Source: Pseudomonadota bacterium | GTDB taxonomy: Bacteria > Pseudomonadota > Gammaproteobacteria > Steroidobacterales > Steroidobacteraceae | Direction of reading: 5' to 3' | DNA: 46,790 nucleotides | Assembly: GCA_019352035.1 (NCBI GenBank) | Contig: JABBNZ010000025.1 | Location: 1-46,790 of the forward strand | In this document: in pieces, positions 1 through 46,790 of the stretch | Numbering within the stretch: position 1 is the stretch's first letter | Layout: each line of letters begins with the position of its first letter | The notes under the pieces: model-generated | The model's database searches: none | The model's input: the letters and a program-made list of their open reading frames with translations, nothing else | Told to the model about the DNA's origin: nothing | Position numbers and translations under genes: made by a program

Positions 1-40
1 GCCGAATATCGTCGCAGAACTGCACCGTGACATATCTTGC

Positions 41-496
41 TTAGGCATGCTTCCGCTCACGCTGCGCTCGCACCGCCGCGAATACTTTCACTGCTGGCAC
101 TCCGACTGCAGCTGCAAGCCGCTCGAGCATGTCAGTTCCAGGATCAAGTCGGCCGGATTCAATACGGGCGATATAGGACTGTGTTGTTCCGGCTCGCTCG
201 GACAACTTAACCTGGGACAAGCCGGCGGCCAGTCTCAACGCGCGAAGGGAGTTTGATCCAGGCTCCAGTATCTCGCCCAACGTGCGGCGCGCTTTCTCGA
301 ACAGGACGGCCATGTCCGGCTTGGATTCAAGCTTTCGAATCAATGCTGCCAGAGGCTTCCCGCCGCTCAGCGGCTTGTCCGTCGGCACCTTCGCCTCAAA
401 GTACAGTACCTCTCCGGATGACTTAGGTTGGCTGCCCGTCTGTAGCAACGTCCCAGTCGTAGAGGATTCGGCGCGAAAGCTCGCTTTTGGGGTCAT
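41..496 (-). CDS. XRE-family antitoxin (HigA-like)
   Basis: Predicted DNA-binding antitoxin of a type II toxin-antitoxin pair, 151 residues. The C-terminal half is a Cro/C1-type helix-turn-helix (about residues 82-140), with LRLAAGLSQVKLSERAG, TTQSYIARIESG and a closing LERLAAAVGV segment. The first 75 residues have no motif I recognise and may be the toxin-binding part. The toxin gene lies directly upstream on the same strand, and the two reading frames overlap by 74 bp. The toxin-first order is typical of higBA-like modules. Start chosen at the ATG at 496; a later start would remove the overlap but shorten the N-terminal extension. The fold is clear; the pairing is inferred from context. 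Confidence 0.82.
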   Translation of the reverse strand: MTPKASFRAESSTTGTLLQTGSQPKSSGEVLYFEAKVPTDKPLSGGKPLAALIRKLESKPDMAVLFEKARRTLGEILEPGSNSLRALRLAAGLSQVKLSERAGTTQSYIARIESGRLDPGTDMLERLAAAVGVPAVKVFAAVRAQRERKHA

Positions 497-824
497 AATC
501 GCAGTGATCCTTATGCACGATCGCTAGGATACCAATCCGACGTTTTCGCCAGTCGTAACCGTATATAACTCGATAGACTGTGGCCGGTGTGTCGAGAATG
601 CGAACTCGGAGCAAGTTGCCAGCGGACTGGACGCGTGCCCACCTCTTTATGCTCACCCGGACGTTTTCAAATTCAACGTCCCCTACAGTCGTAAGGTTCT
701 GCTCGAGCTGCGGGTCCGCTTCCGCTTCGTCGAGAAACGTGAGTACGGCAGCGAGGGCGTCGGGATCAGTGGCCTCTAGCTGCTCAATGTCTCGCTGGGC
801 CCCGGGTAGAACGTCGATTGGCAT
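423..824 (-). CDS. RelE/HigB-type toxin of a TA module
   Basis: Predicted toxin of 133 residues resembling the RelE/ParE superfamily (HigB/phage Gp49-like branch). An N-terminal helical part is followed by a basic beta-sheet core: RVSIKRWARVQ, LLRVRILDTPATVYRVIYGYDWRKRRIGILAIVHK. The stretch ending in a hydrophobic strand plus His-Lys is characteristic. Proteins of this family act as mRNA interferases or gyrase poisons; which applies here cannot be told. It is the first gene of the pair and its 3' end overlaps the antitoxin frame. No Shine-Dalgarno is visible before the ATG, which itself lies in a TATAAT-like string, so translation may be leaderless or weak. An inverted repeat just upstream may be the autoregulatory operator. 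Confidence 0.75.
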   Translation of the reverse strand: MPIDVLPGAQRDIEQLEATDPDALAAVLTFLDEAEADPQLEQNLTTVGDVEFENVRVSIKRWARVQSAGNLLRVRILDTPATVYRVIYGYDWRKRRIGILAIVHKDHCDYDPKSELSRRILYDWDVATDGQPT

Positions 825-840
825 TATACACAGTAGTATA
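825..840. promoter_or_regulatory. Inverted repeat upstream of the toxin gene (possible operator)
   Basis: TATAC and GTATA form a perfect 5-bp inverted repeat with a 6-nt spacer, immediately before the toxin start codon and inside a local AT-rich patch that could hold the promoter. XRE antitoxins usually repress their own operon from such a site. The role is inferred from position only. Confidence 0.4.
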
Positions 841-906
841 TAGGCGGCAACCCTTCATTTGCGACGCAGGTCGCACCCATGCGCATAGGCGCAGCTGGCG
901 GTACCG

Positions 907-1146
907 CTATCCAGTGGACGGGCTTCCTCGTCGCCGCTCTACCTCGTCAATCAGTTCGTCGACGCTCGGATTGCCGAGAATCAATTCTCGATCAGACGTG
1001 TAGTCATCGCGTCCAGTCTCAAACAGCTGAAGAAACCGGGCCATGCCAACCGGCCCGAGCGCCTTAACGAGGGCTTCAATTCCAACCCGTCGCAGCTCGG
1101 CAAGGGTCGCGCTGCCGCCATCGATCGTTGCGACTGCGCTTTTCAA
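907..1146 (-). CDS. Small conserved-looking protein, possible orphan antitoxin
   Basis: A 79-residue acidic protein. The core GIEALVKALGPVGMARFLQLFE followed by GRDDYTSDRE and NPSVDELIDEVERRR looks like a family of small proteins often found beside toxin-like genes in mobile and defence regions. I know of no established biochemical function. No toxin-like partner is directly adjacent: the integrase starts further right and the TA pair lies to the left on the same strand. It may be a solitary antitoxin, or a lone relic of a pair inside the integrated element. The frame is clean and its composition looks like real protein. Confidence 0.6.
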   Translation of the reverse strand: MKSAVATIDGGSATLAELRRVGIEALVKALGPVGMARFLQLFETGRDDYTSDRELILGNPSVDELIDEVERRRGSPSTG

Positions 1147-1212
1147 ATTGCGACCACCTCCGTCGACTCCCGGCAGATCGACAGCCCGCGCGACATTCTC
1201 TGAACGCGGGCG

Positions 1213-2541
1213 TCACTCGCCGCTGAGGGGACAAAATAGCTCTAGTTGCGAGCTAGTAGTATCTCGCTTTTGGCCAGAGTTTTGGAAACTTCTCTGACTT
1301 TGTGCCCGAACCTGCGGGCAAGCGTTTACGTTCGCGCGTTGGTTAGTTTCGTCGGTAACCTGCGTCGCACAACTGACGCCGCGCAGCCCGTCGAGATAGT
1401 CCGCCCACGCCTGCATCATCTTCCTGCGCTCCGCCAGTCGCTCGGCTCGGTTATACGCTGCCCGGACTTTGTTCCGCTCGGCGTGCGCCATCTGCAATTC
1501 GATCACGTCAGGGTGCCAGCCGAGTTCATTGAGGCATGTGCATGCCATGGCTCGAAACCCGTGTCCGGTCATCTCATCACGCGCATAGCCCAGGCGTCGC
1601 AAAGCGGCATTCACCGTGTTCACGGACATCGGCCTATCTGAGGTGCGAAGCGACGGGAAGAGGTACCTGCCCTTGCCGGTCACGCTGCGGAGCTCTCGGA
1701 GCAGGGTGACCGCCTGAGAGGCCAGCGGAACGATATGCCGCTCCCGCATCTTCATCCGCGCTGCCGGTACCCGCCATTCCGCCGTTTGCAGGTCGATCTC
1801 ACTCCATTCCGCCGCGCGAAGCTCGCTGGGACGTAGAAAGACGAGAGGGGACAACTTCAGGGCAATCAGCGTCGTCGGATGGCCTATGTAGCCGTCGATG
1901 GCGCGGAGGAGGGCGCCGATCTTGACCGGCTCCGTGATTGCCGCGCGGTTCTCCACCACGACCGGCGCCAAGGCGCCCCGCAGGTCAGACGTGATGTCCC
2001 GCGTCGCCCGACCCGTCGCGATGGCGTACCGGAAGATCTGCCCGCAGCGCTGCAGGGCTCGGTGCGCGGTCTCATTCATCCCTCGGCCCTCGATTGGCCG
2101 CAACACAGCCAGGACCTCAGGTGCCGTGATCTCAGCGATCGGGCGGGACCCCAGGCGAGGGTAGACGAACGACCCCAAAATCCAGCGCGCCTTGGTCATC
2201 GTGATGGGCGCGAGCCTCTCGGCCTGCATCTCCAGCCATTCCTCGGCGATCAGCTTGAAGGTGTCCGCCCTGGCGATCTTGACGGTCCGCCGCTGCACGC
2301 TCGGGTCGATCCCTCGAGCGAGGAGCTGCCGGGCCTCCTGCAGTTGCTCCCGCGCATACTGCAGCGTCACATCCGGGTACACACCGAGCGAAATCCCGCG
2401 CTCCCTCCCGTCATATTTGTACTTGAACCGCCACCACCGCGACCCGTTCGGGTTGACCACCATATACAGCCCGCGATCGTCATAGACCTTGTATGCCTTC
2501 TCCTTCGGCTTGAGGCTCCGAATCTTCGCATCCGACAACAT
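1213..2541 (-). CDS. P4-type tyrosine integrase (DUF4102 arm-binding domain)
   Basis: Site-specific recombinase of 442 residues that inserts and excises a genomic island. The N-terminal 1-90 is the DUF4102-type arm-binding domain (KIRSLKPKEKAYKVYDDRGL, then a GVYPDVTL-like strand). A SAM-like core-binding domain follows at about 95-190, then the catalytic domain. The catalytic set is complete: Arg in LRPSELR, Lys in MKMRERH, HGFR, the second His in QMAHAE, and the nucleophile Tyr in RAAYNRAE. About 75 residues follow the Tyr, longer than I expect and rich in Gln/Thr/Cys. GGTGGAG precedes the ATG. The gene begins about 210 bp from the 3' end of a tRNA-Leu gene and reads away from it, the usual layout for tRNA-targeted islands. 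The element therefore extends off the left edge of the window. Confidence 0.95.
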   Translation of the reverse strand: MLSDAKIRSLKPKEKAYKVYDDRGLYMVVNPNGSRWWRFKYKYDGRERGISLGVYPDVTLQYAREQLQEARQLLARGIDPSVQRRTVKIARADTFKLIAEEWLEMQAERLAPITMTKARWILGSFVYPRLGSRPIAEITAPEVLAVLRPIEGRGMNETAHRALQRCGQIFRYAIATGRATRDITSDLRGALAPVVVENRAAITEPVKIGALLRAIDGYIGHPTTLIALKLSPLVFLRPSELRAAEWSEIDLQTAEWRVPAARMKMRERHIVPLASQAVTLLRELRSVTGKGRYLFPSLRTSDRPMSVNTVNAALRRLGYARDEMTGHGFRAMACTCLNELGWHPDVIELQMAHAERNKVRAAYNRAERLAERRKMMQAWADYLDGLRGVSCATQVTDETNQRANVNACPQVRAQSQRSFQNSGQKRDTTSSQLELFCPLSGE

Positions 2542-2670
2542 TGGCGCCGCTCCACCAGCCCTTTTTGGGGTAACCGGGACTCACACCGACCTGACTTACC
2601 CCACTTTTCGCACCTCAGGCGTGTTATCATGCCCCTGGATGGCGGTAGACGGGCGCCGGCGGGTGTCGAT

Positions 2671-2701
2671 GCGGAAACACTACGATTCCCGGTGTTTCCG
2701 C
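2671..2701. repeat. 10-bp perfect inverted repeat near the integrase/tRNA junction
   Basis: GCGGAAACAC at 2671-2680 and its reverse complement at 2692-2701 flank an 11-nt loop. It lies between the integrase start and the tRNA 3' end, where recombination directionality factors and integrase arm sites commonly bind. No T-tract adjoins it, so a terminator is less likely. Confidence 0.5.
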
Positions 2702-2734
2702 GCAATGTTTGGATGTTGGAGGACGGGCAGGGAA

Positions 2735-2753
2735 GGTGGAGGTTGAATCCACC
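2735..2753. repeat. Short hairpin abutting the tRNA 3' end
   Basis: GGTGGA and TCCACC (6-bp arms, 7-nt loop) end exactly at the base next to the tRNA CCA. This may be part of the attachment core or a weak processing/termination hairpin for the tRNA. No U-run follows on the tRNA strand. Confidence 0.35.
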
Positions 2754-3091
2754 TGGTGCCCGGGGCCGGACTCGAACCGGCATGGGGTTGCCCCCGAGGG
2801 ATTTTCGTACCACTACAGCTTTCGCTGCTGCGAGGCCGGCGGCCTTTACGCCGCTCCGCGCATTTGTGGTCTGGACTTTACCTTCACCTTGCCGCGTCCC
2901 CGAGGGTGCGGTTTAGGCGGGGGCCGTCAAGTCTCTACACTTTCCGCGGGTCTCCCGCGGCTTAGCTCGGTATTGCAGCCACCGTCACGTGCTGCTGGTT
3001 CACCGAATTTGACCCCATTCACGCCGGGCGTTTCCGCGCCGGGTGCTCAAGTTTTCAAGTCCCTTGCGTCTACCGATTTCGCCACCCGGGC
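2754..3091 (-). tRNA. tRNA-Leu(UAA) interrupted by a group I intron
   Basis: The 5' exon occupies 3091-3057 and the 3' exon 2805-2754, including an encoded CCA. Joined, they give an 87-nt leucine tRNA. The acceptor GCCCGGG pairs with CCCGGGC. A class II D-arm is present. The anticodon stem is AGGGA/TCCCT around the loop CTTAAAA (anticodon UAA). A long variable arm has a GGGG/CCCC stem, and the T-stem is GCCGG/CCGGC around TTCGAGT. The intron lies between anticodon bases 1 and 2 (after U34). A TAGAAT string 16 bp upstream of the 5' end could be the -10 box. The 3' end adjoins the integrase element and is its probable attachment site. Without splicing this RNA cannot form a normal anticodon loop. 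Confidence 0.95.
2806..3056 (-). ncRNA. Group I self-splicing intron in tRNA-Leu(UAA)
   Basis: A 251-nt insertion removed from the anticodon loop. Group I hallmarks visible: the 5' exon ends in U (3057) and the last intron base is G (2806). A CTTGAG segment near the 5' end fits the internal guide. A Q/P4-like stretch (AATACCGAGCTAAGCC) precedes an R-like GTAGAGACTTGACGG (around 2937-2923). An S-like AAAGTCCAGACC (2879-2868) supplies the partner strand, so GACTT (2933-2929) pairs with AAGTC (2878-2874) as P7. A P8-type hairpin sits between them. Order and wording closely follow the cyanobacterial/plastid tRNA-Leu(UAA) intron (IC3-like). No homing endonuclease ORF is present. The call rests on motif reading, not a covariance model. 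Confidence 0.92.
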
Positions 3092-3238
3092 AACGGGTGC
3101 GGGGGCGATTCTACCTAAGTTGCGGCTGCCCGATCGGGCCGGCGGAAGCCGTAAGCATCCCTACCTATGGTGGTAAGCTACTGAATTGGTAAGACTTGGC
3201 GCTGAAGTCCCGCTGGTTCGTGCCTGAATTAAGGGGTC

Positions 3239-3871
3239 ATGTCCGAATTTTGTCTCAAGGGGGAGAACGTGCATCTGTGGCGCGGCGATCACCATGTGCT
3301 GCGCGGGGTGCGGTTTCAGGTCGGGGCGGGGGAGTGCTTGCAGCTCACCGGGGCCAACGGGACGGGCAAGACGACGCTGCTGCGGACGGCCTGCGGGCTT
3401 GCGTACCCTGAGGGGGGCGAGATCACCTGGCGCGGGCAGAATATCCGTGAGGACATGCGCGCCTTCCATGCGCAGCTCGCCTACCTGGGCCACGAGCCCC
3501 CGCTGAAATCGGAGCTGACCGCGCGCGAGAATCTCCATTACTGGATCGGCGTGCGGCGCCGTCTGGAAGGGCGGGAGCTGGACCAAGCATTGGAGCGCGT
3601 CGGTGGAAATCAGTGGGCGGACCGGCCGGTCCGGACGCTCTCGGCGGGACAGAAGCGGCGCGCGGCGCTCGCCGGACTCACGCTGATGCGCGTACCCCTG
3701 TGGCTGCTGGACGAGCCAACGACCAATCTCGATGCCGAGGGGCAGAAGCTCGTCGGCACGCTCATCGATGAGCATGTCCAGGCCGGCGGCGTAGCGCTTG
3801 CGGCGGTACATCATGAGCTCGCCGTCTCACGGCCCAACGGGCTGCGACGGATGGAGCTGACGTTTGACTGA
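3239..3871 (+). CDS. ccmA: Heme exporter ATP-binding protein CcmA
   Basis: Cytoplasmic ATPase of the CcmABCD complex, 210 residues, normal for the family. Its ATP hydrolysis releases heme-loaded CcmE from CcmC. Walker A GANGTGKT is at residues 38-45, the ABC signature LSAGQ at 134-138 and Walker B WLLDEP at 155-160, followed by a switch His in AVHHE. It is the first gene of a nine-gene cytochrome c maturation operon and overlaps ccmB by 8 bp. The ATG at 3239 is taken as the start; the purine-rich AAGGGG just before it is a good ribosome binding site. The 147 bp between this gene and the divergent tRNA must hold both promoters. Confidence 0.96.
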   Translation: MSEFCLKGENVHLWRGDHHVLRGVRFQVGAGECLQLTGANGTGKTTLLRTACGLAYPEGGEITWRGQNIREDMRAFHAQLAYLGHEPPLKSELTARENLHYWIGVRRRLEGRELDQALERVGGNQWADRPVRTLSAGQKRRAALAGLTLMRVPLWLLDEPTTNLDAEGQKLVGTLIDEHVQAGGVALAAVHHELAVSRPNGLRRMELTFD

Positions 3872-4613
3872 TTCCGGCACCATGATGCCCCCGGTGAGGC
3901 CCGCCTTCGACAGTGCAAGCGATGCAACCCATCCGGCCGTGACGGCTCTGGCCGCGGCTCGCCTGGTGCTCGCGCGCGACCTCAAGCTGGCGTTTCGCAA
4001 GCGCAGCCAGCTCGTGCAGCCGCTTGCCTTCTTCGCCATCGTCACGACGCTCTTCCCGCTCGGGGTGAGCCCGGAGCTGTCGCGCTTGAGGCCGATGGCG
4101 GCGGGCGTGCTCTGGGCGGCCGCATTGCTGGCATCGCTCCTCGCCCTGGAGATGCTCTTTCGGGACGATGCGCAGGACGGGACCCTCGAGCAGTACGCGC
4201 TGTCGGGAGGCTCGCTGACCTGGCTGCTGGCGGCGAAGACCGCCGCTCACTGGCTGCTGACCGGCTTGCCGCTCGCTCTGATGGCGCCGTTGGCGGGGAT
4301 CGCGCTCGGCGCGCCGAACGGGGCGGTGCCGGGGATCGTGGTCTCGGTCGCGGTGGGCACCGTGGCGTTGAGCCTCATCGGCTCGATCGGGGCGGCGCTC
4401 ACCTTAGGCATCAGGCGCTCGGGGGCGCTGCTCTCGCTCCTGACGCTGCCGCTCGATATCCCGGTGCTCATATTTGGGGCCCGCGCCACGGAACTGGCCA
4501 TCGGCGGCGAAGCCTATGGAGTACCGCTGCAGCTGCTCGCGGCGGTGGCCGTGCTGGGGCTGACGCTCGCGCCGCTAGCGGCCGCCGCGGCAGTGCGCAT
4601 CAATCTGGAATAG
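3864..4613 (+). CDS. ccmB: Heme exporter permease CcmB
   Basis: Membrane subunit of CcmABCD, 249 residues from a TTG at 3864 that overlaps the ccmA stop. An ATG at 3882 (MMPPVRP) is an equally plausible start and would give 243 residues. The family pattern is clear: a basic N-terminal segment LARDLKLAFRKRSQ, then six hydrophobic helices, with the conserved LFRDDAQDGTLEQ loop after helix 2. The terminal AAAAVRINLE matches the usual CcmB ending. It works with CcmA and CcmC at the inner membrane. Confidence 0.95.
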   Translation: MTDSGTMMPPVRPAFDSASDATHPAVTALAAARLVLARDLKLAFRKRSQLVQPLAFFAIVTTLFPLGVSPELSRLRPMAAGVLWAAALLASLLALEMLFRDDAQDGTLEQYALSGGSLTWLLAAKTAAHWLLTGLPLALMAPLAGIALGAPNGAVPGIVVSVAVGTVALSLIGSIGAALTLGIRRSGALLSLLTLPLDIPVLIFGARATELAIGGEAYGVPLQLLAAVAVLGLTLAPLAAAAAVRINLE

Positions 4614-4629
4614 AGCTGAAAGAAGAACG

Positions 4630-5367
4630 ATGGCCTGGACCTGGTTTCACCGACTCGCCTCACCGCCCCACGTGTATCGCCTCTCGGCGCGCCTGACGCC
4701 CTGGCTGGCCTGGCCGGCGGCGCTCCTCATCGTCGCCGGGCTCATCGGGGGCCTCTGGCTCGCCCCGCCGGATTATCAGCAGGGGGACGGCTACAGGATC
4801 ATCTACGTACATGCCCCCAGTGCCTGGATGTCGCTCTTCGTGTATACCACCATGGCCGTGGCGGCAGGAATCGGGCTCATCTGGCGGATGAAGGTGGCGC
4901 ATGCGGTGGCCGCGGCCAGCGCGCCGGTCGGGGCGTCATTCACCTTTGCGGCACTCGTGACCGGCTCGCTCTGGGGCAAGCCCATGTGGGGCACCTACTG
5001 GCAGTGGGACCCGCGCCTGACCTCGGAGCTGATCCTGCTCTTCCTGTATCTTGGCTACATGGGCCTGCGGTCCGCCTTTGATGACGTGCAGAGGGCGGAC
5101 CGGGCGAGCGCGGTACTGGCGGTGGTGGGTCTGGTGAACGTCCCGATCATTCATTATTCGGTCGTCTGGTGGAACTCTCTGCACCAGGCGCCCTCCTTGA
5201 TGTACCTGGGCAAGCCCACCATGCCGCCCTCGATGTATGTTCCGCTCCTGATCATGCTGGTCGGGTTCACGCTCTTCTACGGGGCGGTGCTGCTCGTCAG
5301 GCTCCGCGGCGAGGTGTTGAGCCGCGAGCGCGCCGCCAGCTGGATCCGCGAGGCGGTGCGGGCGTGA
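4630..5367 (+). CDS. ccmC: Heme-handling protein CcmC
   Basis: Inner-membrane heme-handling protein, 245 residues, that presents heme to CcmE in the periplasm. It has six transmembrane segments, the tryptophan-rich WWD-type motif GTYWQWDPRLTSEL, and the two flanking periplasmic histidines used as heme ligands (YVHAPSAW and WWNSLHQ). A good ribosome binding site (AAAGAAGA) lies before the ATG. The last bases overlap the GTG of ccmD. Confidence 0.97.
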   Translation: MAWTWFHRLASPPHVYRLSARLTPWLAWPAALLIVAGLIGGLWLAPPDYQQGDGYRIIYVHAPSAWMSLFVYTTMAVAAGIGLIWRMKVAHAVAAASAPVGASFTFAALVTGSLWGKPMWGTYWQWDPRLTSELILLFLYLGYMGLRSAFDDVQRADRASAVLAVVGLVNVPIIHYSVVWWNSLHQAPSLMYLGKPTMPPSMYVPLLIMLVGFTLFYGAVLLVRLRGEVLSRERAASWIREAVRA

Positions 5368-5528
5368 GGCACTTCCTCGACATGGGCGGCTACTGGCCTT
5401 TCGTCTGGCCGGCCTATGCGGTGACGTTCGCGGTGATGGCGCTCAATATTATCTGGGCGCGCCGGCTCCTGAAGCGCTCGCGCAAGGAAGCCCTGCGCCG
5501 ACTCACCATTGGAGGCACTGAGAAATGA
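5364..5528 (+). CDS. ccmD: Heme exporter small subunit CcmD
   Basis: Small membrane protein of 54 residues from a GTG at 5364 overlapping the ccmC stop. It has the usual CcmD layout: a short N-terminus MRHFLDMGGYWPFVWPAY, one transmembrane helix, then a basic cytoplasmic tail (ARRLLKRSRKEALRR). It holds CcmC and CcmE together and is needed to release holo-CcmE. The reading frame is open further upstream inside ccmC; the start is set by the family N-terminus and the 4-bp overlap. It ends by overlapping the ccmE ATG. Confidence 0.92.
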   Translation: MRHFLDMGGYWPFVWPAYAVTFAVMALNIIWARRLLKRSRKEALRRLTIGGTEK

Positions 5529-6028
5529 CCCCACGACGGCGCCGCCTGGTGCTGGTGCTCGGCATTCTGGCGGGAGTGAGCGTGGCCGGCGGGCTCGCGC
5601 TGAGCGCCTTCCGCCAGGACGTCACCTTCTACTTCGTTCCGACGCAAGTGGTCGACGGCAAGGTCCGTCCGGGCGAGGAATTCCGCATGGGCGGCCTCGT
5701 GGCCAGGGGCAGCGTCCATCGCAAGCCGGGCAGCATGGAGGTGCGCTTCACCGTCACTGACATGAAGCACGAGGTGCCGGTCGTGTACGACAAGGTCCTC
5801 CCCGACCTCTTTAGGGAGGGCGCGGGCGTGATCGTCCACGGGCACATGCTCGCCAACGGCACCTTCGATGCGGATGAGGTGCTCGCCAAGCACGATCAGT
5901 ATTACCGGCCGCCCGGCATCCACGGGAAGCTCGACATCCGCCATGGCGAGCCGCGCGATCCGGCGCTGCTGCAGCCGCCGGCGACCGCGAGCACGACTGT
6001 CGCGCAGAGCGCCGTGGAGCAACCGTAG
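5525..6028 (+). CDS. ccmE: Periplasmic heme chaperone CcmE
   Basis: Membrane-anchored OB-fold chaperone of 167 residues that binds heme covalently and carries it from CcmC to CcmF. A basic N-terminus and one transmembrane helix (about 9-28) precede a beta-barrel domain (33-118). The heme-binding His123 and axial Tyr127 are present in the segment LAKHDQYYRPP, the canonical HxxxY form rather than the Cys variant of some bacteria. A flexible Ala/Thr/Pro tail ends the protein. It overlaps ccmD by 4 bp and abuts ccmF. Confidence 0.96.
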   Translation: MTPRRRRLVLVLGILAGVSVAGGLALSAFRQDVTFYFVPTQVVDGKVRPGEEFRMGGLVARGSVHRKPGSMEVRFTVTDMKHEVPVVYDKVLPDLFREGAGVIVHGHMLANGTFDADEVLAKHDQYYRPPGIHGKLDIRHGEPRDPALLQPPATASTTVAQSAVEQP

Positions 6029-7993
6029 ATGATTCCCGAGCTCGGCGAGTTCGCGCTGATCCTGGCGATGCTGCTCTCGGCGCTGCAGGCGTTCTTCGGC
6101 ATCGCGGGGCCGGCGCTGAAGCGCGATCGCTGGATGGCCGCCGTGCTGCCGGCCGTCTCCGGTCAGTTCGTGATGGTCGCGGTATCCATGGGGTGTCTGA
6201 TCACCTCGTTCGTGAACAACGACTTCTCGGTCAAGTACGTCGCGGAGAATTCCAACTCCGCGCTGCCGCTCTTCTATCGCGTCGCGGCGCTCTGGGGCGC
6301 GCACGCCGGCTCGCTCATCCTCTGGATCTTCCTGCTCGCCTTCTGGTCGATCGCGGCGGCGATCGGCACGGCCAGGCTGCCGAAGCCCTTCGCTTCGAGA
6401 GTGCTCGGCGTGCTCGGGGTCATCAGCTTCGGCTTTCTCCTCTACACGCTCGCCACCTCCAACCCGTTCCTGCGCCTGGATCCGCCGTGGCCGGACGGGC
6501 AGTCCCTGAACCCGCTCCTGCAGGACCCGGGCCTAGCCGCCCATCCGCCGGTCCTCTACACCGGCTATGTCGGCCTCGCGGTGGCCTTCGCCTTCGCGGG
6601 CGCGGCCATGCTCGAAGGGCGGCTCGATCGGGAGTGGGCGCGCTGGACGCGCCCGTGGACGACGGCCGCCTGGGCATTTCTCTCGTGCGGCATCGCGCTC
6701 GGCAGCTGGTGGGCGTACTACACGCTGGGGTGGGGCGGCTTCTGGTTCTGGGACCCGGTGGAGAATGCGTCCTTCATGCCGTGGCTCATGGCCACCGCGC
6801 TCATCCACTCCCTCGCCGTGACCGAGAAGCGCGGGCTCTTCAAGAGCTGGACGCTGCTGCTCGCCGTGCTTGCCTTCTCCTTGAGCCTCGTCGGCACCTT
6901 CCTCGTGCGCTCGGGCGTCCTCGTATCGGTTCACTCCTTCGCGGCAGCCCCGGGACGCGGCGAGTTCATCCTGACGTTCCTCATCATCATGATCGGCAGC
7001 GCGCTCGCGCTCTACGCCTGGCGGGCGCCGCTTTTGAAGTCGGAGGCGGGCTTCGAGCTCACCGCGCGGGAGTCCTTCCTCCTCTTCAACAACATCCTGC
7101 TCGTGACCGCCTGCGCCACCGTGTTCGCCGGCACCATCGCGCCGCTCATCGCCGCGCCCCTCGGGCTCGGCAAGCTCTCGGTCGGACCGCCTTATTTCAA
7201 CCCGACGTTCCTGCTCTCGGTCCTGCCGCTCATGGCGCTCCTCTCCGTCGGCATTCATTCGCGCTGGAAGCGCGGCAGGCTCGGGAACCGCTCGCGCATC
7301 CTCATCCTGACGCTCATCGCCTCGGCCGTGATCGGCTGCGGCGTGGTGTTTGGCTTTTTCACCGGCGGACGGGTGCTCTCGCCGATCGGCGTCACGCTCG
7401 GCGTGTGGATCATCATCTCCTCGCTCATCGAGCCCATCGACCGCCTGCGCCGGCACATCACGATCCCGCGCGCGGTCCTGGGGATGACCCTCGCGCACAT
7501 CGGGCTCGGCATCTTCGTCATCTCCATCACCTCGGTGGAGGCCTTCACGGCCCAGCGCGACGTGGCGCTCGCGCAGGGCGGCATCACGCGGCTCGGCGCG
7601 TATCAGTTCCAGTTCGAGGGCGTCAAGCCAATCCAGGGGTCCGACTACGATGGCGTCGCCGGCACCGTCCTCGTCAGCCATGATGGCTCGCCGGTCGCGG
7701 TGATGCGCCCCGAGAAGCGGGAGTACTTCGTCCAGCACATCGGCACGACCCATTCGGCGATCTACATGTACCGGGTCAGCAACATTCTGGTCGCGCTCGG
7801 CCAGGATCTCGGGGACGGCCGCTGGAGCCTGCGGGTGCAGGTGAGGCCGCTCGTGACTTTCATCTGGCTGGCCGCATTCATCATGGCAGCGGGCGGCATG
7901 CTCGCCATTTCCGATCGCCGCTATCGGATCGCGCAGGCGCGTGAGCCTGCGATCGAACCGGTCGGCGCCGTCACCCGGAGCGGGGCCGGATGA
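6029..7993 (+). CDS. ccmF: Cytochrome c heme lyase subunit CcmF
   Basis: Large polytopic protein of 654 residues, full length for the family. It takes heme from CcmE and joins it to the apocytochrome CXXCH with CcmG, CcmH and CcmI. The tryptophan-rich motif WGGFWFWDPVENASF is at 235-249. His-containing loops flank it (AHPPVLYTGY near 171; LVRSGVLVSVHSFA near 290), and there are more than a dozen hydrophobic helices and a periplasmic C-terminal domain. It starts directly after the ccmE stop, and its last codon overlaps the ccmG start. Confidence 0.97.
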   Translation: MIPELGEFALILAMLLSALQAFFGIAGPALKRDRWMAAVLPAVSGQFVMVAVSMGCLITSFVNNDFSVKYVAENSNSALPLFYRVAALWGAHAGSLILWIFLLAFWSIAAAIGTARLPKPFASRVLGVLGVISFGFLLYTLATSNPFLRLDPPWPDGQSLNPLLQDPGLAAHPPVLYTGYVGLAVAFAFAGAAMLEGRLDREWARWTRPWTTAAWAFLSCGIALGSWWAYYTLGWGGFWFWDPVENASFMPWLMATALIHSLAVTEKRGLFKSWTLLLAVLAFSLSLVGTFLVRSGVLVSVHSFAAAPGRGEFILTFLIIMIGSALALYAWRAPLLKSEAGFELTARESFLLFNNILLVTACATVFAGTIAPLIAAPLGLGKLSVGPPYFNPTFLLSVLPLMALLSVGIHSRWKRGRLGNRSRILILTLIASAVIGCGVVFGFFTGGRVLSPIGVTLGVWIIISSLIEPIDRLRRHITIPRAVLGMTLAHIGLGIFVISITSVEAFTAQRDVALAQGGITRLGAYQFQFEGVKPIQGSDYDGVAGTVLVSHDGSPVAVMRPEKREYFVQHIGTTHSAIYMYRVSNILVALGQDLGDGRWSLRVQVRPLVTFIWLAAFIMAAGGMLAISDRRYRIAQAREPAIEPVGAVTRSGAG

Positions 7994-8553
7994 GCCGCTT
8001 CGTCAACCGCTTCACGGTGCCGCTCGCGATCTTCGCGGTGCTGGTGGTGGTGTTCGCCATCGGCATCAAGGACTCGCCGGACAAGGACCTCATTCCCTCG
8101 CCCCTCATCGGCAAGCCGGCGCCCGCGTTCGCGCTGCCGAGCCTGACCGATCCGGGCCGGAAGGTGACCTCGGCGCAGTATCGCGGCCACTGGTACCTCT
8201 TCAACATCTGGGGCACCTGGTGCATCGACTGCCGCATCGAGCAGCCGATGCTCCTCAGGATCAAGCAGACGGGCATCATCCCCATCGTGGGCCTCGACTG
8301 GAAGGATGACCCGAAGGATGCGCGCTCGTATCTGAAGCAGGCGGGGGACCCGTACCAGAGCATCGCCGTCGATCAGGACGGCGCCGAAGCGATCATGTGG
8401 GGCGCGTACGGCGCGCCGGAGACCTTCCTGGTGAACCCCGAGGGGATCGTGGTCTACAAGCGCATCGGACCGATCACCGAGCGCGCCTGGGCGCAGGACA
8501 TCCTGCCGCGCCTGCCGCTGACCTCGACCCCGGATGCCGCTTCGAGCTCCTGA
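7990..8553 (+). CDS. ccmG: Thiol:disulfide oxidoreductase CcmG/DsbE
   Basis: Periplasmic membrane-anchored thioredoxin-like protein, 187 residues, which keeps apocytochrome c or CcmH thiols reduced. An uncleaved N-terminal anchor (about 9-25) is followed by the thioredoxin fold. Its active site is Cys78-Cys81 in NIWGTWCIDCR, and the cis-proline region GAPETFLV lies near 140. The CcmG subgroup Glu-rich insertion region is short. It overlaps ccmF by 4 bp and ccmH by 1 bp. Confidence 0.94.
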   Translation: MSRFVNRFTVPLAIFAVLVVVFAIGIKDSPDKDLIPSPLIGKPAPAFALPSLTDPGRKVTSAQYRGHWYLFNIWGTWCIDCRIEQPMLLRIKQTGIIPIVGLDWKDDPKDARSYLKQAGDPYQSIAVDQDGAEAIMWGAYGAPETFLVNPEGIVVYKRIGPITERAWAQDILPRLPLTSTPDAASSS

Positions 8554-9002
8554 TGAGACACCGCGCCGCCTCCATCCTCATCGCCGTCCTCGCGGCCTCG
8601 TTGCTGCTCGGGTCCTCCTCGGTTCACGCCATCGCCTACACCCAGATGCCGACCCCGCAGCTCGAGGCGAGGTACCTCCACCTCATCCGCAACTTCCGCT
8701 GCATGCAGTGTCAGGATGAGTCGCTGGCCGATTCCCCGGTGGACCTCGCGGCCGAGATGCGCCGGCACATCCGCGACATGTTGCTCGCCGGCAAGACCGA
8801 CCAGCAGATCCGGGACTTCATGGTCTCGCGCTACGGCTACTTCATCCTCTTCAAGCCGCCCTTCGTGGCGAAGACCGCCTGGCTGTGGCTGACTCCGGGC
8901 GCGGTGCTCCTCGTGGGAGTGATCGCCGCGCTCGTCATCATCCGCAGGCGCGCGGTGCTCGTCGCGAGCGATCCCCAAGATGACGACCTCACGGATGCCT
9001 GA
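8553..9002 (+). CDS. ccmH: Cytochrome c maturation protein CcmH (CcmL-type)
   Basis: Thiol protein of 149 residues that binds the apocytochrome heme site. A cleavable signal peptide (about 1-26, ending VHA) is followed by a three-helix domain with the FRCMQC motif (Cys50, Cys53), which stands for the usual LRCxxC. A C-terminal transmembrane helix (about 109-130) and an acidic tail follow. Only this short form is present; the TPR part fused to it in E. coli is the next gene here. The ATG at 8553 overlaps the ccmG stop and leaves a good signal peptide. Confidence 0.94.
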   Translation: MRHRAASILIAVLAASLLLGSSSVHAIAYTQMPTPQLEARYLHLIRNFRCMQCQDESLADSPVDLAAEMRRHIRDMLLAGKTDQQIRDFMVSRYGYFILFKPPFVAKTAWLWLTPGAVLLVGVIAALVIIRRRAVLVASDPQDDDLTDA

Positions 9003-9005
9003 CGA

Positions 9006-9674
9006 ATGATCCTTTTCATCGTACTTGCCGCGGCGCTGGCCGCGGCCTGCGTGGCCGTGATCGCGGTGCCGCTCCTGAAGCCCGTGCCGTCCCGGACCGC
9101 GACCGCCCCGTGGGCCGCGCTCGGCGCGGCTGGGGTGTTGGTCATCGGCTCTGCGGCGCTCTATCCGACCTGGAGCAACTGGTCGTGGCACAAGTCCCCG
9201 GGCATCGGCTCGCCCGAGGGCATGATCGAGCGGCTCATCCACCGGCTCAACGACCATCCCGGCGATGTGGCCGGCTGGCTCATGCTCGGGCGCTCCTACG
9301 TCGTGCTGCAGGAGTATCCGCTGGCGGTGCGCGCCTACACCCGGGCCGATCACGCGGCGGGAGGGCGTAGCGCCGAGGCGCTGGTCGGGGAGGCGGAAGC
9401 CATCTCGCTCATGAACAATTCCCAGATCAGCGGCGCGGCCGGCCGGCTCATCGAGCGCGCGCTCGCAATCGATCCGACCGACCCGCAGGCGCTCTTCTTC
9501 GGAGCGGCCGCGGCGATGCACCGGGGCGAGCTGCCGCTCGCGCGCGCCCGCTTCACCAAGCTCCTCGCCCTCAACCCGCCCGCCCGTGTCAAGGCAATCC
9601 TCGAGCAGGAGATCTCGGGGATCGATCGCCAGTTGGCATCGGCCCATCCCGCCCCCTCTCCAAAGAAGCCCTGA
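9006..9674 (+). CDS. ccmI: CcmI-like TPR apocytochrome chaperone
   Basis: Membrane-anchored TPR protein of 222 residues, the last gene of the ccm operon. An N-terminal helix (about 1-22) and a second hydrophobic segment (35-52) flank a short loop. TPR-type repeats run from about 80 to 200 (GWLMLGRSYVVLQEYPLAVRAYTRA; ALFFGAAAAMHRGELPLARARFTKLLAL). CcmI holds apocytochrome c for the heme lyase. It is shorter than the roughly 400-residue proteins of some bacteria, so the C-terminal extra domain is missing. The position 3 bp after ccmH supports the call. Confidence 0.85.
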   Translation: MILFIVLAAALAAACVAVIAVPLLKPVPSRTATAPWAALGAAGVLVIGSAALYPTWSNWSWHKSPGIGSPEGMIERLIHRLNDHPGDVAGWLMLGRSYVVLQEYPLAVRAYTRADHAAGGRSAEALVGEAEAISLMNNSQISGAAGRLIERALAIDPTDPQALFFGAAAAMHRGELPLARARFTKLLALNPPARVKAILEQEISGIDRQLASAHPAPSPKKP

Positions 9675-9880
9675 GCGATCCAACGGCGGTTGGAGGAACC
9701 GGCCACCGTCGCCGTGCCGGCGTCCCAACTGGAACCGCAATGCAGCCGGCATGCCTCTTGCTGAGTACTGTCTGCTCGCTGGGCGGGGATTTCTCGGAAG
9801 TCCTTGGGGCGCACATCGATTGCTGCCGCTGTGTTCGCCCGCGAGCCCCACGAACCCAGCTTGTGTGAGGAGAAGTAGTG

Positions 9881-10264
9881 ATGGCTCAGGTATCAGGTCA
9901 TGATGGACGCAGCACGGAGGGCCGTACGTCCAATCGGGGCTTTGCTTCCATGAACGCCGAGCGGCAGCGCCAGATCGCCAGTATGGGCGGTAAGGCGGTA
10001 CCGGACGAGAAGCGCAGCTTCTCGCAAAATCGGCGCCTGGCGGCGGAAGCAGGCCGAAAGGGCGGACAGAGCGTTCCGGGAGCGAAACGCAGTTTCTCGC
10101 AGAATCGCGCGCTTGCCGCGACGGCGGGCCGCAAAGGAGGACAGAGCGTGCCGGATGAGAAGCGCAGCTTCTCGCAGAATCCGGAGCTCGCCGCAGAGGC
10201 CGGCCGCAAGGGCGGCCAGGCGAGCCACGGAGGAGGTGGCGAGCACCGCGAGTCGAGGTCCTAG
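9881..10264 (+). CDS. KGG-repeat stress protein
   Basis: Small very hydrophilic protein of 127 residues. Three near-identical repeats of about 33 residues carry the motif KRSFSQN...LAA.AGRKGGQ, preceded by a divergent copy (RQRQIASMGGKAVPDE). These KGG repeats define the GsiB-like general stress family, linked in other bacteria to desiccation or general stress; the biochemical function is not settled. The start ATG at 9881 has a strong GAGGAGAAG site 7-10 bp before it; an in-frame GTG sits just upstream at 9878. A terminator-like hairpin follows. It stands alone between the ccm and thi operons. The DNA repeats are similar enough to allow slippage or recombination. Confidence 0.85.
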   Translation: MAQVSGHDGRSTEGRTSNRGFASMNAERQRQIASMGGKAVPDEKRSFSQNRRLAAEAGRKGGQSVPGAKRSFSQNRALAATAGRKGGQSVPDEKRSFSQNPELAAEAGRKGGQASHGGGGEHRESRS

Positions 10265-10304
10265 GCGCCCCAGGCGCCCCCACCCGGTCCTTCGGGACCC
10301 GAGT

Positions 10305-10333
10305 GCCGGCGGCCATCGAGCTGCCGGCGTTTT
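10305..10333 (+). terminator. Rho-independent terminator-like hairpin after the KGG gene
   Basis: CCGGCGGC (10306-10313) and GCTGCCGG (10320-10327) pair with one G-U wobble around a 6-nt loop and are followed by CGTTTT. A second small hairpin with a TTCG loop lies just upstream (about 10286-10299). The position 40 bp after a stop codon fits termination. Confidence 0.6.
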
Positions 10334-10409
10334 CGGAGGGCTTTGCCTTGCAAAGATTACCCTCCCGATTGCAGTTCTTACCGATCCGCTCCCGGCCTAG
10401 GTGGGTCTC

Positions 10410-10438
10410 TTGACCCTCCGCACCCCGTGGACTATGGT
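10410..10438 (+). promoter_or_regulatory. Sigma70-like promoter of the thi operon
   Basis: TTGACC (10410-10415), a 17-bp spacer and TATGGT (10433-10438). Transcription would begin around 10445, a few bases before the riboswitch aptamer, exactly where a riboswitch leader should start. Confidence 0.7.
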
Positions 10439-10450
10439 CCTGCCAGCACT

Positions 10451-10554
10451 AACTAGGGGAGCTCCGGCAAGGGGCTGAGAGGCCAATGGCGCCGGCACGG
10501 CGCGGCATGGCGACCCTCTGAACCTGATCCAGTTCATGCTGGCGTAGGAAAGTT
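10451..10554 (+). promoter_or_regulatory. TPP riboswitch (thi box)
   Basis: All conserved thi-box blocks are present in order. AACT (10451) closes P1 with AGTT (10551), then come GGGGAGC, GGCTGAGA, a variable P3 stem, ACCCTCTGAACCTGATCC and GCTGGCGTAGGAA. It lies 72 bp before thiC. When TPP binds, expression should fall. I see no strong terminator with a T-run between the aptamer and thiC, so control is more likely through access to the GAGGAG ribosome binding site at 10612-10617; this is inference. Confidence 0.95.
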
Positions 10555-10574
10555 CTTTTCCGTCCGCTTCCTGA

Positions 10575-12434
<1,860 letters not shown>

Positions 12435-12438
12435 AGCC

Positions 12439-13470
12439 GTGCGCGCCGTCGTCCTCGGCGCAGGTGTGGCGGGGCTCGCCTGCGCGGTGGAGCTCGCCGA
12501 GCGCGGCGTGGCGGTGCAGGTGTTGGAGCGGGGGGAGCGGCTGGGCGCGCGCTGCTGCTCCTGGTACGCGGGCGGGATGCTCGCGCCCTGGTGCGAGCGC
12601 GAGAGCGCGGAGCCGGTGGTGGCGACTTTGGGCGCGGAGAGCCTCGGGTGGTGGGCGTCCAAGTACCCGGGCACCGTCCGCGCCGGGAGCCTCGTCATCG
12701 CCCATGGCCGCGATGCGGGCGAGCTGCGCCAGTTCGCGCGCCGCACCGAGCGCTACGAATGGCTGGATGCCGCGGGCATCGGGGCGCTCGAGCCCGACCT
12801 CGCGGACCGATTCAGCCAGGCGCTGCACTTCCCGGAGGAAGGTCATCTCGATCCGCGCGCCGCGCTCGCCGCGCTCGCCGACAGGCTCGCGGCGCTCGGC
12901 GCGCCGATCCGCTTCGGCGCCGAAGCGCAGGCCTGCGAGCAGACCGCGCGCGCCGCGCAGGCGGCCGGCGATACGGTGATCGACTGCCGCGGCCTCGAAG
13001 CGCGCGATGCGCTGCCCGACCTTCGCGGCGTCAAGGGCGAGATGCTGATCGTGAAGCTCCCCGAGGTCAGACTGTCGAGGCCGGTGCGGGTGCTTCATCC
13101 GCGGGTGCCGATCTACATCGTCCCGCGGGGCGATGCCCACTACATGATCGGCGCCACCATGATCGAGAGCGATCAGCCGACCCGCATCAGCGCGCGCTCC
13201 ATGCTGGAGCTGCTCGGCGCCGCCTACGCGCTGCATCCGGCCTTCGGCGAGGCGCAGATCGTCGAGATCGGCACCGGCGTGCGGCCCGCCTTCCCGGACA
13301 ACCTGCCGCGCGTGCGCCGCGTCGGCGGCCGGCTCTACGTGAACGGACTTTATCGGCACGGCTTCCTGCTCGCCCCGGCGCTCGCGCGCCAGGTTGCGGA
13401 GCAGGTGCTCGCGGGCCGTCAGTCATCCGAGGTGCTGCATGAAGATTCTGGTCAACGGCGACTCGCGTGA
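12439..13470 (+). CDS. thiO: Glycine oxidase ThiO
   Basis: FAD-dependent oxidase of 343 residues that makes iminoglycine (dehydroglycine) for the thiazole from glycine and oxygen. A Rossmann GAGVAGLACAVELAERG motif is at the N-terminus, with an acidic residue ending beta-2 (VLERG). DAO-family segments SWYAGGMLAP, GEMLIVKLPE and a C-terminal YVNGLYRHGFLLAP follow. ThiO in place of the oxygen-sensitive ThiH implies aerobic thiamine synthesis. The start is a GTG at 12439, because the open frame runs on into thiC upstream. The gene overlaps thiS by 32 bp. Confidence 0.92.
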   Translation: MRAVVLGAGVAGLACAVELAERGVAVQVLERGERLGARCCSWYAGGMLAPWCERESAEPVVATLGAESLGWWASKYPGTVRAGSLVIAHGRDAGELRQFARRTERYEWLDAAGIGALEPDLADRFSQALHFPEEGHLDPRAALAALADRLAALGAPIRFGAEAQACEQTARAAQAAGDTVIDCRGLEARDALPDLRGVKGEMLIVKLPEVRLSRPVRVLHPRVPIYIVPRGDAHYMIGATMIESDQPTRISARSMLELLGAAYALHPAFGEAQIVEIGTGVRPAFPDNLPRVRRVGGRLYVNGLYRHGFLLAPALARQVAEQVLAGRQSSEVLHEDSGQRRLA

Positions 13471-13636
13471 GATCCGGGCGGCGGATCTTTCCGGCGCCCT
13501 CGAGGAGCTGGGGTACGGCGGGGCGGTGCTCGCCACGGCCGTCAATGGCGAGTTCGTGCCGGTGGCGGCGCGGCAGGCGGCACGCCTCGCCGACGGCGAT
13601 CGGATCGAAGTGCTGGCGCCGATGCAGGGCGGCTAG
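13439..13636 (+). CDS. thiS: Sulfur carrier protein ThiS
   Basis: Ubiquitin-fold sulfur carrier of 65 residues ending in the essential Gly-Gly (APMQGG). The N-terminal [12 protein letters not shown] and the [14 protein letters not shown] end are typical. Its C-terminus is adenylated by ThiF and thiocarboxylated, then gives sulfur to ThiG. The ATG at 13439 lies inside the 3' end of thiO, so the two are probably translationally coupled. Confidence 0.95.
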
Positions 13637-13650
13637 GAGCGGGGGCGGTC

Positions 13651-14424
13651 ATGTTGCGACTCTATGACACGGAGCTGCGCTCGCGGCTGCTGCTCGGCAC
13701 CGCCCGCTATCCCTCGCCGTCGCTCCTCGCCGAATCGGTGAAGGCGAGCGGGGCGCAGGTCGTCACCGTATCCCTTCGCCGGGAATCCGGCGGGGAGCGC
13801 TCCGGCCAGGGCTTTTGGTCGATCGTGCGCGATCTCGGCGCGCGGGTGCTGCCCAACACGGCGGGCTGTCACTCCGTGAAGGAAGCCGTCACCACGGCAC
13901 AGATGGGACGCGAAGTCTTCGGCACTTCCTGGGTGAAGCTCGAAGTGATCGGGGAGGACGAGACGCTGCAGCCGGATGTGTTCGGACTCGTGGAAGCGGC
14001 ACGCATCCTCTGCAAGGAAGGGTTCGAGGTCTTCCCCTATACCACCGAGGACCTCATCGTCGCGGAGCGCCTCCTCGAGGCGGGCTGCCGTATCCTCATG
14101 CCCTGGGGCTCGCCGATCGGCTCCGGGCGCGGCCTCAACAATCTCTTCGGCCTGAAGGCGCTGCGGGCCCGCTTTCCCGAGGTGGCGATGGTGGTCGATG
14201 CCGGGATCGGCGTGCCGTCGCACGCCGCGCAAGCATTGGAGCTCGGCTTCGATGCCGTGCTCATCAACACCGCCGTCTCCCAGGCACGCGATCCGGTCGG
14301 GATGGCGGCCGCGTTCGCTCAAGCGGTGGCGGCGGGCAGGGCGGCTTACGAGGCCGGTCCCATGGAGCCGCGCGACCTCGCCGTGCCCTCGACGCCGGTC
14401 ATCGGCAAGGCATTCCTCGGATGA
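13651..14424 (+). CDS. thiG: Thiazole synthase ThiG
   Basis: TIM-barrel enzyme of 257 residues that condenses deoxyxylulose phosphate, ThiS thiocarboxylate and dehydroglycine into the thiazole. The Schiff-base Lys is in [17 protein letters not shown] (around residue 95). Other family segments are [38 protein letters not shown], and the phosphate-binding end [18 protein letters not shown]. The ATG at 13651 follows thiS by 14 bp. The stop overlaps the thiE start. Confidence 0.97.
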
Positions 14425-15062
14425 GCCTGCCGCGCGTCTACCCAATCGTCGACAGTGCGGACTGGGTCCGACGGCTGTTGCCCGCCGGCGCGCGCCTGGT
14501 GCAGCTTCGCATCAAGGACCGCCCCGCCGTGGAGTTGCGGGCCGAGATCCGCGAGTCAAAGGATCTCTGCGCAACCGCCGGCGCGCAGCTCATCGTCAAC
14601 GATCACTGGCAGCTCGCCCTCGAGGAGGGATGCGATTTCGTGCATCTGGGCCAGGGCGATCTCGACACGGCCGACGTGCCTGCGCTGCGCCGCGCCGGCC
14701 TCCGGCTCGGCATCAGCACGCACGATGAGGCGGAGCTCACGAGGGCGCTCGGGTTCGAGCCGGATTACGTGGCGCTCGGCCCCATTTACCCGACGCTCCT
14801 CAAGGCGATGCCCTTCGCGCCGCAAGGGCTCGGCCGGATCGGCCAGTGGAAGCGGCGGATCGGCGCCCTGCCGCTCATCGCCATCGGCGGCATCACGCTG
14901 GAGCGGCTGCCCGGCGTGCTCGAGGCAGGAGCGGACTCGGCGGCCGTCGTGACGGACATCGTCCGCCATGCCGACCCCGAGCGACGGATGGAGGAGTGGG
15001 TAAGGGCGGCGCCTTCATCGACCGCCACGGACGGCCACCACCACGGCCCTCCCGATGACTGA
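14421..15062 (+). CDS. thiE: Thiamine phosphate synthase ThiE
   Basis: Couples HMP pyrophosphate with thiazole phosphate to give thiamine phosphate. It has 213 residues. The TIM-barrel motifs are clear: [10 protein letters not shown], ndrift segment [49 protein letters not shown] and LPLIAIGGI. The usual pyrophosphate loop TxTK appears as TLLKAM, a mild departure. A Thr/His/Pro-rich tail of about 15 residues is extra. The ATG overlaps the thiG stop, and the 3' end overlaps thiF by 8 bp. Confidence 0.93.
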
Positions 15063-16029
15063 CCGCTACAGCCGCCAGACAGTCCTGCCCGAAGTCGGCC
15101 CCGAGGGCCAGCAGCGCCTGCGCGCGGCCAGCGTGCTGGTCGTGGGCGCCGGCGGACTCGGCTGCGCGGTGCTGCAGTACCTCTGCGCCGCAGGCGTCGG
15201 GCGGCTTTTCATCCTCGATCACGACCGCGTCGAGGAATCCAACCTCCACCGCCAGCCGCTCTACCGCATGAGCGATCTCGGCGAGCCAAAGGCTCTCGCG
15301 GCTGCAGCGGCGATGCATGCGCTCAACCCGCAGGTGCGCGCGGACGGTGCCGTGCAGCGCCTGACTCCGGCCAACGCGGCCGAGTGGGTCGCGCGCGCCG
15401 ATATCGTCGTGGATGCCGCGGACAGCCTCGCGCTGACCTACATCCTCAGCGACGAATGCCAACATCGCGCCAAGCCGCTCGTCAGCGCCTCGGTGCTGGG
15501 CCTCTCCGGGTACGTGGGCGCCTTCTGCGGCGGCGCGCCGAGCTACCGCGCCGTGTTTCCCGAGATGCCCCGCCTAGCAGGCTCCTGCGCGCAATCGGGC
15601 GTCCTCGGCACCGCCGTTGGCGTCATCGGGACACTGCAGGCGCATTTGACGCTCGCGCTCCTGCTGCAACTGTCTCCGACCATGCTCGGAGAGCTCGTGA
15701 GCGTCGACTTCCGCTCGCTGCGGTTCAGTGGATTCTCCTTCGCCGCGGCGAGTGAGCCCGAGGCGCCCCCGCTGCGCTTCATTGCGCCCGAGCACGTGAG
15801 TGAGGCCGACGTGGTGGTCGATCTGCGCAGCCTGACGGAGGCGCCGAAGTCGCCATTCCCGAGTGCGCTGCGCGTCGGGGTGGAGGAGGTGGAGCGCACA
15901 GGGCTCGCGCAGGTGCGGGACGCCCGGGTGGTGCTCTGCTGCCGCTCCGGCATCCGCGCCTGGCGCGCGGCCGAGGCGCTGCGCCGTGCAGGGCATACGG
16001 ATCTTGCCCTCATCGCCCTCGGAGACTGA
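15055..16029 (+). CDS. thiF: ThiF-type adenylyltransferase fused to a rhodanese domain
   Basis: E1-like enzyme of 324 residues that adenylates the ThiS C-terminus. The adenylation domain (1-245) has the ATP loop VVGAGGLGC, LDHDRVEESNLHRQ, the DxxD-like VVDAADSLALTY and the catalytic-loop Cys in GSCAQSGVLG. A small rhodanese domain (about 250-324) ends with the active-site loop CCRSGIRAW, so sulfur transfer is built in. Odd point: both zinc-binding Cys pairs of MoeB/ThiF are gone. The first CxxC is replaced by SYRA, and no Cys pair follows VDFRSLRF. The enzyme may be zinc-free. MoeB is an alternative name; the operon decides for ThiF. Confidence 0.9.
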   Translation: MTDRYSRQTVLPEVGPEGQQRLRAASVLVVGAGGLGCAVLQYLCAAGVGRLFILDHDRVEESNLHRQPLYRMSDLGEPKALAAAAAMHALNPQVRADGAVQRLTPANAAEWVARADIVVDAADSLALTYILSDECQHRAKPLVSASVLGLSGYVGAFCGGAPSYRAVFPEMPRLAGSCAQSGVLGTAVGVIGTLQAHLTLALLLQLSPTMLGELVSVDFRSLRFSGFSFAAASEPEAPPLRFIAPEHVSEADVVVDLRSLTEAPKSPFPSALRVGVEEVERTGLAQVRDARVVLCCRSGIRAWRAAEALRRAGHTDLALIALGD

Positions 16030-16033
16030 GCGC

Positions 16034-16783
16034 TTGAGCGGCCCGTCCGCCGTCCTCGTGATCGCCGGGTCCGATTCCAGCGGCGGCGCCGGCATGGGGC
16101 GCGATTTGCGGGTGCTCGCGCAGCTCGGGGTCCCGGCGGTATGCGCAGTCACTGCGGTAACCGCCCAGACCCACGGCCGCGTGGTGAGTGTGCATCACAT
16201 TCCGCCCGCGGTGGTGCGCGCTCAGATTCGCGCAGCGCTCGAATCCGTCACCGTCGGTGCGATCAAGATCGGGATGCTCGGCACGGCCGCCACGGTGTGC
16301 GCGGTGGCCGACGAGCTGTCGCGGGCCCGGTCCATCCCGCTCGTGCTCGACCCGGTGCTGCTCTCCTCGTCCGGCGGCGTGCTGCTCGATGAGTCGGGCC
16401 GCGCCCGGATGCGCGCGCGGCTCTTTCCGCTCGCCACCGTGCTGACACCCAACATCCCGGAGGCCGCGACGCTCTGCGGGATGCCGCCCGCCGCCAGCCG
16501 CGAGGAGCGGGTGGTGCAGGCGCGGGCGCTCCTCTGCATGGGTCCGCAGGCGGTGCTCCTCAAAGGCGGCCACGCCGCGGAGGCCGAAGCGGCCGATCTG
16601 TTGCTCATGCAGGATGCCGCGCCGCAATGGCTCTGCTCACCGCGGCTGAATGCCGCATGCCGCGGCACCGGATGCGCACTGGCCTCGGCCATCGCCGCCG
16701 GCCTCGCCCAGGGATCAGCGGTGGAAGAGGCGTGCCGGAGCGCGCGGGAGTACGTGCTGAAGATGTTGTCGGCGCCGTCCTGA
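16034..16783 (+). CDS. thiD: HMP/HMP-phosphate kinase ThiD
   Basis: Ribokinase-fold kinase of 249 residues that phosphorylates hydroxymethylpyrimidine phosphate to the pyrophosphate used by ThiE. Family motifs: VIAGSDSSGGAGMGRDL at the N-terminus, AVTAQTHGRV, IKIGMLGT, LDPVLLSSSG, TPNIPEAATLCG, and the anion-hole segment CRGTGCALASAIAAGLA. The start is a TTG at 16034, 4 bp after thiF and just before the conserved glycine-serine-aspartate motif. The frame is open further upstream, but inside thiF. Last gene of the thi operon. Confidence 0.95.
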   Translation: MSGPSAVLVIAGSDSSGGAGMGRDLRVLAQLGVPAVCAVTAVTAQTHGRVVSVHHIPPAVVRAQIRAALESVTVGAIKIGMLGTAATVCAVADELSRARSIPLVLDPVLLSSSGGVLLDESGRARMRARLFPLATVLTPNIPEAATLCGMPPAASREERVVQARALLCMGPQAVLLKGGHAAEAEAADLLLMQDAAPQWLCSPRLNAACRGTGCALASAIAAGLAQGSAVEEACRSAREYVLKMLSAPS

Positions 16784-17142
16784 GAGCGCCGCCGGGGACG
16801 CGCGGCCCCGTGACGATTCCCGTCCCTCGGTCCCAATGCGGAAACACCGTCAGGACGGAGGTGTGATGTCGAATCATGATGGAATCTGATACCGACTTCA
16901 CATCTCCAGAGCGGAAAAGGCCTTCCGTCCGGCACTAAATGAGTAGACGGTGCAACCTGGGTTCACTTACAATTTCCAAACACCTGATTTTCCAAAGAGT
17001 GGTGGCCGCGACCGGCCGCCGTGCCGGGCGTGCGCGCCCTCAGATTCCCGCCCCAAGGTTGAATTGAAGCGTCCCGGTGTGGCCGGGGTGTATTGCAGTC
17101 CGGCGGCGGCCGCTCTGCCGCGATTGCGCCGGTGACCTCACA
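16784..17142. other. Intergenic gap between thiD and the acyltransferase gene
   Basis: About 360 bp without a convincing gene. The stretch 16865-16990 is AT-richer than its surroundings and may hold the promoter of the next gene. A small hairpin CGGAA/TTCCG lies near 16914-16929, without a T-run. Open frames here have atypical composition and no ribosome binding site. No RNA motif is recognised. Confidence 0.5.
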
Positions 17143-18066
17143 ATGGGTTTTCCCGACATGTTCAAGCTCGCACCGAGCAGTGCTCTCAGTTATGCCTCGC
17201 CAGGCATGTCACGCGCTCGGCGGCTTTTTCTCCTCGCGCTCGAGACGCTGTCCGGCATCCGGCGCGCCAACCGCATCTACGCGGCATGGCAGGCGTCGCG
17301 ACCCGACTCGAGCCGCCGGGCGATGAATGACCTGCTTGCGGCGTGCAAGATGGCGCTGCGCATCGAGGCGCCGCAATGGCCCGTGCCACGGACTGACAGC
17401 CGCAGGCTGATCATCATCGCCAATCATCCGTTCGGCATTCCCGACGGGGTCGCGATTCTGGCGCTGGCCGAGCAACTGGACCGGCCGGTGCGGATTCTCA
17501 TCAATACCGACCTGCTGCGCGTGCCGGAGCTGACGCGATTCGCGTTGCCCATCGACTTCTCGGAGACGAAGGACGCGTTGCGCACCAATATGGAGAGTCG
17601 CAAGGAGGCGTTGGCCTGCCTCGCGCGCGGGGAGACGGTCGTCATTTTCCCGAGCGGCGGCATCGCGACGGCACGCAGTCCGTTCCGGCGCGCCGAGGAA
17701 CTGCCGTGGAAACTGTTCACCGCCAAGCTGATTCACATGGCGCGTGCCGACGTGCTGCCGGTTTACTTCGAAGGGCAGAACAGCCCGCTCTTCCACGCCG
17801 CGAGCCGGATCAGCCTGTCTCTGCGGTTGTCGCTGATCGTGCCGGAAGCGGTGCGGCGCCTGGGACGCCCGATCGACGTGCGCATCGGCAGCGTGATTCC
17901 CTACGAGCGCCTCGCTGCCGTTACGGATCGGCAGGCGCTGACCGGGTTGCTCTACGAGCAGGTCATGACACTCCGGGGAGCGCTCCGGAGCGGCGTGAGA
18001 GCCTTGGGATGCGCGGCCTGCGCCGCGCCGGGCCGCATCGCGCCTGAGCCCACGGCCGCCGGTTGA
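17143..18066 (+). CDS. PlsC-like lysophospholipid acyltransferase
   Basis: Predicted acyltransferase of 307 residues in the 1-acylglycerol-3-phosphate/hemolysin-like (OlsB-related) group. The acceptor-binding motif is NHPFGIPDG near residue 92, an H-x5-D spacing rather than the standard H-x4-D, as I recall for hemolysin-like members. The second motif is IFPSGGIAT in place of FPEGT. The basic PWKLFTAKLIHMARADVLPVYFEGQNS segment matches blocks III/IV. It probably moves an acyl chain onto a lysolipid or amino lipid; the substrate is unknown. ATG 17143 is the best start, though the ribosome binding site is weak. The frame overlaps the open frame of the next gene, but that gene probably starts later. 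Confidence 0.8.
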   Translation: MGFPDMFKLAPSSALSYASPGMSRARRLFLLALETLSGIRRANRIYAAWQASRPDSSRRAMNDLLAACKMALRIEAPQWPVPRTDSRRLIIIANHPFGIPDGVAILALAEQLDRPVRILINTDLLRVPELTRFALPIDFSETKDALRTNMESRKEALACLARGETVVIFPSGGIATARSPFRRAEELPWKLFTAKLIHMARADVLPVYFEGQNSPLFHAASRISLSLRLSLIVPEAVRRLGRPIDVRIGSVIPYERLAAVTDRQALTGLLYEQVMTLRGALRSGVRALGCAACAAPGRIAPEPTAAG

Positions 18067-18209
18067 TCCGCAGTGGGAGCCGACGGGACTCTCGCCGAGA
18101 TGATGCACCGCCGGCACCCTGCGCCGGCTCTCTCGATCCGTCGCCGGTGAGCTTCCATCGTCATGCGCCGGCAGGCCCCGTTCGCTCTGCTCGGCAGGCG
18201 AGAGCGCGG

Positions 18210-19199
18210 ATGAGCGTGACCGCCGTAGCGGCCCTGACACTCCTCGCTGCGGCGTGCACGAATCATTCGCGCACACCGGTGCCGACATCGCCCCACGACA
18301 CCGCACCGAGTGGCTACTTCCGTGTTCCCGCCGGACGAAGGGACGGCATCCGCCTTCCTTACCGAGACTGGCTGCCAAGCGGACCCGTGAGGCATGTGGT
18401 GCTCGCACTGCACGGATTCGATGACAGCCGCGATGCGTGGCGCACGCTCGGGCCGGTCCTTGCCCGCCACGGCGTCGCGGTTTTCGCACCGGACCAGCAG
18501 GGTTTTGGCCTCTCGCCGGGTCGCGGCCATTGGGCGGGCAGCGAGACGATGGTGGCGGACGCGCGATCCATCGTGACCATTCTGCGCCGGCGCTTTCCGA
18601 CAGTGCCGCTGACGGTCGCTGGGGAGAGCATGGGCGGGGCGGTCGCGATCCTGCTCGCCGCGCAGGGCGATCCGCACGTCTTTTCTTACGTGCTGGTATC
18701 GCCTGCCGTCTGGGGCGGCCGTGCGATGGCCGCACCCGAGCGCTGGACTGTGGCCGCGCTCGGCGCGCTCGTGCCGTGGCTGAGGCTGACGGGACGTCAA
18801 GCCGGCATCGAGGAAAGCGATGACCGGGCTGCGCTGCGAAGGCTCTCTGCCGACCCGTTGACGATTCATGCGACCCGCCTCGGAACCGTGGCGGGCATCG
18901 TGCGCATGATGGGGGCGGCGCAGGCCGGGTGCTCGAAATTGCACCCGGCGCACGCATTGGTGATGTATGGCGGCAATGACCAGATCATTTCCAAGCGCGC
19001 CATGGCGGCGTGTTGGCGGCGGATTCCGGCGGATCCTGGTGTCGTGCTTGCCTATTACCCACGGAGCTATCATCTGATGCTGATCGATCATCAGCGCAAC
19101 GTACCGATCGACGATATCGTGTCGTTCGTCGCGAATCCCGAGAGACCGCTGCCCTCGCAGGCAAGCGGCAGCGCGAGGCGCTTCCTGGCTCGTCACTGA
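18210..19199 (+). CDS. Lipoprotein alpha/beta hydrolase (monoacylglycerol lipase-like)
   Basis: Predicted serine hydrolase of 329 residues. From the ATG at 18210 it begins with a lipoprotein signal (MSVTAVAALTLLAAAC), so it should be anchored in the envelope through Cys16. An earlier in-frame ATG at 18063 would add 49 polar residues and bury the signal, so it is rejected. The hydrolase_4 fold shows the oxyanion strand VVLALHGFDDS, the nucleophile elbow GESMGG, the acid in YGGNDQI and the final His in YHLMLIDH. It resembles monoacylglycerol or lysophospholipases. It follows a lysolipid acyltransferase, so the pair may act in opposite directions on membrane lipids (inference). Confidence 0.82.
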   Translation: MSVTAVAALTLLAAACTNHSRTPVPTSPHDTAPSGYFRVPAGRRDGIRLPYRDWLPSGPVRHVVLALHGFDDSRDAWRTLGPVLARHGVAVFAPDQQGFGLSPGRGHWAGSETMVADARSIVTILRRRFPTVPLTVAGESMGGAVAILLAAQGDPHVFSYVLVSPAVWGGRAMAAPERWTVAALGALVPWLRLTGRQAGIEESDDRAALRRLSADPLTIHATRLGTVAGIVRMMGAAQAGCSKLHPAHALVMYGGNDQIISKRAMAACWRRIPADPGVVLAYYPRSYHLMLIDHQRNVPIDDIVSFVANPERPLPSQASGSARRFLARH

Positions 19200-19241
19200 T
19201 GCACGGAAGAGCCCTGGCGCCCGAGGCGAACCCCCGGGGAG

Positions 19242-19269
19242 TTGCACCTCCGGGGCATTTCGTTATAGT
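19242..19269 (+). promoter_or_regulatory. Sigma70-like promoter before the S41 protease gene
   Basis: TTGCAC (19242-19247), a 16-bp spacer and TATAGT (19264-19269). The -35 box lies in the loop of a GC hairpin (CCCCGG near 19232 with CCGGGG ending near 19255), which may terminate the upstream gene. Confidence 0.55.
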
Positions 19270-19344
19270 GATTCGCTACAACTAGGCGGCGCCGCGGCGG
19301 GCCAGGGGTCTCTCGCGGCGCCGCATCGGCTTGGGAGGTCACGG

Positions 19345-20964
19345 ATGTCGCGGCTCGCATCATGGCGGTCGGCGCGCATGGCGCGCTGGGGGCTGCCGCT
19401 GGCAGCGCTGGCGGCTCTGTATGGCTGCGGCGCAGGAGGCGGGGGCTCGCCGGCTGCACCCTCGAGCACCGCAGCTTCCTCCTGGACGCCGGGGATTTTC
19501 CAGCCCGCCTCGAATTTCGCGGCCCTCTGCGCCAACCCGCGCGCGGGAACCGATCCGTATACGCACCAGGCGTATCCCGACAGGCCGGGATCGGCCGTCG
19601 ATGAGAACAATTGGCTGCGCTCCTGGACTCATCAGCTGTACTTCTGGTACGACGAGGTGCAGGACCTCAACCCGGCGCTCTACAGCACATCGCAATACTT
19701 CCAGCTCATGAAGACGACGCAAACGACGTCCTCCGGCGCGCCGAAGGACCGCTTCCACTTCACATACCCGACCTCGGTCTGGGAATCGCTCTCGCAGGCG
19801 GGCGTGCAGGTCGGATACGGCGTGCAATGGGAGATCATTCAGGGCTCGCCGCCGAGGAGCATCAAGCTCGCCTACCTGCAGCCGGCGGCCGACCTTCCCG
19901 CCGACACCATCGCGGCGAACCTGGTGCGCGGGGACACGCTGCTCGCGGTGGACGGCGTCGATGTCGTCAACGCCGCGGATCAGACGAGCCTCAATACCAT
20001 CAATGCGGCCCTCGCGCCATCGGCCGCCGGCGAGACGCACACCTTCACCGTGGAGGATCCCGGCTCCACCACTTCGCGGACGGTCACCCTGCAGGCCGAG
20101 AACGTGACCGAGATTCCCGTTCTGATGGAAAAGACGCTGACGAATCCCGCCAACGGCGGCACGGTCGGATACATCCTCTACGATGACCAGGTCGAGACCG
20201 CGGAGCCGGAGCTGATCAGCGCGATCAACGACTTGAAGGCCAAGGGCGTCACCGATCTCATCCTGGATCTGCGCTACGACGGCGGCGGTTACCTCGCCCT
20301 CGCCAGCGAGCTCTCCTACATGATCGCCGGCCCCAACCAGACCGCGGGCGAGACGTTCGAGGTGCAGCAGTTCAACAACCAGTACCCGACGACGGATCCG
20401 GTCACCGGCCAGCCGATCACCCCGACTCCCTTCTACAGCACGACCCAACTCTCTTCCACGTCACAGCCGCTGCCGACGCTCAACCTGACACGGGTGGCGG
20501 TCATCACCGGCCAGGACACCTGCTCGGCGAGTGAGTCCATCATCAACGGGCTCGAAGGGGTCGGCGTCACCGTGTATCAGATCGGCTCCACGACCTGCGG
20601 CAAGCCCTACGGCTTCTACCCGCAGGACAACTGCGGCACGACCTACTTCTCGATCGAGTTCCAGGGGGTGAATGCCAAGGGATTCGGCGGCTACGGCGAA
20701 GGGTTCTCCCCCGCGAATACCAACCCCATGGTCGGAGTGTCGGTGCCGGGCTGCTCGGTCGCCGATGATTTCAGCCACGCGCTCGGCGACCCGAGCGAAG
20801 GGCGGATCGCGGCGGCGCTCGCCTACCTCGCCAATCCGCAACCCTCCACGTGCCCGTCGCCGCCGACGGGCGTCGCGGCCCCGAGGACGCTGAGCGAGCG
20901 CCAGCTCCTCGATCGCATCTTCGTGCGCTCGCCGCTCACGCAGATGCGCATCCTGCGGCGCTGA
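19345..20964 (+). CDS. Lipoprotein S41-family peptidase
   Basis: Predicted envelope C-terminal-processing-type serine protease, 539 residues. The N-terminus is a lipoprotein signal ending LAALYGCG, followed by a Gly/Ser/Ala-rich linker. An N-terminal helical region contains the conserved WLRSWTHQLYFWYDEV. A PDZ-like segment (LVRGDTLLAVDGVDVV) precedes the catalytic core: VGYILYDDQ, ILDLRYDGGGYLALASELS, the nucleophile region DTCSASESIING, and a general-base Lys in STTCGKPYG 24-26 residues later. The C-terminal substrate is unknown. It has its own promoter and is followed 21 bp later by a small lipoprotein gene that probably shares the transcript. Confidence 0.85.
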   Translation: MSRLASWRSARMARWGLPLAALAALYGCGAGGGGSPAAPSSTAASSWTPGIFQPASNFAALCANPRAGTDPYTHQAYPDRPGSAVDENNWLRSWTHQLYFWYDEVQDLNPALYSTSQYFQLMKTTQTTSSGAPKDRFHFTYPTSVWESLSQAGVQVGYGVQWEIIQGSPPRSIKLAYLQPAADLPADTIAANLVRGDTLLAVDGVDVVNAADQTSLNTINAALAPSAAGETHTFTVEDPGSTTSRTVTLQAENVTEIPVLMEKTLTNPANGGTVGYILYDDQVETAEPELISAINDLKAKGVTDLILDLRYDGGGYLALASELSYMIAGPNQTAGETFEVQQFNNQYPTTDPVTGQPITPTPFYSTTQLSSTSQPLPTLNLTRVAVITGQDTCSASESIINGLEGVGVTVYQIGSTTCGKPYGFYPQDNCGTTYFSIEFQGVNAKGFGGYGEGFSPANTNPMVGVSVPGCSVADDFSHALGDPSEGRIAAALAYLANPQPSTCPSPPTGVAAPRTLSERQLLDRIFVRSPLTQMRILRR

Positions 20965-20985
20965 CCGACTCGGGGAGCGCTCCTC

Positions 20986-21399
20986 GTGCGCAGGCCGGTC
21001 TCTGGCTCATGGGCCGCGGCGGTGTCGGTATCCCTCCTCATGGGACTGGCGGCATGCCGCGGCTGGCCTGCGGATCGGGGCGTTCCGGCGATCGTCACGC
21101 AGCCCACGGCGGCGAGCCGTGCGGATCTCGCGCGCGCCGTGACCCAGGCGTTCGGCGGGACGCCCGTGAGGCTCGCGCGCGACGCATTGACGCGTGACAG
21201 CCTGTTGATTGTCGGTCGCGCGCAGGCGCGCGATATCCGCGGGCTGCCTCTCAACGGACGGGAGCTGGGACGGCCGCAACGTTTCCGGTTGCTTCGGCGC
21301 GGCTCGCGGTGCGTTCTGCTCCACATCGAGACGGGGAGGGTGCGCGTGCTGGCGCACACCCGCTGTCACATGTTGCCGGATCGCCACGGCCGCGGCTGA
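20986..21399 (+). CDS. Small hypothetical lipoprotein
   Basis: A 137-residue protein from a GTG at 20986, no recognised family. The signal SVSLLMGLAACRG carries a lipobox, so membrane attachment is likely. The mature part is basic with two Cys near the C-terminus (RCVLLHIETG and TRCHML) that could form a disulfide. It starts 21 bp after the S41 protease gene; it may be a partner or a substrate, but nothing in the sequence proves this. Confidence 0.6.
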   Translation: MRRPVSGSWAAAVSVSLLMGLAACRGWPADRGVPAIVTQPTAASRADLARAVTQAFGGTPVRLARDALTRDSLLIVGRAQARDIRGLPLNGRELGRPQRFRLLRRGSRCVLLHIETGRVRVLAHTRCHMLPDRHGRG

Positions 21400-21508
21400 C
21401 GCCAAAGACCGACAGGTTGCGACCTGGGTCACGTTTGCGGTGAGATATGTCACAGGAGCGGCTGCGGCCGGTCCTGCGGCGAGAGTCTCGGCTCCAAACG
21501 GAGGCGTC

Positions 21509-22579
21509 ATGAAGACGATGACCGGAAACATTCGCAACGCTCGTGCCGGGTTGCATGTGGGTCTCGCGCTCGCGCTGACCGCATCGGTGGCGCTGCAGGG
21601 CGTGGGGCTCTGGCTCGCGCTCGGCTCCGGATCGCGCCTGGCCGCCGCCGCGATCGCCTGCGGAGCGCTCGCCGGCCTCATCGGCGCAACTCTGGTGGCC
21701 ACGTCGCTGCCGCACGAGCGCGGCGCGCCGCAGGAGCCCGCGCCAGCGCCGGCCGCGGTGCCCCGCCCCCGCGGCCCGCAGGAGGCGGTGGCTCTGGCCC
21801 ACGCCCAGAAGATGGAGGCGTTGGGCCTGCTCGCCGGCGGCGTGGCCCACGATTTCAACAACCAACTTCATGTCATCCGCAACTCCCTCGAGATCCTCGA
21901 GCGGCAGGACCCGCGGGCCGATGACCGGCGCTGCCTGGAGATGATCCGGCGCAGCGCCGATCGGGCGGCGGCACTCACCCGCCAGCTCCTGGCGTTCTCG
22001 CGGCGCCAGCCCCTCGAGGCGCGGCCGATCGATGCCAACGATCTCGTGACGCAGGTGGCGGAACTGATGCGCCATGCGCTCGGGGAGCGGATCACCGTCG
22101 AGACGGTTCTCGGGCGGGGAGTGGCCAGCGTGGCCGCCGATGCCGGACAGCTCGAGACCGCGCTCCTCAATCTCGCGATCAACGCGCGGGATGCGATGGC
22201 TCAGTCGGGCCTCCTCACCATCGAGACGGCGAATGTCACGCTCGATCAGCCATTGCGCTCGTACGTGATGATCGCCGTGTCCGATACCGGGACCGGGATG
22301 CCCCCCGAGGTGGCGGAGCGGGCCTGCGAGCCGTTCTTCACCACCAAGGCGCCCGGCCACGGCACCGGCCTCGGGCTCTCGCAGGTGGCCGGCTTTGCGC
22401 AGCAGGCGGGCGGCCACGTCCGGATATCGACCGCGCCGGGAAAGGGAACGACGGTGGGACTCTACCTGCCGGATTCCGGCCGGCCCACCGAGGCCGCCCC
22501 CACCAGGCACGCCGCCCAGTCCGCCGGGCGAAGCGAGCAGGGGTTGGCGCTGGCGGTCGCAGCAGGGCTCGAAGGCTAA
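21509..22579 (+). CDS. Orphan sensor histidine kinase
   Basis: Membrane histidine kinase of 356 residues. Two hydrophobic helices (about 15-37 and 44-66) with almost no loop between them mean there is no periplasmic sensor domain. A Pro/Ala-rich linker leads to the dimerisation domain with phospho-acceptor His114 in GGVAHDFNNQL. The ATPase domain has the N box NLAINARDAM, G1 VSDTGTGMPPE, F box FFTTK and G2 GHGTGLGLS. No response regulator is adjacent on either side. The ATG at 21509 follows a strong GGAGG; the open frame upstream is discarded. A Gly-rich frame continues directly past the stop codon. Confidence 0.9.
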   Translation: MKTMTGNIRNARAGLHVGLALALTASVALQGVGLWLALGSGSRLAAAAIACGALAGLIGATLVATSLPHERGAPQEPAPAPAAVPRPRGPQEAVALAHAQKMEALGLLAGGVAHDFNNQLHVIRNSLEILERQDPRADDRRCLEMIRRSADRAAALTRQLLAFSRRQPLEARPIDANDLVTQVAELMRHALGERITVETVLGRGVASVAADAGQLETALLNLAINARDAMAQSGLLTIETANVTLDQPLRSYVMIAVSDTGTGMPPEVAERACEPFFTTKAPGHGTGLGLSQVAGFAQQAGGHVRISTAPGKGTTVGLYLPDSGRPTEAAPTRHAAQSAGRSEQGLALAVAAGLEG

Positions 22580-22720
22580 TCCAGCGGACCGCCTTGCGGC
22601 GCCGACACGGGCGGCAACGATTTCGGCCGCAACGATCCGGGCTGCCGGGGCGACAGCGGGGGTGGCGGAGGCTTCGACGATGGCGGTGCAGGCGACGGCG
22701 GGGCTGGAGTCAGGTCCTAA
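22580..22720 (+). other. Gly/Asp-rich open frame continuing past the kinase stop codon
   Basis: After the TAA of the histidine kinase the same frame stays open for 46 codons to a second TAA at 22718. The encoded string is strongly biased (GGNDFGRNDPG, GGGGGFDDGGAGDGG). It has no start codon of its own. It may be a lost C-terminal tail, an unannotated read-through extension, or simple GC-rich chance. It reaches the stop codon of the convergent antiporter gene. Confidence 0.35.
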
Positions 22721-24003
22721 CTCTTCTGCCGCATCCACCGTCGCGCCAGCGGCTCGACGGTGGTCGCCTGCACCAGAATGCTGAAGATCGCGACCAGGTA
22801 GGTCGCGGTGACGATCAGCGCCTTGGGCGGTCCCTCCGCCAGTGACAGGGCGAGCGCGATCGACAGCGCTCCGCGCAGTCCTCCCCAGGTCAGGAGCTTC
22901 ACCGTGTGCGGCTCGAATCGCTGGAAGCGCCGCAGCACCGCGATCGGCACTCCCACGCTGATGTAACGCGCGATCAGCACGATCGGCAGCGCGAACGCGG
23001 CCGGGATCAGAAACTCGCGCACCGTCCCGGCGAGGGCGGTGAGCTCGAGGCCCACCAGCCCGAAGAGGATCAGGTTGAGCAGATCGTCCGCGAGCTGCCA
23101 GAACATGAAGAGCCGCTCGCGCGTCAGCTCCGACATCGCATACTCGCGGCCGCTGCCGACGACCAGGCCCATCACCACCGTCGCGATGGGCGCGGAGACT
23201 TTCAGGCTCTGCGCCGCTGCGTAGCCGCCCGTCGCCATGGCGAGAGTGATCAGCGTCTCCACCGGATAACTGTCGACACTGCGCAGCAGCAGAATGCCGA
23301 TGTAGCCGACGCCGAGGCCGAAGGCGGCGCCGCCCAGGACCTGTTGGGCAAACATCACGGCGACCGCGGAAGCCCGCGGCAGCGGCACGAGGGGACTCGC
23401 CCCGTGCAGTGTCGGGTCGAGACCGCCATGCGCTGCACCGGCCACCCCGAGCAGCACCACGAATGCGACGACGCCCGTGCCGTCATTGAAGAGCGCCTCG
23501 CCGGTGATCTTCGTCAGGAGCGAAGGCGGGACCCCCGCTTTGCTCAGCACTCCGAGGGCCGCGATCGGATCGGTGGGGGAGATGAGCGCCCCGAAGATGA
23601 AACTGTCGAGCATGCTCAACTGCATGCCGAAGAACTGCGCCACGCAGAAGAACGCCAGTCCGACGAGCACCGTCGAGATCACGACGCCCACCGTGGCCAG
23701 CACGACCACCAGCCACCGCGCGCGGGCCAGGCCGGCGATATCGACGTGCAGGCTCCCTGCGAAGAGCAGCAGGCCGAGCAGGCCGTGGAATACCAGGTCG
23801 GGGAAATCGAGGCGGTGCACGGCCAGTTGCCCCCACGCGCTCACCTGGGGCACTACCTGGCCCACGGCGACGGTAGCCGCCGAGATGAGGAGCGCCACCG
23901 CGGTGATCCCGATCGTATCCGGCAGGTGCACGAATCTGTAATTCGCATAGCCGCTCAATGCGACCACGGTGATCACTGCCGATAGGATCGTGAAGATAGG
24001 CAT
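22717..24003 (-). CDS. CPA1-family Na+/H+ antiporter
   Basis: Polytopic inner-membrane antiporter of 428 residues with about 12 hydrophobic helices. The CPA1 ion-binding region is present: ISPTDPIAALGVL, then TGEALFNDGTGVVAF with the essential Asn-Asp pair. It exchanges Na+ or K+ for protons and so helps pH and salt tolerance; the cation specificity is not readable. The start is placed at the ATG at 24003 with AAGGG before it. An open frame extends 54 codons further but would run into the divergent sigma gene and adds only basic, non-membrane sequence. It is convergent with the histidine kinase gene and divergent from the sigma factor. Confidence 0.9.
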   Translation of the reverse strand: MPIFTILSAVITVVALSGYANYRFVHLPDTIGITAVALLISAATVAVGQVVPQVSAWGQLAVHRLDFPDLVFHGLLGLLLFAGSLHVDIAGLARARWLVVVLATVGVVISTVLVGLAFFCVAQFFGMQLSMLDSFIFGALISPTDPIAALGVLSKAGVPPSLLTKITGEALFNDGTGVVAFVVLLGVAGAAHGGLDPTLHGASPLVPLPRASAVAVMFAQQVLGGAAFGLGVGYIGILLLRSVDSYPVETLITLAMATGGYAAAQSLKVSAPIATVVMGLVVGSGREYAMSELTRERLFMFWQLADDLLNLILFGLVGLELTALAGTVREFLIPAAFALPIVLIARYISVGVPIAVLRRFQRFEPHTVKLLTWGGLRGALSIALALSLAEGPPKALIVTATYLVAIFSILVQATTVEPLARRWMRQKS

Positions 24004-24145
24004 GAAGCCCTTAAAGATATAGGCATCCGGGCAGCGCCGTCGAGGCGACTTCGCCCCCGCGCGGCCGGCTGACGACGCATGGCCGCGTTGCGCGTAGACT
24101 ACGCCCATAACGGCGTCGATAAACGCCTTGAGGGGTTGGACCACA

Positions 24146-24730
24146 ATGGCCGACGAGCGCCGCAAGCGGCTGTTGGACCAGGTATTCCGCTACCGCATTG
24201 CGCTGCAGAAATACCTGCGGAAGTTCACCGCGGGCGCTGAGGATATCGAGGATCTGGTGCAGGAGAGCTACGTGCGCATATGCACGCTGCCGCCCACGGA
24301 GGTCGTCGACTCGCCGCGCGCGTTGCTGTTTCGCATCGCCCGCAACCTCGCGGTCGATCGGGCGCGGCAGAAAATCGCCCGCGCCACCGACGCCGTAGCG
24401 GATTTCGAGCCTCTGAACGTCTTTTCTGAGGAGGCGGAGCCGGATGAGCAGGTCGATCTGCGCCGGCGTTTCGAGTCGTTCTGTGCCGCGGTGGAGAGCC
24501 TGCCGCCGCTGTGCCGGCGCGCGTTCGTGCTGCGAAAGGTGTACCAGCTCTCGCACGCCGAGATTGCGCAAGTGCTCGGTGTCTCGCACAGTACGATCGA
24601 GAAGCACGTGGCCAAGGGGCTGGTGCGCTGCCGGGACCAGCTACGCAGCCTGGGGCTGCTCGATGGGTTGGAATCTGCCTCGGGTGACGGACTGCCGCGG
24701 CGGCGGATCAAGGACGGGGAGTCCAGATGA
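24146..24730 (+). CDS. FecI-like ECF sigma factor
   Basis: RNA polymerase sigma factor of 194 residues. Region 2 (about 10-75) contains AEDIEDLVQESYVRI and FRIARNLAVDRAR; region 4 (about 112-165) contains LPPLCRRAFVLRKVYQLSHAEIAQVLGVSHSTIEKHVAKGL. This pattern is the FecI iron-starvation group. The gene overlaps a FecR-type regulator by 4 bp, and a TonB receptor with a signalling domain follows, so it should be switched on by ligand binding at the outer membrane. The ATG at 24146 is preceded by GAGGGG; an earlier TTG would add six residues. Confidence 0.93.
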   Translation: MADERRKRLLDQVFRYRIALQKYLRKFTAGAEDIEDLVQESYVRICTLPPTEVVDSPRALLFRIARNLAVDRARQKIARATDAVADFEPLNVFSEEAEPDEQVDLRRRFESFCAAVESLPPLCRRAFVLRKVYQLSHAEIAQVLGVSHSTIEKHVAKGLVRCRDQLRSLGLLDGLESASGDGLPRRRIKDGESR

Positions 24731-25752
24731 GCGATATCGTCAGACTGAAGACGCAGACGCAGATCGACAGCGAGGCAGCGGTGTGGACGTGGCGGCTCGA
24801 CGCCGGCGGCCTCACGGCCGCCGAGCAGGGACAGCTCGAGGCGTGGCTGCACGAGGATGCCCGTCACCGCGGCGCATTCGAGGAGCTCAAGCGCGCCTGG
24901 AGTCTCCTCGACCGGCTGGCCGAGCGGCCGCAGGGCGAGGCGGCAGCCGCCCTCGCGCGCCCCTCCTGGCACTCCTCCCGAAGGAAATGGTACTGGCCCG
25001 CGGCGGCGGCCGCCGTCCTCGTGGCCGCGATCGGGGCGGGGCTGTGGATGATCCGCCGGCCCGGCATGCAGGTGCTCTCGACCGCCATCGGCCAGGAACG
25101 CCACGTGACGCTCGCGGACGGCTCCCGCCTGACACTCAACACCAACACGCTGCTCGCGGTGAAGCTCACTGCCCGGCGCCGCGAGATCTACCTGCGCAGG
25201 GGAGAGGCGCACTTCGACGTCATTCACGACCCCTCGCGCCCATTTTTCGTGCATGCCGGCGATGCGGTGATCCGCGACCTGGGCACGCAGTTCGAGGTGC
25301 GGCTGCATTCGGATCGGGATGTCGATGTGATGGTCGACCAGGGACGCGTGGAGGTCCAGGGACCGGCGGCGGCGGCGCGGGGCAATCCGGGCCGAGCCGG
25401 CCGCGGTGGTAGCCCCGGCTGGGTGCGATCGCTCAGCGCGGGCGAGCGGCTGACGATTGCCGGACCGCATCTGAGCGTCCTATCGGTGAGCCCGCGGCAG
25501 GTGGCCGATGCGCTCGCCTGGCGCGAGGGCGCACTGGTCTTCAAGGGGGAGCCGCTCTCCCAGGCGATCGCCGAGGTCGGGCGCTACACCGACGCGCGTA
25601 TCGTGCTGGAGGGACCCCAGGTCGCCTCCCTGAGGATCAGCGGACGCTTCCGGACGAAAGACGTCCATGGGTTCTTTCAGGCCCTGCAGGCGGCTTTGCC
25701 GGTGCGAGTGAGCCAGCCTCAACCCGGGATCGTTGATATCATGCCCCGCTAG
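24727..25752 (+). CDS. FecR-like anti-sigma/sigma regulator
   Basis: Single-pass inner-membrane regulator of 341 residues. Cytoplasmic DUF4880 domain (about 15-60, AAVWTWRLDAGGLTAAEQGQLEAWL), transmembrane helix (about 82-104), periplasmic FecR domain (about 108-205, starting with VLSTAIGQERHVTLADGSRL), and a C-terminal STN-like/DUF4974 segment (about 255-325) that contacts the receptor signalling domain. It carries the signal from the receptor to the ECF sigma factor. A Gly/Ala-rich insertion (around 215-228) interrupts the FecR domain. It overlaps the sigma gene by 4 bp; the receptor gene follows after 82 bp. Confidence 0.92.
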   Translation: MSDIVRLKTQTQIDSEAAVWTWRLDAGGLTAAEQGQLEAWLHEDARHRGAFEELKRAWSLLDRLAERPQGEAAAALARPSWHSSRRKWYWPAAAAAVLVAAIGAGLWMIRRPGMQVLSTAIGQERHVTLADGSRLTLNTNTLLAVKLTARRREIYLRRGEAHFDVIHDPSRPFFVHAGDAVIRDLGTQFEVRLHSDRDVDVMVDQGRVEVQGPAAAARGNPGRAGRGGSPGWVRSLSAGERLTIAGPHLSVLSVSPRQVADALAWREGALVFKGEPLSQAIAEVGRYTDARIVLEGPQVASLRISGRFRTKDVHGFFQALQAALPVRVSQPQPGIVDIMPR

Positions 25753-25834
25753 GCCGTTGCGTAGCCGCCACAGGAGCTGGCCGCGTAGGGGCCTCACATC
25801 CCGAGGCGGAGTAGCGTATTTTTAACGCCCAGTC

Positions 25835-28768
25835 ATGGGCGCCCTGAGCACGGTCCCTCGCGGCTGGCCCGCGGTTGTCCTCCTGATCGTCATCCTGATC
25901 CTCGGGCTGGCTTCCTCCGAGGCCCGGGCCGCCGACATTCAGCGGCGCTTCGACATCCCCGCCGAGCCGCTCGGATCGGCGCTGGACGAATTCGCGCGCC
26001 AGGCGGACGTCACGCTCCTCTTCTCATCCACCCTGGTTGCGCGTGAACGTACGAGCGGCGTGCACGGCGAGCTCGCGGTCGCCGCGGCGCTCGGCCGGCT
26101 CCTCGGCGGCACCGGGCTCGCCTTCCGGCAGGTGAGTCCCTCGGCCATCGCCATCGTTGCCTCATCGCAGCTGTCGGCCGGGGCAGGCCACGGAGCGGCG
26201 GCGGCCGGCGCAAGCGCCGCCGGCGGCTCCTCAGGCACCGCTGCGGGCGCACCGAGCGGCGGGGGCGTCTTACATCGGCTCGAGGGGCTCCTCACCCGGG
26301 CAGGCCGCGTGCTGCAGCGCGCGACCGAGAGGCGCACGGCCCCTGCGGACCGGCGGGCGGCCTCCAGCTACACCAGCCTGCAGGAGGTGGTGGTGACGGG
26401 CACGCCGGAAGTGAGCGGCGTCAGGCTGCTCGATGCCAGCTTCTCCGTGAATGCGGCGAGCCTCAGGCAGATCCACCTGGCGATGCCCTCGAGCGCGGCG
26501 GACCTCCTGAAGATCGTGCCCGGCCTCTGGGCGGAGTCGAGCGGGGGCCAGACCGGCGCCAACATCGAGGTCGCCGGCTTCCCCGGCGGCGCCGATGCCC
26601 CGTACGTCACCTACCAGATCGAAGGCTCGCCGGTGTATCCGCTGGCGACGCTCTACTTCATGGACAACTCCTCGCTCTTGCGGCTGGATGACACCGTCGA
26701 GCGCGTAGAGGTCGTGCAGGGCGGTCCCTCGGTGGTGTATTCGAACGGACAGATCGGCGCCACGGCCAACCTCATCCTCCGCCACGGCACGCCGACGCCC
26801 CACGGCGAGATCGCGCTGACCATCGGTAACGAGGGCCTCTACCGCCTCGACGGCTTCTACGGCGGCCCGCTTGCGCGCAACTGGTTCGGGAGTCTCGGCG
26901 GCTTCTATCGCCTCTCCGACGGCATTCGCAGCCCCGGATTCCCGGCGGACGACGGCGGACAGCTCACCGCGACGCTCTACCACCCGATGACGGGCGGCAG
27001 CCTGCTCCTCTGGGCCCGCATGCTCCACGACAAGAATTTCTTCGTGACGGATATTCCGGTCTCGGTGAGCGCCAATGGCCGGAGCGTCTCGGGATTTCCG
27101 GGATTCGACCCCAACACCGGCACTTTCGCCGGCAACGCCACCCGCCTCATCACGGCGCAGGAGTTCCCGTGCGGGGCGCCGGGCTGCATGCCCGGCACCG
27201 TGAGCGCCGATCTCGCCAACGGCAGAGGCTCGGACGTGCGCCTCGTCGGGGCGGATCTGAACCTCGCGCTCGGCCCATGGTCCCTCAGCAACAAGATGGG
27301 GTTCACCGACGGGCACATGCCCACCAACGCGTTGTTCAACAACTTCGCTCCGCAGACCCTGGGCAGCTTCATCACGAGCGAGATTGCCGCCGCCAACAGC
27401 GACCCTGCCGTCGCGGCGGCGGCCGGCGGCGCACCCTTCGTGACCGGTGTTCCGACCTTCGTGGCGGGCGGCGCCGCCGTCAGTCCCGCCGCCGAGATCG
27501 CCTCGCTCGGATTCTGGATCGTCGACAAGAAGATCCAGGCGTTCACCGACGATCTGCGCTTCAGCCGCCCGCTCTTCGCCGGCGACACGGCGACCGTGGG
27601 CGGCTATCTGGCCGACTACTCCGCCGATGACAGCGAGTATCTCGGCAACAACGAGCTGATGACGGCGACGCCGGACGCGGTGCTCATCAACCTCTCGCTG
27701 CTCACGGGGGCGGGCGCCGCCGGCCCGGTGGCGCGGGTGACCCGCAACGGGATCTACAGCGGCGCGTTCACCGCGATCGCCGACCATTACCACGGCCGCA
27801 ACGCGGCGCTTTTCGTCTCCGACCAGTGGCACATCGGACCCTGGCTGCTCGATGCGGAGTACAGGACCGAGAACCAGAAGATCGACGGCATCGTGAAGGG
27901 GACTGCGAACGCGGACCTCGACGGGAATCCGCTGACGCTCTACAACAATGGCACCAATACCGTCACCGGACAGTGGCTGCCGTCAACCTACGATCACACG
28001 CTTGGCGCCTGGAGCGCGGGCGCGAACTACGAGATCAACTCACACATGAGCGTCTACGGGCGCATCAACGAGGGCGTCCACTTCCCGAGCTTCGATGACG
28101 TGCGCGTCGGCACCCCGGACTCGCAGCAGATCGAGAACTACCAGGTCGGCTACAAGGCGCAGACGAGGGCGCTCTACGCCTCCGTGGATATCTTCCACCG
28201 CCTCTTCTTCGGCGTGCCGTTCCAGGCATACCTCGGCAACGGAACCCAGGCGATCGCCACCTACGGCGCCAGATCCTGGGGCGTCGACTTCCAGGCGGAC
28301 TGGTTTGCGCTGCGGCACCTGAGCCTCGGCGTCACCGGCGACTGGCAGCACTCCGTCTATACCCACTTCAGCTCCTTCGCGGGAGTCGGCGGAAACGGGG
28401 CCTTCAACAACGACGGCAACATCCTGCAGCGCCAGCCGCGGCTGCAGGTGCGCTTCACGCCCGAGTACGACGTGCCGACCTCCTGGGGGAGGCTGCGGGT
28501 GTTCGCGACCGTGAGCTACATCGATCTGCGCTATTCGGACCCCGAGAACACCCAGATACTCCCGGCCTACACCACGCTCGATGCCGGCATCCTCGGCAAC
28601 TTCGGCGAGCACATCGAGGTGCGGCTGCAGGGCACGAACCTCACCGACGCGATCGGCCTGACGGAAGGCAACTCGCGCAGCCTCACCGCGGGGATCTCCA
28701 CCGGATTCGAGATGGCGCGGCCGATCTTCGGCCGCGAGGTGCAAGGCCAGGTGAAGTACTATTTCTAG
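25835..28768 (+). CDS. TonB-dependent receptor with STN signalling domain
   Basis: Outer-membrane transducer of 977 residues. Signal peptide (about 1-33, ending ARA), STN domain (34-115, RRFDIPAEPLGSALDEFARQADVTLLFSS), then a long Ala/Gly-rich linker (about 117-150). A TonB box-like LQEVVVTG (near 183), a plug domain (to about 320, VVQGGPSVVYSNGQIGA) and a 22-strand-type barrel ending in QVKYYF follow. The STN domain and the upstream sigma/FecR pair make it a ligand-sensing receptor of the FecA type. The ligand is unknown; no siderophore or citrate genes lie nearby, so a metal complex or another small molecule is possible. The linker is unusually long and low in complexity. Confidence 0.93.
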   Translation: MGALSTVPRGWPAVVLLIVILILGLASSEARAADIQRRFDIPAEPLGSALDEFARQADVTLLFSSTLVARERTSGVHGELAVAAALGRLLGGTGLAFRQVSPSAIAIVASSQLSAGAGHGAAAAGASAAGGSSGTAAGAPSGGGVLHRLEGLLTRAGRVLQRATERRTAPADRRAASSYTSLQEVVVTGTPEVSGVRLLDASFSVNAASLRQIHLAMPSSAADLLKIVPGLWAESSGGQTGANIEVAGFPGGADAPYVTYQIEGSPVYPLATLYFMDNSSLLRLDDTVERVEVVQGGPSVVYSNGQIGATANLILRHGTPTPHGEIALTIGNEGLYRLDGFYGGPLARNWFGSLGGFYRLSDGIRSPGFPADDGGQLTATLYHPMTGGSLLLWARMLHDKNFFVTDIPVSVSANGRSVSGFPGFDPNTGTFAGNATRLITAQEFPCGAPGCMPGTVSADLANGRGSDVRLVGADLNLALGPWSLSNKMGFTDGHMPTNALFNNFAPQTLGSFITSEIAAANSDPAVAAAAGGAPFVTGVPTFVAGGAAVSPAAEIASLGFWIVDKKIQAFTDDLRFSRPLFAGDTATVGGYLADYSADDSEYLGNNELMTATPDAVLINLSLLTGAGAAGPVARVTRNGIYSGAFTAIADHYHGRNAALFVSDQWHIGPWLLDAEYRTENQKIDGIVKGTANADLDGNPLTLYNNGTNTVTGQWLPSTYDHTLGAWSAGANYEINSHMSVYGRINEGVHFPSFDDVRVGTPDSQQIENYQVGYKAQTRALYASVDIFHRLFFGVPFQAYLGNGTQAIATYGARSWGVDFQADWFALRHLSLGVTGDWQHSVYTHFSSFAGVGGNGAFNNDGNILQRQPRLQVRFTPEYDVPTSWGRLRVFATVSYIDLRYSDPENTQILPAYTTLDAGILGNFGEHIEVRLQGTNLTDAIGLTEGNSRSLTAGISTGFEMARPIFGREVQGQVKYYF

Positions 28769-28809
28769 GGCCCCGATGCCACCTCGCGCCCGGCCATGAG
28801 GTCCGATGC

Positions 28810-29211
28810 CTAGAAGGCGTTGAAGATGCCGCTGACCAGGTCGCTGGCGAGGCCGAAGCCCGCACCCATGCCGAGGCCCGACACGATGCTGCCCATGAAG
28901 CCGCCGCCGCTCCCGGCGTAGGGCTGGGACGCCCAGCCGCGGGTCTGGTAGGTCGGCTGCGGTTGCGACTCGACGTGCGTCTCCAGGGAGTGGATGTATT
29001 CCGCCATCTGCTGGATGAGCATCAGGGCCGACTGGTTCTGGCGCTGGATCGAGAGCGCGGTCTCCCGCAGATCGAGAACCAGCTCCCGGGAAAGAGTCGG
29101 ATCGGTCACTTTGCTCTGCAGCTTATCGGCGAGCGCCTTCACGCCCTGGCCGACCTGATCGGCCTGCTGCTGCAGCTGGAGGGCCTGATTCTCGGCGGTC
29201 TGGTAGTCCAC
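28810..29211 (-). CDS. Hypothetical coiled-coil protein with Gly-rich tail
   Basis: A 133-residue protein without a recognised family. Residues 1-80 are helical and Gln/Leu-rich (NQALQLQQQADQVGQGVK; LRETALSIQRQNQSALMLIQQMAEYIHSLE) and likely form a coiled coil. A Pro/Gln/Tyr hinge follows, then a glycine-zipper-like hydrophobic end (GSGGGFMGSIVSGLGMGAGFGLASD). No signal peptide is visible. It might bind membranes through the tail. It stands alone after the TonB receptor on the opposite strand. Confidence 0.65.
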   Translation of the reverse strand: MDYQTAENQALQLQQQADQVGQGVKALADKLQSKVTDPTLSRELVLDLRETALSIQRQNQSALMLIQQMAEYIHSLETHVESQPQPTYQTRGWASQPYAGSGGGFMGSIVSGLGMGAGFGLASDLVSGIFNAF

Positions 29212-29285
29212 GATGCATCCTCTCTAGAGTACGTGAGCCTGGCTCGATGCCGGGTTCGACCGCGCCATTGTACGGCCGTTCCGGA

Positions 29286-29447
29286 TCAGAAGGCCTGAAC
29301 GGCCGCGGCAGCGATCAGGATGAGGACGAGGAGCGCCCCGGCCGCCGCCGGAGCGACCCGGGAGAGCCCGTATGCCGCAAGCAGCGCCACCGCCACCGAG
29401 GTCACGTTGCGGATATCCCCGAAAATGAGCTGCAGCAGCTTCCTCAT
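29286..29447 (-). CDS. Small membrane protein coupled to the COG4280-like gene
   Basis: A 53-residue protein: a basic/amphipathic start MRKLLQLIFGDIRN, then two short hydrophobic stretches with a small break (LLAAYGLSRVAPAAAG). The ATG overlaps the stop of the upstream membrane protein gene (ATGA), with a GGAG site nearby, which speaks for translational coupling and a shared role. No family is recognised. It may be a small accessory subunit of the transporter-like neighbour. Confidence 0.6.
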   Translation of the reverse strand: MRKLLQLIFGDIRNVTSVAVALLAAYGLSRVAPAAAGALLVLILIAAAAVQAF

Positions 29448-30190
29448 GCCCCCATCTCCAGGGACCGGCCGGAGCTCGGCACGCGCGCAGCCCAGGCGAT
29501 GACCCGTCCCGCCCCCGCATAGGCGGCCAGGAGCCACAGCAGGCTGGCATCGCCGAGCGGCCAGACCGCCCGCTCGCCCACGATGCCGCCGAGGCCCCAG
29601 AAGGTGCCGAAAGAGAGAATGGCGCAGGCGACCGCGTACTTGAGGGTATTCTCCGGCACCCGCGTGAGCGGCGCCTTCAACGCGAAGCCGACACCGATCA
29701 CGACCATGAGGGCTGCCACGGCGCTGCCCGCGGCCGCGGGGTAGGAGAGCGTGTGTCCGAGCGCCACCACGAGGAGCCATACCTCGAGTCCCTCGAGCAG
29801 CACGCCCTTGAAGGCGATCGCCCACGCCGCGCGGCTCTCGGACTGCTCGAGGTGCTCGCGGGTCGCGGCGAACTCCCGCGCCTCATCGTGCAGGGCCGTG
29901 CGGCCCGCGAAACGGCGGATGGCCTTCACGTACCAGCGCAGGCCGAAGAGGAGGAGGAAAATGCCGATCGCCGCCCTGATGCGGTCGATGTCGGCCCGCG
30001 CCGCTTCGAGCCCCACGCCGGTGACGGCGATCAGGACGGCGATCACGGCGAGGGCCGCCGCCGCCGCGCCCGTCGCCCGCCGCCAGCCGATGGTGAGCGC
30101 TACGGCGAGAACGATGGTGAAGGCCTCGACCCACTCGACGGCCGAGGCGAGAAAGACGGCGCTGGCGCCTCCCCATTGGGCGCCGGTCAT
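29444..30190 (-). CDS. COG4280-type membrane protein, distantly FTR1-like
   Basis: Polytopic membrane protein of 248 residues with six or seven helices. Two acidic motifs inside helices, SAVEWVEAFTIVLAV (helix 1) and FKGVLLEGLEVWLLVVALG (helix 4), echo the REGLE motifs of FTR1/OFeT iron permeases and mark the uncharacterised COG4280 group. A metal-transport role is suggested but not shown. The start ATG at 30190 is favoured over an upstream one that would add a basic non-conserved stretch. It forms a two-gene unit with the 53-residue protein. It lies between two TonB-receptor loci, which fits a metal theme. Confidence 0.72.
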   Translation of the reverse strand: MTGAQWGGASAVFLASAVEWVEAFTIVLAVALTIGWRRATGAAAAALAVIAVLIAVTGVGLEAARADIDRIRAAIGIFLLLFGLRWYVKAIRRFAGRTALHDEAREFAATREHLEQSESRAAWAIAFKGVLLEGLEVWLLVVALGHTLSYPAAAGSAVAALMVVIGVGFALKAPLTRVPENTLKYAVACAILSFGTFWGLGGIVGERAVWPLGDASLLWLLAAYAGAGRVIAWAARVPSSGRSLEMGA

Positions 30191-30349
30191 GTGCTCGAGG
30201 GCTCCATGAGACGACGGTGCCACAGCGAGCCGCGCCTGTCGATTGCGCCCACGGCCGAGGCTCCCCATGGACGCACGGTCCGCCCCGAATCATGAAGCGG
30301 CACGAGCATGTGACAGGCACACGGAGGCGCCGCCGCCGCAGGTGGCGGG

Positions 30350-30385
30350 GCCTCGGGCAAAAGAGCCGCGCTTTTTGCCCGAGGC
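30350..30385 (-). terminator. 13-bp perfect hairpin downstream of the second TonB receptor gene
   Basis: Left arm 30350-30362 and right arm 30373-30385 are perfectly complementary over 13 bp around a 10-nt loop. The base of the stem is GC-rich and the inner end is A4/T4. On the receptor's strand it starts about 80 bp after the stop codon. It is a probable terminator, although the T-run lies within the stem rather than after it. Confidence 0.55.
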
Positions 30386-30465
30386 GCGCTGGGCCGGGCA
30401 GGAGCCCGGATCCAGCGCTTCATCCTAGGAGCGGGCCGCCGTCCATGGGCAGCCCGGCGAACGGA

Positions 30466-32976
30466 TCAGAACCGGGCTGAGAGGGTGGCGTACACGGCCC
30501 GCGGCGGTCCCGCATAGGCGAGCGGATACCCGGCGCTCGCCGTGCCGTACAGCCCGCCGGCGGAGATGTACTCGAAGAAGTTGTAGCGCTTGTCGAGCGC
30601 ATTCATGACTTCGAGCTTGACCTTCATCGACTTCATGACGGTGCCATACCAGGAATTGGGCAACGTTGCCGCCAGCGCCACGTTCAGCACTCCGTAAGAG
30701 GGGATCTGCTGGTTGCTCGGCGCCCCCGAGTTGTTGTCGAAGACGTGCTGCGATCCGACGTACTGGTACCAGGCGCGCGGCTTGAGTGCGAACCCATCAG
30801 CGAGGCGGTAGGTCCAGTAGGCGCCGATATTGAACGTGCTGTCCGGCGTATCGGAAACGGGCAGGCCGGAGTAGTTGGTGACGCCGCCTCCGGCCGGTGC
30901 GAACTCATAGGAGTTGAAGTACGCCTTCGCGATGTTCAGGTTGGCGAACATCTTGAGCGCGCCCCAGTTGGCCTCCGCCGAGAAGTTCTCGCCCCGATAG
31001 ACCGAGTCCCCGGTGCCGAGGCCCAGGAAGTCCCCCGCGGTGCTGTTCACCCCGATGATCTGGTTGCTCAGATGATCGTGGTAGTAGTTCGCATTGAGCA
31101 GCACCCGCTGGAAATCGCCGATCTCGGGCCAGAAGAGCTTCACGCCCGCCTGCCACTCGAGGCTCCGCTGCAGGATGTCGCCGCCCACCGGCTCGCTCTG
31201 GTAGAGCCCCCCGCCGCCGCCCACCTGCGGCAGGCGATAGGCGCTCGACCAGTTGCCGTACACGGCGAGCCAGTGCATCGGCTGCCAGCGCACCGTCACC
31301 GACGGCTCGGTCTTGTCGTAATTGGTCTGGCTGGCCGCAAGCGCGCCCTGATCATGGCCGCTGAAGAGTCCGAGGCCCGTGGGGTTCGAGGGGGTGGGGT
31401 TGCTCAGGATGTCCGAGAGCTGGAACTCCGTGGGACCATACGGGTAGTAATCCGTGTGGAAGCTCACCACGCGGATGCCCGGAGTGATGGTGAGCGAGGC
31501 GACGGGCGTGATGGCATCCTGCAGGAATGCGGCCAGATCCGTCACGTTCCAGTAGTCGCTGCGATGATTGGCATTGGGCACGGCGGCGGAGCCGCAGACG
31601 CTGGTGCCGGCCGCGACAGCGGCCCCGTTGGAGAGGCTGATGGCGCTCGGCGTCACCACGCATACGCCGGGGTTGTAGAAGGCGTTGCGGGAGTTGAACA
31701 CCGTGTTGATGAAGTATCCGCCGACGCCGATCTGGTTGTACGGCAGATAGATGTCGCTCCAGAGCTTGTCGCCGTACATGTGCGAGGATGGATTGTTGTG
31801 CTCGTACAGGTTGCCGGGACTGTTCAGCCCGAAGTTGTTGTAGTGCCAGTGCAGGCGGTCGCCGCGGCGGTACCAGAGCTGGTTGTGCAGCGTCATCCGC
31901 TCATCGACCCGGATGTTCTGGCGCGCGTAGAGGAGCCACGTGCGGTTGTTGTCGTACTTGCGCCAGATGTTCTCGTTCACGGTGTTGTAATACCCCGTGG
32001 TCGCCTCGCTGAGGAGCGGGCCCGCCGCCCCGATCCCGTTGACGCTCAGCGTCGGTATCGGGGTGAGGGGCACCGGCACGGCGCGCCAGCCGCCGCCGTC
32101 GCCGAGGTAAGCGCCGAAGCTGATGCTGCTGCCGCTGTTGAACTGCTTGCGGGTCTTGAGAAACCCGGCGTAGTTCTGGGTGGGCCAGGCCCATCCGTCG
32201 GGGGAGGTGTGGAAGCTGTTCGCCCGGCCGCCGCCGCCGGCGATCACCGTCTCCCAGCCGTCGATCGTGCCGGTCTGCAGGATGAGAGCGGCGTTCTTCG
32301 TGCTGAAGCTGCCGTAGGTGAGCTGCGCGTACCCGCCGGCCTTCTCGCCCGGCTGCACGGGCACGAAATTGACGCCGCCTCCCATGTTGTTGTACCAGCG
32401 GCTTTCCGGATCGCCCGGCCCGTAGGTGACGCGCGCGCCCTGCAGGAGGGCGGTCTGCGGAATCTCCGGCGTCTCCCAGAGCCCCGTTGCGGCATTGACC
32501 ATCGGGATGCCGTCGAAGCTGATCGCCAGGTTGCCGTTGTCGACCGTTCCGGGGGACACGCCTGCCCAGCCCTGATTGAGGCCGTTGATGCTGATGCTCG
32601 CCTTGGTGCCGCCGGTCTGGCCGTAGCCGGAGACGGCAATGCCCGGAGCGAACGTCAGCGCCTGCGCCGCGCCGCCGACCACGCCGGCGGATTTCAGCTG
32701 CTGCCGGTCGAGGGCCTTGTCGCCGTAAGCGGATTCGTAGATCGACTTCTGCTTCAGGCTCTTGAGCTGGAGCTCCTTGGCCGTGACGACGACTTCCTGG
32801 AGCTCGAAACCGGCGTCCATTTCCATTGGGGCCGCGGATGCCGCCGCGGCGGCCGCGGGCGATGCCAAAGGCGCTGGCTCCGCTGCGAAAGCGGACGCCG
32901 ACGCGCAGAGGAGCAGTGCGGAGCAGACGGCGATATCGACAGGACGAAGGCGGCGGTGCGCACCCCGGATGTGCAT
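30466..32976 (-). CDS. TonB-dependent receptor (no STN domain)
   Basis: Outer-membrane active transporter of 836 residues. Signal peptide (about 1-32, LLLCASASAFA), a short Ala-rich spacer, TonB box-like FELQEVVVTAKE, plug domain with FAPGIAVSGYGQTGG, SINGLNQGW and TYGPGDPESRWYNNMGGGVNFVP, then a long barrel ending in YATLSARF. The terminal aromatic Phe is intact. No signalling domain is present. It is divergent from a beta-propeller gene across a 346-bp gap, an arrangement like yncD/yncE in E. coli, where iron regulation is known. The start ATG at 32976 has a GGAG site and a clean signal peptide. Substrate unknown. Confidence 0.92.
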   Translation of the reverse strand: MHIRGAHRRLRPVDIAVCSALLLCASASAFAAEPAPLASPAAAAAASAAPMEMDAGFELQEVVVTAKELQLKSLKQKSIYESAYGDKALDRQQLKSAGVVGGAAQALTFAPGIAVSGYGQTGGTKASISINGLNQGWAGVSPGTVDNGNLAISFDGIPMVNAATGLWETPEIPQTALLQGARVTYGPGDPESRWYNNMGGGVNFVPVQPGEKAGGYAQLTYGSFSTKNAALILQTGTIDGWETVIAGGGGRANSFHTSPDGWAWPTQNYAGFLKTRKQFNSGSSISFGAYLGDGGGWRAVPVPLTPIPTLSVNGIGAAGPLLSEATTGYYNTVNENIWRKYDNNRTWLLYARQNIRVDERMTLHNQLWYRRGDRLHWHYNNFGLNSPGNLYEHNNPSSHMYGDKLWSDIYLPYNQIGVGGYFINTVFNSRNAFYNPGVCVVTPSAISLSNGAAVAAGTSVCGSAAVPNANHRSDYWNVTDLAAFLQDAITPVASLTITPGIRVVSFHTDYYPYGPTEFQLSDILSNPTPSNPTGLGLFSGHDQGALAASQTNYDKTEPSVTVRWQPMHWLAVYGNWSSAYRLPQVGGGGGLYQSEPVGGDILQRSLEWQAGVKLFWPEIGDFQRVLLNANYYHDHLSNQIIGVNSTAGDFLGLGTGDSVYRGENFSAEANWGALKMFANLNIAKAYFNSYEFAPAGGGVTNYSGLPVSDTPDSTFNIGAYWTYRLADGFALKPRAWYQYVGSQHVFDNNSGAPSNQQIPSYGVLNVALAATLPNSWYGTVMKSMKVKLEVMNALDKRYNFFEYISAGGLYGTASAGYPLAYAGPPRAVYATLSARF

Positions 32977-33322
32977 GTCTTGAAACTCCAGTCGTTGTTC
33001 TCGGACCACATGAGGGGCTTTCCCAGAAAGCTCACCTCCCATGGGCGCGGCAGACTAGTCCGCGAATGTTTCGCGTCTGTTGCGCTTTTGTTGCAAGACT
33101 GACTTTTCGGGTGAAAGCCGAGATCCGCGGTCGGTCGCGCAGGCGCGCACCGGAGGATGAAGCCGCTTCAGAGGGCCTGCGGGCGGGACTTCGCAATAGT
33201 TCTGAAATCAGGATGTTGGGCGGAGCATCTGCCGCCGCATGTACCGGAGCCGCAACACCGTCAGGACTTGGTCAGCATTTACTGCGATGGTGCAGACTCC
33301 GCCATTGACGAGAGAGGTCCCC
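32977..33322. promoter_or_regulatory. Divergent control region between TonB receptor and beta-propeller genes
   Basis: A gap of 346 bp that must hold both promoters. The segment 33065-33110 is T-rich (GTTTCGCGTCTGTTGCGCTTTTGTTGC) relative to its surroundings. I see no clear Fur box. Open frames running through it have no convincing start. Confidence 0.4.
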
Positions 33323-34435
33323 GTGCCGAAGCCGAAAATGCTGCTGCCCCTCGTTGCCTGGGCCTGCGCCGCCCTATCGCTGGCTGCGGGAGCCGTCCGG
33401 GCGGCCCCTCGCGCCGGCGACATCACCCGCATCGCCACCCTGCAGGTCCCGGGCCGACCGCTCAAAACCTTCGACATCGGCTTCGTCAACGCGGATGGCG
33501 TCTATGCGCTCTCCGACCGCTCGAACGCGGGCCTCGACTTCTTCGATGCGGCCACCGGCCGCTTTCTCGGCCGCGCCACTGGGTTCAAGGGCTATGGCGG
33601 CACGGGCGGCTTCGATACGGCCGGCCCGAACGGCGTAGTGGCCGTCGGCAGGAACCAGTTCTGGGCAGGCGACGGCGACAGCACGGTCAAGGTCGTCGAC
33701 GTGCACACCCGGAAGGTGATCGCATCCATCTCGACCGGCGGCAGGAAGCGTACGGATGAGATCTCCTACGATCCGCGCGATCACCTCGTCATCGCCGTCA
33801 ACAATGCCGATGACCCGCCGTTCGTCACCTTCATTTCCACGCGCACGCGCAAGATCGTCGGCCGGCTGCGGCTCGAGCACGCCACCGAGGGTGCCGAGCA
33901 GTCCCTGTGGAATCCCGCGACCGGGCTCGTCTATCTCTCGATTCCCTCGCTCGACGGCGTCAAGGCCCGGGGAGCGGTGGCCGTGATCGACCCGCATACC
34001 TTCCGGCTGGTGAAGCTCATGCCAGTGCCCCGGTGCATGCCGGCGGGGCTCGCGCTCGGGCCGCACGATGACCTGCTGCTGGGGTGCAGCGATGACGGCG
34101 TGGCGGCGGGCTTTCCGGCGCGCTCCTTCGTGATGAATGCGAAGACCGGCAGGATCCTCGCGCGCCTGCCGCGGGTCGGCGGCTCGGACGAGGTCTGGTC
34201 GGACCGCAAGGCGGGCCGTTACTACCTCGCGGCCGTGGACAACACCGGCGGACCCGTGCTCGGGGTCATCGACTCCAGAACCAACCGCTGGATCGGCAAT
34301 CTGGCCACGGGGCCCCACGCCCATTCCGTCGCGGCCGACGCGGCCACCGGCAAGGTGTTCGTGCCGATCGCGGCCGGCTCCGCGCCCGACTGCGCCCGGG
34401 GCTGCATCGCCGTGTTCGGTCCGCACGGCAAATGA
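33323..34435 (+). CDS. YncE-like periplasmic beta-propeller protein
   Basis: Secreted YVTN/YncE-type beta-propeller of 370 residues. Signal peptide (about 1-28, LSLAAGAVRAAP). Repeats of about 40-45 residues carry the pattern D-x-T-K/R-x-I/V followed by a strand: VVDVHTRKVIASISTG, FISTRTRKIVGRLRL, VIDPHTFRLVKLMPV, VMNAKTGRILARLP, VIDSRTNRWIGNL. Two Cys near the end (CARGC) and one pair mid-protein could form disulfides. The GTG at 33323 has AGAGAGG 5 bp before it; ATG 33338 is the alternative. Its divergent TonB receptor suggests a ligand-capture or accessory role (inference). The last 214 bp are overlapped antisense by the PilZ gene frame. Confidence 0.82.
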   Translation: MPKPKMLLPLVAWACAALSLAAGAVRAAPRAGDITRIATLQVPGRPLKTFDIGFVNADGVYALSDRSNAGLDFFDAATGRFLGRATGFKGYGGTGGFDTAGPNGVVAVGRNQFWAGDGDSTVKVVDVHTRKVIASISTGGRKRTDEISYDPRDHLVIAVNNADDPPFVTFISTRTRKIVGRLRLEHATEGAEQSLWNPATGLVYLSIPSLDGVKARGAVAVIDPHTFRLVKLMPVPRCMPAGLALGPHDDLLLGCSDDGVAAGFPARSFVMNAKTGRILARLPRVGGSDEVWSDRKAGRYYLAAVDNTGGPVLGVIDSRTNRWIGNLATGPHAHSVAADAATGKVFVPIAAGSAPDCARGCIAVFGPHGK

Positions 34436-34779
34436 CGCACCGAGGGCAGCGCTCGGGCTCTCGCTCGGGCGCTGCCTGCGCGCTTGTTGCCGGCCATGAG
34501 CTGGCGCACCGCTCCCGGCGCGAACTCACACCATTCGATCCCGACCCCGCTTTCGCTCTGGCGCACCACATAGGCCGCAAGCCGCACCGGGCCGCCGCCT
34601 GAGCCGCTCTGCGTGAGGGTGACCTCGACGGGCCCGCGCGGCGGACCCCTGCCTTGCGTGCGCACGAAAGCTCCGCTCGAGCTGACGTTCTCGAGCGACC
34701 CTGTGACCGGCGCCGAGGAGCCCGAGGACAGCTCCACGGTCAGACGCACCTCGACGCGCTCGCCCCATCGATGCTCCAT
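34222..34779 (-). CDS. PilZ-domain protein with antisense-overlapping tail
   Basis: A PilZ-type protein; the domain is residues 1-105 (EHRWGERVEVRLTVELSS, LENVSSSGAFVRTQ, RLAAYVVRQSESGVGIEWCEFAP). PilZ domains bind cyclic-di-GMP or act as adaptors. The RxxxR part appears as RWGER at the start, while the second motif is NVSSSGAFV with Asn in place of the usual Asp of DxSxxG, so c-di-GMP binding may be weak. After about residue 105 there is no stop until 34222, and the tail of about 80 residues is antisense to the propeller gene. The tail composition looks like antisense shadow, so the functional unit is probably just the PilZ part. Confidence 0.75.
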   Translation of the reverse strand: MEHRWGERVEVRLTVELSSGSSAPVTGSLENVSSSGAFVRTQGRGPPRGPVEVTLTQSGSGGGPVRLAAYVVRQSESGVGIEWCEFAPGAVRQLMAGNKRAGSARARARALPSVRHLPCGPNTAMQPRAQSGAEPAAIGTNTLPVAASAATEWAWGPVARLPIQRLVLESMTPSTGPPVLSTAAR

Positions 34780-34953
34780 GACCGTCTCTCCCCGCAGCGT
34801 GCTGGGAGCTCCATTATGCGCTCACGGGGTGCGCAGAGAAGCGCTTTCCAACATCGCGCGCACTCATTTCGCCGGCCGTCGCAATCCCTTCAGCCGCCTC
34901 GCCGGCGCGGCGGCGACGGGTCCCGCCATGCGGCGGCGCGAGTGTCAGGTCGA

Positions 34954-36246
34954 TCAGGCCACGTGTTGCGCATGGGCGGCCGGAGCCGGAGCCGGAGCGG
35001 CGCTCACGAGAGCCCTGTCGTAGAGCGACTCCAGGCGCGCGACGCTGCGGTCCCAGGTGAACAGCTGCTGTACGCGCCGGCGGCCGGCGGCGCCCATGCG
35101 CGCGCGCAGGGCCGGGTTCTCGAGCAGCGTGCGGATGGCGGCGGCGAGTCCCTCACCATCGCCCCGCTCGACGAGAATCCCCGTCTCCCCATCCACCACC
35201 ACCTCCGGCAGCGCCCCGCCGCGCGTGGCGATGACCGGCAATCCCGCGGCCATGGCCTCGATCACCGGGATTCCGAAGGGCTCGTGCCAGAGCGAGGGGA
35301 AGACGAAGATTCCGGCCTGTGAATAGTGCGAGCAGATCTGCGAGTTGGCCACGCGGCCCTGGAGGACCGCGCGCCCGCCGAGCGCGGCCGCCTGGCGGGA
35401 GACGAGGTCGTAGTAGGCTCCGGGTTGACTGTAGTACCGGGTCAGGCCGTTGAAGATCGGATCGCGCCCGTGCGGATCGACATACTCCTTCGGCGATACA
35501 TCGAAAGGCCCCACCAGGCTGACACTCGCCTGCGGATGCCCGCGCAGCACCTCGCTCATCGCCGAGAGCAGCACATGCACTCCCTTCTCCGGGCAGAGCC
35601 GCCCGACGAAGAGCACGGTGCTCGAGGCGGCCGGCTGCGCGGCGACCTGCAGGAAGCGCTCATCGACTCCGTTGTAAAGCTCGTGGCAACGCGCGGCCGC
35701 TTCAGGGTAGAGGCGGCGGATGCCGTCGGCGACGAACCGGCTGCAGCCGAGGATCAGCGCCGTATCCGCCAGTCGCGGCCGGATCACCGCCGGGTCGAAA
35801 TCGGCGAGCGAGTGATCATGCATGTGCAGCACGATCCGCGCGTCGGGGTTGGCGCGGCGGATCGGCGTGACGAAGTTGGAGACCGTGTGCAGGTGAACGA
35901 GATCGCAGTTGCGCGCGCGGATGTCCCGAGCCACTTTCTGCGCATAGTGGGCGTAGTAGAAGGGACTCAGCCTGAAGGGGCGCCCGCGGTTGAAGAGCCG
36001 TCTGGCATCGAACAGCTTCAGGCCATTCAGGGCCCGGTCGATGCCTTCAGGGATGCGCCGGTAGGTGACGCCTTCGTGGGTCTCGATCTCCTTCTCGCCC
36101 GCGACCCACTTCGGATAGGTCACGACCTCGTGGTGGCGCGCCAGGCGGCGGCCGATCTCGTAGTTGACGATCGCCAGCGCGTCGTAGAGCCGGGTGACGG
36201 GCAGCGGGATATCGGAATGCGGATAGACTTGTGCGATTCTGGCCAT
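34954..36246 (-). CDS. GT4-family glycosyltransferase
   Basis: Retaining GT-B glycosyltransferase of 430 residues. The N-terminal acceptor domain holds LVHLHTVSNFVTPIRRANPDARIVLHMHDHS. The C-terminal donor domain holds VLFVGRLCPEKGVHVLLSAM and the E-x7-E motif in WHEPFGIPVIEAMAAGLPVIATRGGALPEVV. It transfers a nucleotide-sugar residue, probably to a cell-envelope lipid or polysaccharide; the donor and acceptor are not readable. It ends with an Ala/Pro-rich tail. It is the last gene of a run with a flippase-fold protein and a sulfotransferase, 145 bp apart from the former. Confidence 0.88.
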   Translation of the reverse strand: MARIAQVYPHSDIPLPVTRLYDALAIVNYEIGRRLARHHEVVTYPKWVAGEKEIETHEGVTYRRIPEGIDRALNGLKLFDARRLFNRGRPFRLSPFYYAHYAQKVARDIRARNCDLVHLHTVSNFVTPIRRANPDARIVLHMHDHSLADFDPAVIRPRLADTALILGCSRFVADGIRRLYPEAAARCHELYNGVDERFLQVAAQPAASSTVLFVGRLCPEKGVHVLLSAMSEVLRGHPQASVSLVGPFDVSPKEYVDPHGRDPIFNGLTRYYSQPGAYYDLVSRQAAALGGRAVLQGRVANSQICSHYSQAGIFVFPSLWHEPFGIPVIEAMAAGLPVIATRGGALPEVVVDGETGILVERGDGEGLAAAIRTLLENPALRARMGAAGRRRVQQLFTWDRSVARLESLYDRALVSAAPAPAPAAHAQHVA

Positions 36247-36390
36247 GGCATTGGCTGGGCAGCAATCACCATGCCCAGCCTGCTGGCTGAGCGGCGCCCC
36301 GACTGCCAGAAAAAAAAGAACGCCGCGGCGTACGCACTTTCCGCCAGCTCTGGTAGAGCCCGGCGGGAGACTGAGTGCTCCGGCGGCGGA

Positions 36391-37389
36391 TCACGATCCG
36401 CAGGAGGTCCCACTGCGGCCGCGAACGATCGCGGGGTCGGTGCCGAGGGCGCCCCCGAGGGTGGCCACTCCCATCGTCAGGTCGCGCGCCCGGCGGGCGA
36501 GCGACGCGGCTACCGCCGCCGCGGCTGGGATGCCGAACACCGCGCAGGCCAGCACGTAGCTCGCTTCCTGCACGCCCGCCGCCGCGGGCACCATGAAGGC
36601 TAACGTTCTGAGGATCGCCACGACGCTGTCGATCACCAGCGCACGGGGCACGCTCACCGGCTCGCCGAGCAGAGCGAAGATCAGCCACAGTTCCGCCGCG
36701 CCGAGGAACCAGCACAGCACGTGCAGAGCGAACGCCCACGCCAGCCGGGGTCGGCGGCTGAGGATGTCATCGAGCACCGTGTTGATGTCTCCCTCCGCAT
36801 GCATGCGGTGGAGCGAGGCCAACACCGGCCATCGCTGGGAGACATTGCGCACCGCGCGCTGGAAGAGAGTGCCCAGGCGCCGCCGCATCAGCACGGTAAC
36901 GGAGACCGCGGCGGCGCTCACGGCGAGACCGAGCTCGAGCGGGCGCATGAGTGCGGAACCGGGCGCGGTGGCCAGGAGCGCCAGGACACCGGCCACCACG
37001 TAGGGCAGCTTCGCGCCGAGCTCGATGACCAGATCGACCGTCATCGAGAGGATTCCCCGAAGCGCCGCCGGGCCGCCGAGGCGCAGCGCGCGCACGCCGA
37101 GCACGAACCCGCCGATCTGCGAGAAGGGCAGCGTTTCCGCGGCGGCATCGCGCACGAGGCGCGCCCATATGAACCTGGCCGGGGAGGCGATGCGGACGGT
37201 GCCCGTCGCCAGATACCAGGCGATCCCCATGAGCGCCACGATCGGCAGGTGCGCGAGCACGATGATGAGGAGCCCCGTCAGGCGGAGCCTCTCGAGCGTG
37301 TGCAGCACGACGCCGACGCCGGCGTAGATCAGCGTGGCGGCCAGCACCGCCGCGCCGAGGGCCAGGCCGAGGGCCGCGCGCCATTTCAT
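36391..37389 (-). CDS. HpnL-like lysylphosphatidylglycerol-synthase-fold membrane protein
   Basis: Polytopic membrane protein of 332 residues with about eight helices. RLVRDAAAETLPFSQIGGFVLGVRALRLGG and the later FMVPAAAGVQEASYVLACAVFGIP are signature segments of the flippase-like (UPF0104/AglD/HpnL) fold. HpnL proteins are linked to hopanoid loci, but no other hopanoid gene is in this window. A role in moving or modifying a glycolipid at the inner membrane is inferred from the neighbouring GT4 and sulfotransferase. The gene starts 5 bp after the sulfotransferase stop, so the two are co-transcribed. Confidence 0.75.
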   Translation of the reverse strand: MKWRAALGLALGAAVLAATLIYAGVGVVLHTLERLRLTGLLIIVLAHLPIVALMGIAWYLATGTVRIASPARFIWARLVRDAAAETLPFSQIGGFVLGVRALRLGGPAALRGILSMTVDLVIELGAKLPYVVAGVLALLATAPGSALMRPLELGLAVSAAAVSVTVLMRRRLGTLFQRAVRNVSQRWPVLASLHRMHAEGDINTVLDDILSRRPRLAWAFALHVLCWFLGAAELWLIFALLGEPVSVPRALVIDSVVAILRTLAFMVPAAAGVQEASYVLACAVFGIPAAAAVAASLARRARDLTMGVATLGGALGTDPAIVRGRSGTSCGS

Positions 37390-37393
37390 GGCG

Positions 37394-38644
37394 TCAGTTC
37401 CGTGGGCGCTGGGCGGTGCTCGCTATGGGCGGCCATTCGAGGTCTATGCCGAACGCATCCGTGTACGGTTTGAACTGCGCGCGCAGGGTGCCAGGATCGA
37501 GCCCGAACCGCGCCAGATCGTATCGATGCGGGCGATGGCGGCGATTCGAGCGGTTGCCGAGCCACTTGCGCATGCGCCGTGCGGCATCGCGGCTCGAGGC
37601 ATGGGCGCCGTGGCGCAGGAGGCGGTCCGCCACCTCCTGCGGGTCCGCGACGATCTCGCGGTAGTGCAGGTGCAGAATGGAGCTGGAGGAGCCTGCCGCA
37701 TGCATCATCCGCTGCGCGCCATCGAGCCAGGACGCGCAGACCTGCTGTCCGATCTCCGCCAGATCGACGTGATGGGCGAAGGGGCGCCGCAGCACTTCGG
37801 TCAGCCGCGCGACGGAGGCCAGCACCGCGACCGGGTCGCGATGGATGAAGACCCAATGCGCATCCGGGTAGATGGCACGGATCTCATCCAACGCGAACAC
37901 GTGATCGGGTGACTTGAGAATCCAGCGCCTGCCCGGCATCTGCGCATCCAGGTGCTGCAGAAATCGCTTGTGGAAGCGGTACGCCTCCGCGTGTCCATGG
38001 TGCTGCAGCCATCTCTGGTAGCTCGGCACGCGATAGGTGCTGTCGTAACGCAGGCTCTGGAACACCTGGGCGGTGATGTCGGTGCACTCCTCCGGCTCAC
38101 CGGCCGCCACCTCGTGCAGGGAGTTGAGATCCGGTGCGAGGAGGCGCATGAGGTAGAACTGCGCCTGCACCCGCGCGCGGTTCAGGCTCTCTCCCAGCCA
38201 GCCGGCGGAGGATGGATGGGGGTGCACCAGCCGCCAGGAGAGCGGCGCCGCCACGGACGGATCGCGCACCAGGAGCCGATGCAGGAAAGTCGAGCCGCTG
38301 CGCGGCATCCCGGTGATGAAGATCGGGCGCTCGATGCGGCGGGCGAGCACCGACGGATCCGCGCGCTCGCGGCGCTCGAACTCGAGCAGGTTGTGGAGGC
38401 TGCGCCGGATCTCGAACCGGACCGCATTGCGGCCCAGGGAATTCAGGTCGCTTTCCCTGTTGCAGGAGTCGACCAGGCGCTGCAGCGGCTGCGCGAACGA
38501 GCGGTCGGCGAAACCCTGCCGTTTCGAGCGCTTGAGCGCCGCCGTAAGCATTTCCCCGGCATCGAGCGGCCGCCCGCTGCCCCGCCCGGTTGCGCCGGGG
38601 CCGGGAGTCCGATCCTGTGTTCCCACCAATCCGCCTTTCGCCAT
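37394..38644 (-). CDS. Sulfotransferase-family protein
   Basis: PAPS-dependent sulfotransferase-like protein of 416 residues. The 5'-phosphosulfate loop RPIFITGMPRSGSTFLHRLL is near 105 and the 3'-phosphate motif HWVFIHRDPVAVLASVARL near 260, followed by a helical C-terminus. The first 60 residues are basic and low-complexity. It should move a sulfo group from PAPS to a hydroxyl on a lipid, glycan or small molecule. The first gene of a unit with the HpnL-like and GT4 genes. The ATG at 38644 is chosen; the frame stays open for 31 further codons upstream with poor protein composition. No sulfate activation genes are in the window. Confidence 0.82.
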   Translation of the reverse strand: MAKGGLVGTQDRTPGPGATGRGSGRPLDAGEMLTAALKRSKRQGFADRSFAQPLQRLVDSCNRESDLNSLGRNAVRFEIRRSLHNLLEFERRERADPSVLARRIERPIFITGMPRSGSTFLHRLLVRDPSVAAPLSWRLVHPHPSSAGWLGESLNRARVQAQFYLMRLLAPDLNSLHEVAAGEPEECTDITAQVFQSLRYDSTYRVPSYQRWLQHHGHAEAYRFHKRFLQHLDAQMPGRRWILKSPDHVFALDEIRAIYPDAHWVFIHRDPVAVLASVARLTEVLRRPFAHHVDLAEIGQQVCASWLDGAQRMMHAAGSSSSILHLHYREIVADPQEVADRLLRHGAHASSRDAARRMRKWLGNRSNRRHRPHRYDLARFGLDPGTLRAQFKPYTDAFGIDLEWPPIASTAQRPRN

Positions 38645-38848
38645 GACGGCTGACTCTGCGGTGACGCATCCGCCTCCGCTGCGGAGCTGCCGGCCGCTCA
38701 AGGGGTTGCAGCCGCAAGAATGCGGCCCGACGGCCAAGCACCACCCGATCCGGCCTCGAGCCCGTCACAAATTTACCTAAATCCGTCCGATTGTGCCTCC
38801 GGCGCATCCGCAGGCGTGCCGGCGCGGCCCGACGGGCGGGCTGGGGCC

Positions 38849-39433
38849 CTATTCGGCGGCGGAGGTCAGCGCGCGCTCGATCCGCTTGTCGGGCACCAGC
38901 CAGAGGCAAGCCACCCCGGCGTAGATGCCGAGTGCCGCCCGCGGCCAGCGGCCGGAAAGCCCGATGGCGAGCAGGTAGAGGAGGGGAGAGAGCCTGCCCT
39001 TCCAGTCGCGGCCGACGGCACGGCTGAGGAGCGATTTGCGTCCCTGGGAGCGGATGATGAATTGCTGCAAGATCCAGTACGCCACGGCCGCCATGAGCAG
39101 CACGATGCCGTACACGCCGACAGGAACGGGTGCGAAACGGGTCGTGTCCATCCAGGCGGTGGCGGCCGGAAAGAGGGACAGCCAGAAGAGAAGGTGCAGG
39201 TTCGCCCACAGGATCGCTCCCGTCACGCCCGAGGCGGCATGCATCATGTGATGGTGGTTGTTCCAGTAGATGCCAAGATAGACGAAGCTCAGCACATAGC
39301 TCAGGAACACGGGCGCGAGCGGCGTGAGCGCCCCCCAGCTGCCGACGGCCGGCGGCCTGAGCTCGAGCACCATGATGGTGATGATGATGGCGATGACGCC
39401 GTCGCTGAACGCTTCGAGTCTGCTCTTGCCCAT
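38849..39433 (-). CDS. TMEM175/DUF1211-family potassium channel-like protein
   Basis: Integral membrane protein of 194 residues. The first helix carries the family signature RLEAFSDGVIAIIITIMVLEL (FSD motif), followed by five more helices, with a His-rich loop YWNNHHHMMHA between helices 2 and 3. Prokaryotic TMEM175 members form tetrameric K+ channels. The start ATG at 39433 is preceded by GAGGG and places the signature at residue 5. The gene is alone in its strand run, divergent from the yceH gene. Confidence 0.87.
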   Translation of the reverse strand: MGKSRLEAFSDGVIAIIITIMVLELRPPAVGSWGALTPLAPVFLSYVLSFVYLGIYWNNHHHMMHAASGVTGAILWANLHLLFWLSLFPAATAWMDTTRFAPVPVGVYGIVLLMAAVAYWILQQFIIRSQGRKSLLSRAVGRDWKGRLSPLLYLLAIGLSGRWPRAALGIYAGVACLWLVPDKRIERALTSAAE

Positions 39434-39579
39434 GCTCAAGCCCTCGGATCTCCCGCCGCGAGAATAGCGCAGCCTGGATCGCGCCGATCGCCTCCAGGAT
39501 CGCATTTGTCACGCGCTAGCGGGTGAGGTCCGCGGGCTTGGCCATATATCACCCCGGGTGGCTCCGTTAAGATAGCGCA

Positions 39580-40254
39580 ATGCGTATCGAGCTCGATTCC
39601 CTGGAAGCGCGCGTGATCGGCTGCATGCTGGAGAAGCAGATCACGACGCCCGATCAGTATCCCCTCTCCCTCAACGCCCTGGTGAGCGCCTGCAACCAGA
39701 AGAGCAACCGCGAGCCCGTGATGAGCCTGGATGAGCCCACCGTCCAGCACACGCTCGATGCGCTCTCGCGCAAGCACCTGTTGCTCGAGCGCTCGGGCTT
39801 CGGCAGCCGCGTCCCCAAGTACCAGCACCTCTTCTGCAACACCGAGTATGGGAGCCTCAAGCTCTCCGCGCAGGAGCTCGCCATCGTGTGCGAGCTGCTG
39901 CTGCGCGGCCCTCAGACCCCGGGCGAGCTGCGCTCGCGCGCGGCGCGCATGGCCTCTTTGGCCGACGTGTCGGAGGTCGAGGCGGCGCTGCAGAATCTCC
40001 TCGAGCGCGAGCCTGCGCTCGTGGCGAGACTCCCCCGGGAGCCGGGGCGACGCGAGGTGCGCTACACCCATCTCTTCAGCGGCGAGCCGACGCCGCAGGC
40101 GCCTGTGCAAAGCGCGATGGCGGAGGATGCCGGTGCCCGGACGGAAGAGGGCGACTCCCTGACACAGCGCATCGCCAGACTCGAGGAGGACGTGCGGCAG
40201 CTTCGCGCGGAGCTGCGGGAGTTGAAGCCAGGAGGAGGCCCTCCTGAGGCGTGA
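39580..40254 (+). CDS. yceH: YceH family (DUF480) winged-helix protein
   Basis: A protein of 224 residues with two winged-helix domains ([63 protein letters not shown]). A C-terminal coiled coil ([21 protein letters not shown]) ends it. This UPF0502 family is typical of proteobacteria; function unknown, possibly nucleic-acid binding. No Shine-Dalgarno is seen. A TAAGAT string at 39568-39573 is only 6 bp before the ATG, so the transcript could be leaderless. Confidence 0.88.
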
Positions 40255-40272
40255 GGGGGCGGCCGGCCGCCG

Positions 40273-41127
40273 TCAGAGGAAGAAGTCCGGCTGCAGATCC
40301 TCCTCGCGCACGTCCGTGGCCCGGTAGCGCGCGAAATCCGTGAGCCCCGCCTCGCGCAGGATGTCCTCGTCGATGCAGTAGCGGCCCGAGAAGCCGCGGC
40401 TGTCGCGGGTCAGGATGATGTGGGCGGCATCCGCCAGGATCTCAGGCGAGCGGACGCGGTGCAGCGCCTCGGCGCCGGCGCCCTGCATGGCAATCCGCAG
40501 CGCCGCCGTCCCGATCACGGTGCGCGGCCACAGAGCATTCACCGCGATGCCGCGGGCGCGCAGCTCCCCTGCCAGGCCGAGCACGCACAGGCTCATGCCG
40601 AACTTCGCCAACGAGTACGCCAGATGGGGCGCGAACCAGCGCTCCTCGAAGTTAAGCGGCGGGGCGAGCATCAGAATGTGCGGATTCGGGGCGCGCTCGA
40701 GATGCGGCAGACACAGCTTCGAGCAAAGGAAGGTCCCCCGCGTATTGACCTCGTGCATCAGATCGAAGCGGCGCATGTCGGTCGCGCGCGTGCCGGTGAG
40801 GCTGATGGCGCTCGCATTGTTGACCAGGATGTCGATGCCGCCGAACTCCTGCGCAGTCCGCTGCACCGCACGGGCCACCTGCTCCTCGTCGCGGATGTCC
40901 ACCGCGAGCGGCAATGCGCGTCCCCCGGCGGCCTCGATCTCGGCCGCGGCGGTGAAGATCGTTCCCGGCAGCTTCGGGTGCGGCTCGGTCGTCTTCGCCG
41001 CGATGGCCACGTTCGCGCCATCTTTGGCAGCCCGGAGCGCGATGGCCAGCCCGATCCCGCGGCTTGCGCCGGTGATGAAGAGCGACCGTCCCTTGAGCGT
41101 CGAGGAAGCGGGGTCCGCGGGTGCCAT
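40273..41127 (-). CDS. HSDL2-like short-chain dehydrogenase
   Basis: SDR-family protein of 284 residues. NAD(P) site TGASRGIGLAIALRA, structural NNASAISLTGT, and YSLAKFG with the catalytic Tyr and Lys. The segment ILMLAPPLNFEERWFAPHLAYSLAKFG matches the HSDL2/AtuB group, where I expect Ser before PPLN; here it is Ala, so the classical Ser-Tyr-Lys triad seems incomplete. It may be a weak oxidoreductase or use another residue. The ATG at 41127 has a GAGG site; a GTG at 41142 would add five residues. Substrate unknown, perhaps acyl or terpenoid. Confidence 0.85.
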   Translation of the reverse strand: MAPADPASSTLKGRSLFITGASRGIGLAIALRAAKDGANVAIAAKTTEPHPKLPGTIFTAAAEIEAAGGRALPLAVDIRDEEQVARAVQRTAQEFGGIDILVNNASAISLTGTRATDMRRFDLMHEVNTRGTFLCSKLCLPHLERAPNPHILMLAPPLNFEERWFAPHLAYSLAKFGMSLCVLGLAGELRARGIAVNALWPRTVIGTAALRIAMQGAGAEALHRVRSPEILADAAHIILTRDSRGFSGRYCIDEDILREAGLTDFARYRATDVREEDLQPDFFL

Positions 41128-41196
41128 GACAGCGAGCCTCACGATGCCGCCGGCGAGGGCGGGAGGCGGCCATGTTATGTTATCGGCGGCGGAGGC

Positions 41197-42153
41197 TCAA
41201 ATCGCGCGGCCGTAGTACAGCGCCGACACGTGCGTCGCCTCGGCGAAGAAGAGCCAGCGCTCGATGAGCAGCCCGATCGCGGCGCCGCCGAGGGCAAGGA
41301 CGATGGCCGCCAGGGGAAACACGGCGAGAGTCGCCATGACGGTGAGCGCCAGCGGCAGCAGAAAGGCGGTCGCGAGCGCGATGCGCCGCAGCCTGGCGGC
41401 GTGGCGCCGGCCGATCACGTATCCCATCTCGCGCAGGACGAAGTTCTCGGTGAAGTGCGGCGCATCGAGCGGCTTTACGACGGTCTTCGCGGCGCCATCC
41501 GCCCGCAGCCCGATGGCATTGGCGAGGGTCGCGAGCGGTGTCTGCGCATCGATGTGGCGCCAGTAGAGCCATTTGGCGATGAGCGCGAGAGCGGCCGAGC
41601 CGGCGGCCGCCGCGCCCGCAACGAGTCCCGGCGTGCCGAAGACGACGGTACGCAGCAGCGCGAACAATATGGCGCCCGAGAACGCGGCGTAGATCAGGTA
41701 GTCCGGCGCGGTGTGCGGATTGTGCCACTGGCGGATGGGCTTCAGGCTTCCATAGATCATCGCCGTGCAGTAGACGGTGCCGAGGGAAGCGGCGAGGGCG
41801 GCGAGTCCGGCCACGCGCGTCCAGCCGCCATCGCCATCCCGCAGGGCGGCGAGCCCCAAGGCGATCGCCACCGGGAAAGTCAGCACCGCGGCCACCCCCT
41901 CGCGCGAGAGCCAGGAGGAGCGCCACTGGCTGAAGGCGCGCCAGGCGCGGGCCTTGCGGCCGAGATGCAGCATCGATGCGGCGAGGCCGAGCGCGGCGAG
42001 CAGAAGTGCGAGCGCGACCCCCGCAATCACCAGGCTCGCGGCGCGCGCCGGGGGCAGCAGGCCGAGCGCCGCATAGAGGCCGATCCAGGCGAGCAGTCCA
42101 TACCCGAATCCCGTCGCCGTGGTGAGCAGCAGAATCGATGCGGCGGGCGTCAC
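41197..42153 (-). CDS. soeC: DmsC/SoeC-type quinone-linked membrane subunit
   Basis: Membrane anchor of 318 residues with eight hydrophobic helices, DmsC family. Internal markers are TVYCTAMIYGSLKPIRQWHNP and a loop ending NFVLREMGYVIGRRHA. It should pass electrons between the FeS subunit and the quinone pool. The start is a GTG at 42153, just inside the end of the soeB-like gene (4-bp overlap); the frame remains open far upstream but lies antisense or in shadow. In the Soe complex this subunit binds the cytoplasm-facing catalytic unit. Confidence 0.82.
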   Translation of the reverse strand: MTPAASILLLTTATGFGYGLLAWIGLYAALGLLPPARAASLVIAGVALALLLAALGLAASMLHLGRKARAWRAFSQWRSSWLSREGVAAVLTFPVAIALGLAALRDGDGGWTRVAGLAALAASLGTVYCTAMIYGSLKPIRQWHNPHTAPDYLIYAAFSGAILFALLRTVVFGTPGLVAGAAAAGSAALALIAKWLYWRHIDAQTPLATLANAIGLRADGAAKTVVKPLDAPHFTENFVLREMGYVIGRRHAARLRRIALATAFLLPLALTVMATLAVFPLAAIVLALGGAAIGLLIERWLFFAEATHVSALYYGRAI

Positions 42154-42890
42154 CGGCTCAACGCCTTGTCCAACAGGTTGAGCAGCGCCGAGCCGATCCC
42201 GCCGCCTCGAGGCTCGGGGGTTGGGGCGGGCGGGACCGGAATGCTCGCCCGCCGGGGCGGAAGATACTTGTTGGTCGGCCGATAACCGAAGTCGGCGAGC
42301 AGATCGGTGCCGCCGCGCTCGGCGACGAGCCTGGAGACGCCGCTTTGCGGATCGGCGAGGTCGCCGAAGTGGCGCGCCCGTGCCGGACAGCTCGCCACGC
42401 AAGCCGGCTCGCGCTCGGCTTCGGGCAGGCTCTGGTCGTAGATCCGGTCGACGCACAGAGTGCACTTGCGCATCACTCCCGCGTCCTCGTCGAACTCGCG
42501 CGCGCCATAGGGACAGGCCCAAGAGCAGAGCTTGCACCCGATGCAGATGTCGGTGTCGATGAGAACGATCCCGTCCTCGGCTCTCTTGTACGAGGCTCCC
42601 GTGGGGCAGACGGTCACACAGAGCGCGTCCTCGCAGTGCAGGCAGGAGCGCGGCAGATTCACGGTACGCGAGCACCCCTGGGACTCGGTCTCGTAGGAAT
42701 GCACCCGATTGAACCACACACCGTCGGGATTGGTGCCGTACTTGTCGTAGTCCGGCAGCGCGCCGGCCTCGCCGCCGCCGTTCCATTCCTTGCAGCTCAC
42801 CGCGCAGGCATGGCAGCCGACGCACGTGTCGAGATCGATCACGAGGCCGAGCTTGCGGGCGCCGGGCGCGGCTTTCGGCAACATCGTCAT
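42150..42890 (-). CDS. soeB: Four-cluster ferredoxin subunit (SoeB/DmsB type)
   Basis: Electron-transfer subunit of 246 residues with four [4Fe-4S] cluster motifs, all 16 Cys present: CVGCHACAVSC, CLHCEDALCVTVC, CIGCKLCSWAC, and CTLC with ACVASC further on. The spacing is that of DmsB-like proteins. No Tat signal is present, in line with a cytoplasmic complex. A Pro-rich stretch and short amphipathic end follow. It overlaps both neighbours by 4 bp (ATGA and TGA/GTG), so the three subunits are tightly coupled. Confidence 0.88.
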   Translation of the reverse strand: MTMLPKAAPGARKLGLVIDLDTCVGCHACAVSCKEWNGGGEAGALPDYDKYGTNPDGVWFNRVHSYETESQGCSRTVNLPRSCLHCEDALCVTVCPTGASYKRAEDGIVLIDTDICIGCKLCSWACPYGAREFDEDAGVMRKCTLCVDRIYDQSLPEAEREPACVASCPARARHFGDLADPQSGVSRLVAERGGTDLLADFGYRPTNKYLPPRRASIPVPPAPTPEPRGGGIGSALLNLLDKALSR

Positions 42891-45670
42891 CGCGAGCCCT
42901 CCGAGGCGAGTCGGATGCGAAGCGGATTCGCTTCCATGCACGGGTCGGTTCCCGGGGCCGTGCCCGCGGCGCACGGCTCGATGGAGACGGTCAGGTCGAA
43001 CCAGGCGGCCTGGCCGGTCACCGGGTCGGAATTCGAGCTCGGCGTCTCCTCGCCCGTTCTCGGCAGGTATTCCGAGATCAGGTGGTTGAGCAGGAACGCG
43101 CGGCGAAATTCCGGCGCCTCGGGGTCGAGCGCCCAGGCGCCGGCGCGCTTGCCGATCGCGTTCCAGGTCCACACGGTGTGGCGATTGACGCCCGTCATGG
43201 TGCGCGCCTGACACTTGAGGCTGCCCGTCCGCGAGCGGACCCAGACCCAATCGTCGTCGCGGATGCCGAGTGTGGCCGCGAGATCCCGATGCAGATAGAT
43301 TCGATTCTCCGGCAGGATCTGACGGAGCCACGCGTTGTGCGAGCCCCAGGAGTGATACATCGCCATCGGGCGCTGAGTGATCGCGTGCAGCGGAAAGCGC
43401 TCGCGGTCGGCGAGGGCCTGCTCGAGCGGCTCGTACCAGAAGGGCAGCGGATCGAAGAAGCGCCGGATGCGTGCGCGCAGCCGCTCAGGCGGCTGATGTG
43501 AGCCGTGTCCCGCCGCCGCCAGGCGAAAGCGCTGCAGCGGCTCGCAATAGAGCTGCAGGACGATCTGGCGCTCCTCCTCGATGAGCCCCATGGCGTTGGC
43601 GCCGGCGAGATACGCCTGATTCGCGTGCTTGAAATAGAGCTGCTCGGGCGGCAGCTCATGGGTCCAGAAGCCGCCGTTTTGCACATAGCGCTCGAGCTGC
43701 CGCGGGTTCGGCGCGCCTTTACCGATCGCGGTCCCGTCCTCGCCGCGAAAGCCGGCGAGGGGACCGACGCCGGGCTTGCGCTCGTGGCGGACCATGTAAT
43801 CGGCATAGGACGCATAGAGCGGCGTGCCTTCGCCATCGGCGAAGTCCGGCAGCGCCAGCCTGCCCGCAAGGTCGATCAACACGTCCTGGAACGGGCGCAC
43901 GTCGCGGTCGGGCCGCAGCACCGGCACGCGGATCGCATCGGCGGGACCGTGCGCCGAGCCGATCGGCCGATCGAGGAGCGAGATGCAGTCGTACCGCTCG
44001 AGATAGGTCGTATCGGGCAGGACCAGATCGGCGTAGGCGACCGTCTCCGAGGCGAACGCGTCGGCGACGGCCACGAACGGAATGCGATAATTGCCGAGCT
44101 CGTCGCAGGCGCTGAGCATCCGCGTCGTCTCGCCCGGATTCATGGCGGAGTTCCATGCCATGTTGGCCATGAACAGCAGCAGCGTGTCGATCTTCGAGGG
44201 ACCCGCCTCGTAGGCCCGCGCGATGATCATGTGCATCAGGCCGTGGATGCCGAGCGGGGCTTCCCAGGAGAAGGCGCCGTCGAGCCGCAGCGCCTCGCCG
44301 GCCTCATCAACCAGCAGATCCTGCGGCTGCACCGGAAAGCCGAGCGGCGGCGCATCCAGCGCGGCACCGGGACCGCGCGAGCGGCCGGGCCGCGCAGCGC
44401 CGGGGATCGGCTTCGGATACGGCGACTTGTAGCGCCAGGACCCGGGTGTGTCGACAGCGCCGAGCAACATCTGCAGCACATGGATTGCGCGACAGGTGTG
44501 GAAGCCGTTCGAGTGCGCCGACACGCCGCGCATGGCGTGCATGGCGACTGGACGTCCCGTCATATTCGCGTGCCGCCGGCCCGCGGTATCGGTCCAGGGT
44601 TGATCGATTACGACCGGCCGGTTGAAGGCGACCTCGGCAATTTCCGCGGCGATGCGGCGGATCGTGGCGGCATCGATGCCGCAGCGGGCCGCCACCGCCT
44701 CCGGAGCATGGTCCGGGGCGCCATAGCGCGCGGCGAGCAGATCGAAAGCCGGCCGGGCGTATCGCCCGTCGGGCAGGGGGAAAGAGCCGAGCAGGGCGGG
44801 ATCGATGCCGACCGACTGCGCATCGGCCAGGGATTGGGTTGCGCGGTCGAAGGACAGCTCGCGACCCGCCGCATCGCGCGCGATGAGGCCGTCGTCGGCC
44901 TCTCCGGGCGCATCGATCACGAGATGGTGCGCATTCGTGTAACGGACCAGGAACTCGGCGTCGATCTTGCCCGCCTCGAGCAGGCAATGGACGAGCGCGA
45001 GCACGAAGAGCCCGTCCGTCCCCGGTGTGATCGGCACGAGCTCATCGGCGATCGCCGAGTAGCCGGTGCGCACCGGGTTGATGGAGATGATCTTGGCGCC
45101 GCGCGCCTTGAGTCGGCCGAGGCCGAGCTTGATCGGATTGGAATCATGGTCTTCGGCGACGCCGAAGAGGAGGAAGAGCTGCGCGCGCTCCCAGTCCGGC
45201 TCCCCGAATTCCCAGAACGCCCCGCCGACCGAATAGAGGCCGGCCGCGGCCATGTTGACCGAGCAGAATCCGCCGTGCGCGGCGTAGTTGATGGTGCCGA
45301 ACATCCGGGCGAAGTGGCTCGTGAGCGACTGGGACTGATCCCGTCCGGTATAGAACGCCAGGCGGTTCGGATCGCTCGCGCGGATGCCGGCCAGGCGGCG
45401 CGTCAGCATCTCCATCGCTTCCTTCCAGGAGATGCGCTCGAATCCGCCCGAGCCGCGCGGCCCGATCCGCTTCAGGGGCGTGGTGAGCCGTGCCGGGGAG
45501 ATTGCCGTCATGATGCCCGCGGAGCCCTTGGCGCACAGCACTCCGCGGTTGACCGGGTGGTCCCGATTGCCCTCGATGTACCGCAGCTTCCCATCCTCGA
45601 GGTGCACCTTGATGCCGCAACGGCAGGCGCACATGTAGCAGGTGGTGCAGGTGACGGCACGATCTGGCAT
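42887..45670 (-). CDS. soeA: Molybdopterin oxidoreductase, SoeA-type sulfite dehydrogenase
   Basis: Large catalytic subunit of 927 residues with bis-MGD molybdenum cofactor domains and one FeS site (Cys11, Cys14, Cys18, Cys46 in CYMCACRCGI and LCAKG). Other segments: AFYTGRDQSQS, GGFCSVNMAAAGLYS, ISINPVRTGYSAIADE, MAWNSAMNPGET, and a C-terminal MGD-binding VNRHTVWTWNAIGKR. The CYMCACRCGI start and lack of a Tat signal match SoeA of purple sulfur bacteria, which oxidises sulfite to sulfate in the cytoplasm. Other activities in the DMSO reductase family (e.g. thiosulfate or polysulfide) remain possible. The start ATG at 45670 is preferred to an upstream one that adds a non-conserved 20 residues. 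Confidence 0.85.
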   Translation of the reverse strand: MPDRAVTCTTCYMCACRCGIKVHLEDGKLRYIEGNRDHPVNRGVLCAKGSAGIMTAISPARLTTPLKRIGPRGSGGFERISWKEAMEMLTRRLAGIRASDPNRLAFYTGRDQSQSLTSHFARMFGTINYAAHGGFCSVNMAAAGLYSVGGAFWEFGEPDWERAQLFLLFGVAEDHDSNPIKLGLGRLKARGAKIISINPVRTGYSAIADELVPITPGTDGLFVLALVHCLLEAGKIDAEFLVRYTNAHHLVIDAPGEADDGLIARDAAGRELSFDRATQSLADAQSVGIDPALLGSFPLPDGRYARPAFDLLAARYGAPDHAPEAVAARCGIDAATIRRIAAEIAEVAFNRPVVIDQPWTDTAGRRHANMTGRPVAMHAMRGVSAHSNGFHTCRAIHVLQMLLGAVDTPGSWRYKSPYPKPIPGAARPGRSRGPGAALDAPPLGFPVQPQDLLVDEAGEALRLDGAFSWEAPLGIHGLMHMIIARAYEAGPSKIDTLLLFMANMAWNSAMNPGETTRMLSACDELGNYRIPFVAVADAFASETVAYADLVLPDTTYLERYDCISLLDRPIGSAHGPADAIRVPVLRPDRDVRPFQDVLIDLAGRLALPDFADGEGTPLYASYADYMVRHERKPGVGPLAGFRGEDGTAIGKGAPNPRQLERYVQNGGFWTHELPPEQLYFKHANQAYLAGANAMGLIEEERQIVLQLYCEPLQRFRLAAAGHGSHQPPERLRARIRRFFDPLPFWYEPLEQALADRERFPLHAITQRPMAMYHSWGSHNAWLRQILPENRIYLHRDLAATLGIRDDDWVWVRSRTGSLKCQARTMTGVNRHTVWTWNAIGKRAGAWALDPEAPEFRRAFLLNHLISEYLPRTGEETPSSNSDPVTGQAAWFDLTVSIEPCAAGTAPGTDPCMEANPLRIRLASEGSR

Positions 45671-45746
45671 CGGCCGGCGATGATGAGGCAGGCCCGTCCA
45701 TATAGCCAATGCAGTTAATGCAGCGAACACATATACTCATTGCATA
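45671..45746. promoter_or_regulatory. Divergent soeABC / LysR control region
   Basis: Short AT-rich interval in otherwise GC-rich DNA. Direct repeats AATGCAG at 45708-45714 and 45717-45723 and an opposing CATTGCAT at 45738-45745 give TGCA half-sites, as expected for a LysR activator site. TATACT at 45732 could be the -10 box of the regulator gene; on the other strand TATATG near 45699-45704 could serve soeA. These are readings by eye. Confidence 0.5.
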
Positions 45747-46661
45747 ATGAACCTGCATCATCTCGCGATCTTCGCCGCCATCGCGCAGACGGGGAGCCTG
45801 ACGGCCGCGGCCCGCAAGCTCCACATCTCCCAGCCGGCATTGTCGCGCGAGCTCAGGACTTTCGAGGATCGGCTGGGCGTCACGCTCTTCGAGCGCCATC
45901 CCAAAGGCATGCGGCCCACCCATGCCGGGGAGGTCCTGAGCCGCTATGCCGCTCGACTGTTCGAGCTCGAGCGCGCGGCCGAGACCGCCATGCGGGAGAT
46001 CGCCGGCGCTTTCCACGGGCGCCTGTCGCTCGGAGCGAGCAACACGATCGGGACCTATGTGCTGCCGCGAGTGCTGGCCACGTTGCGCCGGGAGCGCCCG
46101 CAGGTGCAGGTCTCACTCTTCATCGGCAACACCGAGCAGGTCTCCCAGGGCGTCGATGACATGCGTTTCATGTTGGGCTTCATCGAGGGACCGCTGCATC
46201 GCCAGGGACTGCGCGCCACCGCTTTCCAGCAGGATGAGATCGTGCCGGTCGCCGCGCCCGATCATCCGCTCCTGCGCAAGCGCCGCCTGAGGATCGCGGA
46301 CCTTCACGGACAGCCGCTGCTCGTTCGCGAGCAGGGCTCGGGCACCCGCGAGCTGATCGCTGCGACGCTGCACCGCTGCGAGATCGTCGAGGGCACGACG
46401 ATGGAATTCGGCAGCACCGAGGCGCTGAAGCGGGCGGCCGTCCACGGCGGCGGGATTGCCTGGCTGCCGCGCATCAGCATGATCAATGAGCTGCGGGAGG
46501 GGAGCCTGCGAGAGCTGCCGCTCAAGCAACTGCGGATCGTCCGTCCGCTGATGGTGCTCAGCCGCAAGGATGCGCCGCTCGAGCCTGTGGCTCAGGTGTT
46601 CCTCGATCTGCTGCGCAAGAGCTCGCAGGCCGGCGCCGACCGTCCCCTCGGCGCATCGTAA
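45747..46661 (+). CDS. LysR-family transcriptional regulator of soeABC
   Basis: Transcription factor of 304 residues. N-terminal winged helix-turn-helix (1-60, FAAIAQTGSLTAAARKLHISQPALSRELRTFEDRLGVTLFER), linker helix, then a LysR substrate-binding domain with GRLSLGASNTIGTYVLPRVLA and VREQGSGTRELI. The effector-domain GASNTIGTYLLP-like wording is typical of CbbR/CysL-like regulators. It is divergent from soeA with only 76 bp between, so it most likely controls that operon and itself. The effector is unknown; a sulfur compound is an obvious guess. Confidence 0.9.
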   Translation: MNLHHLAIFAAIAQTGSLTAAARKLHISQPALSRELRTFEDRLGVTLFERHPKGMRPTHAGEVLSRYAARLFELERAAETAMREIAGAFHGRLSLGASNTIGTYVLPRVLATLRRERPQVQVSLFIGNTEQVSQGVDDMRFMLGFIEGPLHRQGLRATAFQQDEIVPVAAPDHPLLRKRRLRIADLHGQPLLVREQGSGTRELIAATLHRCEIVEGTTMEFGSTEALKRAAVHGGGIAWLPRISMINELREGSLRELPLKQLRIVRPLMVLSRKDAPLEPVAQVFLDLLRKSSQAGADRPLGAS

Positions 46662-46717
46662 GGAGTCGGTGATCTGGGTATGATTACCGCCGCGGAGCGC
46701 GTTTCCGAGGGAAAATC

Positions 46718-46790
46718 ATGCCGGATACCAGATTCATCGTACGCAAGGCGGCAGTGCTCGGGGCCGGAGTGATGGGGGCGCAGATTGCCG
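46718..46790 (+). CDS. 3-hydroxyacyl-CoA dehydrogenase (start only)
   Basis: Partial gene cut by the window edge. The ATG at 46718, with GAGGGA about 9 bp before, opens MPDTRFIVRKAAVLGAGVMG. The Rossmann GAGVMG loop preceded by KAAVLG is the NAD-binding start of FadB/FadN-type 3-hydroxyacyl-CoA dehydrogenases of fatty acid beta-oxidation. Only 24 codons are visible, so length and other domains cannot be judged. Confidence 0.7.
   Translation, partial: MPDTRFIVRKAAVLGAGVMGAQIA

What the first reader, a model, noticed from the sequence alone, without database searches (positions are those of the whole stretch)
2754..3091. tRNA-Leu(UAA) split by a group I intron at the cyanobacterial/plastid position in a proteobacterium
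Seen: two exons that join into a full 87-nt tRNA-Leu(UAA) with the break after U34, a 5' exon ending in U, an intron ending in G, and pairing GACTT/AAGTC as P7 with R and S-like strings. Known: this position is classic for cyanobacterial and chloroplast tRNA-Leu(UAA); the well-known proteobacterial tRNA introns sit in tRNA-Arg(CCU) and tRNA-Ile(CAU). Inference: horizontal transfer, or an old intron kept in this lineage.
Basis: partly seen in the sequence, partly recalled or inferred. Interest (0 to 1): 0.8.

Follow-up and report, generated by a model that had tools for sequence, protein, structure and literature searches.

The report
Self-splicing intron in leucine tRNA gene
A gammaproteobacterium carries the only leucine tRNA gene found in its genome for the UUA codon with a small, probably self-splicing RNA intron in the anticodon; such introns are known, but relatives turn out to be common, to sit in several different tRNA genes, and to be partly invisible to a standard RNA search model.

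Summary
On the minus strand a 35-nt exon (3091-3057), a 251-nt intron (3056-2806) and a 52-nt exon (2805-2754) make an 87-nt tRNA-Leu(UAA) split after U34. The intron draws as a complete group IC3 ribozyme with covariation in relatives. A model built only from cyanobacterial tRNA-Leu introns finds it at its exact ends, its only hit in the window. No other tRNA-Leu(UAA) was found in the 95%-complete genome, inferred to be Steroidobacteraceae. Rfam's Intron_gpI misses it.

The gene lies beside ccmF across the genus, intron divergence tracks CcmF, and the intron clusters with gammaproteobacterial rather than cyanobacterial copies. It looks like an old resident with repeated loss or regain, not a recent cyanobacterial import; a deep common origin is not rejected. 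Interrupted gammaproteobacterial tRNA-Leu(UAA) genes are already in print, so this is a new member of a known kind.

The setting is more interesting: related introns at eight further tRNA/site combinations, tRNA-Leu(CAA) introns with C instead of U at the predicted 5' splice site, and antisense HNH endonuclease genes inside some relatives. Splicing is inferred, not shown.

The parts
3057..3091 (-). 5' exon of tRNA-Leu(UAA), 35 nt, ends ...GGGACUU with U34 last
   Evidence: ARAGORN with introns on L011
2806..3056 (-). 251-nt group IC3 intron, begins GAAAACUUGAG, ends GUACG (terminal G)
   Evidence: cyanobacteria-only model R2 55.3 bits at the exact ends; R1 254.2 bits; structure; covariation
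2754..2805 (-). 3' exon of tRNA-Leu(UAA), 52 nt, AAAAUCCC... to an encoded CCA
3046..3048 (-). internal guide GAG: pairs with exon C32-U33-U34 (P1, U34.G at the 5' splice site)
   Evidence: read; UUGAG in 17 of 17 aligned introns, this one included
3020..3045 (-). P2 hairpin with GAAA tetraloop
   Evidence: helix 1
3011..3016 (-). P3 5' strand (pairs with 2920-2925)
2920..2925 (-). P3 3' strand
2967..3006 (-). P4-P5 domain (P4: 3002-3006 with 2967-2971)
2939..2966 (-). P6/P6a; the place where some relatives carry an antisense HNH gene, here only a 17-nt hairpin (2944-2960)
2929..2933 (-). P7 5' strand GACUU: guanosine-binding helix
   Evidence: does not vary among the 17 Leu(UAA) introns, is GAGCA/UGCUC in the two Leu(CAA) introns aligned
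2874..2878 (-). P7 3' strand AAGUC
2885..2919 (-). P8/P8b
2809..2870 (-). P9, P9a, P9b; GAAA tetraloop in P9b (2816-2827)
3108..3113 (-). TAGAAT, possible -10 box of the tRNA gene, read by eye only
   Evidence: the promoter scan listed no site

Best explanation
This is a working group I (subgroup IC3) self-splicing intron in the single known tRNA-Leu(UAA) gene of a Steroidobacteraceae genome. The pre-tRNA folds; P1 (exon C32 U33 U34 with intron GAG) sets the 5' splice site at U34; guanosine bound in P7 attacks after U34; the freed U34 attacks after the terminal G (2806); the 35- and 52-nt exons join into an 87-nt tRNA that reads UUA. The element is a long-standing resident of this locus in its genus, inherited mainly by descent and lost or regained several times. 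It belongs to a large proteobacterial family of tRNA introns, some members of which still carry an HNH endonuclease gene on the opposite strand. Anatomy, conservation, lack of a second copy in the assembly and family relations are shown; splicing, guanosine dependence and any homing role are inferred.
For: Exon/intron anatomy. Complete P2-P9b structure with covariation beyond shuffles and slides. The cyanobacterial model hits the exact ends and, of 34 loci given, 22 of 22 intron-bearing and 0 of 12 intronless tRNA-Leu loci. No other UAA copy found in a 95%-complete genome; UUA codons are rare but present (1 in the 7 window ORFs counted), so the gene should be needed. Of 36 congeners, 20 show the intron (2 cut by contig ends), 5 an uninterrupted tRNA-Leu(UAA), 11 neither. 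Of 14 further stretches asked for beside ccmF, 13 were obtained and 9 hold an uninterrupted tRNA-Leu(UAA), two of these already counted. Intron and CcmF distances correlate in 23 of the 25 intron-bearing genomes of the CcmF tree (Mantel r 0.753, p 0.0001 with 9999 permutations).
Against: No splicing data. RF00028 gives no match. No promoter-like site was listed. ccmF lies 3 kb away, so transfer of the whole block would give the same correlation. Presence/absence needs 7 changes on the CcmF tree, at least 5 forced by starred branches, so repeated gain is possible. Introns of three congeners (G001, G002, G005) group with those of another genus (holding the genus together p-AU 0.031). In G034 no tRNA was found in the 3 kb where the gene is expected, unexplained.
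Confidence: 0.93

Rival explanations
1. Recent import from cyanobacteria (or plastid DNA): the intron came with, or into, the tRNA-Leu(UAA) gene from a cyanobacterial donor.
For: Same tRNA and same position as the cyanobacterial copies, and the same guide GAG in most of them (UUGAG or CUGAG; a few read CUGGG). A tree that holds both Leu(UAA) sets together is not rejected (p-AU 0.398).
Against: The ten cyanobacterial introns used form their own clade (100/100) that sits with Ile(CAU), Arg(CCU) and Thr(UGU) introns (96/97), while the window's intron sits in a gammaproteobacterial Leu(UAA) set of 38 rows (84/90; ten of these rows are the two ends of five insert-bearing introns). Correlation with CcmF inside the genus.
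Confidence: 0.05
2. Degenerate tRNA gene with a dead intron.
For: RF00028 does not recognise it; no promoter above threshold.
Against: All drawn pairs intact, compensatory changes among relatives, exons complete, no other UAA copy found.
Confidence: 0.02
3. Removal by a protein tRNA-splicing enzyme rather than by the RNA itself.
For: None found; the site lies in the anticodon loop.
Against: The conserved ribozyme core would be unexplained; bacteria are not known to have the archaeal/eukaryotic tRNA-splicing endonuclease (established knowledge, not tested here).
Confidence: 0.01

Closest known systems
Cyanobacterial/plastid tRNA-Leu(UAA) group IC3 intron
   Same: tRNA, position after U34, guide GAG, IC3 core; the cyanobacterial model finds this intron
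   Different: Separate clade in the best tree; P3, P7 and P8 sequences differ
[quoted passage not shown]
   Same: Gammaproteobacteria; the same two tRNA genes found interrupted here (Leu in the window, Arg in relatives)
   Different: Another lineage; that paper says that structure and type of its tRNA introns were not determined
[quoted passage not shown] 2002, J Bacteriol; recalled, paper not held; author-name search listed no relevant paper)
   Same: As recalled: gammaproteobacterium, same tRNA, anticodon loop
   Different: Could not be compared
Azoarcus tRNA-Ile(CAU) and Agrobacterium tRNA-Arg(CCU) introns (site and hosts recalled)
   Same: IC3, tRNA anticodon loop; introns at these two sites occur in relatives here (e.g. 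L042, L131)
   Different: Site after U36 rather than U34; other part of the tree

Membership tests
Group I intron | Conserved core P3-P8 with the P3/P7 pseudoknot | tested here: met
Group I intron | 5' exon ends in U paired with G of the internal guide; intron ends in G | tested here: met
   CUU/GAG with U34.G; last intron base G at 2806
Group I intron | Match to a covariance model built without it or its relatives | tested here: met
   R2, 20 cyanobacterial introns only, E 4.8e-16
Group I intron | Score over the Rfam RF00028 gathering threshold (a detection limit, not a biological definition) | tested here: not met
   at gathering the model finds 6 of 20 intron loci tried
Group I intron | Guanosine-dependent self-splicing | not testable with these tools
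   needs in vitro transcription
Subgroup IC3 tRNA intron | Small, no P5a-d extension, GAAA loops in L2 and L9 (loops as recalled), tRNA host | tested here: met
   251 nt, drawing; absence of P5(a-d) in IC3 is stated in a passage of PMC11835236
Cyanobacterial/plastid tRNA-Leu lineage | Clusters with cyanobacterial copies | tested here: inconclusive
   best tree separates them; joining them is not rejected

The most novel reading that the evidence does not exclude
Gammaproteobacteria hold a large radiation of group IC3 introns, partly invisible to the Rfam model, that moves between tRNA genes at anticodon-loop positions 33-36. [quoted passage not shown] The other is homing by an HNH endonuclease encoded antisense in P6a.
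Probability: 0.5. Interest if true: 0.62.

Novelty: new member of a known kind. Interest (0 to 1): 0.42.

Why it matters
For the window: a probably essential tRNA gene that ARAGORN without introns and Rfam both miss, so the genome would look as if it lacked a decoder of UUA. For the family: one genus offers intron-bearing and intronless versions of the same tRNA gene at the same place, tRNA-Leu(CAA) introns with C at the predicted 5' splice site, and more distant relatives offer intact antisense HNH genes; together these make intron gain, loss and movement between tRNA genes testable.

Tried and rejected
Twin introns: paired full-length R1 matches in L194, L203, L204, L205, L207 looked like two introns in one tRNA (my note). 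Reading them showed single introns whose two ends matched separately around an inserted stretch; in L194, L203, L205 and L207 it holds an antisense HNH-type ORF. L204 was not searched for an ORF. In the tree these ends still stand as ten separate rows.

tRNA-Gln(CUG) introns: ARAGORN's call for L042, L043 and others is a shifted boundary; if the intron ends in G the spliced loop is CUCAUAA, the tRNA-Ile(CAU) type, site after U36.

tRNA-Phe reading: for L143, L150, L151 and for L045, L167 the script prefers anticodon GAA because the intron ends in GG. I assign them to Leu(UAA) and Leu(CAA) by tRNA body and relatives; these boundaries are unsure.

Carriage on phages or plasmids: no phage match; 6 plasmid records with partial matches, none covering 80% of the query.

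Minimum-energy folding of the single strand (z -2.7) cannot show the pseudoknot and was not used as evidence. PMC12513839 proved irrelevant.

Full report
OBSERVATION. The window holds, on the minus strand, GCCCGGG...GGGACUU (3091-3057), a 251-nt insert (3056-2806) and AAAAUCCCU...CCCGGGCACCA (2805-2754). Joined, they form an 87-nt tRNA-Leu with anticodon loop CUUAAAA, anticodon UAA, cut after U34. ARAGORN without introns lists no tRNA here; with introns it calls tRNA-Leu(taa) with a 251-nt intron.

STRUCTURE. I drew P2, P3, P4, P5/5a, P6/6a, P7, P8/8b, P9, P9a and P9b on the alignment of 17 Leu(UAA) introns, this one included (A2). All 59 pairs are standard in the window's intron and the loops of P2 and P9b are GAAA. 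On the 17 sequences 97.3% of 995 cells pair, 21 pairs have changes on both sides (shuffled mean 7.6, 0 of 500 as high; slid versions at most 9), covariation score 0.188 against 0.084 shuffled and at most 0.049 slid. Caution: the structure was drawn on these sequences, they are related, and P7 does not vary among them. P7 does change coherently in the two Leu(CAA) introns aligned (GAGCA/UGCUC).

INDEPENDENT TEST. A covariance model from 20 cyanobacterial tRNA-Leu introns (A4, R2; its automatic structure looks wrong around P3) gives one hit in the window at E up to 10: exactly 3056-2806, 55.3 bits, E 4.8e-16. In 34 further loci it hits 22 of 22 intron-bearing and 0 of 12 intronless ones at E up to 1. 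Rfam's RF00028 does not find the window's intron. At gathering it finds 6 of 20 intron loci: 4 of 4 cyanobacterial, one Ile(CAU) type, one Arg(CCU), i.e. 2 of 16 proteobacterial. With a looser limit (E 0.001) it does find several gammaproteobacterial Leu(UAA) introns, some below and some above its cut-off. In the same 369 genomes of the class, model R1 rings in 58 and RF00028 in 55 (40 over cut-off); 35 genomes are shared, 23 are R1 only, 20 RF00028 only; a shared genome may be shared through different introns. So the two models see overlapping but different parts of the family and neither is complete.

GENOME. The genome (4.5 Mb, 217 contigs, 95% complete, 2.6% contamination) has intact tRNA-Leu for CAA, UAG, CAG and GAG and, at up to 2 mismatches, no UAA copy other than this one; the tRNA family search lists 41 matches. 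Without this gene UUA would lack its decoder; UUA is rare (1 codon in seven window ORFs). Six same-genus contigs have the lengths of named records found by the intron pattern (G032:C44 and JANWJS010000044.1, both 64,756 bases, the latter titled Steroidobacteraceae bacterium CRAIB_MAG73; likewise G011, G020, G025, G028, G029 with records titled only at class or phylum level), so I infer Steroidobacteraceae, Gammaproteobacteria.

GENUS. In 36 congeners the search shows the intron in 20 (G008 and G027 cut by contig ends), an uninterrupted tRNA-Leu(UAA) in 5 (G003, G010, G014, G017, G022) and neither in 11; these 11 may be incomplete or beyond that search, which scored at most 12 candidates a genome. 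From the tables the tRNA lies 2.8-3.4 kb from ccmF in at least 19 genomes, with and without intron. Reading that place elsewhere, 13 of 14 stretches asked for were obtained; 9 hold an uninterrupted tRNA-Leu(UAA) (G010 and G017 already counted) and 4 hold none, three of them cut by contig ends, the fourth (G034) unexplained. On a CcmF tree of 41 genomes (25 with intron, 11 without, 5 unknown; two CcmF sequences are partial) the state changes 7 times, at least 5 by starred branches. Intron and CcmF distances correlate (r 0.753, p 0.0001) in 23 of the 25; G005 with its long insert and the cut G027 were left out. Descent with repeated loss, or with some regain, would give this; transfer of the whole block is not excluded because ccmF is linked. 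Three congeners (G001, G002, G005) have introns closer to those of another genus of the family (97/85 for the set with G366; holding the genus together p-AU 0.031), so some movement is likely.

FAMILY. Model R1 rings in 175 of 396 genomes of the order (39 of 72 genera) and 58 of 369 of the class; both draws are samples of larger groups and count introns of any tRNA. I fetched part of these places and read the host tRNA. Of 166 loci given to the boundary script (intron must end in G, five-pair anticodon stem, seven-base loop), 145 distinct introns came out: Leu(UAA) after 34: 72 (2 with an alternative); Arg(UCU) after 34: 24; CAU, mostly or all Ile type, after 36: 17 (2 with an alternative); Leu(CAA) after C34: 12; CAU after 33: 3; Ser(UGA) after 34: 2; Arg(CCU) after 36: 2; one each of Leu(UAA) after 33, Arg(UCU) after 36 and Thr(UGU) after 36 (the last with an alternative); 10 I count as misread or unassigned. 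Leaving out Thr, that is eight combinations besides Leu(UAA)/34; two of them, Ile(CAU) and Arg(CCU) after 36, are old acquaintances (recalled), and Arg(UCU) is in print as an interrupted gene. The numbers are not frequencies: loci were chosen by score and by me. By hand I read L133 and L136 as Lys(UUU), and L211 and L217 as Thr(UGU). Alphaproteobacterial loci show Leu(CAA) after U33 and a Lys tRNA (my reading of the boundaries).

LEU(CAA). In 14 Leu(CAA) introns (13 in the window's genus) the guide is UUGAG as in the window's intron and the 5' exon ends in C34. For 12 of them the script found no equally well paired boundary with U at the splice site; the other two end in GG and are unsure. So P1 should have C-G at the splice site instead of the usual U.G. 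Eight of them in the tree sit within a second group of Leu(UAA) introns (100/99 and 100/89), as if passed between isoacceptors. That natural C-G splice sites are rare is my recall.

HNH GENES. In four gammaproteobacterial Leu(UAA) introns (L194, L203, L205, L207) the P6a region holds an ORF on the opposite strand, 154 aa in three and 184 aa from an upstream TTG in L203. L205 and L207 match PHROG 10822, HNH endonuclease, at 4e-49 and 3.9e-46; L205 and L203 pass Pfam HNH_3, L207 does not; L194 was scanned against neither, L203 not against PHROGs. L205 has relatives in 234 phage records, best 52% identity over 98%. In the window's genus G005 carries the gene in two pieces (71 and 69 aa; each matches PHROG 10822). 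The window's intron has only a short P6a hairpin. A role of the endonuclease in spread is inference.

DEEP ORIGIN. On 105 matches from 100 chosen loci (229 columns; the bootstrap had not settled) the window's intron lies with 37 other gammaproteobacterial Leu(UAA) rows (84/90); ten cyanobacterial ones form one clade (100/100) next to Ile(CAU), Arg(CCU) and Thr(UGU) introns (96/97). Ten of the 38 rows are the separated ends of five insert-bearing introns. Joining the two Leu(UAA) sets costs 8.5 log units and is not rejected (p-AU 0.398). The deep question stays open.

PRINT. Seen as passages: PMC4853749 (Thiomargarita and BOGUAY, Leu-TAA and Arg-TCT), PMC8450103 (tRNAscan-SE 2.0: 36 genomes with fMet or Ile2 interrupted by group I introns, which it was not designed to detect), PMC3984707, PMC11835236, PMC3073962. 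Recalled, not held: Vepritskiy 2002, and Paquin 1997 and Rudi 2002 on cyanobacterial introns. Searches that could have shown Leu(CAA), Ser(UGA), Thr(UGU) introns or antisense HNH genes in bacterial tRNA introns listed nothing that I recognised as such from titles and abstract beginnings; most subscription papers are not in that library, so this is no proof of novelty.

VERDICT. Real, very probably functional, new member of a known kind; the surroundings are the more interesting part.

Noticed in passing
window 1213-2541 (-): Tyrosine integrase (Pfam Arm-DNA-bind_3, Phage_int_M, Phage_integrase), P4-like by recall, starting 213 bases beyond the 3' end of the tRNA: the tRNA 3' end may be the attachment site of an integrated element cut by the contig end; an HTH gene lies at 41-496 (-).
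   Followed up: partly
L041, L045, L129, L153-L157, L159, L161, L162, L166-L168: Group I introns in tRNA-Leu(CAA) with C34 as last exon base and guide GAG, i.e. [quoted passage not shown] 13 of the 14 are in the window's own genus.
   Followed up: partly
L194, L203, L205, L207; broken in L031 (G005): HNH-type endonuclease ORF on the opposite strand inside the P6a region of Leu(UAA) introns.
   Followed up: partly
L163, L169-L172, L195, L208 and others; L214; L126, L145; L130; L121, L193, L199; L192: Group I introns in tRNA-Arg(UCU) after U34 (L214 after U36), Ser(UGA), probably Thr(UGU), a CAU tRNA after U33, and Leu(UAA) after U33.
   Followed up: partly
L156 positions about 31-70 and 281-604: In G258 a second, intronless 5' half of tRNA-Leu(CAA), with no tRNA call of its own, about 250 bases upstream of the intron-bearing gene.
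   Followed up: no
L365 (G034:C56:28900-31900): No tRNA found in the 3 kb beside ccmF where congeners have tRNA-Leu(UAA), in a 94%-complete genome in which one search also shows no tRNA-Leu(UAA).
   Followed up: no
window 10445-10567 (+): TPP riboswitch, 70.6 bits, gathering 54.3.
   Followed up: no
window 7882-7974 (-): ARAGORN lists an undetermined tRNA with a 4-base anticodon inside the long ORF 6029-7993 (+); probably a false call.
   Followed up: no
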